From Ruania albidiflava DSM 18029 (GTDB lineage Bacteria; Actinomycetota; Actinomycetes; Actinomycetales; Beutenbergiaceae): a DNA stretch of 64,000 nt. The stretch lies in NCBI RefSeq assembly GCF_000421225.1, contig NZ_ATWL01000007.1:62001-126000 (forward strand). Direction: 5' to 3'. Shown piece after piece: positions 1 to 64,000 of this stretch. Every line of letters begins with the position of its first letter. The first letter of the stretch is position 1. A program made the translations under genes and the position numbers. The notes below the pieces were generated by a model. That model was not told where the DNA came from and did not search any database. It saw only the letters and a program-made list of their open reading frames with translations.

Positions 1-988
1 CGAGGAGCTGATCGCCGGCGGGCAGGTAGATGCGGTGATCACCACGCTGCCGCACTACGACCACCCGGCGGTGGCGATAGCGGCGCTGGATGCCGGGCTG
101 CACGTGCTGGTGGAGAAGCCCGCCGCGGTCTACACCAAGCAGGTCCGCGAGCTGATCGAGGCTGCCGAGGCGAAGCCGGAGCTGACGTTCGCCATCATGT
201 TCAACCAGCGCACCAACCCGCTGTACCGGCGGATCAAGGAGATCATCGACGCTGGGGAGATCGGTGCGATCCGGCGCAGCACCTGGACGATCACCACCTG
301 GTGGCGCCCGCAGGGCTACTACGAGCAGTCCGCCTGGCGGGCCACATGGGGCGGTGAGGGCGGGGGAGTGCTGGTGAACCAGGCGCCGCACCAGCTCGAC
401 CTGTGGCAGTGGATCTGCGGGGTGCCGAAGTCCGTGTTCGCCAAGGCCGGGTTCGGCTTCCGCCGGGACATCGCCGTGGAGGACGAGGTCACCGCCGTGG
501 CCGACTACGGCGACGGTGTGACCGGTGTGTTCATCACCGCCACCCACGACCTCGTCGGCACCGACAGGTTCGAGATCCTCGGCGACCGGGGCAAGATTGT
601 GGTCGACGGGTCGAGCGTGGCCACCGTGACCCGGCTCAGCCAGGACGAGGTGGACATCTCGGCGTCGATCGCCCCCGAGGACGTGCGCAAGATGTTCCGC
701 GGCGAGATGCATCTGGAGCAGTACCAGGAGACTGAGGAGATCTCCTTCGACTCCGCCTGGGGCTCTCAGCACGGGGAGGTGCTGCGCAACTTCGCCGCAC
801 ACATCCTCGACGGCGAACCTCTCCTGGCTCCCGGAGCGGACGGGATGCACGGGGTCCGGTTGGCCAACGCCATCCACCTGTCCGCCTGGCTCGGCAAGGA
901 GGTCCCGATCGACTTCGACGAGGAGCTCTACCTGGCTGAGCTGAACCAGCGGATCCGGGCGGAAGGAACGTTCCCCGAGCGGAGCTGA
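1..988 (+). CDS. Gfo/Idh/MocA family oxidoreductase (5' truncated)
   Basis: The frame is open from base 2 to the TGA at 986-988, so the first part of the gene (the GxGxxG dinucleotide-binding start) lies outside the window; 328 residues are visible. The EKP motif (LVEKPAAVY), the following WR...GGGVLVNQAPHQLDL stretch and the alpha/beta C-terminal domain are typical of NAD(P)-dependent sugar or inositol dehydrogenases. Such enzymes oxidise sugar or cyclitol hydroxyls in the cytosol. The substrate cannot be read from sequence. A second member of the family lies at 33654-34694. A GTG at 35 is in frame, but the homology clearly continues upstream of it. Confidence 0.9.
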   Translation, partial: EELIAGGQVDAVITTLPHYDHPAVAIAALDAGLHVLVEKPAAVYTKQVRELIEAAEAKPELTFAIMFNQRTNPLYRRIKEIIDAGEIGAIRRSTWTITTWWRPQGYYEQSAWRATWGGEGGGVLVNQAPHQLDLWQWICGVPKSVFAKAGFGFRRDIAVEDEVTAVADYGDGVTGVFITATHDLVGTDRFEILGDRGKIVVDGSSVATVTRLSQDEVDISASIAPEDVRKMFRGEMHLEQYQETEEISFDSAWGSQHGEVLRNFAAHILDGEPLLAPGADGMHGVRLANAIHLSAWLGKEVPIDFDEELYLAELNQRIRAEGTFPERS

Positions 989-1011
989 CCGATGGCGAGG
1001 ATGGCACCATC

Positions 1012-1125
1012 GTGCCGTGGCCACATGTAGCGCTCCTCCTGCCCGGGCTGCCGCTGGCTGCCATGGCCGCCGGCTGGCTGCTCAGCCGCTCCCGCCTGCC
1101 GGTCCGCCGCCGCGTGGCGAGCTGA
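1012..1125 (+). CDS. possible 37-aa single-span membrane peptide
   Basis: A GTG start at 1012 opens a 37-residue frame. A short N-terminus (MPWPHVA) is followed by a hydrophobic stretch (about residues 7-24) and a basic tail (SRSRLPVRRRVAS), the layout of a one-pass membrane microprotein with positive-inside topology. A purine stretch (gcgagg) lies about 12 nt upstream. It sits alone in the 207-bp gap between the oxidoreductase and the disulfide reductase. No family recognised; it may be a chance frame in GC-rich DNA. Confidence 0.3.
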   Translation: MPWPHVALLLPGLPLAAMAAGWLLSRSRLPVRRRVAS

Positions 1126-1195
1126 GCTCCCAAGTGGCCGACCTCCCGTTCCCGCGTGACGATCGAGGGGTGAGCACACGACGAAGGGAAGGGCC

Positions 1196-2581
1196 ATGAC
1201 CGAGCGAGCAGACGTCGTCGTGATCGGGATGGGGCCGGGCGGGGAGCACCTCGCTGGCGAGCTGGCTGCCGACGGGCTGGACGTGGTGGGCATCGAGGCG
1301 AACCTGGTCGGCGGGGAGTGCCCCTACTACGGCTGCATCCCGACGAAGATGATGATCCGGTCGGCTGACGCGCTCGCCGAGGCACGGCGGGTGAACGAGG
1401 TGGCCGGCCAGGCCGAGGTGCACCCGGACCTGTCCCCGGTCGCCACCCGCATTCGCGACGAGGCCACCACCGACTGGGACGACTCCGTAGCCGCCGACCG
1501 GTTCGTGAGCCAGGGCGGGCGGCTGGTGCGCGGCCATGGCCGCCTCCTTGCCCCACGCACGGTGCAGGTAGGTGGCGAACAGATCCACACACGCCGCGCC
1601 GTCGTGCTGAACACCGGCACCGCCCCGGCGATCCCGCCGATCCCGGGCCTGGAGGACGTGCCCTACTGGACCAACCGGGACGCGGTCCGCGCCACCACCG
1701 CCCCGGAGTCGATGGTGGTGCTCGGCGGCGGGCCGATCGGGGCGGAGCTCGCGCAGGCGTTCGCCCGGTTCGGCACCCAGGTCACTGTGGTGGAGATGGC
1801 CGACCGATTGCTGCCCGGGGAGGAGCCCGCGGCGAGCGAGGTGCTCGCCGAGGTGTTCCGGGTCGAGGGCATCGAGGTGCTCACCGGTGACGGCGCATCC
1901 TCCGTGCGTAGCGACGGCGAGGTGCTCACGGTGATGGTCGGTGAGCGGGAGCTGCACGCGGAGCGGCTACTGGTGGCCGCCGGCCGGGACCTGGGACTGG
2001 ACCGGCTCGGGCTGGAAACCCTCGGCGTGGACACCTCCGGGCGCGCCGTGGCCGTGGACGAGTTCTGTCGGGTCATCGGCGGCGACGGTGAAGCGCTCGA
2101 GGCGCTGTACGCGATCGGGGACATGACCGGCGAGGGCGCGTTCACGCATGTGTCGATGTACCAGGCCGGCGTGGCCCTGGCGCACCTGCGCGGGGAGGAC
2201 ACCGAACCGGCCGAGTACCACGCGGTGCCTCGGGTGACCTTCACCGACCCGGAGGTCGGCGCCGTCGGGCTCACGCAGGCGCAGGCGCGGGAGCAGGGCA
2301 TCCCGGTGCGCAGCACGAGCGTGGCGGTGTCCCAGTCGTCCCGCGGCTTCATCCACGGGCCGGGCAACGACGGCGTGATCAGCCTGCTCGCGCACGCCGA
2401 GTCCGGGATGCTGCTCGGGGCCACGTCGGCCGGCCCGCGCGGGGGAGAGGTGCTCGGGCTGCTCACCGTGGCTGTGGCCCAGCGGCTCAGCGTGCACGCG
2501 CTGAGCAGGATGATCTACGCCTTCCCCACCTTCCACCGGGCTGTGCTGGACGCGGCCCAACAGTGGCTCGCAGAAGCATGA
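1196..2581 (+). CDS. class I pyridine nucleotide-disulfide oxidoreductase (dihydrolipoamide dehydrogenase / mercuric reductase-like)
   Basis: A 461-aa FAD/NAD(P)H flavoprotein. The N-terminus has the FAD-binding VIGMGPGGEHLA loop and the redox-active disulfide in GGECPYYGCIPTK (Cys42 and Cys47). The second dinucleotide fold (VVLGGGPIGAELAQAF) is near residue 180, the FAD motif AIGDM near 305, and a C-terminal dimerisation domain follows. It has the fold of lipoamide dehydrogenases, but the canonical C-terminal His-x-His-Pro-Thr...Glu acid-base pair is replaced by YAFPTFHRAVLDA, so a true E3 function is doubtful. No 2-oxoacid dehydrogenase genes are nearby. The ATG follows a good GAAGGGAAGGG ribosome site. 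Confidence 0.85.
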   Translation: MTERADVVVIGMGPGGEHLAGELAADGLDVVGIEANLVGGECPYYGCIPTKMMIRSADALAEARRVNEVAGQAEVHPDLSPVATRIRDEATTDWDDSVAADRFVSQGGRLVRGHGRLLAPRTVQVGGEQIHTRRAVVLNTGTAPAIPPIPGLEDVPYWTNRDAVRATTAPESMVVLGGGPIGAELAQAFARFGTQVTVVEMADRLLPGEEPAASEVLAEVFRVEGIEVLTGDGASSVRSDGEVLTVMVGERELHAERLLVAAGRDLGLDRLGLETLGVDTSGRAVAVDEFCRVIGGDGEALEALYAIGDMTGEGAFTHVSMYQAGVALAHLRGEDTEPAEYHAVPRVTFTDPEVGAVGLTQAQAREQGIPVRSTSVAVSQSSRGFIHGPGNDGVISLLAHAESGMLLGATSAGPRGGEVLGLLTVAVAQRLSVHALSRMIYAFPTFHRAVLDAAQQWLAEA

Positions 2582-2636
2582 CCGGACCGGCGACGGTGTC
2601 GGCTGCGGCGCGGTCCGGGACCGAGAGTTCCCGGCC

Positions 2637-2642
2637 TACACT
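2637..2642 (+). promoter_or_regulatory. -10 hexamer TACACT, leaderless start for the Rieske gene
   Basis: TACACT (TANNNT) ends 7 nt before the ATG at 2650, placing the transcription start at or next to the start codon. This favours 2650 over the in-frame ATG at 2578, which would run into the preceding gene. Confidence 0.5.
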
Positions 2643-2649
2643 GGCGAGC

Positions 2650-3066
2650 ATGGTGCGCCCTGGAAGTTGCCTCGCTCGTCGTCAGGTACTGGCCGCCACC
2701 GGTGCCGGTGCTGGGCTGCTCGCGCTTGCTGCCTGCACCGAGGACCGCAACGCTGTGGACGCCCCGGAGGCGGGCGTGGTGCTGCTGAGCGTGAACGAGC
2801 TGGAGGTCGGTCAGGCGAAGGTGGTCACCACCAGCGACGGCGTCGAGGTCGCCGTGGTCCGTGAGGGCGAGCAGGAGGTGCGTGCGTTCAGCGCGATCTG
2901 CACCCACCAGGGCTGCACAGTGCGCGCCGAGGAAGAGGACCTGCACTGCCCGTGCCACGGGTCGAAGTTCGCGCTCACCGACGGGTCGGTGATCAGCGGG
3001 CCGGCCGAGGAACCGCTGCCGGAGTTCCCGGTGGGGATCCAGGACGGGAACGTCGTCACCCAGTAA
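2650..3066 (+). CDS. Rieske [2Fe-2S] lipoprotein with Tat-like signal
   Basis: 138 aa. The N-terminus carries a twin arginine (R10-R11 in ARRQVLAATGAG), a hydrophobic stretch and a lipobox LAAC with Cys29, so export by Tat followed by lipid anchoring outside the membrane is expected. The C-terminal Rieske domain has both ligand boxes: CTHQGC (C84, H86) and CPCHG (C100, H103), binding a 2Fe-2S cluster. Small actinobacterial proteins of this kind are annotated as QcrA-like or ubiquinol-cytochrome c reductase-like Rieske proteins, but no bc1 or oxygenase partner is adjacent. The electron partner is unknown; the flavoprotein just upstream is a possible but unproven candidate. Confidence 0.88.
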   Translation: MVRPGSCLARRQVLAATGAGAGLLALAACTEDRNAVDAPEAGVVLLSVNELEVGQAKVVTTSDGVEVAVVREGEQEVRAFSAICTHQGCTVRAEEEDLHCPCHGSKFALTDGSVISGPAEEPLPEFPVGIQDGNVVTQ

Positions 3067-3085
3067 CGTGCTCCCGGGCCCTGCG

Positions 3086-4537
3086 CTACTCCGGCTCCGG
3101 GGCGTTCGCCTCGAGGAAGTGGTACACCTCGGTGTCGTCCACCCCGGGAAACCTTCCGGCGGGCAACGGGCCGAGGATCTGGGCATGGGAGACGGCACTC
3201 GGCCAAGACGCCTGCTGCCAGCGCTCGCTGAGTGCTTCGTCCGGGAGCCGGCAGCAGCTCTTCTCCGGGCAGGTGGAAGTGGCCCGGCGCTTGGTCTCCC
3301 GGCCGCGGAAGTGCTTCGCGTGCGCGAACGGTACCCCGAGGGTGATGGAGAACTCACCGGAGTCGGTAGCCCCGGTCTGCGTGGAGCACCAGAAGGTCCC
3401 CTTCGCCGTGTCCGTGTACTGGTGGAACTCGGTGGTGCGGGTGCGCCGGGCGAACGCGGTCCGGGCGGCCCAGTGCCGGCACACCGGTTGCCCCTCGATC
3501 GCACCGGTGACGTCGGCGGTGAACGTGACCCCGTCGTTCTCGTATCCCTTGAACAGGGCGCCGTCCTCGTTCACCCGCAGGTAGTGCACCGGCAGGTCCA
3601 GGTGCGAGGTGGCCAGGTTGGTGAACCGGATCGCCGCGAAGTCGTGCGTGACGCCGAACGCGTCCCGGAAGTCTTCGATCGCCAAGTCCTTCGCCCGCAG
3701 CCGTGGCTGGAGGAACTCCAGTGCTGCGCTGCGCGGGATCAGGCAGGTGGCGGCGAAGTAGGCGATCTCCATCCGCTGGTGCAGGAAGTCGCCATAGCTG
3801 GTGGGTTGGGTGTGCCCGAGCAGCCGGTGCCCGATCGCCTGCAGCGCTAAGGAACGCAGACCGTGACCGCCGGGGATGGAGGCCGGCGGCAGGTAGATTC
3901 GGCCGTTCTCCAGGTCGGTGACAGTCCGGGTGGAGTGCGGCAGGTCGGGCACGTGGATGATCTCGAAGCCGAGTGAGCGGGCCAGGGTGGAGACAGTGGA
4001 GTGGGTGAGCGCCCCGGAGATGTACCCCGCCTTGCGGATCACCTCCTCACCGAGCTCCTCGATCTCTGGTAGGTAGTTGTTCGCCGCCCGCATCGCCAGG
4101 CGCATCTTGGTGTTTGCCCGCCGAGCTTCTTCCGGGGTGGCGATCGCCTCAGCGGCACGGCGGGCCAGCTCGCGGTGCAGCGCGACCAGGGACTCCAGCA
4201 CCGGGATCGGCAACGACTTCGTGGGGCGTACCGCCGGGGCTCCGAGCGCCGCGAACAGCGGGGATGACTGCGCGCGGTGCAGCTCGATCTCCAGGGCCGC
4301 CCTCCGGTCCGGGGGAGGTGCGGACTCCAGCAGCTCAGCCGCTGTGGTGCCCAAGGTGGCGGCGATCGACTGCAGCAGCGACAGCCGTGGTTCCCGTCGT
4401 CCGTTCTCGATGTGGGACAGCTGGCTGGCGGTGGTACCGGTCGCCTCGGCGAGCTGGGCGAGGGTGAGGTCGCCGCGGGTGCGGAAGTGTCGGATGCGCT
4501 TGCCGAGGGTGACCGGGTCGGTGCGCTCGTCAGCCAT
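3086..4537 (-). CDS. XRE-family acyl-CoA/acetate metabolism regulator (RamB/PrpR/ScfR type)
   Basis: 483 aa. An N-terminal Cro/C1 helix-turn-helix (about residues 11-65, LAQLAEATGTTASQLSHIENGRREP), a central region with the IrrE/metallopeptidase-like fold (ALQAIGHRLLGHTQPT) and a C-terminal short-chain fatty acyl regulator domain give the architecture of RamB and PrpR. Those control acetate, glyoxylate or propionate metabolism. The C-terminus has clustered cysteines (PVCRHW, FWCST, STCPEKSCC), comparable to the region where PrpR binds an Fe-S cluster. I chose ATG 4537 rather than an upstream TTG because a -10 box (TATCGT) lies 6 nt before it. It is divergent from pckG, its likely target. Confidence 0.88.
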   Translation of the reverse strand: MADERTDPVTLGKRIRHFRTRGDLTLAQLAEATGTTASQLSHIENGRREPRLSLLQSIAATLGTTAAELLESAPPPDRRAALEIELHRAQSSPLFAALGAPAVRPTKSLPIPVLESLVALHRELARRAAEAIATPEEARRANTKMRLAMRAANNYLPEIEELGEEVIRKAGYISGALTHSTVSTLARSLGFEIIHVPDLPHSTRTVTDLENGRIYLPPASIPGGHGLRSLALQAIGHRLLGHTQPTSYGDFLHQRMEIAYFAATCLIPRSAALEFLQPRLRAKDLAIEDFRDAFGVTHDFAAIRFTNLATSHLDLPVHYLRVNEDGALFKGYENDGVTFTADVTGAIEGQPVCRHWAARTAFARRTRTTEFHQYTDTAKGTFWCSTQTGATDSGEFSITLGVPFAHAKHFRGRETKRRATSTCPEKSCCRLPDEALSERWQQASWPSAVSHAQILGPLPAGRFPGVDDTEVYHFLEANAPEPE

Positions 4538-4543
4538 GAATTG

Positions 4544-4549
4544 ACGATA
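4544..4549 (-). promoter_or_regulatory. -10 box of the RamB/PrpR-like regulator
   Basis: Read on the minus strand, TATCGT ends 6 nt before the ATG at 4537, so transcription should begin at the start codon (leaderless). The expected -35 region, about 17 nt further upstream, falls on the palindrome at 4566-4578. Confidence 0.5.
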
Positions 4550-4565
4550 CGGCAACTTATGTAGA

Positions 4566-4578
4566 AATTGCAGCAATT
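4566..4578. promoter_or_regulatory. perfect 13-bp palindrome, candidate operator between ramB-like gene and pckG
   Basis: AATTGC-A-GCAATT is a perfect 6-1-6 inverted repeat in an AT-rich patch of otherwise very GC-rich DNA. It covers the expected -35 region of the regulator and lies about 87 bp upstream of the pckG start. RamB/PrpR sites in other actinobacteria also contain TTGCA-type half-sites. It is inferred to serve autoregulation and pckG control. Confidence 0.5.
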
Positions 4579-4664
4579 CTCACCTTCAAGAGCGCGCGGA
4601 GATGCAGAAGAGTCCAGGTATCGCCTTGAGGAACCACGGCGACCATCGCGACGAAAGGCACCTC

Positions 4665-6569
4665 ATGCGCAGCGCCCTCGACCTGCAGGACCGCACCACG
4701 CCCGGCGCGGAGGCTTCGCACCAGAAACCACTGCCCACGCCGCACCGGAAACCGGGGCACACGCTGCCACGCGGTCTGGGTGCGGCGCGCGACTTCGTGG
4801 CCGAGGTGGCGGACCTGACCGAGCCGGATGCCGTCGTCTGGTGCGACGGCAGCGAGGTGGAGCGAGACCGGCTGAACGAGGAGCTGTGCGCGGCGGGCAC
4901 GTTCGTCCGCCTCGACCCGCAGCTGCGGCCCAGCTCCTTCCTGGCCCGCTCTGACCCGAAAGACGTCGCCCGGGTGGAGGCCGCGACGTTCATCTGCGCC
5001 GAGGACGAGGCGGACGCCGGACCCACCAACAACTGGCGCGACCCGGCGCAGATGCGCGCCGAGCTGGCGCACGTGTTCGCCGGGAGCATGCGCGGGCGCA
5101 CCATGTACGTGGTGCCGTTCTCCATGGGGCCGGTCGGGGGACCGACCGCCAAGGTGGGCATCGAGATCACGGACTCGCCATATGTGGTGGTGAGCATGCG
5201 GATCATGACCCGCATGGGTGAGGCGGCGCTGGCCCAGGTCGAGGCGGGCGACGAGTGGGTGCCCGCGGTGCACTCAGTGGGGATGCCGCTGGTGGGCGAT
5301 GACGGTTCGGAGCGCGCGGACGTGCCGTGGCCGTGCAACGAGACGAAGTACATCAGCCACTTCCCGCAGGACCGGGAGATCTGGTCCTACGGGTCCGGGT
5401 ACGGCGGCAACGCGCTGCTCGGGAAGAAGTGCTACGCGCTGCGGATCGCCTCGGCGCTGGCCCGGGACGAGGGCTGGCTCGCTGAGCACATGCTGCTCAT
5501 CCGGCTCACCCACGCCGACGGCCGGCGGTTCCACGTGGCGGCGGCGTTCCCCTCCGCCTGCGGGAAGACGAACCTGGCGATGCTGCGTTCGGCGCTGCCG
5601 GAGTGGACGGTGACCACGCTCGGCGACGACATCGTCTGGCTACGCCCTGGCGAAGACGGTCGGTTGTGGGCGATCAACCCGGAGGCCGGGTTCTTCGGGG
5701 TGGCACCGGGCACCGGGGTGCGGACCAACCCCACCGCCGTCGAGACGCTGACCCACGACGTCATCTTCACCAACGTGGCCCGCACCGATGACGGCGACGT
5801 GTGGTGGGAGGGTCTCACCCCCGAACCACCGGACCACCTGGTCGACTGGCTCGGCGAGGACTGGACGCCACAGGTTGCGGCTGAGACCGGCCGCCCTGCC
5901 GCGCACCCGAACTCGCGGTTCACCGTGTCGGCGGCGCAGTGCCCGATCATCGACCCGGACTGGGACGACGGTGCGGGAGTGCCGCTGGACCTCATCCTGT
6001 TCGGCGGCCGGCGCGCGACGAACGTGCCGCTGGTCACCGCCGCCAGGGACTGGGAGCACGGCGTGTTCTTCGGTGCCAGCATCTCCTCGGAGCGCACGGC
6101 AGCCGCCGAGGGGACGATCGGTGACATGCGCCGGGACCCGTTCGCGATGCTGCCGTTCTGCGGCTACAACATGGCCGACTACTTCGGCCACTGGCTCGCG
6201 GTCGGTGCGCAGCTGGGTGCCCGCGCGCCGCAGATCGCTGCCGTGAACTGGTTCCGGAAGGGGGCGGACGGCTCGTTCCTGTGGCCCGGGTTCGCCGAGA
6301 ACGCCCGCGTGCTGGACTGGCTGCTGCGGCTCGTCGAGGGCGAGGTGACCGGCAAACAGACGCCGCTGGGCCTGGCGCCGGCGGACGGTGAGCTGCACCT
6401 GCACGGCCTCGACCTCTCAGCTGAGGACCTGGCCGAGCTGGAACGCGTGGATCCAGCCGCCTGGCACGCTGAGGCGGACAGTATCGAGGAGTACTTCGTG
6501 CAGTTCGGCGACCGGCTGCCGGAGGCCCTGCGGGACCAGCTCGCCGCGCTGCGGGAGCGGCTCGGGTAG
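4665..6569 (+). CDS. pckG: phosphoenolpyruvate carboxykinase (GTP)
   Basis: 634 aa. The enzyme interconverts oxaloacetate plus GTP and phosphoenolpyruvate plus GDP and CO2, the first step of gluconeogenesis. GTP-class hallmarks are the kinase-1a loop [13 protein letters not shown] (about residues 295-307), the metal-binding [10 protein letters not shown], substrate-loop sequences ([19 protein letters not shown]) and the C-terminal [18 protein letters not shown] 4665 is chosen because a GAAAGG ribosome site lies 8 nt upstream; an upstream ATG at 4602 would add a non-conserved stretch. It stands divergent from a RamB/PrpR-like regulator, which fits acetate or fatty-acid responsive control. Confidence 0.96.
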
Positions 6570-6587
6570 GCGCGACGGAGGTGGGCG

Positions 6588-7250
6588 TCAGGCGCGGGCG
6601 GCGCCGACCTCGGCGGCGACACGGGAGAGCACGTCGCTGAAGGTGTCAGCGCTCTGCGCACCGGAGACGCCGTACTGTCCCTCGAAGACGAAGAACGGCA
6701 CGCCGCGCACCCCCATCTGGCGGGCGTGGTTGAGGTCGCGCTGTACGTCGGTGGCGTGCCGGTCGGCGGCCAGGTCTGCCAGCAGCAGCTCCCGGTCCAG
6801 GCCGACCTCGGCGGCGAGGTCCGCAAGGGTGGCGTCACGTCCGATGTGCTGGCCCTCGGTGAAGTAGGCGCGGAACAGCCGCTCCAGCAGGGCGCCCTGC
6901 CGTCCGTGTTCGGCTGCGTGGTGCAGGGCCTCGTGCGCCCGAAGCGTGTTCGTGTGGCGGACAGTGTCGAAGTTGAACGTGACGCCGGCGGCTGCGCCGG
7001 TGGCGGTCACCTGTCCCAGCATCTGCTGCACCTGCTCGGTCGGCATCCCTTTGTGCTGCACGAGGAAGTCCACCTCGGAGCCTTCGTAGTCCACCGGGGT
7101 GTCCGGTGCGAGCTCGAAGGAGTGGTACCGGACGGTGACCTCACCGTCGTGCTTCTCGATGGCCTGGCCCAGCGTCCGGTTGCCGATGTAGCACCAGGGG
7201 CAGGCGATGTCGGACCAGACGTCCACGGTCAGCGATGGTGCAGCGCTCAT
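6588..7250 (-). CDS. DsbA-family FrnE-like oxidoreductase
   Basis: 220 aa. The N-terminal SDIACPWCYIG (Cys17 and Cys20) is the signature of the FrnE/2-hydroxychromene-2-carboxylate isomerase branch of the DsbA thioredoxin fold. The helical insert and C-terminal GVRGVPFFVFEGQYGVSGAQ (cis-Pro loop) are intact. There is no signal peptide, so it acts in the cytosol, probably in thiol-disulfide exchange or oxidative stress resistance. The start at 7250 removes a long Arg/Pro-rich extension that is non-conserved in character. It converges with pckG, 18 nt apart. Confidence 0.88.
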   Translation of the reverse strand: MSAAPSLTVDVWSDIACPWCYIGNRTLGQAIEKHDGEVTVRYHSFELAPDTPVDYEGSEVDFLVQHKGMPTEQVQQMLGQVTATGAAAGVTFNFDTVRHTNTLRAHEALHHAAEHGRQGALLERLFRAYFTEGQHIGRDATLADLAAEVGLDRELLLADLAADRHATDVQRDLNHARQMGVRGVPFFVFEGQYGVSGAQSADTFSDVLSRVAAEVGAARA

Positions 7251-7293
7251 GTGTGGTGCAACCCGAGCGGCGGTGCGGACATTCCGGTTGCGG

Positions 7294-9945
7294 TCAGAAC
7301 GGCGGCTCAGCTGGCCAGCTGCTCGTCGGCGTCGAGGCGCTGGTGGTGCGCTGCCAGCTGGCACGATGCGAGCTGGCCGGGGCAGTGCTCTCCGGTAGCC
7401 AGCGATGCACATCGGCATCGACGTCGGCACCGGCCGGAACGGTCTGCGAAGGCAGGTCGTCGAGACCCACCAGGGACTCCTCCTCGCAGATCGTCATGGC
7501 GTAGTCGTCGCGCAGGTGGTGGCCGATGGCGGTGTAGTCGGCGTGCTCCGGTGCCCGGGTGTAGACGTGTCCGGTGGGTGCGTGCCAGGTGGTGATCCCG
7601 GTGCGCGGGTCGCGCTCCACAGTGAAGATGGTGGCGGTCTTCACCTGATGGTGGTGCGTGCACAGAGCGTGCAGGTTGGTCTCGACGGTCTGTGCCCAGG
7701 CGGGCAGAGAGTCGTCGAAAGGGACGATGTGGTCGAGCTGGCACCGCCAAGCCGGGACCCGGCAGGTCGGGAACCGGCAGGTCTGGTCTCGCTCGACGAC
7801 CCGGGACCGCAGTCGGCGGGACGGGGCATAGGCGTCCGTGCAGATCAGGCCGAGCTCTTCCTCGACGAGTGCGCAGTTCGGAGGTCGGTTGGCGGCGTCA
7901 GCGGGGTGCTCACGCAGCCAGCGCAGGAGGGTGTGCGCACTGGTGCCATCGGGCAGGTGTGGTGCCCGCGGCGGCGGGATCAGCCCCCACATCGGGTCGA
8001 GCCTGGGGAGGTACCGGCACAGCCAGGTCCACTCGGCATCGAGCTCGTCCGGATCGCTCATATCATCGGAATCCTCTGGATCGGTGCTGTGGAGTCCGGC
8101 GTCCGAATCAGGTTCCTCCGGTGAACCGGGGGATCGGGGCGGGGAACTTCGAACGTCGAGGACCTGACGCCAGATCTCTTCGTCCTCCGCCCGCGATCGG
8201 TGGTCCTTCCACGGACCGGCGGGGCCGAGGATCGCATCGAGCTCCTTCATGGTGGCATCGGGGCCGAGGCGCTCAAGCAGGTCGCACCGCTCGGACCAGG
8301 TGGCCCCTGGGTGCGCGCCCAGGCTGACCAGCACTCCCGGTGCAACGGCGCACGGTCCCGGCAGAGCGTGCTGCAGGTTGGGGCGGCGTGGGTCCGGGCT
8401 GCTCGCTGAACCCGCGGCTGCCTGCGCACGTGCTGCAGATGCTTCTGAAGAAAGCTCGTTGGGACTGTGGGGCGGGAGGGCGGTACCAGCTGGTGCTGCC
8501 GAGCGTGCCGCGTTCGTCGAACCGCTCCGGTGCTTGCCGGACCGTGAGTGTGGCGGTGGAGCGCCGGATGCTGTGCTGCGTCCCGGCGACCGAGACCTGA
8601 AAAACGAGGACCCGCTGGCCCCGCCACGGGGCTGGTCGGTGCCGTCGGTCCGGCCCGCCGCAGCGCCGGCCCGTTCGGCAAGTGAGCGAGCGTGCCCCGC
8701 GTCGATCGGGCCGTAACCGTGCAGCAGGGCTGGGGTGTGCTCGTCGCCGGAGAGCACCGGGGCGGTGATGGACAGGTGGATGTGCGGCAGCCGCCCGTGG
8801 TGGGTGGGCAGGTTGCTGCCAGCGCGCAGCTGTCCGTCGGCCAGCATCGTGGTAAAGATCTCGGTGAGCGCATCGGCGCGGCGGGCGTGGATACTGCGGT
8901 CGTCGTCGGCCGCGCGCTGGGCGGCGATCGCGTCCAGGCAGGTGTAGATGCTCAGGCCGTCCTCAGCGGGCAGGTAGACCCCCAGCCAGGACATCCCGTG
9001 CGGCGCCGGCTCGAACGTCACGCACCGCTCCTTGACCTCCTTCTCGTGCCGCTCCTTCGCCTTGCTCGGGTCCGCCGCGATCACCGCCGCTGCCATTGCC
9101 TTCTTCAGCTGGGGCGGAGTGTGCGTGGGCGCCAGCTCGATGCCGTAGTCCTCGATCACCATGCGCTCGCGCTGTTCCATCCCGGCCACCGCGGCGGTGA
9201 TCACATCGACCTTCCGGGCGGATACCTCTCCGCTGGCCAGCGCCTCGCGGAGCCGAGGGGACTCCTCCAGTGCGAGCGCGCGGGAGATGATCGAGCCGGC
9301 AGCGTAGGAGGTCGTCGCCAGCCGGCAGGAGATCTCGTCGTGCGTGGCGGTCAGTGCCCCGGACGAGCCCCCGCGCTGGTCGAGGAACTCTCCGGCGAAC
9401 CGCGCTTGCAGGCCGGAAAGGTAGGCCATCATCCGGTCGCAGGCCGCGACCAGCTCCACCCGGGCGGCCTGGTCCCGGCCGCTGCTGTCCTGCTCGGCCG
9501 CCTGTTCGAGCGCCGTGGCGAGCGACGCTCCTGGAGCAGCAGCACCGAGCACGGCAGCGGTCTGCGAGTGGCTGACCCCCGGGTGCCAGGCGGCCTGTGC
9601 GCGATCAACCTCCTGTGCGGCGGCCACCACCTCGGTGAGCCCGATCTCTGGGCCGACCGGCAGGGTGACGAAGTGCTGGCGCTCATCCTCATCGCTCGGC
9701 TCGTCCCCGGGGGTGGCGTCGTCCTCGGCCGGTGGGTCCTCGTCGGCGATGGCACAGGTGTCCTCGGCTGGTGGATCGCCGGCCTCGTCGGCGGTGGCAG
9801 CCTCATCCTCGACTGGCCGTTCGCCGGCTCCGTCGTCGATGCCCGCCTCGTGTTCGCAGCTGGCGGCCCCGTTGGCGTTCTCCGCACGCGGTTCGACGCC
9901 GGAGGAGGGAGCCTCCGGGTCGATCTCGTCGTCGTCGAACGGCAT
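7294..9945 (-). CDS. DUF222 / 13E12-type protein with C-terminal HNH endonuclease domain
   Basis: 883 aa. An acidic low-complexity N-terminus (about 1-80) is followed by the helical DUF222 domain (about 90-420), a long Ser/Pro/Arg-rich insert (about 430-560) and a C-terminal HNH domain: CRFPTCRVPAWRCQLDHIVPF...ETNLHALCTHHHQVKT, with the Cys pairs and the catalytic LDHIVPF. The family is multicopy in actinobacteria (REP13E12 in Mycobacterium), and its function is poorly known. Most members are 400-600 aa, so the low-complexity insert makes this one unusually long. It has its own strong promoter. Confidence 0.9.
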   Translation of the reverse strand: MPFDDDEIDPEAPSSGVEPRAENANGAASCEHEAGIDDGAGERPVEDEAATADEAGDPPAEDTCAIADEDPPAEDDATPGDEPSDEDERQHFVTLPVGPEIGLTEVVAAAQEVDRAQAAWHPGVSHSQTAAVLGAAAPGASLATALEQAAEQDSSGRDQAARVELVAACDRMMAYLSGLQARFAGEFLDQRGGSSGALTATHDEISCRLATTSYAAGSIISRALALEESPRLREALASGEVSARKVDVITAAVAGMEQRERMVIEDYGIELAPTHTPPQLKKAMAAAVIAADPSKAKERHEKEVKERCVTFEPAPHGMSWLGVYLPAEDGLSIYTCLDAIAAQRAADDDRSIHARRADALTEIFTTMLADGQLRAGSNLPTHHGRLPHIHLSITAPVLSGDEHTPALLHGYGPIDAGHARSLAERAGAAAGRTDGTDQPRGGASGSSFFRSRSPGRSTASGAPPPHSRSGKHRSGSTNAARSAAPAGTALPPHSPNELSSEASAARAQAAAGSASSPDPRRPNLQHALPGPCAVAPGVLVSLGAHPGATWSERCDLLERLGPDATMKELDAILGPAGPWKDHRSRAEDEEIWRQVLDVRSSPPRSPGSPEEPDSDAGLHSTDPEDSDDMSDPDELDAEWTWLCRYLPRLDPMWGLIPPPRAPHLPDGTSAHTLLRWLREHPADAANRPPNCALVEEELGLICTDAYAPSRRLRSRVVERDQTCRFPTCRVPAWRCQLDHIVPFDDSLPAWAQTVETNLHALCTHHHQVKTATIFTVERDPRTGITTWHAPTGHVYTRAPEHADYTAIGHHLRDDYAMTICEEESLVGLDDLPSQTVPAGADVDADVHRWLPESTAPASSHRASWQRTTSASTPTSSWPAEPPF

Positions 9946-9951
9946 AGAACA

Positions 9952-9980
9952 AATGTATCAATTCTCGTCGTGGCTGTCAA
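9952..9980 (-). promoter_or_regulatory. near-consensus promoter of the DUF222-HNH gene (leaderless)
   Basis: On the minus strand TTGACA (9980-9975) and TACATT (9957-9952) are separated by exactly 17 nt. The -10 ends 6 nt before the ATG at 9945, so transcription should start at the start codon. This is the best sigma-70-type promoter seen in the window. Confidence 0.75.
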
Positions 9981-10170
9981 GTGGTCGGCTGTGCTCCAGG
10001 TGTCGGATGGGCGCCGGTCCCCAGCAGATCTGTGGCGCCCATCCGACTGCTTCACACGTTCTCATCGACCACTGACACTGCCGTGAGATGGGGAGTTCTC
10101 CCCGGTCGGGCACTCCGGCACACAGATAGGGTTGGCGGCAGCATCCGCGTCACGAAAGGCACAGCTGGAA

Positions 10171-10707
10171 ATGACTCAGTACCAGGGCCCCCAGGGGGAT
10201 CCGCAGGCATACGGCCAGCAGCCCGGCTACCCGCAGCAGGGACAGGCGGGCGGCGGCCAGGCCTCGACGCCGCAGCAGCCACAAGCGCCAGGAGGCTACG
10301 GTCAGGCCTCGGCGCCGCCCCCTCCGGCGCACGGATATGGGCAGCCCTCCGCACCGCAGCAGCCTGGTCTCGGTCAGCAGCAGCCCGGCGGCTACGCCTA
10401 CGGTGGGCAGTACCCGACCGCCGGGAGCTCTGGCCTGTTCGACACCACCTTCGCGGTCTCGAGCACCCAGCGGACAGCCAAGCTCGCCTACCTGGCTGTC
10501 ATCGTCTTCTCCGGTGTGCTCGCTCTGACCGCCATCCTTGATGCCATCGCCGAGTTCTCGGCAATCCGGTTCGGCGGCATCGCCTCGGTGCTGGGCGGGC
10601 TGACGAGTCTGATCTTCTACGGCGCGCTGGCCTTCGGGGTGCTGACCGTGGGGCGGTTGGTGATCGACTTCTTCGTCCAGGAGGACAAGAAGCGCCAGCA
10701 GGGCTGA
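10171..10707 (+). CDS. DUF4282 family membrane protein with Gln/Pro-rich N-terminus
   Basis: 178 aa. Residues 1-85 are a Pro/Gln/Gly/Tyr-rich cytosolic tail with repeated QQPGYPQQG-like units. The second half begins LFDTTFAVSSTQRTAKLAYL and has two membrane spans (about 108-130 and 140-165), ending in a charged tail QEDKKRQQG. The layout matches DUF4282 proteins. The function is unknown. Similar Pro-rich tails occur on the membrane proteins at 59558 and 60649. ATG 10171 is preferred because the repeat tail begins there; an upstream frame adds only a non-repeat stretch. Confidence 0.75.
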   Translation: MTQYQGPQGDPQAYGQQPGYPQQGQAGGGQASTPQQPQAPGGYGQASAPPPPAHGYGQPSAPQQPGLGQQQPGGYAYGGQYPTAGSSGLFDTTFAVSSTQRTAKLAYLAVIVFSGVLALTAILDAIAEFSAIRFGGIASVLGGLTSLIFYGALAFGVLTVGRLVIDFFVQEDKKRQQG

Positions 10708-10843
10708 GCCGCTCGGCGCGCAGTGTCGACGGCGCAGCAAGGGCTGCGTCGTCCAGCTGCGGTGTGCGGGGCCTCAGCGAGCCTGCTGGACGGCGGAGCC
10801 AGCGATCGTAGGTCCCGCACCGGGGTTGACGTGTCCGGGTTGA

Positions 10844-11683
10844 TCAGTGTCGCCCCAGGATCGCCTCCGCCAGGGCCTCGACCGGGTCCCGCGGGGCGTT
10901 CGGATTGTCCACCAGCACCATGTCCACATCGCCGAGCTCTGGTAGCGCGCTCGAGGCGGGCATCACCACCAGGTCCGAGGGCACCAGGCTCTGTGCCAGC
11001 ACGGTGATGCCGAGCCCGGCGCGCACGGCGGCCAGCATCCCGTTGATCTCCCGGGTGGTGCAGGTGACTCGCCAGGTGCGCCCAGCGCGTTCCAGCACAC
11101 TGGTCGCCGTATCCCGGGAGAGGCTGGGGTTGGGGTAGGTGATCAGCGGCACGATGTCCGCCTCGCCCAGTGCGGCACCGGGCAACCCGACCCAGGTGAG
11201 CCGGTCGCGCCGCACCAGTCGGCCCACCCCGTCACCCGGGTTCTGCTTGATGAACACCAGGTCCAGGTGGCCGGCCAGCAGGCGACGGTGCAGCACCAGC
11301 GACTGCGCGATGGTCAGCTCCATCGTGACCCTGGGGTGCAGCTGACCGAAGTCGCGCAGGATGCGCGGCAACTGGGTCAGGGCCAGGTCGTCCGCAGCGC
11401 CGAACCGTAGTCGTCCGCTCATCGCCGACCCGGTGAAGTAGGCGGACGCCTGGTCATGGGCCGCCAGGATCGTCCGGGCGAAGCCCGCCATCGCCTGGCC
11501 GTTGTCGGTGAGGGTGACCTCGTGGGTGTCCCGCTGCACCAGCCGGCGGTGGGCCGCGCGCTCCAGGCGGGCGACGTGCTGGCTCACCGTCGGCTGGCTG
11601 ATGCCCAGGCGCGCTGCCGCTGCGGTGAAGTTCAGAGTTTCACTGACCGTGAGGAACGTTCGAAGCTGGACCGGGTCGAACAA
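10844..11683 (-). CDS. LysR-family transcriptional regulator
   Basis: 279 aa. The N-terminal winged HTH (LRTFLTVSETLNFTAAAARLGISQPTVSQHVARLE, about residues 7-42) is followed by a periplasmic-binding-like effector domain (about 88-275). It probably starts at a TTG with a GAGGAGA ribosome site about 9 nt upstream. It is divergent from the MFS exporter gene and shares a 91-bp promoter region that contains short palindromes, the usual arrangement for a LysR regulator and its target. Confidence 0.92.
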   Translation of the reverse strand: MFDPVQLRTFLTVSETLNFTAAAARLGISQPTVSQHVARLERAAHRRLVQRDTHEVTLTDNGQAMAGFARTILAAHDQASAYFTGSAMSGRLRFGAADDLALTQLPRILRDFGQLHPRVTMELTIAQSLVLHRRLLAGHLDLVFIKQNPGDGVGRLVRRDRLTWVGLPGAALGEADIVPLITYPNPSLSRDTATSVLERAGRTWRVTCTTREINGMLAAVRAGLGITVLAQSLVPSDLVVMPASSALPELGDVDMVLVDNPNAPRDPVEALAEAILGRH

Positions 11684-11716
11684 AGGGATCGTCTCCTCGT
11701 CGTATCGATTCGACCA

Positions 11717-11764
11717 TCGTACGACCGGTCATTGTGAGACGCAATGGCAATTATAGGCGCTATA
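11717..11764. promoter_or_regulatory. LysR/MFS divergent control region
   Basis: The 91-bp gap contains the palindrome TCGTACGA (11717-11724) and TATAG-GCG-CTATA (11752-11764). The latter overlaps a perfect minus-strand -10 (TATAAT, 11755-11750) for the LysR gene and lies just before the MFS start. It is inferred to be the LysR binding region. Confidence 0.45.
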
Positions 11765-11774
11765 GGTTGGATAA

Positions 11775-13517
11775 ATGACGTGTGGCTGCCTAGCGTGGTA
11801 CTGCACCACCTTCCACACGCCCGAACTCTCAGCATCGGCAGTGATTCCCGTGCACTCGGCCAGCTCGGCTCCGACCTGTCCGCCCACCACCACCGACGAC
11901 ACACCTGATTCCGCGACCCCATACGTGACTGCCACCGAACTCGACACCGACACCTGCTCCGACCCCACCACCGACAGCGACGCGCTCTCCGCCCGCGAGG
12001 CCCGTGCACAGCGCATCCGAGCCCGGCGGCACAACCGACCGGCCAAGGTGCGCCCATCCCGGCGGCACCGCCACCTCGGCCTCGCCGCTACCCGCGCCGG
12101 CACGCCCACGCCCACGCCCGGATCCACGCCAAGGCCCACGCCCAGGCCCAGGCCCAGCACGATGGTGCGCCTGGCAACCACCCGCCGTCCCGCCTGGGCG
12201 AGCCTCTCCGCGCGGCAACGCCGCCTGCGCACCCAGGCTGCGCCGTCGTCAGAGACCGGACTGGTGGACGCGCTCAAGGTGCGCAACTACCGCCTCTACG
12301 TACAGGCCCAGCTGCTCACCAGCACCTGCGGCTGGGCAGCCCGGGTGGCCCAGGACTGGCTCATGCTCGAGCTCACCGGTTCTGCGGCCCTCGTCGGGCT
12401 CACCGTGGCGATGCAGTTCACCCCGATGCTGCTCTTCGGACTGTTCGGCGGTGTGCTGGCCGACCGGTACGACCGGCGGAAGATCCTCACCATCACCCAG
12501 TCCCTGTTCGGCCTCTTCACCCTCGCCGTCGGCGTGCTCACCCTCGCCGGGGTGGTGCAGGCCTGGCACGTGCTGGCCTCCGCGTTCCTCGGCGGGATGG
12601 CGATCGTGGTGGACAACCCCGCCCGGCAGGCGTTCGTGCACGAGATCGCCGGCCCGAAGCTGCTCCGCCCCGCGATCAGCATGAACACCTCCATCTTCCA
12701 GCTCGGTGCGCTGATCGGCCCGGCGTTCGCCGCGGCGCTGATCGCCCTGGTCGGCAGCGGCTGGGCGTTCGTGGTGAACGCGCTTGCCTGCTTCACCGCA
12801 GCGTCACTGATCCACTCGATGCGCCGGGCGGAGATGTTCGCCGTGCCGGTGGTGCGCCGCGCCAAGGGTCAGCTGCGTGCCGGCCTGGCGCACGTCGCCG
12901 AGCACCCAGAGATCCTCTGGGCGTGCGTGCTTGTGGGCTTCGTGGCGCTCACCGGTGTGAACATGGCCACCGTGCTCACCGCCTACGCCGCCGAGGTGAT
13001 CGACCTGGGCGCCAGCGGTTACGGCATGCTCACCTCCACGCTCGCACTGGGTGCCATCACCGGGGCGCTGCTCGCCGGCCGGGCCCGACGGCTGCGGTTG
13101 CGCACGCTCGTCGGTGGGGCCGCCACGCTCGGTGTGCTGCAGCTGGTCGCCGCCCTGGTCGGCAGCACTGCGCTGTTCCTGCTCGTGCTGTACGCGATGG
13201 GCGCCACCAGCCTGCTCTACCTGACCCGGTCGAACACCCTGGTGCAGACCAGCGTGGACCCGACCATGCGTGGACGGGTGCTGTCGCTGTACGTGCTGAT
13301 CAACATGGGCGCGCAGGCGGCGTCCGGGGTGATCATCGGCTGGGTGTGCGAGTGGGGCGGCCCGCACGCGGGCCTGGCCGCATGCGCCGCCGGTCCGCTG
13401 CTCGGTGCGCTGGTGGTGGGCACGATCCTCGCTCGCCGTGGACACCTGCGCCCGGCGCTACGGCTGCCCCGACGCTCCGCCCGCTCCTTCGTGTACCTGG
13501 TGCGCCGGCCGGTCTGA
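11775..13517 (+). CDS. MFS exporter (MFS_3 / EntS-like)
   Basis: 580 aa. A hydrophobic MFS core of about 12 spans begins near residue 165 (ALKVRNYRLYVQAQLLTSTCGWAARVAQDWLML) and contains the loop GGVLADRYDRRKIL (motif A type) and DNPARQAFVHEI, as in the enterobactin-exporter branch. The first 160 residues are unusual: Thr/Ser/Pro/Arg-rich and hydrophilic with a TPTPTPGSTPRP run, unlike normal family members. The true start may lie downstream, or this is a real cytosolic extension. The substrate is unknown; control by the divergent LysR regulator is likely. Confidence 0.85.
   Translation: MTCGCLAWYCTTFHTPELSASAVIPVHSASSAPTCPPTTTDDTPDSATPYVTATELDTDTCSDPTTDSDALSAREARAQRIRARRHNRPAKVRPSRRHRHLGLAATRAGTPTPTPGSTPRPTPRPRPSTMVRLATTRRPAWASLSARQRRLRTQAAPSSETGLVDALKVRNYRLYVQAQLLTSTCGWAARVAQDWLMLELTGSAALVGLTVAMQFTPMLLFGLFGGVLADRYDRRKILTITQSLFGLFTLAVGVLTLAGVVQAWHVLASAFLGGMAIVVDNPARQAFVHEIAGPKLLRPAISMNTSIFQLGALIGPAFAAALIALVGSGWAFVVNALACFTAASLIHSMRRAEMFAVPVVRRAKGQLRAGLAHVAEHPEILWACVLVGFVALTGVNMATVLTAYAAEVIDLGASGYGMLTSTLALGAITGALLAGRARRLRLRTLVGGAATLGVLQLVAALVGSTALFLLVLYAMGATSLLYLTRSNTLVQTSVDPTMRGRVLSLYVLINMGAQAASGVIIGWVCEWGGPHAGLAACAAGPLLGALVVGTILARRGHLRPALRLPRRSARSFVYLVRRPV
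12101..12161 (+). repeat. hexamer-like low-complexity repeat (cacgcc/caggcc)
   Basis: A run of degenerate 6-bp units (cacgcc, then caggcc) encodes the Thr-Pro/Arg-Pro stretch in the N-terminal extension of the MFS gene. Replication slippage is the likely origin. Confidence 0.7.
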
Positions 13518-13544
13518 CCGACTCTCAACCCACGTCCGGCGGGC

Positions 13545-16004
13545 TCAGTCCGCATCCGGCGGGCCTATGTCCGCCGGGGTGAGGTCCGGGCGCCAGCCCC
13601 GCCAGCGCGGGTGCCGCAGGCGGCCGGTCGGCGTCCACTCGCCGAAGAGCACCTCGGCCACCCGCACCGGCTGCAACCAGCGGGCGTCCCGGGCATCGGC
13701 AGCAGGCACGTCCGCCACGGCGGGCGCCTCGACCTCCTCCGGGGTGAGCATCGCCACCCAGTCACGGGTCTGCGCGGCCGAGAAGCCAGTGCCCACCCGC
13801 CCCACATACCGCAGCCCGCCGGCCCCGGTCGGCACGGCCAGCAGCAGCGAGCCGATCTGGCCGGCACGTTCCCCACGCCCAGGTCGCCAGCCGCAGACCA
13901 CCACGTCCACCGCCTCAGTGTGCTTGATCTTCACCCAGGTGGACGAGCGGCGACCGGGCAGATACCGGCCGGCCGGGTCCTTGGCCAGCACCCCCTCGAG
14001 CCGGTACGCCCGGCTGGCGGCCAACGCGGCCTCCAGGTCGCCGTCGAACGCCTCGGGCACCTGCACGTGCTCGGTCGGTTCCACCAGCCGGGCCAGCAGG
14101 TCCCGACGGTCGGTGTAGGGCTGCCGAGTGAGGTCCTGCCCGTTCACCTCCAGCACGTCGAACACCAGGTAGTGCACCCGCTGGTGCCGGGCCGCCGCAG
14201 CGATCTCCGCCGACCGGGCCGCCTGCATCCGCGGCTGCAGCAGCGCGAACGAGGGCCGCCCCTCGGTATCCAGCGCGACCACCTCACCGTCCAGCAGGGC
14301 GGAGTCCGCGTGCACGCCCAGTTCGGCCAGCTCCGGATAGCTGGGAGTGATGTCGCGACCGCTGCGGGCCCACAGCTGCACTCCGCCGTCGACCACGTGG
14401 GCGAGCACGCGCTGTCCGTCCCACTTCATCTCGATCGACCAGTCGGAGCCCACGTCGCCTGGTGAGCCCGGGGTGGCGAGCATCGGGCGCACGACGGCGG
14501 AGCTCGTCTTGGCGGGGGTGGGCTCACCCGGGGTGCGGGTCCGGGTGGCGGAACCGGTGACGGCGGTGCTCACCCTGGGCGGTGCGTGCTCGGCCCGGTC
14601 CCCGGCCCGGCTGGGGGAGCGGCGCGGCGCACCCGGTTTCATCGCGTGCACCAGCCACTGGCGCTCCTTGGCATCGGTGCAGATCAGCGCGAACTTCGCC
14701 GGCTCCTGCTCGGCCAGCGGCCCGTCGGCGCGACCGTGCAGGGTCACGATGATTTCCTTGCCGAGCCACCACTTGTGGATCTCGAACGTGCCGGTGTCCC
14801 AGACGGTCATCTCCCCGGCGCCGTACTCCCCGGCCGGGATCGTGCCGGAGAAGGTGAGGTAGTCCAGCGGGTGGTCCTCGGTCTGCACCGCCAGGTGCTG
14901 CCGGGCCGGGTCGGTGGGCAGCCCCTTCGGCACGGCGAAGCTGGTCAGCACCCCCAGGTAGGACATCCGCAGGTCCCAGTGCAGCCGGCGGGCATGGTGC
15001 TCGTGTACCACGAACACCTCCTCACCCGGCTCGGCCACAGCGTCCGGCACCGGCTCCGGGGTGCGGTCCGCGCGCCGCTTGCCGCGGTAGTCGGCCAGCG
15101 CATCGGCAGTGTCCACCCCGGCCAGGCCCGCGGCCATCAGGTCCCCGTCCCGCTCCAGCCGGGCGACTACCTCCTGCGGGGTGAGCTGGTGCAGGTCCGC
15201 GTCCTCCAGCTCCGCCCAGGTGCGGGGTGCGGCCACGTGCGGGGTGAGCGTGCCCCGCAGGGAGTATGGCGCCACTGTGGTCTTGTTCGCGTGGTTCTGG
15301 CTCCAGTCGATGAACACCTTCCCCGTGCGGTCGGCCCGCTTCATCCGGGAGATCACCAGGTCCGGGTGATCCGCCTCCAGCGCCTTGGCGAGCTCCTGCG
15401 CCACAGAACGGACCTGATCAGCGGAGGCTCCGCCGTCGAGCGCGGCATACACATGGATGCCCTTCGAGCCGGACGTGACCGGCACGCTGGCCCACCCCAT
15501 CCCGGCCAGGATGTCCCGCACCCAGCGGGCCACCTCGGCCACCTGCACCAGCTCCACGCCCGGACCTGGATCCAGGTCGAACACGATCCGGTCCGGTGGG
15601 CGCACCACGCCGGCTGAGTCGAAGCGCCACTGCGGCACGTGCAGCTCCAGCGCCGCCATCTGTGCCATCCACGCCAGCGAGGCCCGGTCGTTGACCAACG
15701 GGTAGGTGCTGCGGTGGTCGGAGTGCTGCAGGTCCGCCCGCACCACCCACTCCGGGGTGCCGGAGTCCAGGTTCTTGGTGAAGAACGCCTCGCCGGGCGC
15801 CTCGGCCGTCCCCACCCCGTTCACCCAGCGCTTGCGGGTGACCGGCCGGCCCGCACAGTGCGGCAGCATCGCGCCGGCCACCTGCAGGTAATAGTCGATC
15901 ACCTCCGCCTTGGTGGTGCCGCTGGCTGGGTAGAGCACTTTCTCCAGGCTGGTCAGCTGCAGTCGCCGGCCGTCGAGCTCGGTCAGGGTGGAGCTGCGGG
16001 CCAT
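13545..16004 (-). CDS. ligD: multifunctional NHEJ DNA ligase LigD
   Basis: 819 aa in the mycobacterial order: N-terminal primase/polymerase domain (about 1-290, catalytic FDLDPG and GSKGIHVYA), central 3'-phosphoesterase (about 325-480, HEHHARRLHWDLRM), a Pro/Thr/Arg linker, and an ATP-dependent ligase domain (about 520-819) with the nucleotidyl lysine in EMKWDGQR and the OB-fold KIKHTEAVDVVVCGWRPG. It repairs double-strand breaks with Ku. The ATG at 16004 is used because a -10 (AAGGAT on the minus strand, 16016-16011) lies 6 nt upstream. It is divergent from ku. Confidence 0.96.
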   Translation of the reverse strand: MARSSTLTELDGRRLQLTSLEKVLYPASGTTKAEVIDYYLQVAGAMLPHCAGRPVTRKRWVNGVGTAEAPGEAFFTKNLDSGTPEWVVRADLQHSDHRSTYPLVNDRASLAWMAQMAALELHVPQWRFDSAGVVRPPDRIVFDLDPGPGVELVQVAEVARWVRDILAGMGWASVPVTSGSKGIHVYAALDGGASADQVRSVAQELAKALEADHPDLVISRMKRADRTGKVFIDWSQNHANKTTVAPYSLRGTLTPHVAAPRTWAELEDADLHQLTPQEVVARLERDGDLMAAGLAGVDTADALADYRGKRRADRTPEPVPDAVAEPGEEVFVVHEHHARRLHWDLRMSYLGVLTSFAVPKGLPTDPARQHLAVQTEDHPLDYLTFSGTIPAGEYGAGEMTVWDTGTFEIHKWWLGKEIIVTLHGRADGPLAEQEPAKFALICTDAKERQWLVHAMKPGAPRRSPSRAGDRAEHAPPRVSTAVTGSATRTRTPGEPTPAKTSSAVVRPMLATPGSPGDVGSDWSIEMKWDGQRVLAHVVDGGVQLWARSGRDITPSYPELAELGVHADSALLDGEVVALDTEGRPSFALLQPRMQAARSAEIAAAARHQRVHYLVFDVLEVNGQDLTRQPYTDRRDLLARLVEPTEHVQVPEAFDGDLEAALAASRAYRLEGVLAKDPAGRYLPGRRSSTWVKIKHTEAVDVVVCGWRPGRGERAGQIGSLLLAVPTGAGGLRYVGRVGTGFSAAQTRDWVAMLTPEEVEAPAVADVPAADARDARWLQPVRVAEVLFGEWTPTGRLRHPRWRGWRPDLTPADIGPPDAD

Positions 16005-16077
16005 CACCCCATCCTTGCCTGCTGGCGTTCACCGCGCATCACGTGTTCACTAGGAGACCACGGCAGATCCCCGTGCC

Positions 16078-16083
16078 TACGAT
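16078..16083 (+). promoter_or_regulatory. -10 box TACGAT for ku
   Basis: TACGAT (TANNNT) lies about 30 nt before the ku ATG, leaving a short leader with a GGGGGAGAGGAG ribosome site. The ligD -10 is at 16011-16016 on the other strand, so the two NHEJ promoters sit about 60 bp apart. Confidence 0.45.
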
Positions 16084-16113
16084 GCTGGCAGGCCACGGGG
16101 GAGAGGAGCGGCG

Positions 16114-17064
16114 ATGCGGGCGATCTGGAAGGGTGCGGTGACCTTCGGGCTGGTGAACGTGCCGGTCGCGGTCTACAGCGCCACCGAGAGCCACGACGTG
16201 CGTCTGCACCAGGTGCACGACGCCGACGGCGGCCGCATCCGCTACCAGCGGCGCTGTGAGAAGTGCGGTGAGGTGGTGGCGTACGAGCACATCGACAAGG
16301 CGTTCACCGACGGCGAGGCCTCGGTCGTGCTCACCGAGGACGACCTGGCCACGCTGCCCGCCGAACGCAGCAAGGAGATCGACGTCCTGGAGTTCGTACC
16401 GAACGACCAGGTCGACCCGATCATGTTCGGCTCCGCCTACTACCTGGCGCCCACCTCCTCCTCGGCCAAGCCGTACGTGCTGCTCCGCCGCACCCTGCAG
16501 GAGACCGACCGCACTGCGATCGTCTCCTTCACCCTTCGGCAGAAGACCCGGCTCGCTGCGCTGCGGGTGCGCGGGGACGCGCTGCTGCTGCAGACGCTGC
16601 TGTGGGCCGACGAGATCCGCGAACCGGAGTTCGAAGGCCTGGACGATGCCAAGGTCAGCGAGCGGGAGCTGGACATGTCTGCCCAGCTGGTGCGCAGCTA
16701 CGAGGCCGATTTCGACCCCGCCAGCCACACCGACGAGTACCAGGTGCAGCTGCGCACGCTGATCGAGGAGAAGCTCGCCTCCGGGGATGTCGTGCAGGCC
16801 GCATCCGGTGCGGAGGAGGACACCGGTGGTGAGGTGCTCGACCTGATGGAGGCGTTGCGCCGCAGCGTGGAGGCCAGCCGGTCCGCCCGGGCCGGTTCGA
16901 GCAGTGGACCCGGCGCCACTGGTGGTCGCAGCGGATCGTCAGGGGGCCGTTCGAAGAAGGCTGCCGGCGGCAGTGGCTCGTCGAAGCGATCCGGGGCCTC
17001 GAAGCCGTCCGCTGCGGGCGGGCGCGGGAAGAAGAAGGCAGAAGCCGAGGAGAAACCTGCCTGA
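16114..17064 (+). CDS. ku: Ku protein (bacterial NHEJ end-binding)
   Basis: 316 aa. It begins with the classical MRAIWKGAVTFGLVNVPVAVYSAT and has the Ku core to about residue 250 (RYQRRCEKCGEV; AYYLAPTSSSAKPYVLLRR). The homodimer forms a ring on broken DNA ends and recruits LigD. The C-terminal tail (about 260-316) is very rich in Ser, Gly, Arg and Lys, a DNA-binding extension as in other actinobacteria. It is divergent from ligD. Confidence 0.96.
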   Translation: MRAIWKGAVTFGLVNVPVAVYSATESHDVRLHQVHDADGGRIRYQRRCEKCGEVVAYEHIDKAFTDGEASVVLTEDDLATLPAERSKEIDVLEFVPNDQVDPIMFGSAYYLAPTSSSAKPYVLLRRTLQETDRTAIVSFTLRQKTRLAALRVRGDALLLQTLLWADEIREPEFEGLDDAKVSERELDMSAQLVRSYEADFDPASHTDEYQVQLRTLIEEKLASGDVVQAASGAEEDTGGEVLDLMEALRRSVEASRSARAGSSSGPGATGGRSGSSGGRSKKAAGGSGSSKRSGASKPSAAGGRGKKKAEAEEKPA

Positions 17065-17211
17065 GAGCGCTTACCCGATCATGGCGTGCCCCCTGCCTTT
17101 TGTCGCCCGGCTGGAGTAGGCTCGACGATTGCCCGGTTCGGGGGGTCTGTCCCACCTCACCGGCCGGCGCCCGACCGATCCTCGATAGACCCAGGAGGTC
17201 ATCGACTCACC

Positions 17212-19101
17212 ATGCCCTCTGGCCATACCACGGCTGACCGGAACCTCACGGCGTCGATGCCACCGAGCACCGCGGTGGTCGCCACTCTCGCTCGACTGTA
17301 TCCCTTCCTCCGACCTGCTCTGCCCCGGCTGGTCGCAGGCATGCTGTGCGCACTCGGTGCCAGCCTGTGCGCCCTGTCCATCCCGCAGGTGCTGGAGTGG
17401 GCGGTCAACGGGCCGCTCCTGGGCTCCGCTGCCGGCGGTGACCGTGCCGGGGTGTGGTCCGCTGTGCTGCTCGTGCTCGGGCTCGGTGTGCTCGAGGCCG
17501 GGATGGTCGCCGCCCGCCGTGCCTTCATCCTGTTCCCCGGCACCCGGGTGGAGGCCTCGATGCGGATGGCGCTGTTCCGCCACCTGCAGGACCTGCCGCT
17601 CGCCTTCCACGACCAGTGGCCCGGCGGGCAGCTGCTGTCCCGCTCGATGGCAGACCTCGGCCAGCTGCGCCGCTGGATGTCCTTCGGGCTGATCATGCTG
17701 GTGGTGAACACCACCACCATTGGCGTCGGTGTGGGGCTGATGGTGCACATGGGCGGCATCCTCGGGGTCGCCTACCTGTGCGGTGCGCTGCCGGTGGTGT
17801 ACTTCTCCTACCGGTTCTCCCAGCGGTTCCGCCGCATCTCCCGGCTCAGCCAGGACCAGGCCGGTGACCTGGCCACCACAGTGGAGGAGTCGGTGCACGG
17901 CATCCGCGTGCTCAAGGCCTTCGGCCGCGGCCGGGAGGCGTACCAGAGCTTCTCCGCCCAGGCTGACGAGCTGCGCAGCACCGAGCTGTCCAAGGCCCGC
18001 ACCCTCGGCGGGTTCACCTTCGCGATCACCACCATCTCCGAGGCAGTGCTCGGCGGCTGCCTGCTGCTCGGTGTCTGGCTGGTCGTCGACGGCCAGCTCA
18101 GCGTCGGCGCGCTGCTGGCGTTCTTCGCCACTGCCGCTGTGGTGAACGGGCCGGTGGAACAGCTCGGCCACCTGGTGTCGATGACCCTGTACGCGAAGAC
18201 TGCGGTGGACCGGTACTTCGAGGTGCTGGACACCGAGAACGAGCTGCGCGACCCAGCGCGCCCGATCCGGCCGGAGAAGGTGGTCGGCGACCTGGTCTTC
18301 GACGACGTGCACTTCCAGTACCCGGACGAGCCCACCCCGGATCAGGCCTGGCGCGATCCGGCCCGACCGAGCGAGGCGCCCCGGACCGAGGTACTCGACG
18401 GCATCGACCTGCACGTACGCCCCGGGGAGACGATGGCGCTGGTCGGCCTGACCGGCTGCGGTAAGACCACGATGATCTCGCTGGTGCCCCGGCTGTTCGA
18501 CGTCACCAGCGGCAGCGTTCGCGTGGACGGTGTGGACGTGCGTGAGATGAGCCGCCACGACCTGCGTGAGATCGTCTCCATCGCCTTCGAGGACGCCACC
18601 CTGTTCTCCGCCACGGTCCGGGAGAACGTGCTCCTCGGCGCCCCTGAGGGGCAGCGCAGCGAGGCGGACCTGGACCGGGCGGTCACCGTGGCGCAGGCAG
18701 ACTTCGTCCGCGACCTGCCCCACGGACTGGACACCACGATCGGGGAGGAGGGGCTGAGCCTGTCCGGCGGCCAGCGCCAACGCCTCGCCCTGGCCCGCGC
18801 CGTGGCCGCCCGGCCGAAGATCCTGGTGCTGGACGACCCACTGTCCGCGCTGGACGTGTCCACGGAGGAGGCGGTCACTGCACAGCTGCGGCAAGAGCTG
18901 GCTGAGACCACCACGCTGGTGGTCGCCCACCGGCCCTCCACGGTCGCCCTGGCGGACCGGGTCGCAGTGCTGCAGGAGGGGCGGATCACCGCCGTCGACA
19001 CGCACAGCGACCTGCTCGCGCAGAACGCGCACTACCGATTCGTCATCTCCAGCCTCAGCCCGGAGGCGGAGACCGGTGCCGAACCGAAGGCGGTGGTCTG
19101 A
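17212..19101 (+). CDS. ABC exporter subunit with degenerate ATPase site (transmembrane + NBD)
   Basis: 629 aa: six membrane spans (about 1-330) fused to an ATP-binding domain. Walker A is VGLTGCGKTTM, the signature LSGGQRQRL is perfect, and the H-loop His is present (VVAHRPS). Walker B reads ILVLDDPLSALD, with Asp where the catalytic Glu belongs. Such degenerate subunits pair with a canonical partner, here the next gene (overlap of one base, TGATG). An AGGAGG ribosome site precedes ATG 17212. The half-transporters likely export lipid, drug or peptide; the substrate is not readable. Confidence 0.93.
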   Translation: MPSGHTTADRNLTASMPPSTAVVATLARLYPFLRPALPRLVAGMLCALGASLCALSIPQVLEWAVNGPLLGSAAGGDRAGVWSAVLLVLGLGVLEAGMVAARRAFILFPGTRVEASMRMALFRHLQDLPLAFHDQWPGGQLLSRSMADLGQLRRWMSFGLIMLVVNTTTIGVGVGLMVHMGGILGVAYLCGALPVVYFSYRFSQRFRRISRLSQDQAGDLATTVEESVHGIRVLKAFGRGREAYQSFSAQADELRSTELSKARTLGGFTFAITTISEAVLGGCLLLGVWLVVDGQLSVGALLAFFATAAVVNGPVEQLGHLVSMTLYAKTAVDRYFEVLDTENELRDPARPIRPEKVVGDLVFDDVHFQYPDEPTPDQAWRDPARPSEAPRTEVLDGIDLHVRPGETMALVGLTGCGKTTMISLVPRLFDVTSGSVRVDGVDVREMSRHDLREIVSIAFEDATLFSATVRENVLLGAPEGQRSEADLDRAVTVAQADFVRDLPHGLDTTIGEEGLSLSGGQRQRLALARAVAARPKILVLDDPLSALDVSTEEAVTAQLRQELAETTTLVVAHRPSTVALADRVAVLQEGRITAVDTHSDLLAQNAHYRFVISSLSPEAETGAEPKAVV

Positions 19102-20918
19102 TGCCCCCGGCTGCACCGATCCCCCAGGGGGTCGCTGACGAGGAGAACAGCTACCTGGACCGCACCCGGTCCCGGGAGGTCCGGCGCCGCTCGCGGCGGC
19201 TGCTGGGCAGTCTGCTCGCACCGGTACGGAAGATGTTCGCCCTCACCGTGGTGCTGGTGGTGCTCGCCCAGGCGGCGAAGGTGGCCGGCCCGGCGCTGAT
19301 CGCCTGGGCCGTGGACCGCGGGCTGCCGGCCGCGATGGACGGTGACTGGGGTCCCGTCCTCGGTTTCGCCATCGCCTACGTGGTGTGCGCGATGGTCGCT
19401 GGTGGCGGTACCGCCGGGTACATCCGGTTCGCCGCGAACGTCAGCCAGGCGATCCTGCTGGACCTGCGCCAGCGGGTGTTCCGGCAGACCCAGCGTCTCT
19501 CCCTGGAGTTCCACGAGAGCTACACCTCCGGGCGGATCATCTCCCGGCAGACCGCCGACCTGGAGGCGCTGCGCGAGCTGCTCGACAACGGCATCACGTC
19601 ACTGGCCTCCGGTCTGCTGTTCATGACCTTCACCGGCATCTCCCTGGTGCTGCTGGACTGGCGCGCCGGCCTGGTGCTGCTGGTGGCGGTCGTGCCGGTG
19701 TGGCTGGTCACCCGCTGGTTCCAGAAGCGTTCCCAGGTGCTCTACCGCATCTCCCGGGTGGCCTCCGCACGGCTGATCGTGAACTTCGTGGAGACGATGA
19801 CCGGGATGCGCGCCGTGCAGGCGTTCCGCCGGGAGCAGGCCAATGACGTGGTCTACGGCGAGCTCACCGAGGACTACCGGCGCAACAACGTGCGCACTAT
19901 GGGCCTGAATGGTATCTACGACCCGGCATTGCAGCTCATCGGCAACGTCACCGTGGCGGTCGCACTGGCCATCGGTTCCTTCCGGGTCCTGGACGGCGGT
20001 ATGGAGGTCGGCACGCTGCTGGCCACCCTGCTGTACACCAAACGGTTCTTCCAGCCTGTGCAGCAGATGGGCATGTTCTACAACTCCTTCCAGTCCGCCT
20101 CCGCAGCCCTGGAGAAGATCTCCGGGCTGCTCGAGGAGGTGCCGACTGTGCGTGCCGCGGAGCAGCCGGTCACGCTGCCGAAGGCCTCCGGGCACCTGCG
20201 CTTCGAGCACGTCCGGTTCGGCTACGGCGAGGAGACCGTGCTGCCGAACCTCGACCTGGACATCCCCTCCGGGCAGATCATCGCCCTGGTCGGGCAGACC
20301 GGCGCCGGCAAGTCCACTGTGGCCAAGCTGGTCGCCCGATTCTACGACGTCAACGACGGCCGGATCACCCTGGACGGGGTGGACCTGCGCGAGGTCGCCC
20401 CGCGTGACCTGCGCCGGGCGGTGGTGATGGTCACCCAGGAGGCCTACCTGTTCTCCGGGACGGTGCGGGACAACATCGCCCTGGCACGGCCGGACGCGCC
20501 GGACGCGGACATCGAGGCCGCCGCCCGCGCCGTCGGTGCGCACGACTTCATCACCGCGCTGCCGGACGGCTACGACACGGACGTGAACAAGCGCGGCGGG
20601 CGGGTCAGCGCCGGACAACGGCAGCTGATCTCGTTCGCCCGAGCGTTCCTGGCCGACCCGGCAGTGCTCATCCTGGACGAGGCGACCAGCTCCTTGGACA
20701 TCCCCGGGGAGCGGCTGGTGCAACGCGGTCTGCAGACCCTGCTGGCGGACCGGACGGCACTGATCATCGCCCACCGGCTGTCCACGGTGGCGATCGCCGA
20801 CCGGGTGCTGGTGATGAGCCAGGGAGAGGTGGTCGAGGACGGCTCCCCGGAGGAGCTGATCAGCGGCACCGGCTCGTTCGCCGCACTGCACAAGGCCTGG
20901 CAGGACTCGCTCGTGTGA
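19101..20918 (+). CDS. ABC exporter subunit, canonical Walker B partner
   Basis: 605 aa half-transporter: six spans (about 30-330) and an NBD with Walker A VGQTGAGKST, Walker B ILDEATSSLD (catalytic Glu present) and H-loop IIAHRLS. Its signature is altered to VSAGQRQ instead of LSGGQ. In the heterodimer, the partner's degenerate Walker B and this altered signature would form the same, inactive ATP site, while the other site is fully canonical, as in TM287/288-type exporters. It is translationally coupled to the gene before it. Confidence 0.93.
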   Translation: MPPAAPIPQGVADEENSYLDRTRSREVRRRSRRLLGSLLAPVRKMFALTVVLVVLAQAAKVAGPALIAWAVDRGLPAAMDGDWGPVLGFAIAYVVCAMVAGGGTAGYIRFAANVSQAILLDLRQRVFRQTQRLSLEFHESYTSGRIISRQTADLEALRELLDNGITSLASGLLFMTFTGISLVLLDWRAGLVLLVAVVPVWLVTRWFQKRSQVLYRISRVASARLIVNFVETMTGMRAVQAFRREQANDVVYGELTEDYRRNNVRTMGLNGIYDPALQLIGNVTVAVALAIGSFRVLDGGMEVGTLLATLLYTKRFFQPVQQMGMFYNSFQSASAALEKISGLLEEVPTVRAAEQPVTLPKASGHLRFEHVRFGYGEETVLPNLDLDIPSGQIIALVGQTGAGKSTVAKLVARFYDVNDGRITLDGVDLREVAPRDLRRAVVMVTQEAYLFSGTVRDNIALARPDAPDADIEAAARAVGAHDFITALPDGYDTDVNKRGGRVSAGQRQLISFARAFLADPAVLILDEATSSLDIPGERLVQRGLQTLLADRTALIIAHRLSTVAIADRVLVMSQGEVVEDGSPEELISGTGSFAALHKAWQDSLV

Positions 20919-20942
20919 GGCAGGCAGTGCCAGGATGAGGAC

Positions 20943-21629
20943 ATGAGCAGCGCCGATCCGCAGTCGCCCGGTGAACCAGAGATCTCCGGTGTGCCCACTC
21001 CGTCCCGCTGGCGGTTCGCGGACGGCGTTCCCCCGGTGTGGTTGCGCCGCGTCACCGTGGCGCTCGGGGTGCTGGTGGTGCTGGTGCTCCTCGGTGTGGT
21101 CGGCAGCATCGTGCTGCCCGGCTGGTGGGCCGCCGTGGTCACCGGTTGGGTGCAGGGCATCACCAGTGCCGGCATCCTCGTAGGGCTCGCCTGCGGGGTG
21201 GTGTTCACTGCCCTGCCTGCTGCGATCATCTGGTTCGCCGTGCGCTCGCGTTGGCAGTGGCGCACCCGGCTGATCGTCGCCGCTGCTGCCGCAGTGCTCG
21301 CGCTGCCGAACGTGCTCACCCTGGTGATCGACGTGGGCCGCACATCCTCCGCCTACGACGCCCGCCTGGACATGGTCATCGGTGCCCCCGCGTTCACCGG
21401 TTCCACGCTCATCGGAGCCCTGCTGGCGCTCCTCGGCGTGGTCGGTGGGGTGCTCGGCTGGCGCTGGCTGCGCTGGTCCCGGGCCGAGCTGCGCAGCAGC
21501 CGGGGTGAGCAGACACCGCGCCGCGGGCTGCTGCGGCGGGGCCGGGGGAAGGCCGCCGGTGGCAACCGGAGTGAGAGCGACGCCACGCCCGCCAGACCTC
21601 AGGATGCCCAGGGCGGGGGCGTACAGTAG
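20943..21629 (+). CDS. hypothetical four-span membrane protein
   Basis: 228 aa, not recognised. A hydrophilic N-terminus (about 1-35, Pro/Ser/Glu-rich) is followed by about four hydrophobic spans (around 38-60, 75-98, 103-125, 150-172) and an Arg/Gly-rich basic cytosolic tail. CAGGAT, a -10-like box, ends 6 nt before the ATG, suggesting its own leaderless transcript despite lying 24 nt after the ABC genes. It may belong with the exporter or with the envelope genes that follow. Confidence 0.75.
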   Translation: MSSADPQSPGEPEISGVPTPSRWRFADGVPPVWLRRVTVALGVLVVLVLLGVVGSIVLPGWWAAVVTGWVQGITSAGILVGLACGVVFTALPAAIIWFAVRSRWQWRTRLIVAAAAAVLALPNVLTLVIDVGRTSSAYDARLDMVIGAPAFTGSTLIGALLALLGVVGGVLGWRWLRWSRAELRSSRGEQTPRRGLLRRGRGKAAGGNRSESDATPARPQDAQGGGVQ

Positions 21630-21682
21630 GGACGCCGCGGGGGGCGCGGACCTGACCTTCCCTACGTGATCTAGGGGGACTC

Positions 21683-23350
21683 GTGCGATTCCGACCTGCG
21701 ACAGCCTGGGCTGCGCTGACCGCGCTCACCCTGGGGCTCGCCGGGTGCACAGGGACCACCACAGTGGACCCCGACCCCACGTCACCGCCGCCGGAGCCAG
21801 AACCCGCTGCCGTGGCGCAGCGGCCGGAGCAGGAGGCCAGCCTGGTGCAGCAGACCGACCCCGCAGCGCTCGCGCTGAGCAGCAGCGAGGAGTTCTTCAC
21901 CTCCGCGAAGGCGGTCGTGCTCGCCTCGGCGGAGAACGAGTCCGCTGTGCTGCGCGCCTCCTCGATCGGGATCGCGCTGGGTGCCCCGGTGCTCCTGACC
22001 GGTGCCGACGCCGAGGACCTGGAGGCCGAGCTGCTCCGCCTCGGGGTGCGCACGCTCATCCCGGTCGGGGCCGTGGACCTCGACGGTATCGACCTGACCA
22101 GCCTGAACGTCCAGCCCGACCCCGGGGACACTGACGAGCTGACCGAGCTGATCGGACAGCACCTGGACACCTCGTTCACCGACGTGCAGACGCCGGAGGC
22201 GGAAGATGTCGCCCAGTCGGTGGCCGGGTTGGAGCCCGGCGAGCTCTACCCCGCGGTGGACCTGGACGGGCACGGTGGCGGCGAGGCTCCCGAGCGTAGC
22301 GGGCACATGCCCCCGCTGCTGCCCGGTGAGGGCGTCGAGGGGCTGCACGTGCTCGCCGACGGACAGGACTACCAGGCCGTGGCCGTGGCCAACTCCCGGG
22401 CCGCAGGTGCGAAGGTGGCGATCGTCTCCGGCGACCCGCGCAGCTCCGTCGCCGAGGTCAGCGGCCTCGGTGATCCGGAGGCGGTGGTGGGCTACGGCAC
22501 CAGTTACGGCGACGAGACCACCTTCGCCTGGCAGGCTGCCACGGCCGCCACTGGCGACGAGCTGCCCGGCGGTGGGCAGCTGGTCTTCGACGACAAGCGG
22601 TACATCGCCCTCTACGGGCACCCCGGCACGCCGAGCCTGGGCGTGCTCGGGGAACAGGGCACCGACGAGACCATCGACCTGGCAGCCGGCGAGGCAGCCG
22701 ACTACGACGACCTCACCGACGCCACTGTGGTGCCCACCCTCGAGGTGATCGTGACCGTGGCCGCTGGCTCCGCCGGTGCGGACGGCAACTACTCCAGCGA
22801 GTTCCCGGCTGAGGACTTCGTGCCGCTGGTCGAGGCTGCGGCCGAGGCCGGGCAGTATGTCGTGCTCGACTTCCAGCCTGGACGCTCCAGCTTCCTCGAC
22901 CAGGTCCGCCAGTACGAAGAGCTCCTCGCCTACCCGAACGTGGGTGTGGCGCTCGACCCGGAGTGGCGGCTGACCGACGACCAGGTGCCGCTGGAGCAGA
23001 TCGGCTCGGTCGGCGTCCAGGAGGTCAACGAGGTGGTGAACTACGTGGCCGACTTCACCCGAGAGAACGCGCTGCCGCAGAAGATGGTAGTGCTGCACCA
23101 GTTCCAGCAACGGATGATCACCCACCGGGAGGACCTGGACACCAGTCGCGGTGAGGTGGCGCTGCTCATCCACGCCGACGGCAACGGCGACCCGCACGAC
23201 AAGCGCGCCACCTGGCGTAACGTGCGCACCGACGCGCCGGAGGGTGTGCACTGGGGCTGGAAGAACTTCATCGACGAAGATGACCCCATGCTCACTCCCG
23301 CACAGACCTACCGCATCGAACCCCAACCGGACTACGTGAGCTATCAGTGA
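21683..23350 (+). CDS. secreted lipoprotein with cell-wall-binding-repeat-2-like domain
   Basis: 555 aa. A signal peptide ends in the lipobox LAGC (Cys22), followed by a Pro/Glu/Asp-rich linker. Residues about 65-130 (SSEEFFTSAKAVVLASAENESAVLRASSIGIA and GAPVLLTGAD) resemble the cell-wall-binding repeat 2 fold; a similar unit recurs around 235-290 (AVAVANSRAAGAKVAIVSGD). The C-terminal part (about 350-540) looks alpha/beta-barrel-like (YVVLDFQPGRSSF, VGVALDPEW, MVVLHQFQQRMI). A function in the envelope is inferred. It starts at GTG 21683 after a GGGGGA site and ends overlapping the metallophosphoesterase gene by 4 bases. Confidence 0.75.
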   Translation: MRFRPATAWAALTALTLGLAGCTGTTTVDPDPTSPPPEPEPAAVAQRPEQEASLVQQTDPAALALSSSEEFFTSAKAVVLASAENESAVLRASSIGIALGAPVLLTGADAEDLEAELLRLGVRTLIPVGAVDLDGIDLTSLNVQPDPGDTDELTELIGQHLDTSFTDVQTPEAEDVAQSVAGLEPGELYPAVDLDGHGGGEAPERSGHMPPLLPGEGVEGLHVLADGQDYQAVAVANSRAAGAKVAIVSGDPRSSVAEVSGLGDPEAVVGYGTSYGDETTFAWQAATAATGDELPGGGQLVFDDKRYIALYGHPGTPSLGVLGEQGTDETIDLAAGEAADYDDLTDATVVPTLEVIVTVAAGSAGADGNYSSEFPAEDFVPLVEAAAEAGQYVVLDFQPGRSSFLDQVRQYEELLAYPNVGVALDPEWRLTDDQVPLEQIGSVGVQEVNEVVNYVADFTRENALPQKMVVLHQFQQRMITHREDLDTSRGEVALLIHADGNGDPHDKRATWRNVRTDAPEGVHWGWKNFIDEDDPMLTPAQTYRIEPQPDYVSYQ

Positions 23351-25194
23351 GCACCGAGGCCCAGGCGCAGCGGCACCGGGTGGAGTGGTGGCACCGGCTG
23401 CGCCCGATGACCCGGCGCGGGATCCGGGCTGGCATCACTGTGATGGTGACCGGTCTGGTCGCCCTGGTCATCGGTGTGCTCAGTGCGCACTACACCGGCT
23501 CCCTCGGCCCGCACGAGGCGGAGTACACGGTGCGGTTGAACAACGAGATCCGGGTGGACATGGGGCCGCTCGGGGCGCTGATCATCGACTCGCCGCTGCC
23601 GCTGCACCTCGGTGTGGACGTGCAGGTCAAGGAGATCCCGATCGGGCTGGCCGCACCCGGGGCCAACCCGGTGGCCGGTCTGACCGCTGACCTGCAGAGC
23701 TACACGCAGTTCTTCGCCAACCCGGAGCCGGCGATCCGGGAGGCCGCTGACGGGCTGATCACCAACGCACTCGGCCGGGTGGCGCTGCTCTGGTCCATCC
23801 AGCTGACGCTCGTGGCCTGCCTGCGGCTCGCCGGGCACGGCCTGCTCCGGGAGACGATGAAGAACGCGCTCCGGCAGCCGGGCGTACCGCCGCTGACGAT
23901 CGCAGTGGTGGTGGCCCTGGTGCTGGTGCCGCTGGTGGACGCCACCCGGGGCTCCGGCAACGTGGGACGCACCTCCGCCGTGCTGGACGGCACCCCGCTG
24001 GAGGATGCCCGGATCACCGGCAGGTTGGCGACCATCGTCGACTACTACGGCGGCTACGTCGTGGACGCGATCGACAAGAACAGCGAGTTCTACGCCGGAG
24101 TGCAGGCCAACCTCACCTCCGCCTTCGAGGCCGAACGGGCCGCGCAGGCAGGCGATGAGGACTCGGCCGGCTCGGCCGACGGCGCCGGCGAGGACGCGAC
24201 CGACGCGCACGGGCTGTCCTCCCCGGAGCCGTCGGAGCCGTCGGAGCCGTCGGAGCCCGGTGCCGGAGCGGGCGGCGGCGAGAACCCCACGAGCGTGGCC
24301 AGTGCGTCCGCGGAGGAGACCGAGCAGGATGAGGCCCCGGCAGGTGAGCCGACCTCGGACGGCGAGGCTACGCCGTCGACTGAGGACCAGGCGGTCGCAG
24401 ACGCTGAGACGGACCTGATCACCGGGGTGATGGTCACCGACCTGCACTGCAACATCGGCATGGCCGAGGTGATCGGCACAGCGGTGGCCGAGTCCGACGC
24501 CGACCTGATCATGAACGCCGGGGACACGGTGATGGCCGGCACCTCGGTGGAGTCCTACTGCATCAAGGCGTTCGCGGACGGCTTCGGTGACGACGTGCCC
24601 GTGGTCTTCGCCGACGGCAACCACGACTCCCGCACCACCACCGAGGAGGAGGTGGCGGCCGGCTGGATCCCCCTGCTCGGCGACCCGGTCGAGGTCGCCG
24701 GACTGCGGTTCCTCGGCGACACCGACCCCACGCTCAGCTCGCTCGGTGTGCCCACCCGGCAGACCCGGGACGAGACTGTGCTGGAGATGGGCGACCGGCT
24801 CGCTGCCACCGGCTGCGACCTGGCCGACGACGGGCAACCGGTGGACGTGCTGCTGATCCACAGCCCGTACGCGGGTCGGCAGATCCTCGAGTCCGGGTGC
24901 GCACCGGTGAGCCTGTCCGGCCACCTGCACCAGCAGGTCGGGCCGCGCCAGCTCGGCTGGGGCACTCAGTACGTGGGTGCCAGCACCGGTGGCGCAGGAG
25001 CCGGTAAACCCACGATCGGCCCGCTGAACAACCCGGCCACGATCACGGTGATCCGCTGGGACCCAGAGACCCAGCTGCCGGTCGACTACCGGGTGATCAC
25101 CATCGGCACTGACACCTCGGTGGAGCTGGGGGAGTGGGCGCTCTGGCCGTCGCAGCCCACTGAGTTCGTCAGCGGACAGGAGCCGGACGACTGA
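23347..25194 (+). CDS. membrane-anchored metallophosphoesterase
   Basis: 615 aa. An N-terminal span (about residues 25-45) and another around 140-200 anchor a long Ser/Glu/Pro linker, then a calcineurin-like catalytic domain (about 355-590). All metal motifs are present: DLHC, GDT, GNHD, IHSP and SGHLH. The active site should be outside the membrane, given the lipoprotein partner and the exported-type linker. Translation is coupled to the lipoprotein (GTGA overlap), and the VKOR gene begins 1 nt after its stop. The substrate is unknown; phosphate esters of the cell wall or lipids are possibilities. Confidence 0.85.
   Translation: MSTEAQAQRHRVEWWHRLRPMTRRGIRAGITVMVTGLVALVIGVLSAHYTGSLGPHEAEYTVRLNNEIRVDMGPLGALIIDSPLPLHLGVDVQVKEIPIGLAAPGANPVAGLTADLQSYTQFFANPEPAIREAADGLITNALGRVALLWSIQLTLVACLRLAGHGLLRETMKNALRQPGVPPLTIAVVVALVLVPLVDATRGSGNVGRTSAVLDGTPLEDARITGRLATIVDYYGGYVVDAIDKNSEFYAGVQANLTSAFEAERAAQAGDEDSAGSADGAGEDATDAHGLSSPEPSEPSEPSEPGAGAGGGENPTSVASASAEETEQDEAPAGEPTSDGEATPSTEDQAVADAETDLITGVMVTDLHCNIGMAEVIGTAVAESDADLIMNAGDTVMAGTSVESYCIKAFADGFGDDVPVVFADGNHDSRTTTEEEVAAGWIPLLGDPVEVAGLRFLGDTDPTLSSLGVPTRQTRDETVLEMGDRLAATGCDLADDGQPVDVLLIHSPYAGRQILESGCAPVSLSGHLHQQVGPRQLGWGTQYVGASTGGAGAGKPTIGPLNNPATITVIRWDPETQLPVDYRVITIGTDTSVELGEWALWPSQPTEFVSGQEPDD
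24223..24258 (+). repeat. four 9-bp tandem repeats (ccggagccg/tcggagccg)
   Basis: Four consecutive near-identical 9-mers encode the PEPSEPSEPSEP stretch in the linker of the metallophosphoesterase. The number of units may vary between strains through slippage. Confidence 0.85.
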
Positions 25195-25195
25195 G

Positions 25196-25918
25196 ATGGG
25201 CGATACTGAGGACACACCCACAGCGAGGAGCACCGTGAGCAGCGAGCACAGGTCCGGCGACGTCGCGGACGTCGCCGACGACCTCGCTAATGCGGGCGGT
25301 GCCGAAGATGTTGTGGCGGGAACCGGGGCTGGCCGTGTCGCCGCTGTGCGGCGCAGCTACGTGGTGCTGGTGCTGGTCACCGGCGTGCTCGGCACGTTCG
25401 CCTCGCTGGAGCTGATGCTGGACCACATCCGCATCCTCGCCGACCCGGACTTCACCCCTGCCTGCGACATCAACCCGCTGATCGGTTGCGGCATCTTCCT
25501 GGAGAGCTGGCAGGCGAAGGTGTTCGGCATCCCGAACCCGGTGCTCGGCCTGCTCACCTTCCCGGTGGTGCTCACCACCGGGGTGCTGCTCGCCAGCCGG
25601 GTGGCGCTGCCGCGCTGGTACTGGCGGTGCCTGCTGGCCGGCGCCACTCTCGGTATCGCGTTCGTCACCTGGCTGCAGGTCGTGGCGATCACCCAGATCG
25701 GTGCGCTGTGCCCGTACTGCCTGGTGGTCTGGGCCGTGGTGATCCCGTTCTTCGTGCACACTGTGGCCGCGACCATGGCGGGCGGTGCGCTGCCGGCCGG
25801 GGAGGGGCTGCGCTCCTTCGTGACCAAGAACGCCTGGTTGATCACCGCACTGTGGTACCTGCTCGTGGTTGCCGGGGCGCTCCTCGGGCTCGGTGACGCC
25901 TGGCTCACGGTGTTCTGA
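25196..25918 (+). CDS. vitamin K epoxide reductase (VKOR) family protein
   Basis: 240 aa. A charged N-terminus (about 1-45) is followed by four to five spans. The CPYC redox motif is near residue 171, and the partner cysteines lie in the loop ACDINPLIGCG after span 1. Bacterial VKORs reoxidise DsbA-like proteins outside the membrane with menaquinone, replacing DsbB. No DsbA-like exported partner is adjacent; the FrnE-like protein at 6588 is cytosolic. It overlaps the next gene by one base, so the coupling to the DtxR regulator may be transcriptional only. Confidence 0.92.
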   Translation: MGDTEDTPTARSTVSSEHRSGDVADVADDLANAGGAEDVVAGTGAGRVAAVRRSYVVLVLVTGVLGTFASLELMLDHIRILADPDFTPACDINPLIGCGIFLESWQAKVFGIPNPVLGLLTFPVVLTTGVLLASRVALPRWYWRCLLAGATLGIAFVTWLQVVAITQIGALCPYCLVVWAVVIPFFVHTVAATMAGGALPAGEGLRSFVTKNAWLITALWYLLVVAGALLGLGDAWLTVF

Positions 25919-26640
25919 TGGCAGATGTGCACGGCCGGTCCTGCCACGGGCTGGCGCTCCTTCCCGGTGCCCGGTGCCACCACCGGGAGGTCGGACCTGC
26001 TGAGGCGATCTCCCTGGAGGAGGTGGACCTGCCGGAGTCAGTGGTCACCCAGGACTACCTGAAGGCGATCTACAACTTGGGCGAGTGGGGTGAGCCGGGT
26101 GCCACCGCCTCCGAGCTCGCCGCGCGGCTGGGTGTCGGTGCGCCGACAGTGACCGAGAACGTGCAGCGGCTCGCCGCCGCCGGCCTGGTCCACTACCAGC
26201 CCTACCGGCGGGTCACCCTCACTGACGCCGGGCAGCTGGCAGCGTTGGCGATGGTGCGCCGGCACCGGTTGATCGAGACCTACCTGGCCCTCGCGCTGGA
26301 CTACCGCTGGGACGAGGTGCACGAGGACGCCGAACGTCTGGAGCACTCCGCATCCCCGCTGCTGATGCGCCGGATGGACACACACCTCGGCGCGCCGCTG
26401 CGGGACCCGCACGGTGACCCGATCCCCCAGCTGGACGGGCGGGTGGTCACCCCACCAGCGCACCGCCTGGACGACGTTCCCCCGGGTGTGCGGGTGCGGA
26501 TCGCCCGGATCAGCGATACCGAGCCAGACCTGCTGCGCGAGATCACCGGTGCCGGGCTCGGCCTGGACGACGAGCTGGCCGCCGGGGACGGCACGCTGAG
26601 CGCGGCGGCGACTGGTGCGGTCTGGGTGGTGGCGGACTAG
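25918..26640 (+). CDS. DtxR/MntR-family metal-dependent repressor (Mn-type)
   Basis: 240 aa. The N-terminal HTH (TQDYLKAIYNLGEWGE...ASELAARLGVGAPTVTENVQRL), dimerisation and metal-binding helix (HEDAERLEHSAS) and a C-terminal SH3-like part are present. At the position of the DtxR cysteine the motif reads Glu (HEDAE instead of HEEAC), as in MntR-type manganese sensors, so Mn2+ response is predicted. The start is doubtful: about 35 residues before VDLPESVVTQ are unlike the family, and a GTG at 26023 is a plausible alternative. Targets are not visible here. Confidence 0.85.
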   Translation: MADVHGRSCHGLALLPGARCHHREVGPAEAISLEEVDLPESVVTQDYLKAIYNLGEWGEPGATASELAARLGVGAPTVTENVQRLAAAGLVHYQPYRRVTLTDAGQLAALAMVRRHRLIETYLALALDYRWDEVHEDAERLEHSASPLLMRRMDTHLGAPLRDPHGDPIPQLDGRVVTPPAHRLDDVPPGVRVRIARISDTEPDLLREITGAGLGLDDELAAGDGTLSAAATGAVWVVAD

Positions 26641-26775
26641 CGCTCAGCGGCGCTCTGCACTCTCGGTCGGATGCGGTGCCGGTCGCAAAGCGAGCGCTTG
26701 CCGACTGCGTTCTTCGTGCGTATGGTCGAAGTGACGGGCGGCACCGAAGCCGCTCCGAGGGAAATGGGGAGTGTC

Positions 26776-27171
26776 ATGGTCGACAGTGTGAAGACCCGCC
26801 TCTCGTCAGTTGTTGCGGTCCTTCTTTTCGGGGTTGGCGCGGTGGTCGTCACCTCCAGTGCGGCGCAGGCCGACATGCCGGACTGCGGCGTGTATCCGGC
26901 GACTCCGTCGCCGGCTACGAGCGTCATCACGTTCAAATCGACTACGACGTGCGGCTCCACGCCAGAGGCGGCGTACGCACAGGCGAAGCTCGAGGGGGCC
27001 GCGACGAAATTGGCACCGGCGGCCACCTCCAGTTCCGGTACGACGACTCTTGTCTCGTCTTCTTCTAGGTCCTGCACGGTATCGGGATCGTACCGGACTT
27101 ACGGCTGGGGCAACGATATCTACACGAATGTCGAGGAGCGGGCGAGCATGTACACGTATATTTCGTGCTGA
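26776..27171 (+). CDS. small secreted four-cysteine protein, possibly bacteriocin-like
   Basis: 131 aa. A clear signal peptide (basic VKTR, hydrophobic core, SSAAQA) is cut near residue 32. The mature part of about 99 aa is Ser/Thr-rich with Cys37, Cys59, Cys100 and the last residue Cys131, likely two disulfides. The tail YGWGNDIYTNVEERASMYTYISC is aromatic-rich and recalls, from memory only, the end of lactococcin 972 (NLTEKASFYY). Codon use is less GC-rich than that of its neighbours. ATG 26776 has a GGGGAG site. The family is not certain. It overlaps or abuts the lipoprotein gene and precedes an ABC efflux set. Confidence 0.7.
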   Translation: MVDSVKTRLSSVVAVLLFGVGAVVVTSSAAQADMPDCGVYPATPSPATSVITFKSTTTCGSTPEAAYAQAKLEGAATKLAPAATSSSGTTTLVSSSSRSCTVSGSYRTYGWGNDIYTNVEERASMYTYISC

Positions 27172-27727
27172 GTCTGCGTTGCGAACCCCGTTCTTGGGCC
27201 ACTTCGGCGCGCTCGTATTTGTGATTGGCGTACTCGCGGGTTGTTCGATCACGCGGGGTGAACCTGAGCCTAGCGTTCCAGCGCCGTATACGGGTGGGCC
27301 GATCTCTGAGGCGGAGTATGTGCGGATCGTAGCCTCGATTCGCGAGTGCATGATCCGCGAGGGTTATGAGGTTGGTCCGGTGGAGATGCGTCCCGATGGA
27401 ATCTCGTACGGTTTTGCCGTTACCGGTGGCGCTCCCGGCGATATGTCCGCGCATGACGATCGGTTAGCGTGCGAGGCGAATTTCAACCTGCCACAAGCCG
27501 AGGTGGCGTATGTGAATCAGCACACGTTGACCGGTGCAGAACGTGAGCGCACCTTTGCGGAGTTTGTGGCGTGCATGGACGAGGCGGGCTTCCCTGGCGT
27601 GACGTCCAGTGACACGATCCAGGGGATCAACGAGCGAGTCGTGGCCACACAGGGGTCGGCGAAGTTCGATGAGGGTGTGATCTGTCTGGACCAGTACGGC
27701 GGGCGACTATATGGGGCGAACCGATAG
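27128..27727 (+). CDS. cysteine-containing secreted lipoprotein
   Basis: 199 aa from ATG 27128, or about 182 aa from the TTG at 27179, which gives a cleaner signal peptide (MRTPFLGHFG...GVLAGC). The lipobox LAGC is followed by SITRGEPEP. The mature part has four more cysteines in RECMIREGY, RLACEANF, VACMDEAGF and VICLDQYG, likely two disulfides, with a repeated C-M-x-E-x-G pattern. No known family. Base composition is lower in GC than neighbouring genes. From ATG 27128 it overlaps the previous gene by 44 bases; its TAG overlaps the GTG of the next gene. Confidence 0.72.
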   Translation: MSRSGRACTRIFRAESALRTPFLGHFGALVFVIGVLAGCSITRGEPEPSVPAPYTGGPISEAEYVRIVASIRECMIREGYEVGPVEMRPDGISYGFAVTGGAPGDMSAHDDRLACEANFNLPQAEVAYVNQHTLTGAERERTFAEFVACMDEAGFPGVTSSDTIQGINERVVATQGSAKFDEGVICLDQYGGRLYGANR

Positions 27728-28800
27728 TGCGGCGTGCGGGGCGGGGCTACCTGATGCTGGTGGGTGTGCTCGTGATCGGCGCGGTCGTCGCCACCTGGGT
27801 GCTGGTTCGTGGTAGTGCAAGCGACCTGAAGGAGCTGACCCCGCAGGATCGTGCGGTCCTGGTTCCCGTGCAGGAGACCACGGTGGACTTCTCCGCACCG
27901 GCGACCCTGTCGGCCCAGGTGGCCCCGGGACGGAGCATCCCTGCGCCGCCGCTGGCCGGCACGGTCACCGGGGTCGAGGTGGCGCCGGGCGATGTGCTCA
28001 GCGGCGAGGAGAAGCTCTACGCGGTCGATGGTGTGCCGGTGGTGGCCTACTCCGACGAGGGAGTGCTGTTCCGCCCGCTGAGTCGCGGCGATCGCGGTCC
28101 GGACGTCGCCACCGCACAACGTTTCCTGAACAGCCTGCTCGATGCCGATCTGGACGATGATGGCGTGTTCGGCACCACCACCCGGTCCGCGGTACAGGAC
28201 TACGAGCGCCGGATCGGCGTCCAGGACCCCACCGGTGTTCTCGATCCCGGATGGTTCGCACACCTGCCCACTGAGTCGTTCGAGGTCGCTGAGGTGGACG
28301 TCCAGGCCGGGGCACCCGCTCCGGCCGCCGGTCAGCCGGTGGCCACCGGTACCGCGTCCCTGGCGGATGTCACGATGACCAGCGCCTCCGCCGGCCCGGC
28401 CGGCGAGTATGAGCTGCTGGTGCGGGGTGAGGCGGTGCCGGTGGAGCGCGCCGAGGACGGCAGCTGGCAGGTGACCGATCTGGACGCCGCAGCATCGGTG
28501 GTGCTCGCCGATGCCGGTGCCGTCGACCAGGTGTCTGTCACCGGGCAGGTCCGGTTGCTCGACGGACAGGCGGGCCAGGCGGTGCCAGCGGCCGCCATCA
28601 TCACCGACTCGACCGATAGCACCTGTGTGGCAGCGACGACCTCGAGCACCATCGATGGCGCGTCTGACCTTGCCGTGGTGGAGGTGCTCGGCAGCTCTGT
28701 CGACGGCCTGGCACAGCTTCGCCCCACGCTCCCCGAGGGCGCGCGTGTGCTGGTGAACCCTGTGCCCGTGCTCGGAGACGTGACATGTCCCTCGAGCTGA
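27727..28800 (+). CDS. membrane-fusion/adaptor protein with peptidoglycan-binding domain
   Basis: 357 aa. One N-terminal span (residues about 10-28) leads into an HlyD-like adaptor: a barrel-hybrid half (VDFSAPATLSAQVAPGRSI..., GTVTGVEVAPGDVLSGEEKLY), then an inserted PG_binding_1 domain (about 120-165, LSRGDRGPDVATAQRFLN to YERRIGV) carrying a DADLDDDG acidic loop, then the second barrel half (VATGTASLADV, AVPAAAIITD). This design links an ABC exporter to the cell wall in actinobacteria. The gene shares bases with both neighbours: one with the lipoprotein and 16 with the ATPase gene. Confidence 0.85.
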   Translation: MRRAGRGYLMLVGVLVIGAVVATWVLVRGSASDLKELTPQDRAVLVPVQETTVDFSAPATLSAQVAPGRSIPAPPLAGTVTGVEVAPGDVLSGEEKLYAVDGVPVVAYSDEGVLFRPLSRGDRGPDVATAQRFLNSLLDADLDDDGVFGTTTRSAVQDYERRIGVQDPTGVLDPGWFAHLPTESFEVAEVDVQAGAPAPAAGQPVATGTASLADVTMTSASAGPAGEYELLVRGEAVPVERAEDGSWQVTDLDAAASVVLADAGAVDQVSVTGQVRLLDGQAGQAVPAAAIITDSTDSTCVAATTSSTIDGASDLAVVEVLGSSVDGLAQLRPTLPEGARVLVNPVPVLGDVTCPSS

Positions 28801-29471
28801 CGGGCATCTCCGTGCGCTACCGGGGCGCGGTGCGTCCGGTGCTCTCCGACTGGGACCTGCGGGTGCCGGCCGGGGAGTCGGTGGCCTTGATCGGTCCTTC
28901 GGGGGCGGGGAAGTCCACGGCACTGGCGGTGGCCGGGCTGTTGCTGGCACCGGACGCTGGGCAGGTGCGGATCGCCGGACAGGTGCGCACCACCCGGGAT
29001 GCGGCGCTCGTGCTCGGCCAGGAGGTGGGTTTGGTGCTGCAGAGCGTGAACCTGCTACCGGCTAGATCTGCTGTGGACAACGTGATGCTGCCCGCGCTGG
29101 TCAGCGGCGGCACGCGTGCTCGAGCCCGGCCCCGAGCAGTCGACCTGCTGGCCTCGGTGGGGATCACCGAGCCGGAACAGCGCGCCCGCACCCTGTCCGG
29201 CGGGCAGGCGCAGCGCGTGGGGGTCGCACGGGCGCTGATGGTCGCCCCCGCCGTGCTGATCGCCGACGAACCGACCGCCAACCTGGACCTGGTCACCGGC
29301 CGGGAGATCGCGCGCGCACTGCTGCGGGCAGCCGAAGGCACCACAGTGCTGCTGGCCACCCATGATCCCGAGGTTGCCGCGATGGCCGACCGGGTGGTCG
29401 AGCTGCGACCGGCCACCGACCACGCTGCCAGGGACGGCACCGATCCGGAGCAGCGCCGTGTGGCGTCCTGA
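28785..29471 (+). CDS. ABC transporter ATP-binding protein (MacB/LolD type)
   Basis: 228 aa, one complete NBD: Walker A GPSGAGKST (about residue 38), Q-loop VLQSVNLLP, signature LSGGQAQRV, Walker B VLIADEPTANLDL (catalytic Glu present) and H-loop ATHDP. It overlaps the adaptor gene by 16 bases and its 3' end overlaps the permease start by 14. Together the three products should make a MacB-like exporter that moves a peptide or lipid already outside the membrane. Confidence 0.92.
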   Translation: MSLELTGISVRYRGAVRPVLSDWDLRVPAGESVALIGPSGAGKSTALAVAGLLLAPDAGQVRIAGQVRTTRDAALVLGQEVGLVLQSVNLLPARSAVDNVMLPALVSGGTRARARPRAVDLLASVGITEPEQRARTLSGGQAQRVGVARALMVAPAVLIADEPTANLDLVTGREIARALLRAAEGTTVLLATHDPEVAAMADRVVELRPATDHAARDGTDPEQRRVAS

Positions 29472-30507
29472 CCAGCTCCTCGGTGAGGCGCTGCGCAACC
29501 TCGGCACGGCGCACCGCATCCTCGGCGTGGTGATCGCGCTCGTGCTCGCCGGCGTGAGCGGGTACGTCATCGTCCAGGCCGACCGGGCGCTCAACCAGGA
29601 GGAGCAGCTCCGGGCAGCCGGATCGCTGGTGTGGGTGGCCACCGCGACCGACGAGACCGTCCCGCTCTCCGGAGCTGTATGCACCCGGGCGGGTGCTTGG
29701 CCGGGCGTGGCGGCGGCCGGAGGGCTGGCGGTGCGCTCACCCGGACCGTTGTATGCCTACCACGGGGGCCTGGAGCTCCCCGTCCAGGCGGTGACACCCG
29801 GAGCGGTCCAGGTGTTCCTCCCCGAAGCACCGTGGGCCATGCCGACCGTCGGCGGCGAGCTGGTCCAGACCGGCCAGGTCGGGGCAGGGCAGTGGCTGCT
29901 GGCCGCGGACGGGAGCAGAGCGGTGCGCCCCGAGCACCAGGTGGAGCAGGCACCAGTGAGCGTCCTCACCTCCAACGTCACCACAATGGTCCTGGCCGAC
30001 ACACCGGTCAGCACCTGCTGGGTGCGGATGCAGCCCGGAGCCGTGTCGGCCGGAGGTGATGTGCTCGCGGCCGCGTTCCCGGGTGGGACCGCGACCATCG
30101 CCCGTTTCCTGCCGGAGGCCACCGGGGTGCTCACGCCTGCGCAGCAGTGGCAGGCGGCACTCGCCCTGCAGCCGTGGCTCATCGGCGCCCTGATGATCAC
30201 CGCCGCCGTGCTGCTGGTGTCCTGGTCGCGGCGGAGTCAGCTCGCTGTCTACCGCACGTTCGGCACGCCACGAACCGTAGTCATGGTCATGCTCGCCGCG
30301 GAGCTGGTGCTCATTGCCCTCCCCGCCGGCGCAGCAGCGGCGCTGGCGGCGACCATCACCGCCGCCGCCACCGGGGTACCCCTCCAGGTGCTGGGCATCG
30401 CGGCACGCTACGCCGCGGCCGCGCTGCTGATCGGGACGGCTGCCAGCACCCTGCTGGCCGCCACCCTGCTGCGCGGCAGCCTGACCGAGACCCTCCGGGA
30501 CCGCTAG
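29458..30507 (+). CDS. ABC transporter permease (MacB/FtsX-like)
   Basis: 349 aa. A span near the N-terminus (HRILGVVIALVLAGVSGYVIV, about 15-37) is followed by a large extracellular domain of about 200 residues and three C-terminal spans (about 240-260, 275-305, 315-340), the MacB/FtsX topology. Two cysteines of the outer domain (SGAVCTR and VSTCWVRM) may form a disulfide. GTG 29458 is chosen because upstream residues read as out-of-frame ATPase coding sequence. It ends four bases inside the convergent larB gene. Confidence 0.85.
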   Translation: MWRPDQLLGEALRNLGTAHRILGVVIALVLAGVSGYVIVQADRALNQEEQLRAAGSLVWVATATDETVPLSGAVCTRAGAWPGVAAAGGLAVRSPGPLYAYHGGLELPVQAVTPGAVQVFLPEAPWAMPTVGGELVQTGQVGAGQWLLAADGSRAVRPEHQVEQAPVSVLTSNVTTMVLADTPVSTCWVRMQPGAVSAGGDVLAAAFPGGTATIARFLPEATGVLTPAQQWQAALALQPWLIGALMITAAVLLVSWSRRSQLAVYRTFGTPRTVVMVMLAAELVLIALPAGAAAALAATITAAATGVPLQVLGIAARYAAAALLIGTAASTLLAATLLRGSLTETLRDR

Positions 30508-31190
30508 CCCCCGCGCGGTGCGGCGGCGATCTGCGCCGCCAGGTGGCCGGCCCCGTAGCCGTTGTCGATGTTTACTACCGCGACCCCCGGCGCGCAGGCG
30601 TTCAGCATCGTCAGCAGCGGGGCGATCCCACCGAAGGCCGCCCCGTAGCCGACCGAGGTGGGCAGCGCCACCACCGGTACCTCCACCAGCCCGGCGACCA
30701 CTGAAGGCAGCGCACCGTCCATGCCCGCGGCCACGATGATCGCATCCGCGTCACGCAGGTCCTCCATCCGCGCGAGCAGCCGGTGCAGCCCGGCCACCCC
30801 GACGTCGGCGACCAGCTCGCTGCGGCGGCCCAGGTAGCGGGCACTCAGCTGCGCCTCCCGAGCCACCGGCAGGTCGGAGGTGCCCGCGGTCAGGGTGAGC
30901 ACCAGGCCGCCGGTCGGCGGTGGCGGATCCGCCGGCCAGGCGAGCAGCCGGGCGTCCGGGTGATGCACTGCGTCCGGTAGCACTGCGAGCACAGCAGTGG
31001 CCTGCTCGGCACGGGCCCGGGTGAACAGGGTGCTGCACGCACCGCCGGTCTCACGCAGCTGGGTGGCGATCGCGGTGAGCTGCTCGATGGACTTGCCCTC
31101 GCAGTAGACCGCCTCCGGGTAGCCGCGGCGGCGGTACCGGCCGGTGTCCAGGTTCGCCACGCCGTCGATGCCGGGCCGCTGACTGGTCAT
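30504..31190 (-). CDS. larB: nickel-pincer cofactor biosynthesis protein LarB
   Basis: 228 aa. A PurE-like (AIR carboxylase) C-terminal fold with the conserved ADAIIVAAGMDGALPSVVAGLV and LPTSVGYGAAFGGIAPLL is preceded by the LarB-specific N-terminus (RRRGYPEAVYCEGKS). LarB carboxylates nicotinic acid adenine dinucleotide, the first step towards the nickel-pincer nucleotide cofactor. It overlaps larE by 4 bases. LarC and the LarA racemase are not in the window. Confidence 0.93.
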   Translation of the reverse strand: MTSQRPGIDGVANLDTGRYRRRGYPEAVYCEGKSIEQLTAIATQLRETGGACSTLFTRARAEQATAVLAVLPDAVHHPDARLLAWPADPPPPTGGLVLTLTAGTSDLPVAREAQLSARYLGRRSELVADVGVAGLHRLLARMEDLRDADAIIVAAGMDGALPSVVAGLVEVPVVALPTSVGYGAAFGGIAPLLTMLNACAPGVAVVNIDNGYGAGHLAAQIAAAPRGG

Positions 31191-32107
31191 GACACCGGCT
31201 TGGGCACCGGCGTGCCGGGGGCACCGGTGCGGCCGGCGTTCAGGATCGACATGGTGAACGCCCCGGACTGGATACCGCGCAGGTCCACTGCTGCGAAGCG
31301 GAAGCCGGCACCGGTGACCAGCTCGTGGATCGCCGACCGCAGCGCCGGCGTCGCGGCCCGCTCGATCTCCTCGGGTACCAGCTCGATCCGGGCGATCTGG
31401 TCGTGGTGGCGCACCCGGGAGTCACTGAAGCCCAGGCGCCTGAGCCCGGCCTCCACCTCCTCCACCTGGTGCAGCTTCTCCGGGGTCACCTCGTGACCGT
31501 GCGGGATGCGGGAGGCCAGGCACGGTGCGGCCGGCTTGTCCGCGCACGGCAGTGCCATCGCCCGGGCGATCTGGCGCACCACCGCCTTGCTGGCACCAGC
31601 CTCGGCCAGCGGGCGCAGCACCCGGTGGTTCGTCGCCGCCCGGGCACCAGGCCGGTCCGGGCGGCGGGCGTCGTCGGCGTTCTCCCCATAGGCGACCGCC
31701 GCCAGCGCGTGCTCAGTGACCACCTCGTCGGAGATGCGGGTGAACAGCTCGTCCTTGCAGAAGAAGCACCGGTCCACATCGTTGGCGCGGTACCCGGTAC
31801 TGTCCTGCTCGTGTGTGGCCACCTCCACCACCCGGGCGCCGATCACCGCCGCCACCTCGTGCGCCGCAGCACGCTCGTCAGCGGCCAGGCTGGGCGAGAT
31901 GCCCAGGATCGCCACCACCTGCTCAGGTCCCAGCTCGGCCACCGCCAGGGCGAGCAGCACCGCCGAGTCCACCCCGCCGGAGTAGGCAACCCCCACCCGG
32001 CCGGCCCCGGCCATCGCCGCCCGAGCGCGGGCGGCGATGGCCGCTGCGTCCGGTTCGAGCCCGGCCAGGGCCTCGCGCAGGCTGCTGCTCACCGGCGGAG
32101 TGGTCAT
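31187..32107 (-). CDS. larE: ATP-dependent sacrificial sulfur transferase LarE
   Basis: 306 aa. The PP-loop SGGVDS (residues 43-48) activates the substrate carboxyl with ATP. CFFCKDELF and KPAAPCLASRIPHG are family hallmarks; Cys196 in PCLASR corresponds to the cysteine sacrificed as sulfur donor in Lactiplantibacillus LarE. It converts LarB-carboxylated pyridinium into the thiolated pincer precursor. It lies 5 nt after gnd and overlaps larB (ATGA), so the three share a transcript. Confidence 0.94.
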   Translation of the reverse strand: MTTPPVSSSLREALAGLEPDAAAIAARARAAMAGAGRVGVAYSGGVDSAVLLALAVAELGPEQVVAILGISPSLAADERAAAHEVAAVIGARVVEVATHEQDSTGYRANDVDRCFFCKDELFTRISDEVVTEHALAAVAYGENADDARRPDRPGARAATNHRVLRPLAEAGASKAVVRQIARAMALPCADKPAAPCLASRIPHGHEVTPEKLHQVEEVEAGLRRLGFSDSRVRHHDQIARIELVPEEIERAATPALRSAIHELVTGAGFRFAAVDLRGIQSGAFTMSILNAGRTGAPGTPVPKPVS

Positions 32108-32112
32108 CAGAC

Positions 32113-33555
32113 TCAGTCCAGCTTCGTCTCGCTACGGTCAGCGGACCACTCGGTGTGGAACGTGCCCTCAGCGTCGGTTCGCTGGTAGGTGTGCGCACCG
32201 AAGTAGTCCCGCTGCCCCTGGATCAGCGCCGCAGGCAGACGCTGCGCGCGCACCTGGTCCAGATAGGCCAGCGCAGCCGCGAACCCAGGCACTGGCACCC
32301 CTGCCTGCATGGCCGTGCCGATCGCCCGCCGTGCGCCCTCGTTCGCCTCGGCGATGCCGTCGATGATGCTCGGTGCGGCGAGCAGCGTGGGCAGGTTGTG
32401 CCCGGCGTACTCCGCGCGGATCCGCTCCAGCAGGCGGGCCCGGATGATGCAGCCGGCCCGCCACAGGGAGGCCACCGACGCCACGTCGATGTTCCAGTCG
32501 TAGGTCAGGCTCGCAGTGCGGATCAGGTCCAGCCCCTGGGCGTAGGCGACCACCTTCGCCGTCCACAGCGCCTTGCGCACGTCCTCCACCAGCTGGGCGC
32601 GGTCCGCCGGGTCGAAGGAGTGTGCCGGCCCGGGCACGTGCTCCTGCCCAGCGGCACGCAGGTCCGCGTGCCCGGAGACCGAGCGTGCGAACACGGACTC
32701 GGCGATCGTGTTCACCGGAACGCCCAGCTCCAGAGCGATCTGCACCGTCCACCGGCCGGTGCCCTTCTGCCCTGCGGAGTCGGCGATCACGTCCACCAGC
32801 GCCTTCCCGGTCTTCGCATCCACCTGGTCCAGCACCTCGGAGGTGATCTCGATCAGGTAGGAGTCCAGGTCGCCGGTGTTCCACTGGCGGAACGTCGCGG
32901 AGATCTCCTCGATGCTCAGTCCTGCAGATCGCAGCACGTCGTAGGCCTCGGCGATGAACTCCATGTCGGCGTACTCGATGCCGTTGTGCACCATCTTCAC
33001 GAAGTGCCCGGCACCGTCGGGGCCGATGTGTGCGCAGCACGGCTCGCCGTCGTACTTGGCGGAGATGTCCTCCAGCAGCGGGCCGATCGCCTTGTACCCC
33101 TCGGCAGACCCACCGGGCATGATCGAGGGCCCGTTCAGCGCACCCTCCTCACCACCGGAGATGCCCACGCCGAAGAAGTGCAGGCCCTTCTCCCGCAGTG
33201 CGGCCTCCCGCCGGCGGGTGTCCTCGTAGTGCGCGTTCCCGCCGTCCACCACGATGTCGCCCGGCTCGAGCAGCTCGGCCAGGGCGTCGATCGTGGCGTC
33301 GGTGCCCTTGCCGGCCTGCACCATGATCACCACCCGGCGCGGGCGCTCCAGGCTGGCGACGAAGTCGGCGAGCTCAGTGGCCGGCACGAAACCCTCGTCA
33401 CCGTAGGCAGCCATCAGCTCCTCGGTGCGGGCCGCGGTGCGGTTGTACACCGCCACCGTGTAGCCGTGGTGGGCGAAGTTGCGGGCCAGGTTGCGGCCCA
33501 TCACCGCGAGGCCGACAACGCCGACCTGGGCGGTGGCTGCAGGGGTGCTGGTCAT
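32113..33555 (-). CDS. gnd: 6-phosphogluconate dehydrogenase, decarboxylating
   Basis: 480 aa, the long tetrameric NADP-type. The N-terminal VGVVGLAVMGRNLARNFA, catalytic GDIVVDGGNAHYEDT, signature MPGGSAEGY...VKMVHNGIEYADM and the all-helical C-terminus (GTGRWTVQIALELGVPVNTIAESVFAR) are complete. It oxidises 6-phosphogluconate to ribulose 5-phosphate and CO2. ATG 33555 has the site GGAAGGACC. Its place after the sugar isomerase and Gfo/Idh genes suggests it handles 6-phosphogluconate derived from sugar acids as well as the oxidative pentose pathway. Confidence 0.97.
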   Translation of the reverse strand: MTSTPAATAQVGVVGLAVMGRNLARNFAHHGYTVAVYNRTAARTEELMAAYGDEGFVPATELADFVASLERPRRVVIMVQAGKGTDATIDALAELLEPGDIVVDGGNAHYEDTRRREAALREKGLHFFGVGISGGEEGALNGPSIMPGGSAEGYKAIGPLLEDISAKYDGEPCCAHIGPDGAGHFVKMVHNGIEYADMEFIAEAYDVLRSAGLSIEEISATFRQWNTGDLDSYLIEITSEVLDQVDAKTGKALVDVIADSAGQKGTGRWTVQIALELGVPVNTIAESVFARSVSGHADLRAAGQEHVPGPAHSFDPADRAQLVEDVRKALWTAKVVAYAQGLDLIRTASLTYDWNIDVASVASLWRAGCIIRARLLERIRAEYAGHNLPTLLAAPSIIDGIAEANEGARRAIGTAMQAGVPVPGFAAALAYLDQVRAQRLPAALIQGQRDYFGAHTYQRTDAEGTFHTEWSADRSETKLD

Positions 33556-33606
33556 AGGTGGTCCTTCCGGATCGGTCCGTTCAAGGCTTGTCGGTACGCC
33601 CCGATC

Positions 33607-33621
33607 GTGCCAGGTTGGCAC
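33607..33621. promoter_or_regulatory. perfect inverted repeat upstream of gnd
   Basis: GTGCCA-GGT-TGGCAC is a perfect 6-3-6 repeat about 52 bp before the gnd start, in the 98-bp gap after the Gfo/Idh gene. It may be an operator or a weak hairpin. Confidence 0.35.
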
Positions 33622-33653
33622 TCCGCGGTGCGCGGCTGTCTCATCGGCGCGGG

Positions 33654-34694
33654 TCAGGGGATGGCCGCCGGGGCACGGCGACCAACCAGGTTCGGGGAGG
33701 CGTCATAGACGGCGGCGATCGTCTCGACGAGCGCCAGTCCGGCTGCCGGGCCGATCCAGAACGGGTCGGCCTCGCCCAGGCGGGTGTAGAAGTCGTCGAT
33801 GAGTAGGCGGTGCGAGTCGCCCCAGTAGGAGCGTCCCACGTTGCCCGGCACAGCTGCGGCCACAGTCTCGGTGCGGCCATCGGTCCAGGTCACCGTCAGG
33901 TTTCCAGCCATGACGGCGGTGGCTCGCTCGGCGTGCACGGTCAGGCTGACTGGGGCGTTCAGCGGGTAGGTGTTCGTGGCGAACAGCGTGGACCCCGCGC
34001 CACCGGCATGGCGGAGCACGAGCTCGGCGGTGTCCTCCACCTCGATCGCCTCGGCCAACGCGTAGGTGGCGGCGTGCCCGCGCACCTCCTCGGCGGGTCC
34101 GAGCAGCCAGAGCAGCAGGTCCAGGGTGTGGATCGCCTGGTTCATCATGACCCCTCCGCCGGCCCCGGCCCAGGTGCCGCGCCACGGGCGAGCCTGGTAG
34201 TAGGCGGCGGTGCGGTGCCAGTTCACGTCCGCCTTGGCGGCGTGCACCTGCCCCAGCGCGCCGGTGGTGACCAGCTCGTGCAACCGCTGGTTCGGCGGGT
34301 TGTACCGGTTCTGCAGCACCACCCCGGTGCGCACCCCGCTCGCTGCGGCTGCCTCGGCAGCCGCAGCGAGCTGCCTCGCCTGGGCGACCGAGGCAGCCAG
34401 CGGCTTCTCCACGAGCAGGTGAGCTCCGCCGTCGAGCACATCGAGAGCGACCGGCAGGTGCTCGGCGTGCGGGGTGCACACGTGCACCACATCGGGGTGG
34501 GTGGCAGAGAGCAGCTCGGTGTGGTCGGTGAACGCGGGCACGCCCAGGGCACCAGCCACCTCCTCAGCCCGCTCCGCCACTGTGTCGCACACCCCCACCA
34601 CCGGGATGTCCAGACGGGTGAGCGCATCGACGTGGATCGCGGAGATGTCGCCGCAGCCGACGATGGCGGCTGTAGGCCTGCTCGTGCCGGTCAT
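33654..34694 (-). CDS. Gfo/Idh/MocA family oxidoreductase
   Basis: 346 aa. It has the N-terminal AAIVGCGDISAIHVDALT NAD(P) fold, LVEKPLAASVAQAR with the EKP motif, and WRGTWAGAGGGVMMNQAIHTLDLLLWL, the catalytic helix with the conserved Asp/His. The ATG overlaps the isomerase stop (ATGA, 4 bases), so the two are coupled and probably process the same sugar or inositol. The first gene of the window belongs to the same superfamily. Confidence 0.93.
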   Translation of the reverse strand: MTGTSRPTAAIVGCGDISAIHVDALTRLDIPVVGVCDTVAERAEEVAGALGVPAFTDHTELLSATHPDVVHVCTPHAEHLPVALDVLDGGAHLLVEKPLAASVAQARQLAAAAEAAAASGVRTGVVLQNRYNPPNQRLHELVTTGALGQVHAAKADVNWHRTAAYYQARPWRGTWAGAGGGVMMNQAIHTLDLLLWLLGPAEEVRGHAATYALAEAIEVEDTAELVLRHAGGAGSTLFATNTYPLNAPVSLTVHAERATAVMAGNLTVTWTDGRTETVAAAVPGNVGRSYWGDSHRLLIDDFYTRLGEADPFWIGPAAGLALVETIAAVYDASPNLVGRRAPAAIP

Positions 34695-35515
34695 GAGTAG
34701 GCGATCTTCTCCTCGTCGAGGATGGCGGTGAAGGCCCGGTGCGCCTCGCTGAACAGGTTCGGTCCGGAGAACCCGCCGAACGTGCCGACGGCGCTCAGGT
34801 GCGGCTCCAGGGAGAAGAACCCGTCGAACCCGTCGGCGGCCAGTGCCCGCATCGTCTCCCGCACCTGGCCGTCGCCGGCGCCGGCGGGCACCACGGTGCC
34901 ATCGGCCAGTAGCGCATCTTTGATCTGCACGTACTCCAGGTGCTCCCGCAGCAGCTCGTAGCCCTCGCTGAACGGGCGCACGCCCACCTGCACGAAGTTC
35001 GCCGCGTCCCAGGCCAGGCGCAGGTGCGGGTTGTCCACGCTGGTGACCAGGTCGGCGCACCGTGCCGGGACGTCGCCGTAGATGCCCTTCTCGTTCTCGT
35101 GCACCAGCACCAGGTCTGCCTCAGCGGCGATGGTGGCCAGGGCGTCCATCCGGCGCAGCACCTCGTCGCGCACGCTGGTCGGGTCCTGGTTGCCGGTGAA
35201 GAAGGAGAAGATGCGGATGTAGCCGGTGTCCAGTGCCTGGGCCACGTCCACCGCCCGGCGCATCCGGTCGGTGTGCGGGCCGAAGTCCTCCTCGATGCCG
35301 ATCTTGCCGATCGGGGAGCCGATGGCCGAGACCTGCAGCCCGGCTGCGGACAACGTGCTGCGCACCTCCTCGACCTGGGCGTCGGTCAGGTCGAGGACGT
35401 TCGTGTCCCAGGCGCTGCGGAACTCCAGGTAGTTCAGCCCCAGCTGGGTGATGGTGGCGACCTGGAGATCGAGGTCGGGGTCGATTTCATCGGCGAATCC
35501 GGACAGTGTCCACAT
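34691..35515 (-). CDS. sugar phosphate isomerase/epimerase (xylose isomerase-like TIM barrel)
   Basis: 274 aa. It starts MWTLSGFADEIDPDLDLQVATITQLGLNYLEFRS. Metal-ligand regions typical of AP endonuclease family 2 barrels are visible: VLVHENEKGIYGD, LRLAWDAANFVQVG, VQIKDALL and FFSLEPHL. This arrangement is common in inositol or sugar-acid catabolic operons. ATG 35515 is used; the upstream frame is Pro/Arg-rich and unlike the family. It is divergent from the LacI gene, with the operator between them. Confidence 0.9.
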   Translation of the reverse strand: MWTLSGFADEIDPDLDLQVATITQLGLNYLEFRSAWDTNVLDLTDAQVEEVRSTLSAAGLQVSAIGSPIGKIGIEEDFGPHTDRMRRAVDVAQALDTGYIRIFSFFTGNQDPTSVRDEVLRRMDALATIAAEADLVLVHENEKGIYGDVPARCADLVTSVDNPHLRLAWDAANFVQVGVRPFSEGYELLREHLEYVQIKDALLADGTVVPAGAGDGQVRETMRALAADGFDGFFSLEPHLSAVGTFGGFSGPNLFSEAHRAFTAILDEEKIAYS

Positions 35516-35547
35516 GCTGCCCAGCCAACGCCTGCACCGTCCTGCCG

Positions 35548-35566
35548 GGCAAGCGGTTGCCGCTTG
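35548..35566. promoter_or_regulatory. LacI-type operator in the divergent isomerase/lacI promoter region
   Basis: GGCAAGCGGTTGCC (35548-35561) matches the LacI-family pattern of arms GGCAA/TTGCC around a central CG. It overlaps a perfect 17-bp repeat, CAAGCGG-TTG-CCGCTTG (35550-35566). It lies 33 nt before the isomerase start and 72 nt before lacI, suited to repress both. Confidence 0.65.
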
Positions 35567-35637
35567 TTGCAGCCTCGGGGCCGGGTGCGCAGTGTGCGCC
35601 GGGCTGGCCGCTGCGTGGCGCGGATAGTCTGGCTGGT

Positions 35638-36651
35638 ATGCCTGAGCCGGACCCGGATGCCACCCCTGCGGTGACCATCTATGACGTCGCCCGTGCGGCC
35701 GGTGTGGCACCCTCCACTGTGTCCCGGGCCTTCTCCCGGCCCGGGCGGGTGAACGCCGAGACCGGGGAGCGGATCCGGCAGATCGCTGCGCAGCTGGGCT
35801 ACCGGGCCAGACCCCAGGCGCGGGCCACTTCGCCGACGCGTTCCTCGATGCTCGCTGTGGTGCTGGCCGACCTGGCGAACCCGGTGTTCTACGAGCTGGT
35901 CCGTGGCGCCGGGTCGGCGTGCGAGGCTGCCGGGTACACGATGATGCTGGCCGAGACCGCGGAGTCGGCGGTGCGGGAGCGGGCCACGCTGGAGCGGGCG
36001 CTGGAGTCGGTGGACGGGCTGGTGCTCACCGCTTCCCGGATCTCTGACTCGGCCATCCGGCAGGTGGCGAAGGTCAAGCCGGTGGTGGTGGTCAACCGGG
36101 TGGTGCCGGGGGTGCCGTCGGTGGTGATCGACGTGGAGCGGGGCACGTTCCGGAGCGTGCAGCACCTGGTGGAGCTCGGCCACGAGACGGTCACCTACCT
36201 GTCCGGTCCGGAGGCGTCCTGGGCGGACGGGATGCGCTGGCGCGGGTTGCGCCGGGCCGCTGAGGAGCTCGGTGTGCGGATCCGGCGCACCGGTCCGTTC
36301 GCGCCCACGGTGAACGGCGGGGTGCAGGCGGCAGCGACCTGGGCGCAGCACCGCAGCAGCGCCGTGGTGGCCTACAACGACCTGGTCGCCATCGGCTTCA
36401 TCCGCGGGGCGGGTCGGCTCGGGGTGAGCGTGCCGGGGGAGGTGTCGGTGGTCGGCTTCGACAACAGCGCCATGGCCGAGCTGGTCAGCCCGGAGCTGAC
36501 CACTGTGGCGGCGCCGTTGCACGCGCTCGGGCGAACTGCTGCGCAGAACGTGCTGGCGATGGTCGGCGGGGCGCGCTCGCAGGCCCCCGAGCCGATGCAG
36601 CTGCCCACCCGCCTGGTGGTGCGGGAGACCACAGCGCCGGTCGCCGGCTGA
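35638..36651 (+). CDS. LacI-family transcriptional repressor
   Basis: 337 aa. The N-terminal HTH with hinge (TIYDVARAAGVAPSTVSRAFSRPGRVNAETGERI, about residues 12-45) is followed by a periplasmic-binding effector domain (AVVLADLANPVFYELVRG to the C-terminus). A -10 box TAGTCT (35625-35630) ends 7 nt before the ATG, so the gene is probably leaderless, and this fixes the start. The effector is likely a uronate or other sugar acid, given the flanking uxaC/uxuB and isomerase/gnd genes. Confidence 0.94.
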   Translation: MPEPDPDATPAVTIYDVARAAGVAPSTVSRAFSRPGRVNAETGERIRQIAAQLGYRARPQARATSPTRSSMLAVVLADLANPVFYELVRGAGSACEAAGYTMMLAETAESAVRERATLERALESVDGLVLTASRISDSAIRQVAKVKPVVVVNRVVPGVPSVVIDVERGTFRSVQHLVELGHETVTYLSGPEASWADGMRWRGLRRAAEELGVRIRRTGPFAPTVNGGVQAAATWAQHRSSAVVAYNDLVAIGFIRGAGRLGVSVPGEVSVVGFDNSAMAELVSPELTTVAAPLHALGRTAAQNVLAMVGGARSQAPEPMQLPTRLVVRETTAPVAG

Positions 36652-36676
36652 GACCTGACGGGCCAGGGCAACAGGC

Positions 36677-36690
36677 GGCAACGTGTTGCC
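36677..36690. promoter_or_regulatory. LacI-type operator upstream of uxaC
   Basis: GGCAAC-GT-GTTGCC is a perfect 6-2-6 palindrome in the 70-bp gap between lacI and uxaC. Arms GGCAA/TTGCC equal those of the site at 35548-35561. A second palindrome, AACCGGTT (36703-36710), lies just downstream. Confidence 0.65.
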
Positions 36691-36721
36691 ACAGCGCGCG
36701 GGAACCGGTTTCGTGGGCGGC

Positions 36722-38143
36722 GTGTCGACTTCAACCCCTGCTCTGGAACTGCACCCTGACCGGCTGCTGCCGGCCGACCCGACCCGTCGCGGCGTCGCGC
36801 GGTCGCTGTACCAGTCGGTCAAGGACCTGCCGATCATCTCCCCGCACGGGCACGTGCCACCGGCCTGGATCGCCGATGACACCCCGTTCCGCGACCCGAC
36901 CTCGCTGCTGATCACCCCGGACCACTACATCAACCGGATGCTGCACGCGCACGGCATCCCGCTCAGCGACCTGGGCGTGGGCCGCGGCCCGCTGGACGAG
37001 GCGGACGCCCGCGCCGCCTTCCGGGCGCTCTGCGAGCACTGGTCGGCCTACCGGGGCACGCCGGTCCGGTACTGGCTGGAGGAGGAGCTCGGCGGCATCT
37101 TCGGGGTGCAGGTCCGCCCCAGCGCAGCGACTGCCGACCAGATCTACGACCAGATCGCCGATCGGCTCGCGCAGCCCGACTTCCGGCCGCGGGCCCTGAT
37201 GAAGACGTTCAACATCGACGTGCTCGCCACCACCGACGATCCGTGCGACGACCTGTCCGAGCACGCCCGCCTGGCCGCCGACCCGACCTTCGACCACCGG
37301 GTGGTGCCCACCTTCCGTCCGGACAAGTACCTGGACGCTGCCCTGCCGGACTGGAACGCCGACGTCGACCGTCTCGGTGCGGTCTCCGGCGAGGACACCT
37401 CCACCTACGCCGGTTTCGTCGCCGCGCTGGAGAACCGGCGCCGCTACTTCATCGAGCACGGGGCGGTCTCGGCCGACCACGGCGTGATCGATGCCGTCGC
37501 CCTGGACCTCGACGACGGCGAAGCCTCCCGGCTCTTCTCCGCCGCCCGGGCGGGCACGGCCACCGAGGAGCAGACCACGGCACTGCGGCAGCACATGCTC
37601 ACCGAGATGGCACGGATGTCCTGCGAGGACGGTCTGGTCATGACCATCCACCCCGGCGTGCGGCGCAACCACCACACCGAGACGTTCCGCACCTATGGTC
37701 CGGATGTCGGCTGCGACATCCCGATCGCCGTGGAGTACACCGACTCCCTGCGTCCGCTGCTGGACGCCTACGGCACCCACCCGAACCTGCACCTGGTGCT
37801 GTTCACCATCGACGAGACCGTCTACTCCCGCGAGCTCGCACCGCTGGCCGGGTTCTACCCGTCGGTGTACGTAGGCGTGCCGTGGTGGTTCATCGACGCT
37901 CCGGAGGCGATCCGCCGGTTCCGGTCCGCGGTGACCGAGACCGCCGGGTTCTCCCGGACCTCCGGATTCATCGACGACACCCGCGCGTTCTGCTCCATCC
38001 CGGCCCGGCACGACATGAGCCGCCGCCTGGATGCGGGCTACCTCTCCGAGCTGGTGGTCGAGCACCGGTTGGCCGAGGACGAGGCGCACGAGGCCATCTA
38101 CGACCTGGTGGTCACCAACCCCACCACCGTGTTCAAGCTCTGA
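36722..38143 (+). CDS. uxaC: glucuronate (uronate) isomerase
   Basis: 473 aa of the amidohydrolase-fold uronate isomerase family: SPHGHVPPAWI metal-binding motif near residue 43, ITPDHYINRMLHAHGI, FNIDVLATTDDPCDD and a late Asp/Arg-rich C-terminus (FIDDTRAFCSIPARHDM). It converts D-glucuronate to D-fructuronate (or galacturonate to tagaturonate). I prefer GTG 36722; an earlier in-frame GTG at 36683 lies inside the operator palindrome. It is followed 8 nt later by uxuB. Confidence 0.94.
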   Translation: MSTSTPALELHPDRLLPADPTRRGVARSLYQSVKDLPIISPHGHVPPAWIADDTPFRDPTSLLITPDHYINRMLHAHGIPLSDLGVGRGPLDEADARAAFRALCEHWSAYRGTPVRYWLEEELGGIFGVQVRPSAATADQIYDQIADRLAQPDFRPRALMKTFNIDVLATTDDPCDDLSEHARLAADPTFDHRVVPTFRPDKYLDAALPDWNADVDRLGAVSGEDTSTYAGFVAALENRRRYFIEHGAVSADHGVIDAVALDLDDGEASRLFSAARAGTATEEQTTALRQHMLTEMARMSCEDGLVMTIHPGVRRNHHTETFRTYGPDVGCDIPIAVEYTDSLRPLLDAYGTHPNLHLVLFTIDETVYSRELAPLAGFYPSVYVGVPWWFIDAPEAIRRFRSAVTETAGFSRTSGFIDDTRAFCSIPARHDMSRRLDAGYLSELVVEHRLAEDEAHEAIYDLVVTNPTTVFKL

Positions 38144-38151
38144 GGAGAGAA

Positions 38152-39543
38152 GTGACCCAGCGACTGTGCCGCGGACTGCCCGGTACGCCAGAGACTGCCG
38201 CCCCGGTGCGGATCGTCCACCTCGGGGTGGGCAACTTCCACCGCGCCCACCAGGCCTGGTACACCCAGCACGCCCCGGACGCCGCGGACTGGGGGATCGC
38301 CGCCTTCACCGGCCGCCGCCCGGACCAGGCCGAGGCGCTCGCACCGCAGGGCGGCCTGTACTCCCTGATCACCAAGGGTGCCGACGGCGACCAGGTGGAG
38401 GTGATCTCCTCGATCGTGGCCGTGCACGCCGCCAGCGAGCACGAGACCTACCTGGCGTACCTGGCCAGGCCGAGCACCGCCGTCGTGAGCATGACGGTGA
38501 CCGAGCACGGCTACCGCCGCGACGCCGACGGGCACCTGGACACCTCCGCTGCGGACGTGGCCACCGACGTGGCCGCGCTGCGGGCGGACCCGCGCGCGGT
38601 GGTGACGTCGATGCCGATGCGGCTGCTCGCCGGGCTGCTCGCCCGCCGGGAGGCCGGTGCCGGGGCGCTGACCATCCTGCCGTGCGACAACCTGCCGGAC
38701 AACGGGGAGGTCACCCGCACCCTGGTGCTGGACGCCGCCCGAGCCGTGGACGCCTCGCTCGTGGGCTGGGTGGAGGAGCACGTGGAGTTCGCCACCTCGA
38801 TGGTGGACCGGATCACGCCGGCCACCACCGACGCCGACCGGGAGCTCGTGCGTGAGCGGATCGGCTACGAGGACGCCTCCCCGGTGCCCACCGAACCGTT
38901 CGCCGAGTGGGTGGTCAGCGGGCAGTTCCCTGCCGGGCGACCCGCATGGGAGGACGCCGGCGTGCAGTTCGTGGCCGACGTGGCCCCGCACGAGCGCCGC
39001 AAGCTGTGGCTGCTGAACGGCTCGCACTCCCAGCTGGCCTACGTAGGCAGCGTGCGCGGGCACGAGACCATCGACGCCGCGATCGCCGACCCCGCCTGCC
39101 GCAGCTGGGTGGAGCAGTTCTGGGACGAGGCACAACGCGGGCTCGGGCTGCCGGAGCAGGAGGTGGCCGCCTACCGAGCGGCGCTGCTGGACCGGTACGC
39201 GAACCCGCGGGTGCGGCACCTGCTCGCGCAGATCGCCATGGACGGCTCGCAGAAGCTGCCGGTGCGTACCCTGCCCGCGGTGAACGCCGAGCGCGCTGCC
39301 GGGCGGGTGCCCACCGGGGGAGCGACCACGCTCGCCGGCTGGGTGCTGCACCTGCGCGGTGTCGGTGCCCCGGTGAACGACGCCGGTGCCGGGCCCGCAC
39401 AGGAGGCTGCGAACGCCGGGCCGGTGGCCGAGGTGGTGCCCGCGGTGCTGGAGACGCTGCAGCCCGGCCTCGGTGACGACGCGGACCTGGTGGCCGCCGT
39501 AGTAGCCCAAGCGGAAGCCATCCCCCTCCCGCAAGGTCACTAG
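38152..39543 (+). CDS. uxuB: mannitol dehydrogenase family protein, probable fructuronate reductase
   Basis: 463 aa. The N-terminal VRIVHLGVGNFHRAHQAWYTQ is the NAD-binding motif of the long-chain mannitol dehydrogenase family; LPCDNLPDNGEVTR and the catalytic-Lys region ERRKLWLLNGSHSQLAYVG are conserved. Next to uxaC it should reduce D-fructuronate to D-mannonate with NADH. No uxuA (mannonate dehydratase) is in the window. GTG 38152 follows the site GAGGAGAGA. The gene's last codons lie within the repeated terminator element. Confidence 0.88.
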   Translation: MTQRLCRGLPGTPETAAPVRIVHLGVGNFHRAHQAWYTQHAPDAADWGIAAFTGRRPDQAEALAPQGGLYSLITKGADGDQVEVISSIVAVHAASEHETYLAYLARPSTAVVSMTVTEHGYRRDADGHLDTSAADVATDVAALRADPRAVVTSMPMRLLAGLLARREAGAGALTILPCDNLPDNGEVTRTLVLDAARAVDASLVGWVEEHVEFATSMVDRITPATTDADRELVRERIGYEDASPVPTEPFAEWVVSGQFPAGRPAWEDAGVQFVADVAPHERRKLWLLNGSHSQLAYVGSVRGHETIDAAIADPACRSWVEQFWDEAQRGLGLPEQEVAAYRAALLDRYANPRVRHLLAQIAMDGSQKLPVRTLPAVNAERAAGRVPTGGATTLAGWVLHLRGVGAPVNDAGAGPAQEAANAGPVAEVVPAVLETLQPGLGDDADLVAAVVAQAEAIPLPQGH

Positions 39544-39582
39544 AACCCGGGCACCCGTGCCCGCTTCTTATTGACATTGCGG
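39531..39582 (+). terminator. 52-bp palindromic terminator-like element, copy A
   Basis: The outer arms GCAAGGTCA and TGACATTGC (one mismatch) enclose a perfect inner hairpin CGGGCAC-CC-GTGCCCG (39548-39563) followed by CTTCTTATT, a stem plus T-rich tail as in Rho-independent terminators. The left arm lies in the last uxuB codons. About 45 of 52 positions match copy B at 40609-40660. Confidence 0.75.
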
Positions 39583-39595
39583 ACGGTGGGCCGGG

Positions 39596-39604
39596 TTGTC
39601 CACA
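39596..39604 (+). promoter_or_regulatory. DnaA-box-like 9-mer TTGTCCACA
   Basis: An exact match to the GC-rich actinobacterial DnaA-box form, just upstream of the DUF559-type gene. It is a single copy without neighbours, so not an origin. Confidence 0.3.
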
Positions 39605-39646
39605 GGGGGTCGCCGCTCGGTCGGCGCGCACCGGCAGGCTGGGGTT

Positions 39647-40588
39647 GTGGTCACTGAGACGGTGCCGGCCTCCCGGCGAGCGTGGCGGCGGGCTCGCGCC
39701 CGGGAGCTCGCTGCGCCGTTCGGCGGTCTGGTGCACCGCCGAGACCTGCGCGCTGCGGGGATCGGCCGGGACGAGGTGCGCAGCGAGCTCCGCGGCCAGC
39801 GGTGGACGGCGCTGGGCCGGCACACGATCGGCATCGACACCGCGCTGGTGCCCCAGGACTGGCCTGCGCGAGCCGCGTGGGCGGTGTGGGAGACCGGCTC
39901 CGGGGCGGTGCTCGACGGCGTCTCCGCACTGCTGGCCGCCGGGCTGGAGAACTACACCGAGGACCAGATCGTGGTCGCCGTGCCGCGGGGTACCTGCCCG
40001 GTGCGGCTGCCCGGTGTACGGGTGCGCAGCCACCGGGTGATCACCCCGGCGCCGGTGCCCGGACTGCCGCGGCTGGCCGTCGAGGCCGCAGTGGTGAACG
40101 CGACCACGTGGGCGGTCAGCGAGCGGCAGGCCGCGCTGATCGTCATCCTCGCCGTACAGCAGCGGCTGACCACCGCCGAGCGACTGACCGCAGAGGTGCA
40201 CAGTCGGCGCCGGGTCCGCCGCCGCGCCTTCCTGCGTGACCTGCTCCGGGAGGTCGGTGGCGGGGTGCAGGCGCTCGGCGAGCTGGACTTTGCCCGGTTG
40301 TGCCGCCAGCACGGCCTGCCGGAGCCCTCCCGGCAGCGGGTGTGCCGGGCCCCGCGCGGGCGGATCTACCTGGACGTGTGGTGGGAAAGGCTGTCGGTCG
40401 GGGTGGAGATCGACGGGGTGCAGCACCAGCAGGGGTTGAACCCGGTGGAGGATGCCCTGCGGGACAACGAGGTGCGCCTGCGCGGAGGGCCGGTGCTGCG
40501 GATCCCCTCTCTGGCCCTGCTCACCGACCCGGGGGTGTTCATGGGGCAGGTGCGGGAGCTGCTGACCCGCGCGGCCATAGCTCGGTAG
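39647..40588 (+). CDS. DUF559-type (Vsr-like) domain protein with AbiEi-like N-terminus
   Basis: 313 aa. The N-terminal part (about 1-100) resembles the winged-helix region of AbiEi-like proteins common in actinobacteria (FGGLVHRRDLRAAGIGRDEVRSELRGQRW). The C-terminus (about 210-313) has the restriction-endonuclease-like core: LDVWWERLSVGVEIDGVQHQQ, EDALRDNEVRLRGGPVLRIP. Nuclease activity is inferred only. The gene has no partner and is bracketed by two copies of the same palindromic element, 52 bp each. The GTG 39647 start is probable; an earlier in-frame TTG at 39596 overlaps the DnaA-box-like site. Confidence 0.72.
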   Translation: MVTETVPASRRAWRRARARELAAPFGGLVHRRDLRAAGIGRDEVRSELRGQRWTALGRHTIGIDTALVPQDWPARAAWAVWETGSGAVLDGVSALLAAGLENYTEDQIVVAVPRGTCPVRLPGVRVRSHRVITPAPVPGLPRLAVEAAVVNATTWAVSERQAALIVILAVQQRLTTAERLTAEVHSRRRVRRRAFLRDLLREVGGGVQALGELDFARLCRQHGLPEPSRQRVCRAPRGRIYLDVWWERLSVGVEIDGVQHQQGLNPVEDALRDNEVRLRGGPVLRIPSLALLTDPGVFMGQVRELLTRAAIAR

Positions 40589-40607
40589 CTCGCCGCCGCT
40601 GCCGGCT

Positions 40608-40660
40608 CGCAAGGTCACGTGGATCCGGGCACGGGTGCCCGCTTCTTATTGACCTTGCGG
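40608..40660 (+). terminator. 52-bp palindromic terminator-like element, copy B
   Basis: The outer arms CGCAAGGTCA (40608-40617) and TGACCTTGCG (40650-40659) are a perfect 10-bp pair. The inner hairpin CGGGCAC-GG-GTGCCCG (40626-40641) is followed by CTTCTTATT. It lies 19 nt after the DUF559-type gene. Loop bases differ from copy A (CC/GG), as expected for a duplicated structure rather than coding sequence. Confidence 0.75.
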
Positions 40661-40706
40661 GGGAGGGGGAGTGGTGCCGGTCACAGCGGGAATACCTCCA
40701 GCCGGC

Positions 40707-40742
40707 ATGCGTTGCACGGTGCAGAACTTCATGCAAACGCAT
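40707..40742. promoter_or_regulatory. inverted repeat upstream of the LLM oxidoreductase operon, candidate MarR operator
   Basis: ATGCGTTGCA (40707-40716) faces TGCAAACGCAT (40732-40742), arms of 10/11 with one inserted T. Inside lies TGCAC-G-GTGCA (40713-40723). A -10-like TACACT (40742-40747) overlaps the right arm, 16 nt before the start at 40764. MarR genes often bind such sites before their own operon. Confidence 0.5.
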
Positions 40743-40763
40743 ACACTTTGGAAGGTGAACAGG

Positions 40764-41897
40764 ATGCAGTTCGGAGTCTTCACCATCGGTGACGTCACAC
40801 CCGACCCCACCACGGGCCGCGTGCCGACCGAGCACGAGCGGATCCAGGCGATGGTGGCCATCGCGAAGAAGGCCGAGGACGTGGGCCTGGACGTGTTCGC
40901 CACTGGGGAGCACCACAACCCGCCGTTCGTGCCCAGCTCGCCGACCACGATGCTCGGCTACGTGGCCGCCCAGACCGAGCGGATCCTCCTGTCCACCGCC
41001 ACCACGCTGATCACCACCAACGACCCGGTCAAGATCGCCGAGGACTACGCGATGCTCCAGCACCTGGCCGACGGTCGGGTGGACCTGATGCTCGGGCGTG
41101 GCAACACCGCCCCGGTGTACCCCTGGTTCGGCAAGGACATCCGCCAGGGCCTGCCGCTGACCGTGGAGAACTATCAGCTGCTGCGCAAGCTCTGGGACGA
41201 GGAGGTGGTGGACTGGGAGGGCCGGTTCCGCACCCCTCTGCAGGGTTTCACCGCCACCCCGCGGCCGCTGGACGGGGTGCCCCCGTTCGTCTGGCACGGC
41301 TCGATCCGCACCCCGCAGATCGCCGAGCTGGCCGCCCGCTACGGGGACGGCTTCTTCGCCAACAACATCTTCTGGCCGAAGGAGCACTTCCAGGCGCTCA
41401 TCGGCCTGTACCGGGAACGCTACGAGCACTACGGGCACGGCAGCGCCGACCAGGCGATCGTCGGCCTCGGCGGGCAGATCTTCATGCGGAAGAACTCCCA
41501 GGACGCGGTGCGTGAGTTCCGCCCGTACTTCGACAACGCCCCGGTGTACGGGCACGGGCCGAGCCTGGAGGAGTTCACCGACGCCACCCCGCTGACCGTC
41601 GGCAGCCCGCAGGAGGTCATCGACAAGACGCTCACGTTCGCCGAGTCCTTCGGCCACTACCAGCGCCAGCTGTTCCTGCTGGACCACGCCGGCCTGCCGA
41701 CCACGACCGTGCTCGAACAGCTCGACCTGCTCGGCGAGATCCTGCCCACGCTGCGCGCCGAGTTCGACAAGAACCGCCCCGCGCACGTCCCGGACGGTCC
41801 CACCCACGCCGCCCGGGTGGCGGCCGCCGGCGGTCCGGTGGACCTCACGCCGCAGGTGGAGATCGACCTGCACTCCGGCAGCGCAGTGCGCCGGTGA
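40764..41897 (+). CDS. LLM-class flavin-dependent oxidoreductase (CE1758-like)
   Basis: 377 aa of the bacterial luciferase-like TIM-barrel family (MQFGVFTIGDVTPD, FATGEHHNPPFVPSSPTTMLGYVAA, VDLMLGRGNTAPVYPWFG). It uses reduced flavin. The order LLM oxidoreductase, then MarR, then a small FMN reductase matches the actinobacterial pair known as CE1758/CE1759 (LLM duo). The substrate is unknown. ATG 40764 follows a GAAGG site. It is transcribed with the next two genes. Confidence 0.88.
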   Translation: MQFGVFTIGDVTPDPTTGRVPTEHERIQAMVAIAKKAEDVGLDVFATGEHHNPPFVPSSPTTMLGYVAAQTERILLSTATTLITTNDPVKIAEDYAMLQHLADGRVDLMLGRGNTAPVYPWFGKDIRQGLPLTVENYQLLRKLWDEEVVDWEGRFRTPLQGFTATPRPLDGVPPFVWHGSIRTPQIAELAARYGDGFFANNIFWPKEHFQALIGLYRERYEHYGHGSADQAIVGLGGQIFMRKNSQDAVREFRPYFDNAPVYGHGPSLEEFTDATPLTVGSPQEVIDKTLTFAESFGHYQRQLFLLDHAGLPTTTVLEQLDLLGEILPTLRAEFDKNRPAHVPDGPTHAARVAAAGGPVDLTPQVEIDLHSGSAVRR

Positions 41898-41928
41898 CCG
41901 ACGGGATGCGGACCCCGAGGAGGTTGCG

Positions 41929-42405
41929 ATGAGTGCACGCAGCGCTGCCCAGGCCTGGGAGTCGCTGTTCCGGGCGCAGGTGCACCTGATGCGTCAGTTC
42001 GAGGCGGCGAAGGACTTCCACCCGCTGACCTCACGGGAGTACGACGTGCTGTTCACCCTCTCCGGGAGCGAGGCACCGATGCGGTTGCGGGACCTGAACG
42101 CGCACGTGCTGCTCAGCCAGCCGAGCCTGTCCCGGATGGTCGACCGGCTCGCCGCGGCCGGTCTGGTACAGCGCAGCACCGCTGACGACGACGGACGCGG
42201 CGTGCTCGTCTGCCTCACCGGGGCAGGGGCGCAGCTGCAGAAGGAGATCGGCCGCCGGCACGTGCGCAGCATCGCCGCGCTGGTCGACCCGGTGCTCACC
42301 GAGGAGGAGCAGGCCGTGCTCACCACGCTGACCGGAAAGCTGAAGGGTGCGGCCCGTGGTGCAGCACCACGGGCCGCCCGGGGCACAGGAGAGAAGGAGA
42401 GATGA
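41929..42405 (+). CDS. MarR-family regulator
   Basis: 158 aa. A winged HTH (LRDLNAHVLLSQPSLSRMVDRLAAAGLVQRSTADDDGRGVLVCLT, about 48-95) flanked by dimerisation helices. It overlaps the reductase gene by 4 bases (ATGA) and follows the LLM gene by 31 nt, so it likely controls this operon in response to a flavin enzyme substrate. The C-terminal KGAARGAAPRAARGTGEKER is basic and disordered. Confidence 0.92.
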   Translation: MSARSAAQAWESLFRAQVHLMRQFEAAKDFHPLTSREYDVLFTLSGSEAPMRLRDLNAHVLLSQPSLSRMVDRLAAAGLVQRSTADDDGRGVLVCLTGAGAQLQKEIGRRHVRSIAALVDPVLTEEEQAVLTTLTGKLKGAARGAAPRAARGTGEKER

Positions 42406-42992
42406 CCGACCTGACCAGCACCACGGGTGCCATCGACGTGGTGGCGGTCAGCGGGGGAGTGGGCTTCCCGTCCAGCACCCGTCGGCTGACCGACGCCCTG
42501 TTCGCTGCGGTGCAGCAGGCCGCCGCCGTGCAGCAGGTGGCGGTGGCCGCCCGCACCGTGGAGGTGCGTGACCTGGCCGTGGACGTAGCGAACGCGACCG
42601 TGGCCGGACTGCCCTCGCCGGAGCTGGACCAGGCGCTCGCCGCGATCGAGCGTGCCGACCTGGTGATCACCGCCAGCCCGGTCTTCCGCGGGTCCTACGC
42701 CGGCATCTTCAAGTCCCTGTGGGACATGGTGGACCCGGTGGCGATGCGCGGCAAGCCCGTGCTGCTCGGCGCCACCGGTGGCAGCACCCGGCACCAGCTG
42801 ATGATCGATCAGACGATGCGGCCGCTGTTCGCCTACTTCGGGGCGTTGATCGTGCCGACCGCGGTCTACGCGGCCACCGAGGACGTGGACCTGGGACCGA
42901 AGCGGGCACCGGAGCTGGCCCGGCGGATCGAGCAGGCCGGCGCAGACGCGGTTCGGATGCTGCCCGCGGCTCGGACCACCCAGCCGCACTGA
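42402..42992 (+). CDS. NADPH-dependent FMN reductase (CE1759-like)
   Basis: 196 aa flavodoxin-like reductase: AVSGGVGFPSSTRRLTDALFAAVQ at the N-terminus (phosphate-binding loop SSTRRL), ITASPVFRGSYAGIFKSLWDMVDP and PVLLGATGGSTRHQLM. It probably supplies reduced FMN to the LLM oxidoreductase three genes earlier. Its TGA stop is the first base triplet of the long inverted repeat at 42990-43070. Confidence 0.9.
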   Translation: MTDLTSTTGAIDVVAVSGGVGFPSSTRRLTDALFAAVQQAAAVQQVAVAARTVEVRDLAVDVANATVAGLPSPELDQALAAIERADLVITASPVFRGSYAGIFKSLWDMVDPVAMRGKPVLLGATGGSTRHQLMIDQTMRPLFAYFGALIVPTAVYAATEDVDLGPKRAPELARRIEQAGADAVRMLPAARTTQPH

Positions 42993-43070
42993 CCCCCTAA
43001 GGCGAAATTGCTCGTCGATCCGGTCACGCTCAGTAGCCAGATCGACGAGCAATTTCGCCTCTCGGGGTCA
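42990..43070. terminator. long perfect inverted repeat between the convergent FMN reductase and dps genes
   Basis: Inner arms 43001-43020 and 43040-43059 are perfectly complementary over 20 bp, with a 19-nt loop (43021-43039). Outer arms TGACCCC (42990-42996) and GGGGTCA (43064-43070) pair across a 4/4 mismatch. Each outer end begins with a stop codon: TGA of the + strand reductase and TCA (TGA on minus) of dps. It is probably a bidirectional terminator, but there is no T-tract and the stem is not GC-only. Confidence 0.8.
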
Positions 43071-43508
43071 GTCGCCGGCTGCGGCGCGGAACATCCAGGC
43101 GTGCTTGTCCAGCCCGGTGGCGACCTCGATGATGATGTCCTGGCTGAGCAGGTCCGCCTCCAGGTCCTCCAGGGTGGCCTTCATCCGGTCGCTGGCGGCC
43201 TGCAGCCGGTCTTCGAACTGGCGGATCACCTTGTCGGTGGCCAGCGTCCCGCCGTCGAGCTTGTCCACCTCGGAGCTGGAGGCCACGGTGTCGGCGCGCC
43301 CGTCCGGTGGGGTGCCCATCGCGGCCATCCGCTCGGCTACCGTGTCCGACCAGGTGCGCAGGTCCGCGATCACCTCGTCCAGCTGCAGATGGACGGACCG
43401 GAAGTGCGGTCCGTAGATGTTCCAGTGCGCTTGCTTGCCCTGCAGGGCAAGGTCGACCAGGTCGACGAGGGCAGCCTGCAGGTGGTTGGTGACAGTCTGG
43501 TCGGTCAC
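43068..43508 (-). CDS. dps: Dps/ferritin-like DNA protection protein
   Basis: 146 aa. The ferroxidase region [36 protein letters not shown] contains the His, Asp and Glu ligands shared between two subunits; the rest is the four-helix Dps fold. It stores iron and protects DNA from Fenton chemistry. GTG 43508 follows the site AAGGAG. It is divergent from leuS. Confidence 0.94.
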
Positions 43509-43615
43509 AACGATCTCCTTCTCGTCCCGAGCACGATGGCGGGGGCGTGCCCGCCCCATGTACTGAGCCTATGCCGCCACCTGCCTGCTCGCCCGGTGAG
43601 CGGTGTGTGCTGCGC

Positions 43616-43621
43616 TACGCT
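43616..43621 (+). promoter_or_regulatory. -10 box TACGCT for leuS
   Basis: A TANNNT box lies about 107 nt before the leuS ATG. The leader between them is very GC-rich with several possible hairpins (for instance GCTC-GCCC-GAGC near 43628), but I see no T-box signature. Confidence 0.35.
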
Positions 43622-43727
43622 GGACGGGCTCGCCCGAGCTGTACCTGCGCGCGCCCGCGCTGGGCCCGGCGCGCCCGTGCGCCGCACCCGAGCCGCGAGC
43701 GGCCGCCCGTCCTTGTCGAGGAATCTG

Positions 43728-46646
43728 ATGACTGAACCTGTTGCTGCCACCGCGACCCCCGCCGTCGACCAGCCGGCGCACCGGTACACCGCCGAGCTCG
43801 CCGGCCGGATCGAGCAGCACTGGCAGGACCGGTGGGAGGCCGAGGGCACCTTCCACGCCCCGAACCCGGTGGGTGACCTGGCGGACGGACAGGTGCGGCC
43901 GGAGAAGTTCTACCTGCTGGACATGTTCCCCTACCCGTCGGGCAAGGGGCTGCACGTCGGGCACCCGCTCGGCTACATCGCCACCGACGTGGTCGGCCGG
44001 TTCAAGCGGATGACCGGCTCGAACGTGCTGCACGCCCTGGGCTTCGACGCGTTCGGCCTGCCCGCCGAGCAGTACGCCGTGCAGACCGGGCAGCACCCGC
44101 GCACCACCACCGAGGAGAACATCGCCACGATGCGCCGGCAGCTGCGCCGGATGGGGCTGGCGCACGACGACCGACGCACCTTCGCCACCACCGACCCGGA
44201 GTTCGTGCGCTGGACGCAGTGGATCTTCCTGCAGATCTACAACTCCTGGTTCGACCCCGATGCCCCCCGTCGGGACGGGCGTGGTACCGGTGCCGCCCGC
44301 CCGATCGCCGAGCTGGTCGCCCAGCTCGCCGACGGCCGCCGCCCGACCCCGGACGGACGGCCCTGGGCCGAGCTGACCCCGGCGGAGCAGGAGGAGCTGC
44401 TCGGCAGCTACCGGCTCGCCTACGTGGCCGACGTGCCGGTCAACTGGTGCCCCGGCTTGGGCACTGTGCTGGCGAACGAGGAGGTCACCGCCGAGGGGCG
44501 CAGCGAACGCGGCAACTTCCCGGTGTTCCAGCGCAACCTGCGGCAGTGGATGATGCGGATCACCGCCTACGGCGACCGGTTGGTGGACGACCTGGACCTG
44601 CTGGACTGGCCGGAGAAGGTCAAGGCGATGCAGCGCAACTGGATCGGCCGCTCCGAAGGTGCCCAGGTGCGCTTCACGCTGGGGGAGGGCACGGGAGGGG
44701 CGAGCTCCGCCGTCGAGGTGTTCACCACCCGGCCGGACACGCTGTTCGGTGCCACCTTCATGGTGCTCGCCCCGGAGAACCCGGTGATCGACGACCTGGT
44801 GCCGGCCACCTGGCCGGAGGGCACCAAGGAGGCCTGGACCGGCGGGGCGCCCACTCCCGGCCAGGCGCTGGCCGCCTACCGGGAGGCCGCTGCGGCGAAG
44901 ACCGATCTGGAGCGGCAGGCCGAAGGGCGGGAGAAGACCGGTGTGTTCACCGGTGTGTATGCCACCAACCCCGTGAACGGGGCACGGCTGCCGGTGTTCG
45001 TGGCGGACTATGTGCTCAGCGGGTACGGCACCGGCGCGATCATGGCGGTGCCGGCTGAGGACGAGCGCGACTTCGCCTTCGCCACCACCTACGACCTGCC
45101 AGTGGTGCGCACGGTGCAGCCGCCAGAGGACTTCACCGGCGGTGCCTACACCGGCGACGGGCCCACCATCAACTCCGCCAACGACGAGATCTCCCTGGAC
45201 GGCCTGGAGCAGGAGGAGGCCAAGGCGCTGATCACCGACTGGCTGGCCGAGCGCGGCGAGGCTCGCCCCACCGTCACCTACCGGCTGCGGGACTGGCTGT
45301 TCTCCCGGCAGCGGTACTGGGGTGAACCGTTCCCCGTGGTCTACGACAGCGACGACCGCCCGGTGGCGATCCCGGACGAGCTGCTGCCGGTGGAGCTGCC
45401 GGAGGTGCCGGACTTCTCCCCGCGCACCTACGCCGAGGACGACGCCGACTCCACCCCGGAGCCGCCGCTGGCGCGCGCCGAGGAGTGGGTGAACGTCACC
45501 CTGGACCTGGGGGAGGGGCCGAAGACCTACCGCCGGGACACCAACACCATGCCCAACTGGGCAGGCTCCTGCTGGTACGAGCTGCGCTACCTGGACCCCA
45601 GCAACGCCGAGGCGTTCGTGGACCCGGAGAACGAGAAGTACTGGATGGGACCGCGTACCGGTGCGGACGGTCTGCCCGGGTCCGGTGGTGCCGACCTGTA
45701 CGTGGGTGGGGTGGAGCACGCGGTGCTGCACCTGCTCTACGCCCGGTTCTGGCACAAGGTGCTCTACGACCTGGGGCACACCTCCAGCCTGGAACCGTTC
45801 CACAAGCTGTTCAACCAGGGCTACATCCAGGCCTACGCCTACACCGACTCCCGCGGGGTGTACGTGCCCGCCGAGGAGGTCGTCGAGCACATCGATGACG
45901 ACGGCGAGTCCACCTTCACCCACCAGGGCACCCCGGTCCGGCGCGAGTACGGCAAGATGGGCAAGTCCCTGAAGAACATGGTCACCCCGGACGAGATGTA
46001 TGCCGCCTACGGCGCCGACACCTTCCGGGTGTACGAGATGAGCATGGGTCCGCTGGACGTCTCGCGGCCGTGGGACACCCGCGCGGTGGTCGGTGCGCAG
46101 CGGTTCCTGCAGCGGCTCTGGCGCAACGTGGTGGACGAGGACACCGGCCAGGTCACCGTGGTCGACGAACCCGCCGACACCGAGACCGCCCGACTGGTGG
46201 CCCGCACGGTGGACGAGGTGCGCACCGAGATGGCCGCGATGCGCCCGAACACCGCGATCGCCCGGCTGATCGTGCTGAACAACCACCTCACCGGGATCGA
46301 GGCGGTGCCGCGGGAAGCGATCGAGCCGCTGGTGCTGATGGTCGCCCCGGTCGCCCCGCACATCGCCGAAGAGCTCTGGTCCCGGCTCGGGCACCCCCAC
46401 TCCCTCGCCTACGAGCCGTTCCCGGAGGCTGACCCGGCGCTGCTGGTCGCTGAGACCGTCACCTGCGTGGTGCAGGTCAAGGGCAAGGTGCGCGACCGGC
46501 TGGAGGTCTCCCCGAGTGCCACCGAGGAGGAGCTGCGCGAGGCGGCCCTGGCGGCACCGGGGGTGCAGCGGGCACTGGACGGGGCCCCGGTGCGCAAGGT
46601 GATCGTGCGGGCACCGAAGCTGGTGAACATCGTCCCAGGGAGCTGA
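43728..46646 (+). CDS. leuS: leucyl-tRNA synthetase
   Basis: 972 aa class I synthetase. The HIGH motif reads HVGH (residues 76-79, in [25 protein letters not shown]), KMSKS reads KMGKS near 743-747 ([17 protein letters not shown]), and the CP1 editing domain is present ([21 protein letters not shown]). It attaches leucine to tRNA-Leu. ATG 43728 begins [11 protein letters not shown]. The gene is followed by a membrane protein and the competence genes. Confidence 0.97.
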
Positions 46647-46671
46647 CCGATGTGTGGTTAGGATGAGCCGG

Positions 46672-47262
46672 ATGTACCCGACGCCGACCATCCCCCTCGC
46701 AGAGCACGCCCGCAGGGCCCGGCTGACCGGCCTCTGGGCTGCCGGCACGGGGCTGGCGGCGCTGCTGCTCGTGGCAGTGCTGGCGGGCACCACCTTCGGC
46801 CTCGTCCGTGTCGGGGACCAGCTCACCGGCCCGTCCGACGGCGGGATGTTCCACGGTGGCGAGGTGTTCTTCGCCTGGGCGGTGACGAACGCGCTCGCCG
46901 TGGTGGGCATCGTGCTGCTCGGTGTGGCCGCCCTGGTGCTGGACATCGTCATGCTCACCAAGCTCCGCGCCCTACGAGCTGCGGGGGCTGCGACGGCCGT
47001 GACCCGTCCGCTGGAGGTGGCCGTCCTGACCGGCAGCGGCCTGGTCTCCACACCGGTGGGACTGCTGCTCCTGCTGGTCCCGAACATCGTCTTGGGACCC
47101 GGAGCAGCGACCCACGCGGTCCTGGTGGTGCTGCTGGCGCTGATGCTCCTGGTGCCGATCGTGGGTCGGATCGTCGAGGGGGTGCTCTCCCGGCGGCTGC
47201 CCAGGGACGTCACCGGGCACGGGGTCGGTGCCCGGCCCCACGCACCCTCGGTGCCGCGATGA
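46672..47262 (+). CDS. hypothetical four-span membrane protein
   Basis: 196 aa, family not recognised. About four spans (around residues 22-45, 63-88, 108-128 and 136-160), with a His/Arg/Pro-rich tail. TAGGAT ends 7 nt before ATG 46672, so this start is preferred to ATG 46663. It lies 25 nt after leuS and likely has its own promoter. Confidence 0.72.
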   Translation: MYPTPTIPLAEHARRARLTGLWAAGTGLAALLLVAVLAGTTFGLVRVGDQLTGPSDGGMFHGGEVFFAWAVTNALAVVGIVLLGVAALVLDIVMLTKLRALRAAGAATAVTRPLEVAVLTGSGLVSTPVGLLLLLVPNIVLGPGAATHAVLVVLLALMLLVPIVGRIVEGVLSRRLPRDVTGHGVGARPHAPSVPR

Positions 47263-47382
47263 GCCCGCCGATGCGCACCGCGGACTGAGACAGCGGCGCT
47301 CCGGCAACGCTGCTGCCCGGTTGTCCCCAGCCCACCCCAGGGCCGTAGGCAGCCTCCCGCATGCTGTCCCTACGGTGCGGGA

Positions 47383-48183
47383 GTGACTGCGCAGCGCCCT
47401 CGAGACCGGCTCCGGCGGTTGCGGCTGGCCGCCTACGCCCCGGAGGCCTCCGGGGCGGCCGAGCCGAGCGGTGACGGCGCACGCCACCGTGCTGCCGCCG
47501 GGGAGGGGGCCCGGCGGCACGTCACCTGGGCGATCCGTCCCGCTGTGCTCGCCCGGGTGGGGCTGGCCGTCGTGCTGCTCGGGGCGCTGGTCGCCGGGGG
47601 CGTGCTGCTCACCGGGGTGCTGACCGCTCCGGCAGACCCTACGGAACCCGCCGAACCCACGTTGCCGTTGCCGCAGGCCTCGCCCACGTCGGCCGGTGAC
47701 GGCGCAGCCGCACCGTCGGCCGGGCCGGTCGCCACTGCGCAGGTCGTGCTGGTGCACGTGGCTGGAGCCGTCACCGCACCGGGACTGGTGCAGCTGCAGC
47801 CTGGCGACCGGGTCGCCGACGCCATCGACGCAGCCGGCGGCGCCGTGCCGGCAGCAGACCTGGACCGGGTCAACCTGGCCGCCCCGGTGGCCGACGGCGA
47901 GCGGCTGTACGTGCCCGCTGCCGGGGAGACACCGCCCGCCGTGCCCGGCGCACCGGCTGGTGCCGGTGAGGCCGCTACGGCCGGAGGCTCCGCCGTCGTG
48001 AACGTGAACACGGCGGACAGCCAGGAGCTGGAGACACTCCCCGGGATCGGCCCGGCACGAGCTGCCGACATCATCGCCCACCGGGAGCAGGAGGGCCCGT
48101 TCCAGAGCGTGGCGGACCTGCTCCAGGTGCCGGGTATCGGCCCTGCCACGCTGGACCGGCTCCGGGACCAGGTGAGCGTGTGA
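47383..48183 (+). CDS. comEA: competence protein ComEA (SLBB + helix-hairpin-helix)
   Basis: 266 aa. One span (about 58-80) anchors the protein outside; a Pro/Thr linker leads to a SLBB domain (VHVAGAVTAPGLVQLQPGDRVADAI) and two helix-hairpin-helix motifs (VNVNTADSQELETLPGIGPARAADIIAHRE and VPGIGPATLDRLRDQ), which bind incoming DNA. Starts at GTG 47383, with a -10 TACGGT (47371-47376) 6 nt upstream. It overlaps comEC (GTGA). Confidence 0.93.
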   Translation: MTAQRPRDRLRRLRLAAYAPEASGAAEPSGDGARHRAAAGEGARRHVTWAIRPAVLARVGLAVVLLGALVAGGVLLTGVLTAPADPTEPAEPTLPLPQASPTSAGDGAAAPSAGPVATAQVVLVHVAGAVTAPGLVQLQPGDRVADAIDAAGGAVPAADLDRVNLAAPVADGERLYVPAAGETPPAVPGAPAGAGEAATAGGSAVVNVNTADSQELETLPGIGPARAADIIAHREQEGPFQSVADLLQVPGIGPATLDRLRDQVSV

Positions 48184-49601
48184 GCACGCACCAGGCACAA
48201 CCGGATCCGTGGTCCGGACCAGGGCAGCCCACCGCTGTCCCGGCGGCAGGTCTGGACCTGCGGCTGGTGCCCGCCGCCGTGCTGGCATGGCTGGTCTGCG
48301 GTGTGGGCATCGGGCTGGTCGCAGACGCCGTCTGGGTCGGGGTGCTCCTGCTGCTGCTGGTCGCCGCTGGGCTGCTGCGCCGGCTGCGGCGGAGGGTGCG
48401 GGCCCGGCACCGGCAGGCAGGTGACGAAGCGCTCGCGGCCTGGGTGCTGGCACTGCTGCTCGCCGCGGCACTGCTGGCCACGGTCGCGGTGCGCGGTGCC
48501 GACCGGGCCGACCAGGTGCGCGCGCTGGACGGTACCGAGGCGAGCGTGACGCTCCGGGTGCAGCGCGAGGCGCGCCCGCACGAGGACGGTGCACTCGCGG
48601 ACGCGTTGCTGCTGGCCGTGGACGGGCGAGGAGGCACGCTGCGCACTCCGGTGCTGGTGCTCGCCGATGCGGCCTGGCTCGAGCTGCCCTTCGGTGCGCG
48701 CGTACAGACCCAGGCACGGCTGGCCGGCACCGGACCGGGAGAGGACCGCACGTTCCTGGTGTTCCCCGAGACGGTCGAGCGTGTGCAGGAGCCGGTCGGC
48801 TGGCGGGCGCCGGTGGCGCAGATCCGGGCCGGGCTGGCCGAGCTGTGCGCAGAGTTCCCGCCGGCCGGTCGCGGACTGGTGCCGGGTATCGCCCTCGGAG
48901 ACACCCGCGCCCTGCCGGCAGCACTGGCCGCAGACATGCGCACCACCGGCCTGACCCACCTGACTGCCATCTCCGGGGCGCACGTGGCCCTGCTGCTCGC
49001 CGTGCTCATGGTGCTGCTGCTGTGGGCACCCAGGTGGCTGCGGGCAGGAGCCGGTGCGGTAGCGCTGGTGGCGTTCGTGGCGCTGGTGCGGCCCGAGGGC
49101 AGTGTGCTGCGCGCCGCGGTGATGGGCGGGGTGCTGCTCCTGGGGCTCGCGCTGCGCCGGCCCCGGTCCGGGCTGCCAGCGCTGTGCGTGGCGGCGGTCG
49201 TGCTGCTCGCCGCCGACCCGTGGATCAGTCGCTCCTACGGGTTCGCCCTGTCCGTGGCGGCCACTGCCGGACTGCTGCTCCTGGCCCCACCGTTGAGCGC
49301 TCGGCTGTCTGCTTGGCTGCCCCGACCGTTGGCGCTGGCGATCGCGATCCCGGTGGCCGCCCAGCTGGTCTGCCTCCCGGTGCTGGTGCTGCTGCAACCT
49401 CGGCTACCGGTCTACGGTGTGCTCGCGAACATCCTGGCTGCACCTGTGGTGCCCCCGGCGACGGTGCTCGGCGTGGGTGCGGCGCTGCTCGCACCGGTGG
49501 CACCGGGACCGGCGTTGGTCTGTGCGCAGGCCGCGTCCTGGTGCGCGGAGTGGATCGCCGTGGTGGCGCGAGCGTGCGCGGCGCTGCCCGGGGCCGGGTA
49601 G
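48180..49601 (+). CDS. comEC: ComEC/Rec2 competence channel domain, lacking the C-terminal beta-lactamase domain
   Basis: 473 aa. An N-terminal DUF4131-like OB part (about 1-200) and the Competence domain (GLVPGIALGDTRALPAALAADMRTTGLTHLTAISGAHVALLL) with about ten spans form the DNA-uptake channel. The metallo-beta-lactamase-like domain usually found at the C-terminus is absent: the stop at 49599-49601 is followed by only 124 bp before holA. No frameshift remnant is visible. Some actinobacterial ComECs are also short, so this may be lineage-specific rather than damage. Confidence 0.88.
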   Translation: MSTHQAQPDPWSGPGQPTAVPAAGLDLRLVPAAVLAWLVCGVGIGLVADAVWVGVLLLLLVAAGLLRRLRRRVRARHRQAGDEALAAWVLALLLAAALLATVAVRGADRADQVRALDGTEASVTLRVQREARPHEDGALADALLLAVDGRGGTLRTPVLVLADAAWLELPFGARVQTQARLAGTGPGEDRTFLVFPETVERVQEPVGWRAPVAQIRAGLAELCAEFPPAGRGLVPGIALGDTRALPAALAADMRTTGLTHLTAISGAHVALLLAVLMVLLLWAPRWLRAGAGAVALVAFVALVRPEGSVLRAAVMGGVLLLGLALRRPRSGLPALCVAAVVLLAADPWISRSYGFALSVAATAGLLLLAPPLSARLSAWLPRPLALAIAIPVAAQLVCLPVLVLLQPRLPVYGVLANILAAPVVPPATVLGVGAALLAPVAPGPALVCAQAASWCAEWIAVVARACAALPGAG

Positions 49602-49725
49602 GGGACGCGCGGTCCGGGTCGGGCCCGGACGCTGGGCCAATCCGGGTCGGGTAGGGGTGCTCGGCAGTGGGCGCCGGGTGGCGGCCGGGTGCCAGGGTGT
49701 CCTCGGTCCGTGGCAGGCTAGGGCC

Positions 49726-50763
49726 GTGCCTCCCTCCCGTCGCCGACCCGCTCCCTCCGGACCCAGCTGGCGTGATGTGCCGCTCGCGCCGGTGGTGCTG
49801 GTGCGCGGCGGTGAAGGGCTGCTGGTGGACCGGGCCGCCAACCGCCTGGCTGCCCTCGCGAAGGAGCACGCCGCCACCGCCCAAGGGCTGCCTGCGGCGA
49901 GCGTGGAGATCGAGACTACCGAGATCGAGGCGGCCGGCTACACCCGCGGGACGCTGGATGTGATCGCTAGCCCGTCACTGTTCGGGGAGCACCGGCACGT
50001 GGTGGTCAGCGGTGCTGAGGCGGCCTCGGACGCGTTCATCGAGGATGGTCTGGCCTACCTGACCACGGCTGGGCACGAGGTCGGCGACGTCACCCTGGTG
50101 ATCCGGCACGAGAAGGGAGTGCGGGGGAAGAAGCTGCTCGACGCGATCGCCAAGGCCGGCTATCCGGTGGTCGTCTGCGACCAGGTCAAACGGGACTCCG
50201 ACAAGCTCGACTTCGCCCGGGGCGAGCTCAAGGACGCGAGGCGCAGCGCCACCCCCGCCGCGGTGCAGGCCCTGGTGGAGGCGCTCGGCTCGGACCTGCG
50301 AGAGCTCGCCTCCGGCTGTGCGCAGCTGGTCGCGGACACCACGGGCACCATCACCCCCGACCTGGTGGACAAGTACTACGGCGGTCGGGTGGAGGCCACC
50401 GGTTTCCGGGTCGCCGATGCGGCCGTCGCGGGGCAGACCACCGAGGCGGTCACCCTGCTGCGGCACGCGCTGGAGACCGGGTTGGACCCGGTGCCGCTGG
50501 TGGCCGTGCTGGCGATGAAGCTGCGGGCGCTGGCGAAGGTGTCCACAGTGCGCGGCCGCGGCCACCCCGGCGACCTGGGCATGGCCCCGTGGCAGGTGGA
50601 CCGGGCCCGGCGCGAGCTGCGCGGCTGGACCCCAGAGGGACTGGCCACGGCGATCACCGCCGTCGCCGACGCCGACGCGCAGGTCAAGGGTGAGTACCGG
50701 GACCCCCGGTTCGCCGTCGAACGGGCCGTGCTGCGCATCTGCGCCGCCCACGGCCCGCAGTAG
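49726..50763 (+). CDS. holA: DNA polymerase III delta subunit
   Basis: 345 aa. It has the AAA+-like clamp-loader fold of HolA: VPLAPVVLVRGGEGLLVDRAANRL at the N-terminus, ASPSLFGEHRHVVVSGAE, FARGELKDARRSATPAAVQALVEALGSDLRELASGCAQLV and a C-terminal collar domain. It opens the beta clamp. GTG 49726 has a -10-like CAGGCT 6 nt before it, so leaderless. Its place between comEC and rpsT is the conserved actinobacterial order. Confidence 0.93.
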   Translation: MPPSRRRPAPSGPSWRDVPLAPVVLVRGGEGLLVDRAANRLAALAKEHAATAQGLPAASVEIETTEIEAAGYTRGTLDVIASPSLFGEHRHVVVSGAEAASDAFIEDGLAYLTTAGHEVGDVTLVIRHEKGVRGKKLLDAIAKAGYPVVVCDQVKRDSDKLDFARGELKDARRSATPAAVQALVEALGSDLRELASGCAQLVADTTGTITPDLVDKYYGGRVEATGFRVADAAVAGQTTEAVTLLRHALETGLDPVPLVAVLAMKLRALAKVSTVRGRGHPGDLGMAPWQVDRARRELRGWTPEGLATAITAVADADAQVKGEYRDPRFAVERAVLRICAAHGPQ

Positions 50764-50837
50764 CCGCTCGCGCCGACACCCGCGGACCCGCACCGCACCG
50801 CCGGGCGGTTGGCCACCTGTCTGAGGTGCGCGCGGCG

Positions 50838-50885
50838 ATCGGAGGTCGTCCGGACCACCCGCAGACCGCCTGGCGGACCTCCGAT
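50838..50885 (+). terminator. 10-bp stem hairpin after holA
   Basis: ATCGGAGGTC (50838-50847) and GACCTCCGAT (50876-50885) are perfectly complementary with a 28-nt loop, 75 nt after holA. There is no T-tract, so it is a processing or weak termination signal at best. Confidence 0.45.
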
Positions 50886-50905
50886 GCCTGCGTGGCGGGA
50901 CGCAA

Positions 50906-50940
50906 ACGGCGCCGCACCCCGAGCAGGGGAGCGGCGCCGT
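50906..50940 (-). terminator. Rho-independent terminator of rpsT
   Basis: Stem ACGGCGCCGC (50906-50915) with GCGGCGCCGT (50931-50940) and a 15-nt loop. On the minus strand it lies just after the rpsT stop and is followed by GTTTGCG, a short T-run. Confidence 0.75.
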
Positions 50941-50950
50941 CGTGCTCGGC

Positions 50951-51211
50951 TCAGAGAGCGGCGACCTGCTTGGCCAGCGCCGACTTACGGTTCGCGGCCT
51001 GGTTCTTGTGGATGACACCCTTGCTCACGGCCTTGTCCAGCTTGCGGGTGGCGGTCCGGAGGTTGGTCTCCGCCGCTTCCTTGTCACCAGCTGCGATCGA
51101 CTCGCGCACCTTGCGCACCAGGGTCTTCAGCTCGGACTTGTACGCCTTGTTGCGCAGCCGGGCCTTCTCGTTGGTGCGGTTGCGCTTGATCTGGGACTTG
51201 ATGTTTGCCAC
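50951..51211 (-). CDS. rpsT: 30S ribosomal protein S20
   Basis: 86 aa, normal size for S20. It begins [31 protein letters not shown] and ends in [19 protein letters not shown], both family hallmarks. It binds 16S rRNA early in 30S assembly. GTG 51211 is used as start. A -10 TAGAAT lies about 154 nt upstream, which gives a long leader that could carry autoregulation. Confidence 0.97.
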
Positions 51212-51364
51212 GTGTTGACTCTCTCGTGTGGTCGCTGGCGCGACGGGGCTCAATGACGTCGAAGAGGGCGGCCCATGACCTCAGGACCGGGCGTGGGGTG
51301 CCCTGTGGCGGGTCGATGGGTGGCCCAGCGGCGACGAAGCACGCCGTCGCAGGTCCAGCCGTTG

Positions 51365-51370
51365 ATTCTA
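51365..51370 (-). promoter_or_regulatory. -10 box TAGAAT for rpsT
   Basis: On the minus strand TAGAAT stands in a short AT-rich patch; the leader to the rpsT start would be about 150 nt. The -35 is poorly matched. Confidence 0.4.
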
Positions 51371-51443
51371 GCAGCAGAGCGAGCAGGTGCGAGCCGTGGC
51401 CTCGGTCACCATGGCGCCGGTCAGCACGGTAGGGGAGCCGGGC

Positions 51444-51974
51444 TCAGCTGCGGTGCCGCCGGACCGCGGCCAGCACCTCGGTGAACCGGTCCCGGTCCAG
51501 GGCTGCCCCTTCGCGGCGCACGGTGGCGACCGGTAGCCACAGCACCCGGTCCACCCGGGCTTCGGAGTCGCGGCGCTGGGCGTCCCAGCCGCCGCTGCCC
51601 ACGTCCACCCAGTACCGGCCCCACCGGGCTTCTTGGGCGGCGTCCTTGTCGTGGTCCTTGGAGGTGAGCTGCAGGCCGAGCAGCCCACCCTCGTGCTCGG
51701 CGATGATCAGCACCGGGCGGTCCTTGCCGCGGCTCGGGTCGTCCTCATAAGGGACCCACGCCCAGACCACCTCACCCGGATCGGGAGCACCGTCCGCAGC
51801 CGGCGCGTACTCCGGCGGTGGTAGCGGGCCGAGGTACGCATGTGCCTGCTGCGGCGCCGCCGACCGGGAACGTGGTCGACGAGCAGCGACACGCCCGGCC
51901 TCACGTCGGGAGGCACGGACCGCATCCCGAGCGACCAGACGGGCTGCGCGGGCAAGACTGCTCACCAGGCTCAT
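51444..51974 (-). CDS. PemK/MazF-like protein without visible antitoxin
   Basis: 176 aa. The C-terminal half (about 65-176) has the PemK/MazF fold: GEVVWAWVPYEDDPSRGKDRPVLIIAEHEGGLLGLQLTSKDH. A basic Arg/Ala-rich N-terminus (about 1-45) precedes it. MazF proteins are ribosome-independent RNases. No antitoxin gene lies next to it, so it may be a housekeeping relative. On the minus strand TACCCT lies 8 nt before the ATG, suggesting leaderless transcription. Confidence 0.8.
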   Translation of the reverse strand: MSLVSSLARAARLVARDAVRASRREAGRVAARRPRSRSAAPQQAHAYLGPLPPPEYAPAADGAPDPGEVVWAWVPYEDDPSRGKDRPVLIIAEHEGGLLGLQLTSKDHDKDAAQEARWGRYWVDVGSGGWDAQRRDSEARVDRVLWLPVATVRREGAALDRDRFTEVLAAVRRHRS

Positions 51975-52035
51975 GGCGAACCAGGGTAGTGACCCGCACG
52001 GGACCCGGTGGTGGACCGGCCCCGGTGTGCCGCGG

Positions 52036-53220
52036 TCAGCGGCTCAGCAGCAGCGCCTCCCCCTGACCACCACCGCCGCACAACCCCACCGCACCCCGCT
52101 GCCCCGGTTGTAGCGCATGCGCGAGGTGCACCACCAGCCGCGCACCGGAGGCACCGATCGGGTGGCCGAGCGCGATCGCACCGCCGTCCGGGTTCACCCG
52201 GTCGGCGGCCACACCGAGCTCGGCGACCGAGGCGAGCACCACGGCGGCGAACGCCTCGTTGATCTCTACGTGCGCCAGGTCCGCGGCGGACCAGCCGGCC
52301 CGCCCGAGCGCCTGGTCGATCGCCGCCGCCGGTTGGTGGTGCAGGCTGTTGTCCGGACCGGCCACCTGACCGCAGGCCCCGACCGTGGCCAGGATCGGCG
52401 CCCCGGCTGCGTCGGCCCGCTCGCGGGTGGTGAGGACCACGGCAGCCGCTCCGTCAGTGAGCTGGGACGCACTGCCGGCGGTGATCGCGCCGTCGGGGGT
52501 GAACGCGGGCCGCAGCCGGGACAGGGCCGCCACAGTGGTCTCCGGCCGAATCCCCTCGTCCGTGGCGACCTCGACCTCGTCCTTGCGCCGGCGCACCCGC
52601 ACCGGTGCCATCTCCGCGGCGAACCGGCCCGCCGCAGTGGCCGCTGCCGCTCGCTGGTGCGACCGCGCTGCCCACGCGTCCTGGGCCGAGCGGGACAGGT
52701 CCACACCGGGTGGGCCGCCCCCGCGCTCGGTGAGCTCGCCCATGCTGATGCCGTCGGTCGCATCGGTGAGCCCGTCGTGGGCGAGGTGGTCCACAGCGGT
52801 GCGGTCCCCGTAGGCCCAGCCGCCGCGCACACCGGGCAGCAGGTGCGGCGCCTGGGTCATCGACTCCATCCCGCCGGCCACCACCACCTGCGCCTCCCCG
52901 GAGCGCAGCAGCCGGGTGCCGTCCACGATCGCGGCCAGACCGGACAGGCACACCTTGTTCACCGCCGCGGCGTGCGCCCGGCGTCCGACTCCGCCCTGGA
53001 GAGCCGCCTGCCGCGCGGGGTTCTGCCCGGTACCGGCCTGCAGCACCTGCCCCAGGTACACCGCATCCACCTCCTCGCCGTCCAGTCCGGACTGGGCGAG
53101 CGCTGCGGCGATCGCGTGCGCACCCAGGGCGGTGGCGGGCAGCGTGGCCAGGGCGCCGTTCAGGCGGGCGAACGGGGTACGTGCCGCGCCGATGACGACG
53201 ACGTCTGCGGAGGTGGTCAT
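52036..53220 (-). CDS. acetyl-CoA C-acetyltransferase (thiolase)
   Basis: 394 aa. Catalytic residues are Cys91 in NKVCLSGLAAI, the His in NEAFAAV and GHPIGASGARLV, and the second Cys in GLCGGGGQGEALLL. It condenses or cleaves acetoacetyl-CoA and similar 3-ketoacyl-CoAs. It is divergent from the two CoA-transferase subunits, so the three genes probably degrade acetoacetate to acetyl-CoA. ATG 53220. Confidence 0.94.
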   Translation of the reverse strand: MTTSADVVVIGAARTPFARLNGALATLPATALGAHAIAAALAQSGLDGEEVDAVYLGQVLQAGTGQNPARQAALQGGVGRRAHAAAVNKVCLSGLAAIVDGTRLLRSGEAQVVVAGGMESMTQAPHLLPGVRGGWAYGDRTAVDHLAHDGLTDATDGISMGELTERGGGPPGVDLSRSAQDAWAARSHQRAAAATAAGRFAAEMAPVRVRRRKDEVEVATDEGIRPETTVAALSRLRPAFTPDGAITAGSASQLTDGAAAVVLTTRERADAAGAPILATVGACGQVAGPDNSLHHQPAAAIDQALGRAGWSAADLAHVEINEAFAAVVLASVAELGVAADRVNPDGGAIALGHPIGASGARLVVHLAHALQPGQRGAVGLCGGGGQGEALLLSR

Positions 53221-53414
53221 GTCAGCTCCTTCGCTGTGGCGCACCGCGGGCGCAGTGGTGCCGCGTCTGGCGGTGCGCTCCTCGGGTCGTTCGGTACTGC
53301 CATTCTGACGCGAAACGGCCCGGCTGTGTACGAACTGCTGCGCTCCGATTGTCCAGATAGCAAGATGGTGGGGTGCGGGTCGTCGTCGCCGACGGCGCGC
53401 AGGAGGGAGTGGTG

Positions 53415-54194
53415 ATGAGCACGACGTTGAGCGCCGGGATCGACAAGGTGGTCCTGGACCCGGCCGAGGCGGTGGCTGACATCGGGCACGGTGCCTCGAT
53501 CGCCGTCGGTGGGTTCGGTCTGTGCGGCAACCCGATGATCCTCATCGAGGCGCTGCTGGCCCAGGGTGCGAGCCGGCTGTCGGTGGTGAGCAACAACTGC
53601 GGGGTGGACGACTGGGGGCTCGGCGTGCTGCTGCGCGCCCAGCGGCTGGCGAAGATGACCTCCTCCTACGTGGGGGAGAACAAGGAGTTCGAGCGGCAGT
53701 TCCTCACCGGTGAGCTGGAGGTCGAGCTCACCCCGCAGGGCACGCTGGCGGAGAAGCTGCGCGCCGGCGGGTCCGGGATCGCCGGCTTCTACACCCGCGC
53801 CGGGGTGGGCACCCAGATGGCCGAGGGCGGCCTGCCCCGCCGCTACCACGCCGACGGCACGGTGGCCACAGCCTCCCCGGTGAAGGAGACGCGGCTCTTC
53901 GACGGGGTGGAGCACGTGCTCGAAGAGGCGATCAGCACAGACTTCGCGCTGGTGCACGCCGCGACCGGCGACCGGGCCGGGAACCTGGTGTTCAACGCCA
54001 CTGCCCGCAACTTCAACCCGCTCGCCGCGATGGCCGGGCGCACCTGCATCGCCCAGGTGGAGCAGCTGGTCGAGCTCGGCGAGATCGATCCCAACGAGAT
54101 CCACCTCCCGGGCGTGTTCGTGCACCGGGTGGTCCCGGTCGGGGCCGACATCGAGAAGCGGATCGAACGGCGCACCGTTCGGCAGGAGGACTGA
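53415..54194 (+). CDS. scoA: succinyl-CoA:3-ketoacid CoA-transferase, subunit A
   Basis: 259 aa. The family motif for subunit A is present: VGGFGLCGNPMILIEALLAQGA and VSNNCGVDDWGLG, and FYTRAGVGTQMAEGG. It transfers CoA from succinyl-CoA to acetoacetate, with the B subunit's catalytic Glu. ATG 53415 with site CAGGAGGGAG is preferred. A GTG at 53373 also has a -10-like box (CAAGAT) 6 nt upstream and would add 14 residues. Confidence 0.94.
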   Translation: MSTTLSAGIDKVVLDPAEAVADIGHGASIAVGGFGLCGNPMILIEALLAQGASRLSVVSNNCGVDDWGLGVLLRAQRLAKMTSSYVGENKEFERQFLTGELEVELTPQGTLAEKLRAGGSGIAGFYTRAGVGTQMAEGGLPRRYHADGTVATASPVKETRLFDGVEHVLEEAISTDFALVHAATGDRAGNLVFNATARNFNPLAAMAGRTCIAQVEQLVELGEIDPNEIHLPGVFVHRVVPVGADIEKRIERRTVRQED

Positions 54195-54197
54195 GCG

Positions 54198-54830
54198 ATG
54201 GCACTGACCCGTGAGCAGATGGCCGCACGGGCGGCAGAAGAGCTGGCCGACGGCGCCTACGTCAACCTGGGTATCGGGCTGCCCACACTGGTGCCGAACT
54301 ACGTGCCCGAGGGCCGCACCGTGGTGCTCCAGTCCGAGAACGGCATCCTCGGCGTGGGCCCCTACCCGCGGGAGGAGGAGGTGCACCCGGACCTGATCAA
54401 CGCCGGCAAGGAGACCGTGACGGTGCTCCCCGGGTCGGCGTTCTTCGACTCGGCCACCAGCTTCGCGATGATCCGGGGCGGGAAGATCGACGCGGCCATC
54501 CTCGGCGGTATGCAGGTCTCCGCCCGCGGCGACCTGGCGAACTGGATGATCCCGGGCAAGATGGTCAAGGGCCCCGGCGGCGGGATGGACCTGGTGCAGG
54601 GAGCCAGACGGGTGATCGTGCTGATGACGCACACCGCCAAGGACGGCTCGGCGAAGATCACCCACGAGTGCAGCCTGCCGCTCACCGGACGCGGTGTGGT
54701 GGACCGGATCATCACCGACCTGGCGGTCATCGACGTCACCGAGCAGGGCCTGGTGCTCCGTGAGCTCGCCCCCGGGGTGAGCGAGGAGGAGGTGCGTTCG
54801 GCCACCGAACCGGAGCTGCTGACGCCCTGA
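54198..54830 (+). CDS. scoB: succinyl-CoA:3-ketoacid CoA-transferase, subunit B
   Basis: 210 aa. It carries the catalytic SENG motif ([15 protein letters not shown], Glu near residue 50) and [40 protein letters not shown]. It starts 3 nt after scoA and completes the transferase. Its end lies 6 nt from the convergent membrane protein gene. Confidence 0.95.
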
Positions 54831-54836
54831 GCGGGG

Positions 54837-55487
54837 TCAGCCGGTGAGCAGCACCAGCGCCAGGATGATCGCCAGCAGCCCGGCCAACGGAACTGCCACC
54901 AGCGTTCCCAGCAGGGCGAGCACGGTCACCCGCAGGTCCGGTTTCAGGTAGGGGGCTGCCACCGGACCACCAGCGGCCACCAGCAGAGCGCGCTGGGCCT
55001 GCTCGGTGCGGGTGAGGGCGTAACCGAGCACCCCGAGCCGCCCCGAGCCGAGCCAGCGGGTCATCCTTGCCCTGGCGCCGGTCCCGGTGCCAGGGGGCAC
55101 CCGGCCCTCGGTGATCGCCTCCAGCACCACGTGCACGTCCTGGCCACCCGGTGCGGTGCCCATCTGCTCCGAGACCCGGTCGGCCAGCTCGTCGGGAGCG
55201 ACCAGGTCGGTGGAGAGCACAGCGGGAGCCGAGGTCTCCACGGCGCGCAACCACCGCCGTCGCCGGATTGCGAACAGCACGACCGGCAGGGCGAGCAGCA
55301 CGGCCAGACCCAGCACCACCCAGTGCCCGGCCGTGGCCGGGTCGGCCGTGGTGAGGTTGACCACGGCGAGCAGCAGGGCCAGGCCGGCTGCCGCCGTCGC
55401 GAGCAGGAGGATGGCAGCGCTGGGCAGCCGGAACAGGCGGCTGAGCCCGCGGGCGAGCTGTCCGATCGACTCCGGTAACGAGCTCAT
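54837..55487 (-). CDS. hypothetical membrane protein
   Basis: 216 aa. Two N-terminal spans (about 22-45 and 52-70), a soluble middle (LSTDLVAPDELADRVSEQMGTAPGGQDVHVVLEAITEGRV) and a C-terminal hydrophobic pair (about 190-214). No family recognised. ATG 55487 is the best start in view. Confidence 0.7.
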   Translation of the reverse strand: MSSLPESIGQLARGLSRLFRLPSAAILLLATAAAGLALLLAVVNLTTADPATAGHWVVLGLAVLLALPVVLFAIRRRRWLRAVETSAPAVLSTDLVAPDELADRVSEQMGTAPGGQDVHVVLEAITEGRVPPGTGTGARARMTRWLGSGRLGVLGYALTRTEQAQRALLVAAGGPVAAPYLKPDLRVTVLALLGTLVAVPLAGLLAIILALVLLTG

Positions 55488-55536
55488 AGATCGATCATGC
55501 CTGATCAACCTGGCCGTCACCGCCCCCTCCTCTGTG

Positions 55537-55556
55537 CGCGAACGCTCCGGTTCGCG
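55537..55556. repeat. palindromic 20-mer, related to copies near 59390 and 59428
   Basis: CGCGAAC-GCTCCG-GTTCGCG is a 7-6-7 palindrome in the gap between two convergent-divergent membrane genes. Its reverse complement matches 59428-59447 at 18 of 20 positions. Confidence 0.6.
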
Positions 55557-55670
55557 GCCATAGTCGGGCGTGTCGCCGCGGAGGAGAGCGTCCGGCACCG
55601 GCCAGCCGGCCGGCGCGTACCCATCGAACGATGGATGCCGGTGCCAGCGGGAGCCTGGGACTATGGGGGC

Positions 55671-56162
55671 GTGACCAGCACACTGACCACCGGCGCGCTC
55701 ACGCCCCGCCGCCTCTACCGCATCCTCGCCGTCGCCGAGACCGTCACCTGGACGATGCTCATCCTGGGGATGGTCGGCAAGTACGTCCTCGAGCTCGGCG
55801 ACTGGCCGGTGCGGGTGGGCGGTATGACGCACGGCATCGTGTTCGTCGCCTACGCCTTCACCGCGGGCCTGGTCGGGGTGAACCAGCGCTGGACCCCGGT
55901 GCAGGTGGTCGGCGCGGTAGCCACCGCCGTGGTCCCCTATGCCACCATCCCGTTCGACCACAGCCTGGAGCGGCGCGGCATGCTCGACGGCCCCTGGCGC
56001 CGGGAGAAGACCGACGACCCCCGGGATGGCACCTGGGTCAACCGGCTGCTGCGGGCCTTCCTGGCCCACCCGGTGCTGCTCGCTGTCGGCATGGTCGTGG
56101 CCGTGGCCGTGGTGGTCAGTGTGCTGCTGGCGCTCGGCCCGCCCACCGAGTGGGGGTCCTGA
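55671..56162 (+). CDS. DUF3817 family membrane protein
   Basis: 163 aa. RLYRILAVAETVTWTMLILGMVGKYVLEL...WPVRVGGMTHGIVFVAYAF is typical of DUF3817, with three N-terminal spans and a further span near the C-terminus. The family is usually linked to integral membrane proteins of unknown function in actinobacteria. The GTG at 55671 has a -10-like GACTAT 6 nt before it. Confidence 0.82.
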   Translation: MTSTLTTGALTPRRLYRILAVAETVTWTMLILGMVGKYVLELGDWPVRVGGMTHGIVFVAYAFTAGLVGVNQRWTPVQVVGAVATAVVPYATIPFDHSLERRGMLDGPWRREKTDDPRDGTWVNRLLRAFLAHPVLLAVGMVVAVAVVVSVLLALGPPTEWGS

Positions 56163-56267
56163 CCCTCAGCCCGGCGCGGGCACGCCAGGCGGGGCAGCAC
56201 CCGCCAGGCATGGGACCATAGAGGGCAGACCTGTCCCCGCCCACCGACCCCCGAGGTAGTCAAGCCC

Positions 56268-58133
<1,866 letters not shown>

Positions 58134-58164
58134 GCCGGGCTCCCGCGGGGAGCCGTTGCTCCCG

Positions 58165-59373
58165 ATGACGACGGCGCAGCCCGGCCGGGCGCCGGAGGCT
58201 CACCTGGGCGCCGGGGTCGCCCAGGGCGCTGCCGACCGCGAGCTGAGCGTGTACCTGCACGTGCCGTTCTGCTCGGTGCGGTGCGGGTACTGCGACTTCA
58301 ACACCTACACCGCCGCCGAGCTGGGGGAGGGTGCCAGCCGCTCCGACTACGCCGGCAGCGCGATCGGCGAGATCGCCCTGGCCGAGGAAGCGATGCGGGC
58401 GGCCGGGCTGCCGCAGCGGGTGGTGAGCACCGTGTTCGTCGGCGGCGGCACGCCCACCCTGCTGCCCCCGCGTGACCTGGCCGCGATGCTCGGTGCAGTG
58501 GCCGACACCTGGGGGCTGGCGCCCGACGTGGAGGTCACCACCGAGGCGAACCCGGACTCGGTCACGGCGGCAGACCTGCACGAGCTGGCTGCAGCCGGGT
58601 TCACCCGGGTGTCCTTCGGGATGCAGTCGGCTGTGCCGCACGTGCTGGCCACGCTGGACCGCACCCATGATGTGGACCGGGTGCCGCAGGTGGTCGACTG
58701 GGCACGGCAGGCCGGGCTGCAGGTCTCCCTGGACCTGATCTACGGGACTCCCGGGGAGTCCCTGGCGGACTGGCAGACCAGCCTGCGCTCCGCCGTCGAG
58801 ATGGAACCGGACCACGTGTCCGCCTACGCACTGGTGGTCGAACCGGGCACGAAGATGGGCGCCCAGGTGCGCCGCGGGGAGCTACCCATGCCCGCAGACG
58901 ACGACGAGGCGGACAAGTACGAGCTCGCCGCCGACCTGCTCGCCCGGGCCGGGTACGACTGGTACGAGATCTCCAACTTCGCCCGCGCCCCGGAGTACCG
59001 GTGCCGGCACAACATCGCCTACTGGCGCTCGCAGGACTGGTGGGGGATCGGTCCGGGGGCGCACAGCCACGTCGGCGGGCAGCGGTGGTGGAACGTCAAG
59101 CACCCCCGGCCCTACGCGGCGCTGCTGACCGGTGGGCGGCTGCCGGTGGCCGGGGTGGAGGAGCTCACCGCCGAGCAGCGCGCGGACGAGGAGGTCCTGC
59201 TGGCGGTGCGGCTGGCCGAGGGGCTGCAGGTCGCCCCGGAGAAGCGGGAGAGGTTGTCGGAGCTGGTGGCCGGCGGTCTGTTGGAGCCGGGGGCTGCCGA
59301 GCGCGGTGTGGCGTTGCTCACCTTGCGGGGCCGGTTGCTGGCGGACACAGTAGTCCGCGCACTGGTCGACTGA
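58165..59373 (+). CDS. hemW: radical SAM family heme chaperone HemW
   Basis: 402 aa. The radical-SAM cluster motif is CSVRCGYCDFNTY (CxxxCxxC near residue 35), with GGTPTLLPP and the GIGPGAHSHVG region. DFN after the third cysteine, rather than C-x-C, marks HemW instead of coproporphyrinogen dehydrogenase HemN. It inserts heme into respiratory proteins. ATG 58165 is preferred over an upstream frame that runs from lepA. Confidence 0.92.
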   Translation: MTTAQPGRAPEAHLGAGVAQGAADRELSVYLHVPFCSVRCGYCDFNTYTAAELGEGASRSDYAGSAIGEIALAEEAMRAAGLPQRVVSTVFVGGGTPTLLPPRDLAAMLGAVADTWGLAPDVEVTTEANPDSVTAADLHELAAAGFTRVSFGMQSAVPHVLATLDRTHDVDRVPQVVDWARQAGLQVSLDLIYGTPGESLADWQTSLRSAVEMEPDHVSAYALVVEPGTKMGAQVRRGELPMPADDDEADKYELAADLLARAGYDWYEISNFARAPEYRCRHNIAYWRSQDWWGIGPGAHSHVGGQRWWNVKHPRPYAALLTGGRLPVAGVEELTAEQRADEEVLLAVRLAEGLQVAPEKRERLSELVAGGLLEPGAAERGVALLTLRGRLLADTVVRALVD

Positions 59374-59473
59374 CCCACCCCACCTCTGCCGAACGCTCGA
59401 TTTCGCGGCTTCTGAACCGATTCATGTCGCGAACCAGAGCGCTCGCGAACCGGGGGTGGGTGGTGTGGGTCGT
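59371..59473. repeat. imperfect long inverted repeat after hemW
   Basis: It begins at the hemW TGA. GACCCACC-rich and GGTGGTGTGGGTC ends pair approximately; inside, a GAACGCTC-x3-TTCGCGG unit (near 59391-59408) faces an inverted copy (CGCGAACCAGAGCGCTCGCG, 59428-59447). A short perfect hairpin GCACCC-AA-GGGTGC (59475-59488) follows. It is probably transcription-end structure. Confidence 0.55.
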
Positions 59474-59557
59474 GGCACCCAAGGGTGCGGCAGCGCTACG
59501 GTATCGGCTGTGTCGCGCGGTTCGCGACCCATCGACTCGAACAGAAAGTGGAGCCGA

Positions 59558-60580
59558 ATGAGCCAGCAGCCACCGGAGAACGGGCCCAACGGTCCGAACG
59601 GTCAGCAGCCACAGGACCCAGGGGCACCGCCGCCCCCGCCGCCACCTGGTCAGGGGCCCGGTCAGGCACCGCCGCCCCCGCCACCCCCGCCACCCGGTCA
59701 GACACCACCGCCGTACGGCGCTGCGCCGCAGCCGCACAGCGCCTACCCGGACCCGCAGCAGGGCGGTTTCCAGACACCCCCGCCGCCAGGACCGGACGGC
59801 TACGGCCAGTACGGTCAGCCCGGCCCCGGCTACGGTGGTCCGCCGCACGCGCCACAGTACGGGGCCAACCCGTACCAGCAGGCCTACCCGCAGCAGTTCT
59901 CCGTCGGCGCTGCGGCCAGCTACGGCTGGAACGCAGTCACGAAGAACCTCGGCCCCTGGATCCTGGCGATGCTCATCGTGGGCGTGCTGTCGGCGCTGGT
60001 GAACTGGCTGCTCAACCCGGCCTTCACCTACACCCTGGATGCCGGAGACTTCTCCCGGGCCGGTGCCGGCGGGTTCGGCGTGCCGGAGCCGTCGTTCGGT
60101 GGCGTCGTGCTCGGCATCATCGCCTGGACGCTGACCACCCTGTTCGGCCTGATCATCTACCAGGGCGCGGTGCACCAGGTGAACGGCCGCAAGCCGGGAC
60201 TCGGTGACTTCTTCCAGCTGAACAACCCGGCCCAGGCGCTGATCGCGGCGCTGATCGTCGGCCTGGTGTCCGGCATCCTGCAGCAGATCCCGATCATCGG
60301 TGGGCTCCTCTCCCTAGCGGTCTCGCTGCTGGCCATGTTCGCGATCCCGATCGCCTTGGACGGCAACGTCTCCGGGATCGACGCGATCAAGCACAGCATC
60401 ACCCTGGTGACGCAGAACTTCGGCAGCGCGTTCCTGCTCGCGCTGGCCTGCTTCGGCATCACCGTGCTCGGGTTCATCGCCTGCCTCGTGGGCGCGCTCG
60501 TGGCCTATCCGGTGGCCGTGGTAGCAGCCACGTACGGGGCGAAGTCGCTGTCGAACCAGCCGGTCGCACCGATCGTCTGA
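59558..60580 (+). CDS. Pro-rich membrane protein, unknown function (paralogue 1)
   Basis: 340 aa. Residues 1-105 are a Pro/Gly/Gln-rich disordered tail; then a polytopic region (about 125-335) with some six spans, interrupted by NGRKPGLGDFFQL. The layout resembles the membrane part of the glycerophosphodiester phosphodiesterase group and of DUF975-like proteins. A smaller relative is the next gene, and the DUF4282 protein at 10171 has a similar tail. Function unknown. ATG 59558. Confidence 0.78.
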   Translation: MSQQPPENGPNGPNGQQPQDPGAPPPPPPPGQGPGQAPPPPPPPPPGQTPPPYGAAPQPHSAYPDPQQGGFQTPPPPGPDGYGQYGQPGPGYGGPPHAPQYGANPYQQAYPQQFSVGAAASYGWNAVTKNLGPWILAMLIVGVLSALVNWLLNPAFTYTLDAGDFSRAGAGGFGVPEPSFGGVVLGIIAWTLTTLFGLIIYQGAVHQVNGRKPGLGDFFQLNNPAQALIAALIVGLVSGILQQIPIIGGLLSLAVSLLAMFAIPIALDGNVSGIDAIKHSITLVTQNFGSAFLLALACFGITVLGFIACLVGALVAYPVAVVAATYGAKSLSNQPVAPIV

Positions 60581-60599
60581 CCGCGCTGCGGCTGACGCG

Positions 60600-60635
60600 A
60601 GCGGCCGGGTCCCCGCAGAAGGGGGCCCGGCCGCT
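60600..60635. terminator. 15-bp hairpin between the two Pro-rich membrane genes
   Basis: AGCGGCCGGGTCCCC pairs with GGGGGCCCGGCCGCT (one G-T) around a 6-nt loop. It ends 13 nt before the next ATG and is immediately followed by -10 TAGCGT (60635-60640), so termination of the first gene and initiation of the second appear to share this site. Confidence 0.7.
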
Positions 60636-60648
60636 AGCGTAAGGGGCC

Positions 60649-61599
60649 ATGAGCACGAACCCCCCGTACGGCGAACGTCCCGCCGGACAGCCAGAGACCC
60701 CGCCACCACCTGCAGGGCCACCGAGCACCGGAGGCGTTCCGGGCGGGCCGCCGCCGGGCCCGCCACCCGGAGGGCCGCCGCAGGGGCAGCCTGGCGGTTT
60801 CGGCCCGACCAGCGGCGGCTACAGCGGTCCGCCGCAGGGTCCTGCCGCCAGCTACCACCCGCCCGGTGGGTATGACGGCCCACCGCCGCAGACGGGACCC
60901 GGCGGATACGCCCCGCTCCCGCCCACACCGCAAGCGACCGACGGGTTCGTCTGGGGATGGAACGCGTTCAAGGCGAACGCCGGCACGCTCATCCTCGGCC
61001 AGCTCGCCTGGCTGGTGATCGTGCTGGTCATCGTCGGACTATGGTTCGGGCTGCTGTCCGGCTCCGGGATCCTCGCGAGCACCAGCGGCTCTCAGGTGGC
61101 GGCCGGCGCATTCCTGGGCGTCGGGATCCTCGGCGTCATCCTCCTGGTGGTGGTAGTGGTGCTGGTGGGCATCTTCGCCTCCGCCGGGATGAGCAACGCC
61201 ACGCTCAAGCTGGTGCGCGGCGAGTCGATCAGCGTGGGCGACTTCTTCCGCTTCCCGAACGTCGGCACGATCGTGCTCGTCGCCATCGTGCTGTCAGTGG
61301 TTTCAGCGCTGCTCAGCTTCACCTTCATCCTGCCGGTGGCGCTGATGTTCTTCGCGGCCTACACGGTGCTGTTCGCTCTCGACCGGGGCGAGCACCTCGT
61401 GGACGCGATCACCTCCAGCGTGAAGATGGCCCTGGCCAACCCGGGGCAGACCATCCTGCTGCTGTTGCTGGCCTACCTGGCGAACCTGGTCGGTGGCCTG
61501 CTGTGCGGCATCGGCACCCTGGTCTCACTGCCGCTGACGGCACTGGCCAGCGCGTGGCTGTACCGCAGCCAGCTGGCGCTCACACCGCCTCGGCAGTGA
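60649..61599 (+). CDS. Pro-rich membrane protein, unknown function (paralogue 2)
   Basis: 316 aa. A Pro/Gly-rich tail (about 1-100, PPGPPPGGPPQG) precedes about five spans. Shared features with the gene before it include the start of the membrane part (DGFVWGWNAFKANAGTLILGQL compared with ASYGWNAVTKNLGPWIL) and a cytosolic loop ISVGDFFRF compared with PGLGDFFQL. The two are tandem duplicates. Leaderless: -10 TAGCGT ends 8 nt before the ATG. Its 3' end overlaps the convergent DUF3097 gene by 20 bases. Confidence 0.78.
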   Translation: MSTNPPYGERPAGQPETPPPPAGPPSTGGVPGGPPPGPPPGGPPQGQPGGFGPTSGGYSGPPQGPAASYHPPGGYDGPPPQTGPGGYAPLPPTPQATDGFVWGWNAFKANAGTLILGQLAWLVIVLVIVGLWFGLLSGSGILASTSGSQVAAGAFLGVGILGVILLVVVVVLVGIFASAGMSNATLKLVRGESISVGDFFRFPNVGTIVLVAIVLSVVSALLSFTFILPVALMFFAAYTVLFALDRGEHLVDAITSSVKMALANPGQTILLLLLAYLANLVGGLLCGIGTLVSLPLTALASAWLYRSQLALTPPRQ

Positions 61600-62440
61600 C
61601 GAAGTCCACCAGCTCCTCCACCCGGCCGAGCAGGCTCGGCTCCAGGTCCCGGAAGTCCCGTACCTGACCCAAGATCCGCTTCCACCCGCGCGCGACGTCC
61701 GCCTGGTCGGAGGCCGGCCAGCCCAGCGCCCGCAGCGTGCCCACCTTGATATCGGTACCCCGGGGGACGTGCGGCCACTCCTGCAGACCTACCCGGGCCG
61801 GCTTGACCGCTTGCCAGACGTCCACGTACGGGTGCCCAACCACCAGGACATGCTCCGCCCCGAACTGCTGGGTCGCTGCCCGGGCGATCCGGGACTCCTT
61901 GCTCCCGGGCACCAGGTGGTCGGCCAGCACACCGACCCGGCGACCCGGTCCGGGGGAGAACTCCGCCAGCCGGTCGGCAAGGTTGTCGATCCCCTCGAGG
62001 AGCTCCACCACCACGCCCTCGATGCGCAGGTCGTCTCCCCAGACCTTCTCCACCAGCTCGGCGTCGTGGCGACCCTCCACCCAGATCCGCGACCCGCGGG
62101 CCACCCGTGCGCGCGCACCCGCCACAGCCACCGAGCCCGAGGCGGTCCGCTGGGGTGCTGCCGCGGCAGGAGCCGGGCGGTGCGGCACCAGCCGGACTGG
62201 TTTCCCGTCCACCCAGAACCCAGCCCCGAGCGGGAAGGACCGCGTCCGCCCCTTGCGGTCCTCGAGCACCACCACGTGCACACCGCCGCTCTTCTCCACC
62301 CGGACGATGGCGCCCACCCAGCCGGTCTGCACGTCCTCGACGACCAGTCCAGGCTCAGCGGGCTGGTCCCGGGTCTGCGGGCGGCGGCGGGAATGCGGAT
62401 CGTCGGCCAGGACGTTACTGCCATAGCGGTCGAAGGTCAC
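61580..62440 (-). CDS. DUF3097 family protein
   Basis: 286 aa, matching the actinobacterial DUF3097 family: MTFDRYGSNVLADDPH near the start, GLVVEDVQTGWVGAIVRVEKSGG and RIWVEGRHDAELVEKVWGDDLRIEGVVVELLEGIDNL. The latter resembles a TOPRIM-like fold. Function unknown. GTG 62440 has TAACCT as a -10 box ending 6 nt before it, so leaderless. Confidence 0.88.
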   Translation of the reverse strand: MTFDRYGSNVLADDPHSRRRPQTRDQPAEPGLVVEDVQTGWVGAIVRVEKSGGVHVVVLEDRKGRTRSFPLGAGFWVDGKPVRLVPHRPAPAAAAPQRTASGSVAVAGARARVARGSRIWVEGRHDAELVEKVWGDDLRIEGVVVELLEGIDNLADRLAEFSPGPGRRVGVLADHLVPGSKESRIARAATQQFGAEHVLVVGHPYVDVWQAVKPARVGLQEWPHVPRGTDIKVGTLRALGWPASDQADVARGWKRILGQVRDFRDLEPSLLGRVEELVDFVTAEAV

Positions 62441-62511
62441 CGGTCAAGGTTAGGCGGACCGCCGGCGGAACCACCGCAGGCACGCCCAGCCCGGGTGCCC
62501 TGATGGTTGCG

Positions 62512-62567
62512 CGAGGGTGCACCTGTGGTCGTGATCCGGGGTGATTGCAGCCATAACCGCACCCTCG
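62512..62567. promoter_or_regulatory. inverted repeat in the DUF3097/hrcA intergenic region
   Basis: CGAGGGTGC (62512-62520) and GCACCCTCG (62559-62567) are perfectly complementary over 9 bp with a 38-nt loop. It lies upstream of the hrcA promoter and the DUF3097 start, so it could bind a regulator or form a hairpin. Confidence 0.3.
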
Positions 62568-62606
62568 GGATGATGTGTGGGTCGCAGTGAACTTGGCGCC
62601 CGCGCG

Positions 62607-62612
62607 TAGAGT
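62607..62612 (+). promoter_or_regulatory. -10 box TAGAGT of hrcA
   Basis: TAGAGT directly abuts the CIRCE element, so HrcA bound there would cover the transcription start. Confidence 0.45.
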
Positions 62613-62638
62613 TGGCACTCTAGAGGTGCGAGTGCTAT
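62612..62638. promoter_or_regulatory. CIRCE operator
   Basis: TTGGCACTC-N9-GAGTGCTAT matches the HrcA consensus TTAGCACTC-N9-GAGTGCTAA in 15 of 18 arm positions, with the nine-base spacer. It sits 30 nt before hrcA. HrcA would repress its own gene and the downstream dnaJ. Confidence 0.9.
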
Positions 62639-62667
62639 CTGTTCGAGGGTCGAGGAGGTGAGGACCA

Positions 62668-63696
62668 GTGACGAGCGACCGGCGGCTGCAGGTGCTGGGC
62701 GCGATCGTGCAGGACTACGTCCGCAGCCGCGAACCCGTGGGCTCGCGCAACCTGGTGGACCGGCACAACCTCGGCGTCTCCCCGGCCACGATCCGCAACG
62801 ACATGGCTGCGTTGGAGGACGAGGGCTACATCGCTCAGCCGCACACCTCGGCGGGCCGCATCCCCACGGACAAGGGCTACCGGATGTTCGTGGACCAGAT
62901 CTCTGTGGTCAAACCGCTCTCCGGTCCGGAACGGCGCGCCATCACCGAGTTGCTCGGCGGCGCTGTGGACCTGGACGAGCTGCTCGAGCGCACCGTGCGG
63001 CTGCTGGCGCACCTCACCCAGCAGGTGGCGGTGGTGCAGTACCCCTCCCTGCGCCGTTCTGCACTGCAGCACGTCGAGCTCGTACCCACCGCTCCGCACC
63101 GCCTCATGGTGGTCATCATCACCAGCAACGGCCGGGTCGCCCAGCGCATCGTGGAGTCCACCCAGGACCTGGACGAGGTGCTGCTGGCCGAGCTGCGCGC
63201 CCGCATCAACGCCGAGGTCGCCGGCCTGGGTGCCGTCAAGGCCCGCCAGCGCCTGGAGCTGGTCGCAGCAGCGTTCGACCCACAGGACCGGCCGCTGATC
63301 ACAGCGATCGTGCAGACCATCGACGAGACCTTGTCGGAGGACGTCGAGGAGCGGATCGTGATGGCCGGCACCGCGAACCTGGCCCGTTCCGACCTGGACT
63401 TCCCTCGCACGATCGGTCCGGTGCTCGAGGCCCTCGAGGAGCAGATGGTGCTGCTGCGCCTGCTCACCGAGATGGTCGACGACGCCCCGGACCGGCCGTT
63501 GGCGGTGCGCATCGGCCGGGAGACCCACCACGAGAACCTCGCGGAGACGGCTGTGATCGCGAGCGGTTACGGTGGGGAGGGCCCAGAGGCCGTCGGCCAG
63601 CTCGGCGTGCTCGGTCCCACCCGGATGGACTACCCCACCACGATGGCGTCCGTCCGCGCGGTCGCCCGCTACCTGTCCCGATTCATGAGCGGATGA
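62668..63696 (+). CDS. hrcA: heat-inducible transcription repressor HrcA
   Basis: 342 aa. The N-terminal winged HTH ([50 protein letters not shown]) is diagnostic. The C-terminal GAF-like region includes [27 protein letters not shown]. It represses chaperone genes through CIRCE. GTG 62668. dnaJ follows 58 nt later, the usual actinobacterial hrcA-dnaJ pair. Confidence 0.97.
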
Positions 63697-63754
63697 CTCG
63701 GCCCACAGCCCACCCTCGGACCCTAGCGACCTGAGAACCTACAGAAAGCAACCT

Positions 63755-64000
63755 GTGAGCGATTACTACGCCATCCTGGGTGTCTCCCACGACGCCAGCA
63801 CGGATGAGATCAAGCGCGCGTACCGCAAGCTCGCCCGTCAGCACCACCCGGACGTCGCCGGACCGGAGAGCGCGGAGAAGTTCAAGGACATCGCCGCCGC
63901 GCACGACGTGCTGTCCAACCCGGAGAAGCGGCGCGCCTACGACATGGGCGGGATGCCCGGCATGGCCGGTGGCGGCGCCGGCAGCGGGTTCGGGTTCTCC
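63755..64000 (+). CDS. dnaJ: chaperone DnaJ (3' truncated by the window)
   Basis: The first 82 codons are visible: the J-domain [35 protein letters not shown] with the HPD motif, followed by the start of the Gly/Phe-rich region ([18 protein letters not shown]). It is a co-chaperone of DnaK. GTG 63755 is the start. The zinc-finger and substrate domains lie beyond the window. Confidence 0.97.

Follow-up and report, generated by a model that had tools for sequence, protein, structure and literature searches.

The closest described system is that of the REP/REPIN palindromes with RAYT (TnpA-REP; REPtrons), in which the palindromes are reportedly dispersed, lie chiefly behind genes, and stand between convergent or unidirectional genes (PMC3733652, PMC3116915). 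The same sources describe the RAYT gene as flanked by its repeat and state that several enzyme-repeat pairs can coexist (PMC3733652, PMC3116915). CGTC-tagged REPs are reported to be palindromes close to 3' ends that lack an adjacent RAYT (PMC3733652). AbiEi is reported to bind a pair of 23-bp inverted repeats separated by 3 bp (PMC7319586), and the Caulobacter VsrA to contain a DUF559 domain (PMC12907096). A published link between DUF559 and palindromic repeats was not found among open-licence PMC papers; the two in which both terms occur draw no connection between them.

In this work, a nuclease gene bracketed by two palindromes was analysed in Ruania albidiflava DSM 18029 (genome G000), within a stretch of 64,000 nucleotides that is referred to as the window. 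We hypothesize, with a probability of about 60%, that the gene and the palindrome belong to a REP/REPIN-like system, in which the element would be the cognate palindrome of a Vsr-like nuclease that mobilises it. The locus comprises the following features, given in window coordinates.

38152..39543, + strand: upstream gene, taken from its sequence to be mannitol-dehydrogenase-like; element A encodes its final residues and stop
39530..40659, no strand assigned: cassette element-gene-element of 1130 bases, missing at the same site in 5/8 Ruania genomes
39530..39581, + strand: element A, 52-bp near-palindrome, left bracket (from sequence comparison)
39647..40588, + strand: nuclease gene, 313 aa, with an AbiEi-like part (residues ~15-191) and a Vsr/DUF559-like part (~195-313) (from profiles and conserved residues)
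40608..40659, + strand: element B, the right bracket, a 52-bp near-palindrome directly downstream of the nuclease gene (from sequence comparison)
40764..41897, + strand: downstream gene, presumably LLM-class flavin monooxygenase-like, which adjoins the dehydrogenase gene in empty-site genomes

The original prediction had described two near-identical 52-bp palindromes on either side of this gene. Both the elements and the bracketing are as described, with coordinates that were one base off and with the identity between A and B confirmed at 45/52; no other 52-base stretch of the window matches A at more than 27/52 positions. In each element, 19 of the 26 mirrored positions are complementary, and on each strand both have folds much stronger than those of dinucleotide-shuffled sequences (z -4.05 to -5.36). 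The sequence TTCTTATTGACNTTGCG, with up to three mismatches, has two matches in the window versus 0.05 expected. On the + strand, both copies carry a terminator-like call, a stem and then CTTCTTATTG (2 found versus 0.3 expected), and most copies of the element sit at 3' ends, so that a terminator role is plausible. The prediction had also read the CC and GG inner loops as compensated. They are the unpaired hairpin centre, one the reverse complement of the other, and compensation is thus ruled out; over 14 copies, 82.8% of positions paired versus a shuffled mean of 84.0%. The 3' end of the upstream dehydrogenase gene lies within element A, which provides its TAG stop (39541-39543), and the C-terminus whose last residues are encoded there reads ...EAIPLPQGH in the window versus endings such as ...AITA. 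Element A ends 65 bases ahead of the nuclease start codon, and B starts 20 bases past the final base of the nuclease stop codon (40586-40588). A known RNA family was rejected as the identity of the elements, which had no Rfam match either in the window, where only a sub-threshold DUF3800-VII was reported at 36423-36506, or in 20 loci, where only a cobalamin riboswitch in L109 was found.

By comparing the eight Ruania genomes, five were found to have an empty site, where the dehydrogenase-like and LLM-like genes are adjacent, with no nuclease gene and no element. Thus, the unit was either gained in the lineage of the window or lost elsewhere, in either case as a block. The mobile cassette of the original prediction is borne out to this extent, for presence and absence only. 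The close form of the nuclease was found in G000, in two other Ruania genomes, G007 (83%) and G003 (69%), and in Ornithinimicrobium murale (57%), where the gene and the element are both present; it is bracketed in all four. Within Ruania, the close nuclease is found in 3/3 genomes that carry the element versus 0/5 that do not (Fisher p 0.018). Since four of the five element-free genomes contain distant homologues only, and the fifth no homologue, this co-occurrence holds for the close form alone, and at the level of the genus it may stem from a single gain or loss in an ancestor.

The N-terminal part of the window protein (residues 15-191) matched an AbiEi profile of PADLOC with an E-value of 8.4e-6, and the commonest AbiEi profile was matched by 40 of 43 relatives; methyl-directed restriction profiles were matched by 10/43. 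In the nuclease part of the 43-sequence alignment, which consists of 40 of the 65 listed references together with the window protein, L097 and L109, residues E212, D243, E254, H260 and D269 are invariant and D256 occurs in at least 90%. These six residues, which we take to be those of the catalytic site, place the acidic and histidine residues in the order expected for a Vsr-like PD-(D/E)XK nuclease. The name DUF559-type gene, which the original prediction had used, stands for the resemblance of the C-terminal part but is no firm label, because the score of the window protein against Pfam DUF559 (PF04480), 14.2 bits, lies below the cut-off of 20.6; the family was matched at E <=0.01 by 6/43 relatives. 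A profile comparison with the PDB gave the restriction enzyme PvuRts1I (E 0.0011) and 3hrl, which is endonuclease-like (E 0.024). The best structural matches of the modest model of the nuclease part (pLDDT 57), both with low Z values, were I-Bth0305I (Z 5.4, rmsd 5.1, 90 residues aligned) and 3hrl (Z 5.2, rmsd 4.4, 88 aligned). Foldseek with the nuclease-domain model gave no match at E <=0.001, phmmer with the nuclease domain alone returned nothing relevant, and the full-length predicted structure (pLDDT 42) was discarded. In the phage set, one unannotated metagenomic record has 48% identity to the nuclease protein.

The search of the genome for the consensus, which the original prediction had proposed as a check, showed that the element is not restricted to this locus, with ~29 sites in G000, and its suggestion of a REP-like family agrees with this genome-wide dispersal. 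A covariance model trained on 14 copies gave 30 distinct sites at E<=1 in G000, 29 of them with E<0.01 on at least one strand; G007 has ~17 sites and G003 about 11-12 (11 by covariance model, 12 with the pattern). These copy counts may be low, since 150 of 5874 candidates were scored in G000 and 99 per genome elsewhere. Among 59 genomes of the order, the element was found in three, all Ruania, and the covariance model found none in the other five Ruania genomes, with the same 99 candidates scored in each. Each half-palindrome consists of an outer and an inner half-site with a variable 8-base spacer between them, and the pattern GTCR-N8-CGGKCAC-NS-GTGMCCG-N8-YGAC was matched exactly by 42/53 copies, the set used for pattern and arm pairing being 53 of 59 copies after six with a length other than 52 bp were left out. 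An exact scan with this pattern over one genome from each of 84,980 species, which may omit records near the genome of the window and from whose matches G003 is absent, gave 18 stretches, 15 in the Candidatus Ruania gallistercoris MAG (G007) and three in Ornithinimicrobium murale. A phage or plasmid origin was rejected, as the pattern was found in no viral contig and no relative of the protein was found in viral contigs or plasmids.

The spacers pair with the opposite arm of their own copy better than with the arms of other copies in G007 and G003, the observed value being reached by 7/2000 and 31/2000 permutations, respectively. No such excess was found for the spacer in G000 (1742/2000 permutations reached the observed value), where the outer 10 bases show one (17/2000), and in a further covariation test the observed value was reached in 97/2000 permutations. 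RNA fold as the main constraint was therefore rejected, covariation being absent or weak, and the palindromes are, judged from their sequences, conserved more as half-sites than as a fold.

The dispersed copies lie at the ends of genes. In G000, G007 and G003 together, 47/58 copies overlap a gene 3' end or lie within 50 bp of one, versus 23% of all 52-base placements in the element-free gaps of the same loci. Among the 50 copies that have a 3' end next to them, the median distance is 9. Convergent genes flank 25/57 copies versus 45/336 element-free junctions (Fisher p 5e-7), and divergent genes flank 8/57. The position counts cover 58 of 59 copies (L059 left out) and the orientation counts 57, one copy having no called right neighbour; genes were called with a simple purpose-made caller. 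The neighbours annotated include dapB, glycine C-acetyltransferase and prfB, which are ordinary or core genes, so the expectation that copies flank variable genes is unsupported for the dispersed copies, which carry no cargo gene; the variable gene is the bracketed nuclease gene itself. When the sites of G000 were compared with the element sites of G007 and G003, both neighbours were common to 4/29 and one neighbour to five more, figures that are lower bounds because the G007 assembly is fragmented. Behind dapB, the element is present in G000, and no copy was found at the corresponding position of the seven remaining Ruania genomes. In the flanks of 25 G000 copies, no target-site duplication was evident from base counts, no insertion junction being resolved to the base, and no target motif was evident either, the flanks being only C-rich on the left and G-rich on the right.

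These positions bear on the alternative that survives best, in which the AbiEi-like protein would be an autoregulator and the palindromes its binding sites only, the left copy being its own operator and the dispersed copies other sites, with nothing mobile. The AbiEi-like half in 40/43 relatives, the left copy ending 65 bases before the start codon, and the half-sites conserved as sequence would all suit an operator, and AbiEi and its homologue reportedly bind 23-bp inverted repeats at their own promoters (PMC7319586). We nevertheless consider this explanation unlikely, because the copies stand at 3' ends, with divergent genes on both sides of only 8/57 (and 2/29 in the second system below), because a matched copy also stands behind the gene, and because so few G000 sites share neighbours with G007 and G003.

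The pairing of gene and palindrome extends beyond Ruania. Relatives of the nuclease at E<=1e-20 were found in 41/396 genomes of the order, and 67 loci from 35 of those 41 genomes were examined, shorter and some weaker places being left out. Matched palindromes (identical at 30 or more of 50 bases) stand on both sides of 52/67 nuclease loci, with the threshold missed in 15, versus 15/670 shuffled left/right pairs and 3/62 outer windows. In element-rich loci, 3/215 genes of similar length are bracketed, and these are the three Ruania nuclease genes (G000, G007 and G003); none of the 212 other genes is. The palindrome sequence varies between clades and between the nucleases of one genome. The gene and its palindrome are a matched pair, and this pairing recurs with many other palindrome sequences. 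In one case the cassette is inverted in place with unchanged flanks (L151 versus L149 and L208).

Dispersal was assessed for two palindrome types. The second, TCGAKGTA-N26-TACMTCGA with at most one mismatch, has at least three copies in 8/396 genomes (38, 20, 10, 9, 7, 6, 5 and 3), all of them among the 41 nuclease-bearing genomes and none among the 355 others (p 7e-9). The flanking copies are present by design of the pattern, and all eight genomes also show copies elsewhere; twelve further genomes have one or two matches, and the reversed pattern has at most one match in any genome among the matches listed. For a subset of the copies in those genomes (28 sites, 29 copies), 25/29 dispersed copies overlap a 3' end or lie within 60 bp of one, versus 32% of control placements; 13/29 stand between convergent genes, versus 14/163 junctions, and 2/29 between divergent genes.

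The palindromes might instead be ordinary bidirectional terminators, alike through gene conversion or common ancestry, with the nuclease as a passenger. We regard this as very improbable: the 3'-end position, the preference for convergent genes, the terminator-like core on the + strand and the strong hairpins fit it, but not the matched pairs that surround the nuclease gene and differ by clade, with 0/212 other genes bracketed, nor the presence of the family tracking the nuclease, nor invariant half-sites with weak arm covariation, which differ from what a fold alone would predict. There is equally little reason to favour a MITE or REP family that is moved by another transposase and has merely trapped the nuclease gene between two copies. 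Short palindromes without genes of their own, with few positions common between genomes, would be expected of such a family; against it, the nuclease is repeatedly the bracketed gene, with different palindromes, and the only transposase family searched for, Y1 (PF01797), was found in 0/8 Ruania genomes (5/14 of the control matched), for which a RAYT/IS200 mobiliser was rejected. Weakest of all is the view of the palindromes as recombination sites for swapping or inverting nuclease-type defence genes, to which the AbiEi (40/43) and methyl-directed restriction (10/43) profile matches, the similarity to PvuRts1I and the one inverted cassette would be congenial, but the dispersed single copies carry no cargo, and the window gene lies between two metabolic-type genes, with no gene called between it and these neighbours and no called partner.

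Between genomes, protein and palindrome similarity are correlated (r 0.47, reached by 0/2000 permutations). A palindrome is shared (at least 60%) by 20/20 pairs at a protein identity of at least 0.7, by 12% at 0.6-0.7 and by 7% at 0.5-0.6. Since most close protein pairs are same-locus orthologues, this correlation is largely inheritance. No palindrome is shared by any of 23 same-genome nuclease pairs, which is expected because of their protein divergence and shows only that the palindrome is not a genome-level trait.

Under the preferred reading, that of a nuclease which mobilises its cognate palindrome, the AbiEi-like half would bind the palindrome as two inverted half-sites, in favour of which we counted the AbiEi-type site (paired 23-bp inverted repeats with a 3-bp gap) being of about the size of the palindrome. 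The Vsr-like half would then nick or cut the DNA at or near the palindrome, and repair or strand transfer would leave new copies of the palindrome, and sometimes of the whole cassette, elsewhere. Copies would be kept where they are least harmful, immediately after stop codons, a position in which the hairpin may also serve as a terminator. The mode would resemble that of REP/REPIN with RAYT, with an unrelated enzyme. The sequences show the pairing, the dispersal, the position, the presence or absence of the cassette and one inversion, whereas binding, cutting, movement of the palindrome by the nuclease and termination are inferred. Points against this reading are the 15 loci below the bracket threshold, the steep loss of palindrome similarity as the proteins diverge, the absence of an evident target-site duplication or motif, the distant homologues in four element-free Ruania genomes, and the low structural Z scores together with the empty Foldseek result. 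A wider proposal seems to us evenly balanced between right and wrong, namely that proteins of AbiEi-like and Vsr-like parts make up a large undescribed class of mobile elements, each nuclease spreading its own palindrome of ~50 bp to 3' ends by homing-like cut-and-repair or hairpin-nicking, independently of RAYT/REPIN and with several pairs per genome.

If correct, the preferred reading gives a nuclease family known only as DUF559-/AbiEi-like a hypothesis of function and, gene by gene, a predicted DNA site. It would also offer a mobiliser unrelated to RAYT for palindromic repeats, some of which, the CGTC REPs, reportedly have none (PMC3733652). Since the palindrome varies from nuclease to nuclease, mismatched pairs can serve as built-in controls in tests of binding and cutting.

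Compared with known systems, the Ruania palindromes are like those of REP/REPIN-RAYT in being dispersed and behind genes and in flanking the gene of the enzyme; short palindromes lie dispersed between genes at ~29, ~17 and ~12 sites in the three genomes. They differ in size and number (~50 bp, ~12 to 30 copies per genome) and in the enzyme, RAYT being a Y1 HUH transposase and the Ruania protein AbiEi-like plus Vsr-like, and a repeat-flanked Y1 (HUH) transposase was found in 0/8 Ruania genomes. With no Y1 transposase in these genomes and an enzyme of another kind, the system is thus not a member of REP/REPIN-RAYT. The CGTC REPs similarly lie near 3' ends, reportedly without RAYT alongside, but PMC3733652 does not describe them from Actinobacteria, a word absent from its text. 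The C-terminal part resembles the homing endonuclease I-Bth0305I, VsrA and PvuRts1I in its nuclease residues or profile and perhaps in its fold, whereas the N-terminal part is AbiEi-like, and those nucleases are not known to have a linked palindromic family. With the AbiEi antitoxins, finally, the N-terminal half shares its profile matches and, reportedly, inverted-repeat sites of similar size (PMC7319586); unlike them, the Ruania protein is fused to a nuclease domain, and its sites are dispersed and stand at 3' ends.

Long palindromes lie nearby, on both sides, at the loci of distant homologues of the nuclease (31-33%; L132, L134, L136 and L141) in other Ruania genomes and in the Ruania genome G003, and the motif GCGGTTG...CAACCGC is common to the palindromes near L132 and L134. 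The system of a nuclease gene paired with its own matched palindromes may extend more widely than the studied clade.

In Ornithinimicrobium murale (locus L109), the nuclease gene is flanked by short tandem arrays of the palindrome, with three copies per side:

about 4700-4870, tandem palindrome array on one side of the nuclease gene
about 6088-6273, tandem palindrome array on the other side

Two genes of this nuclease family were located near each other on one contig of genome G065 (C11, locus L230; matches at 102396 and 104428), and palindromes occur both around and between them. A relative of the nuclease, 48% identical, is encoded at 3700-4521 of MT837139.1, a 7.6-kb phage record named Bacteriophage sp. 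with human faeces as its source. Within a predicted gene of the window (36423-36506), a weak, sub-threshold match to the Rfam family DUF3800-VII (26.4 bits against a cut-off of 36.2) probably arose by chance.
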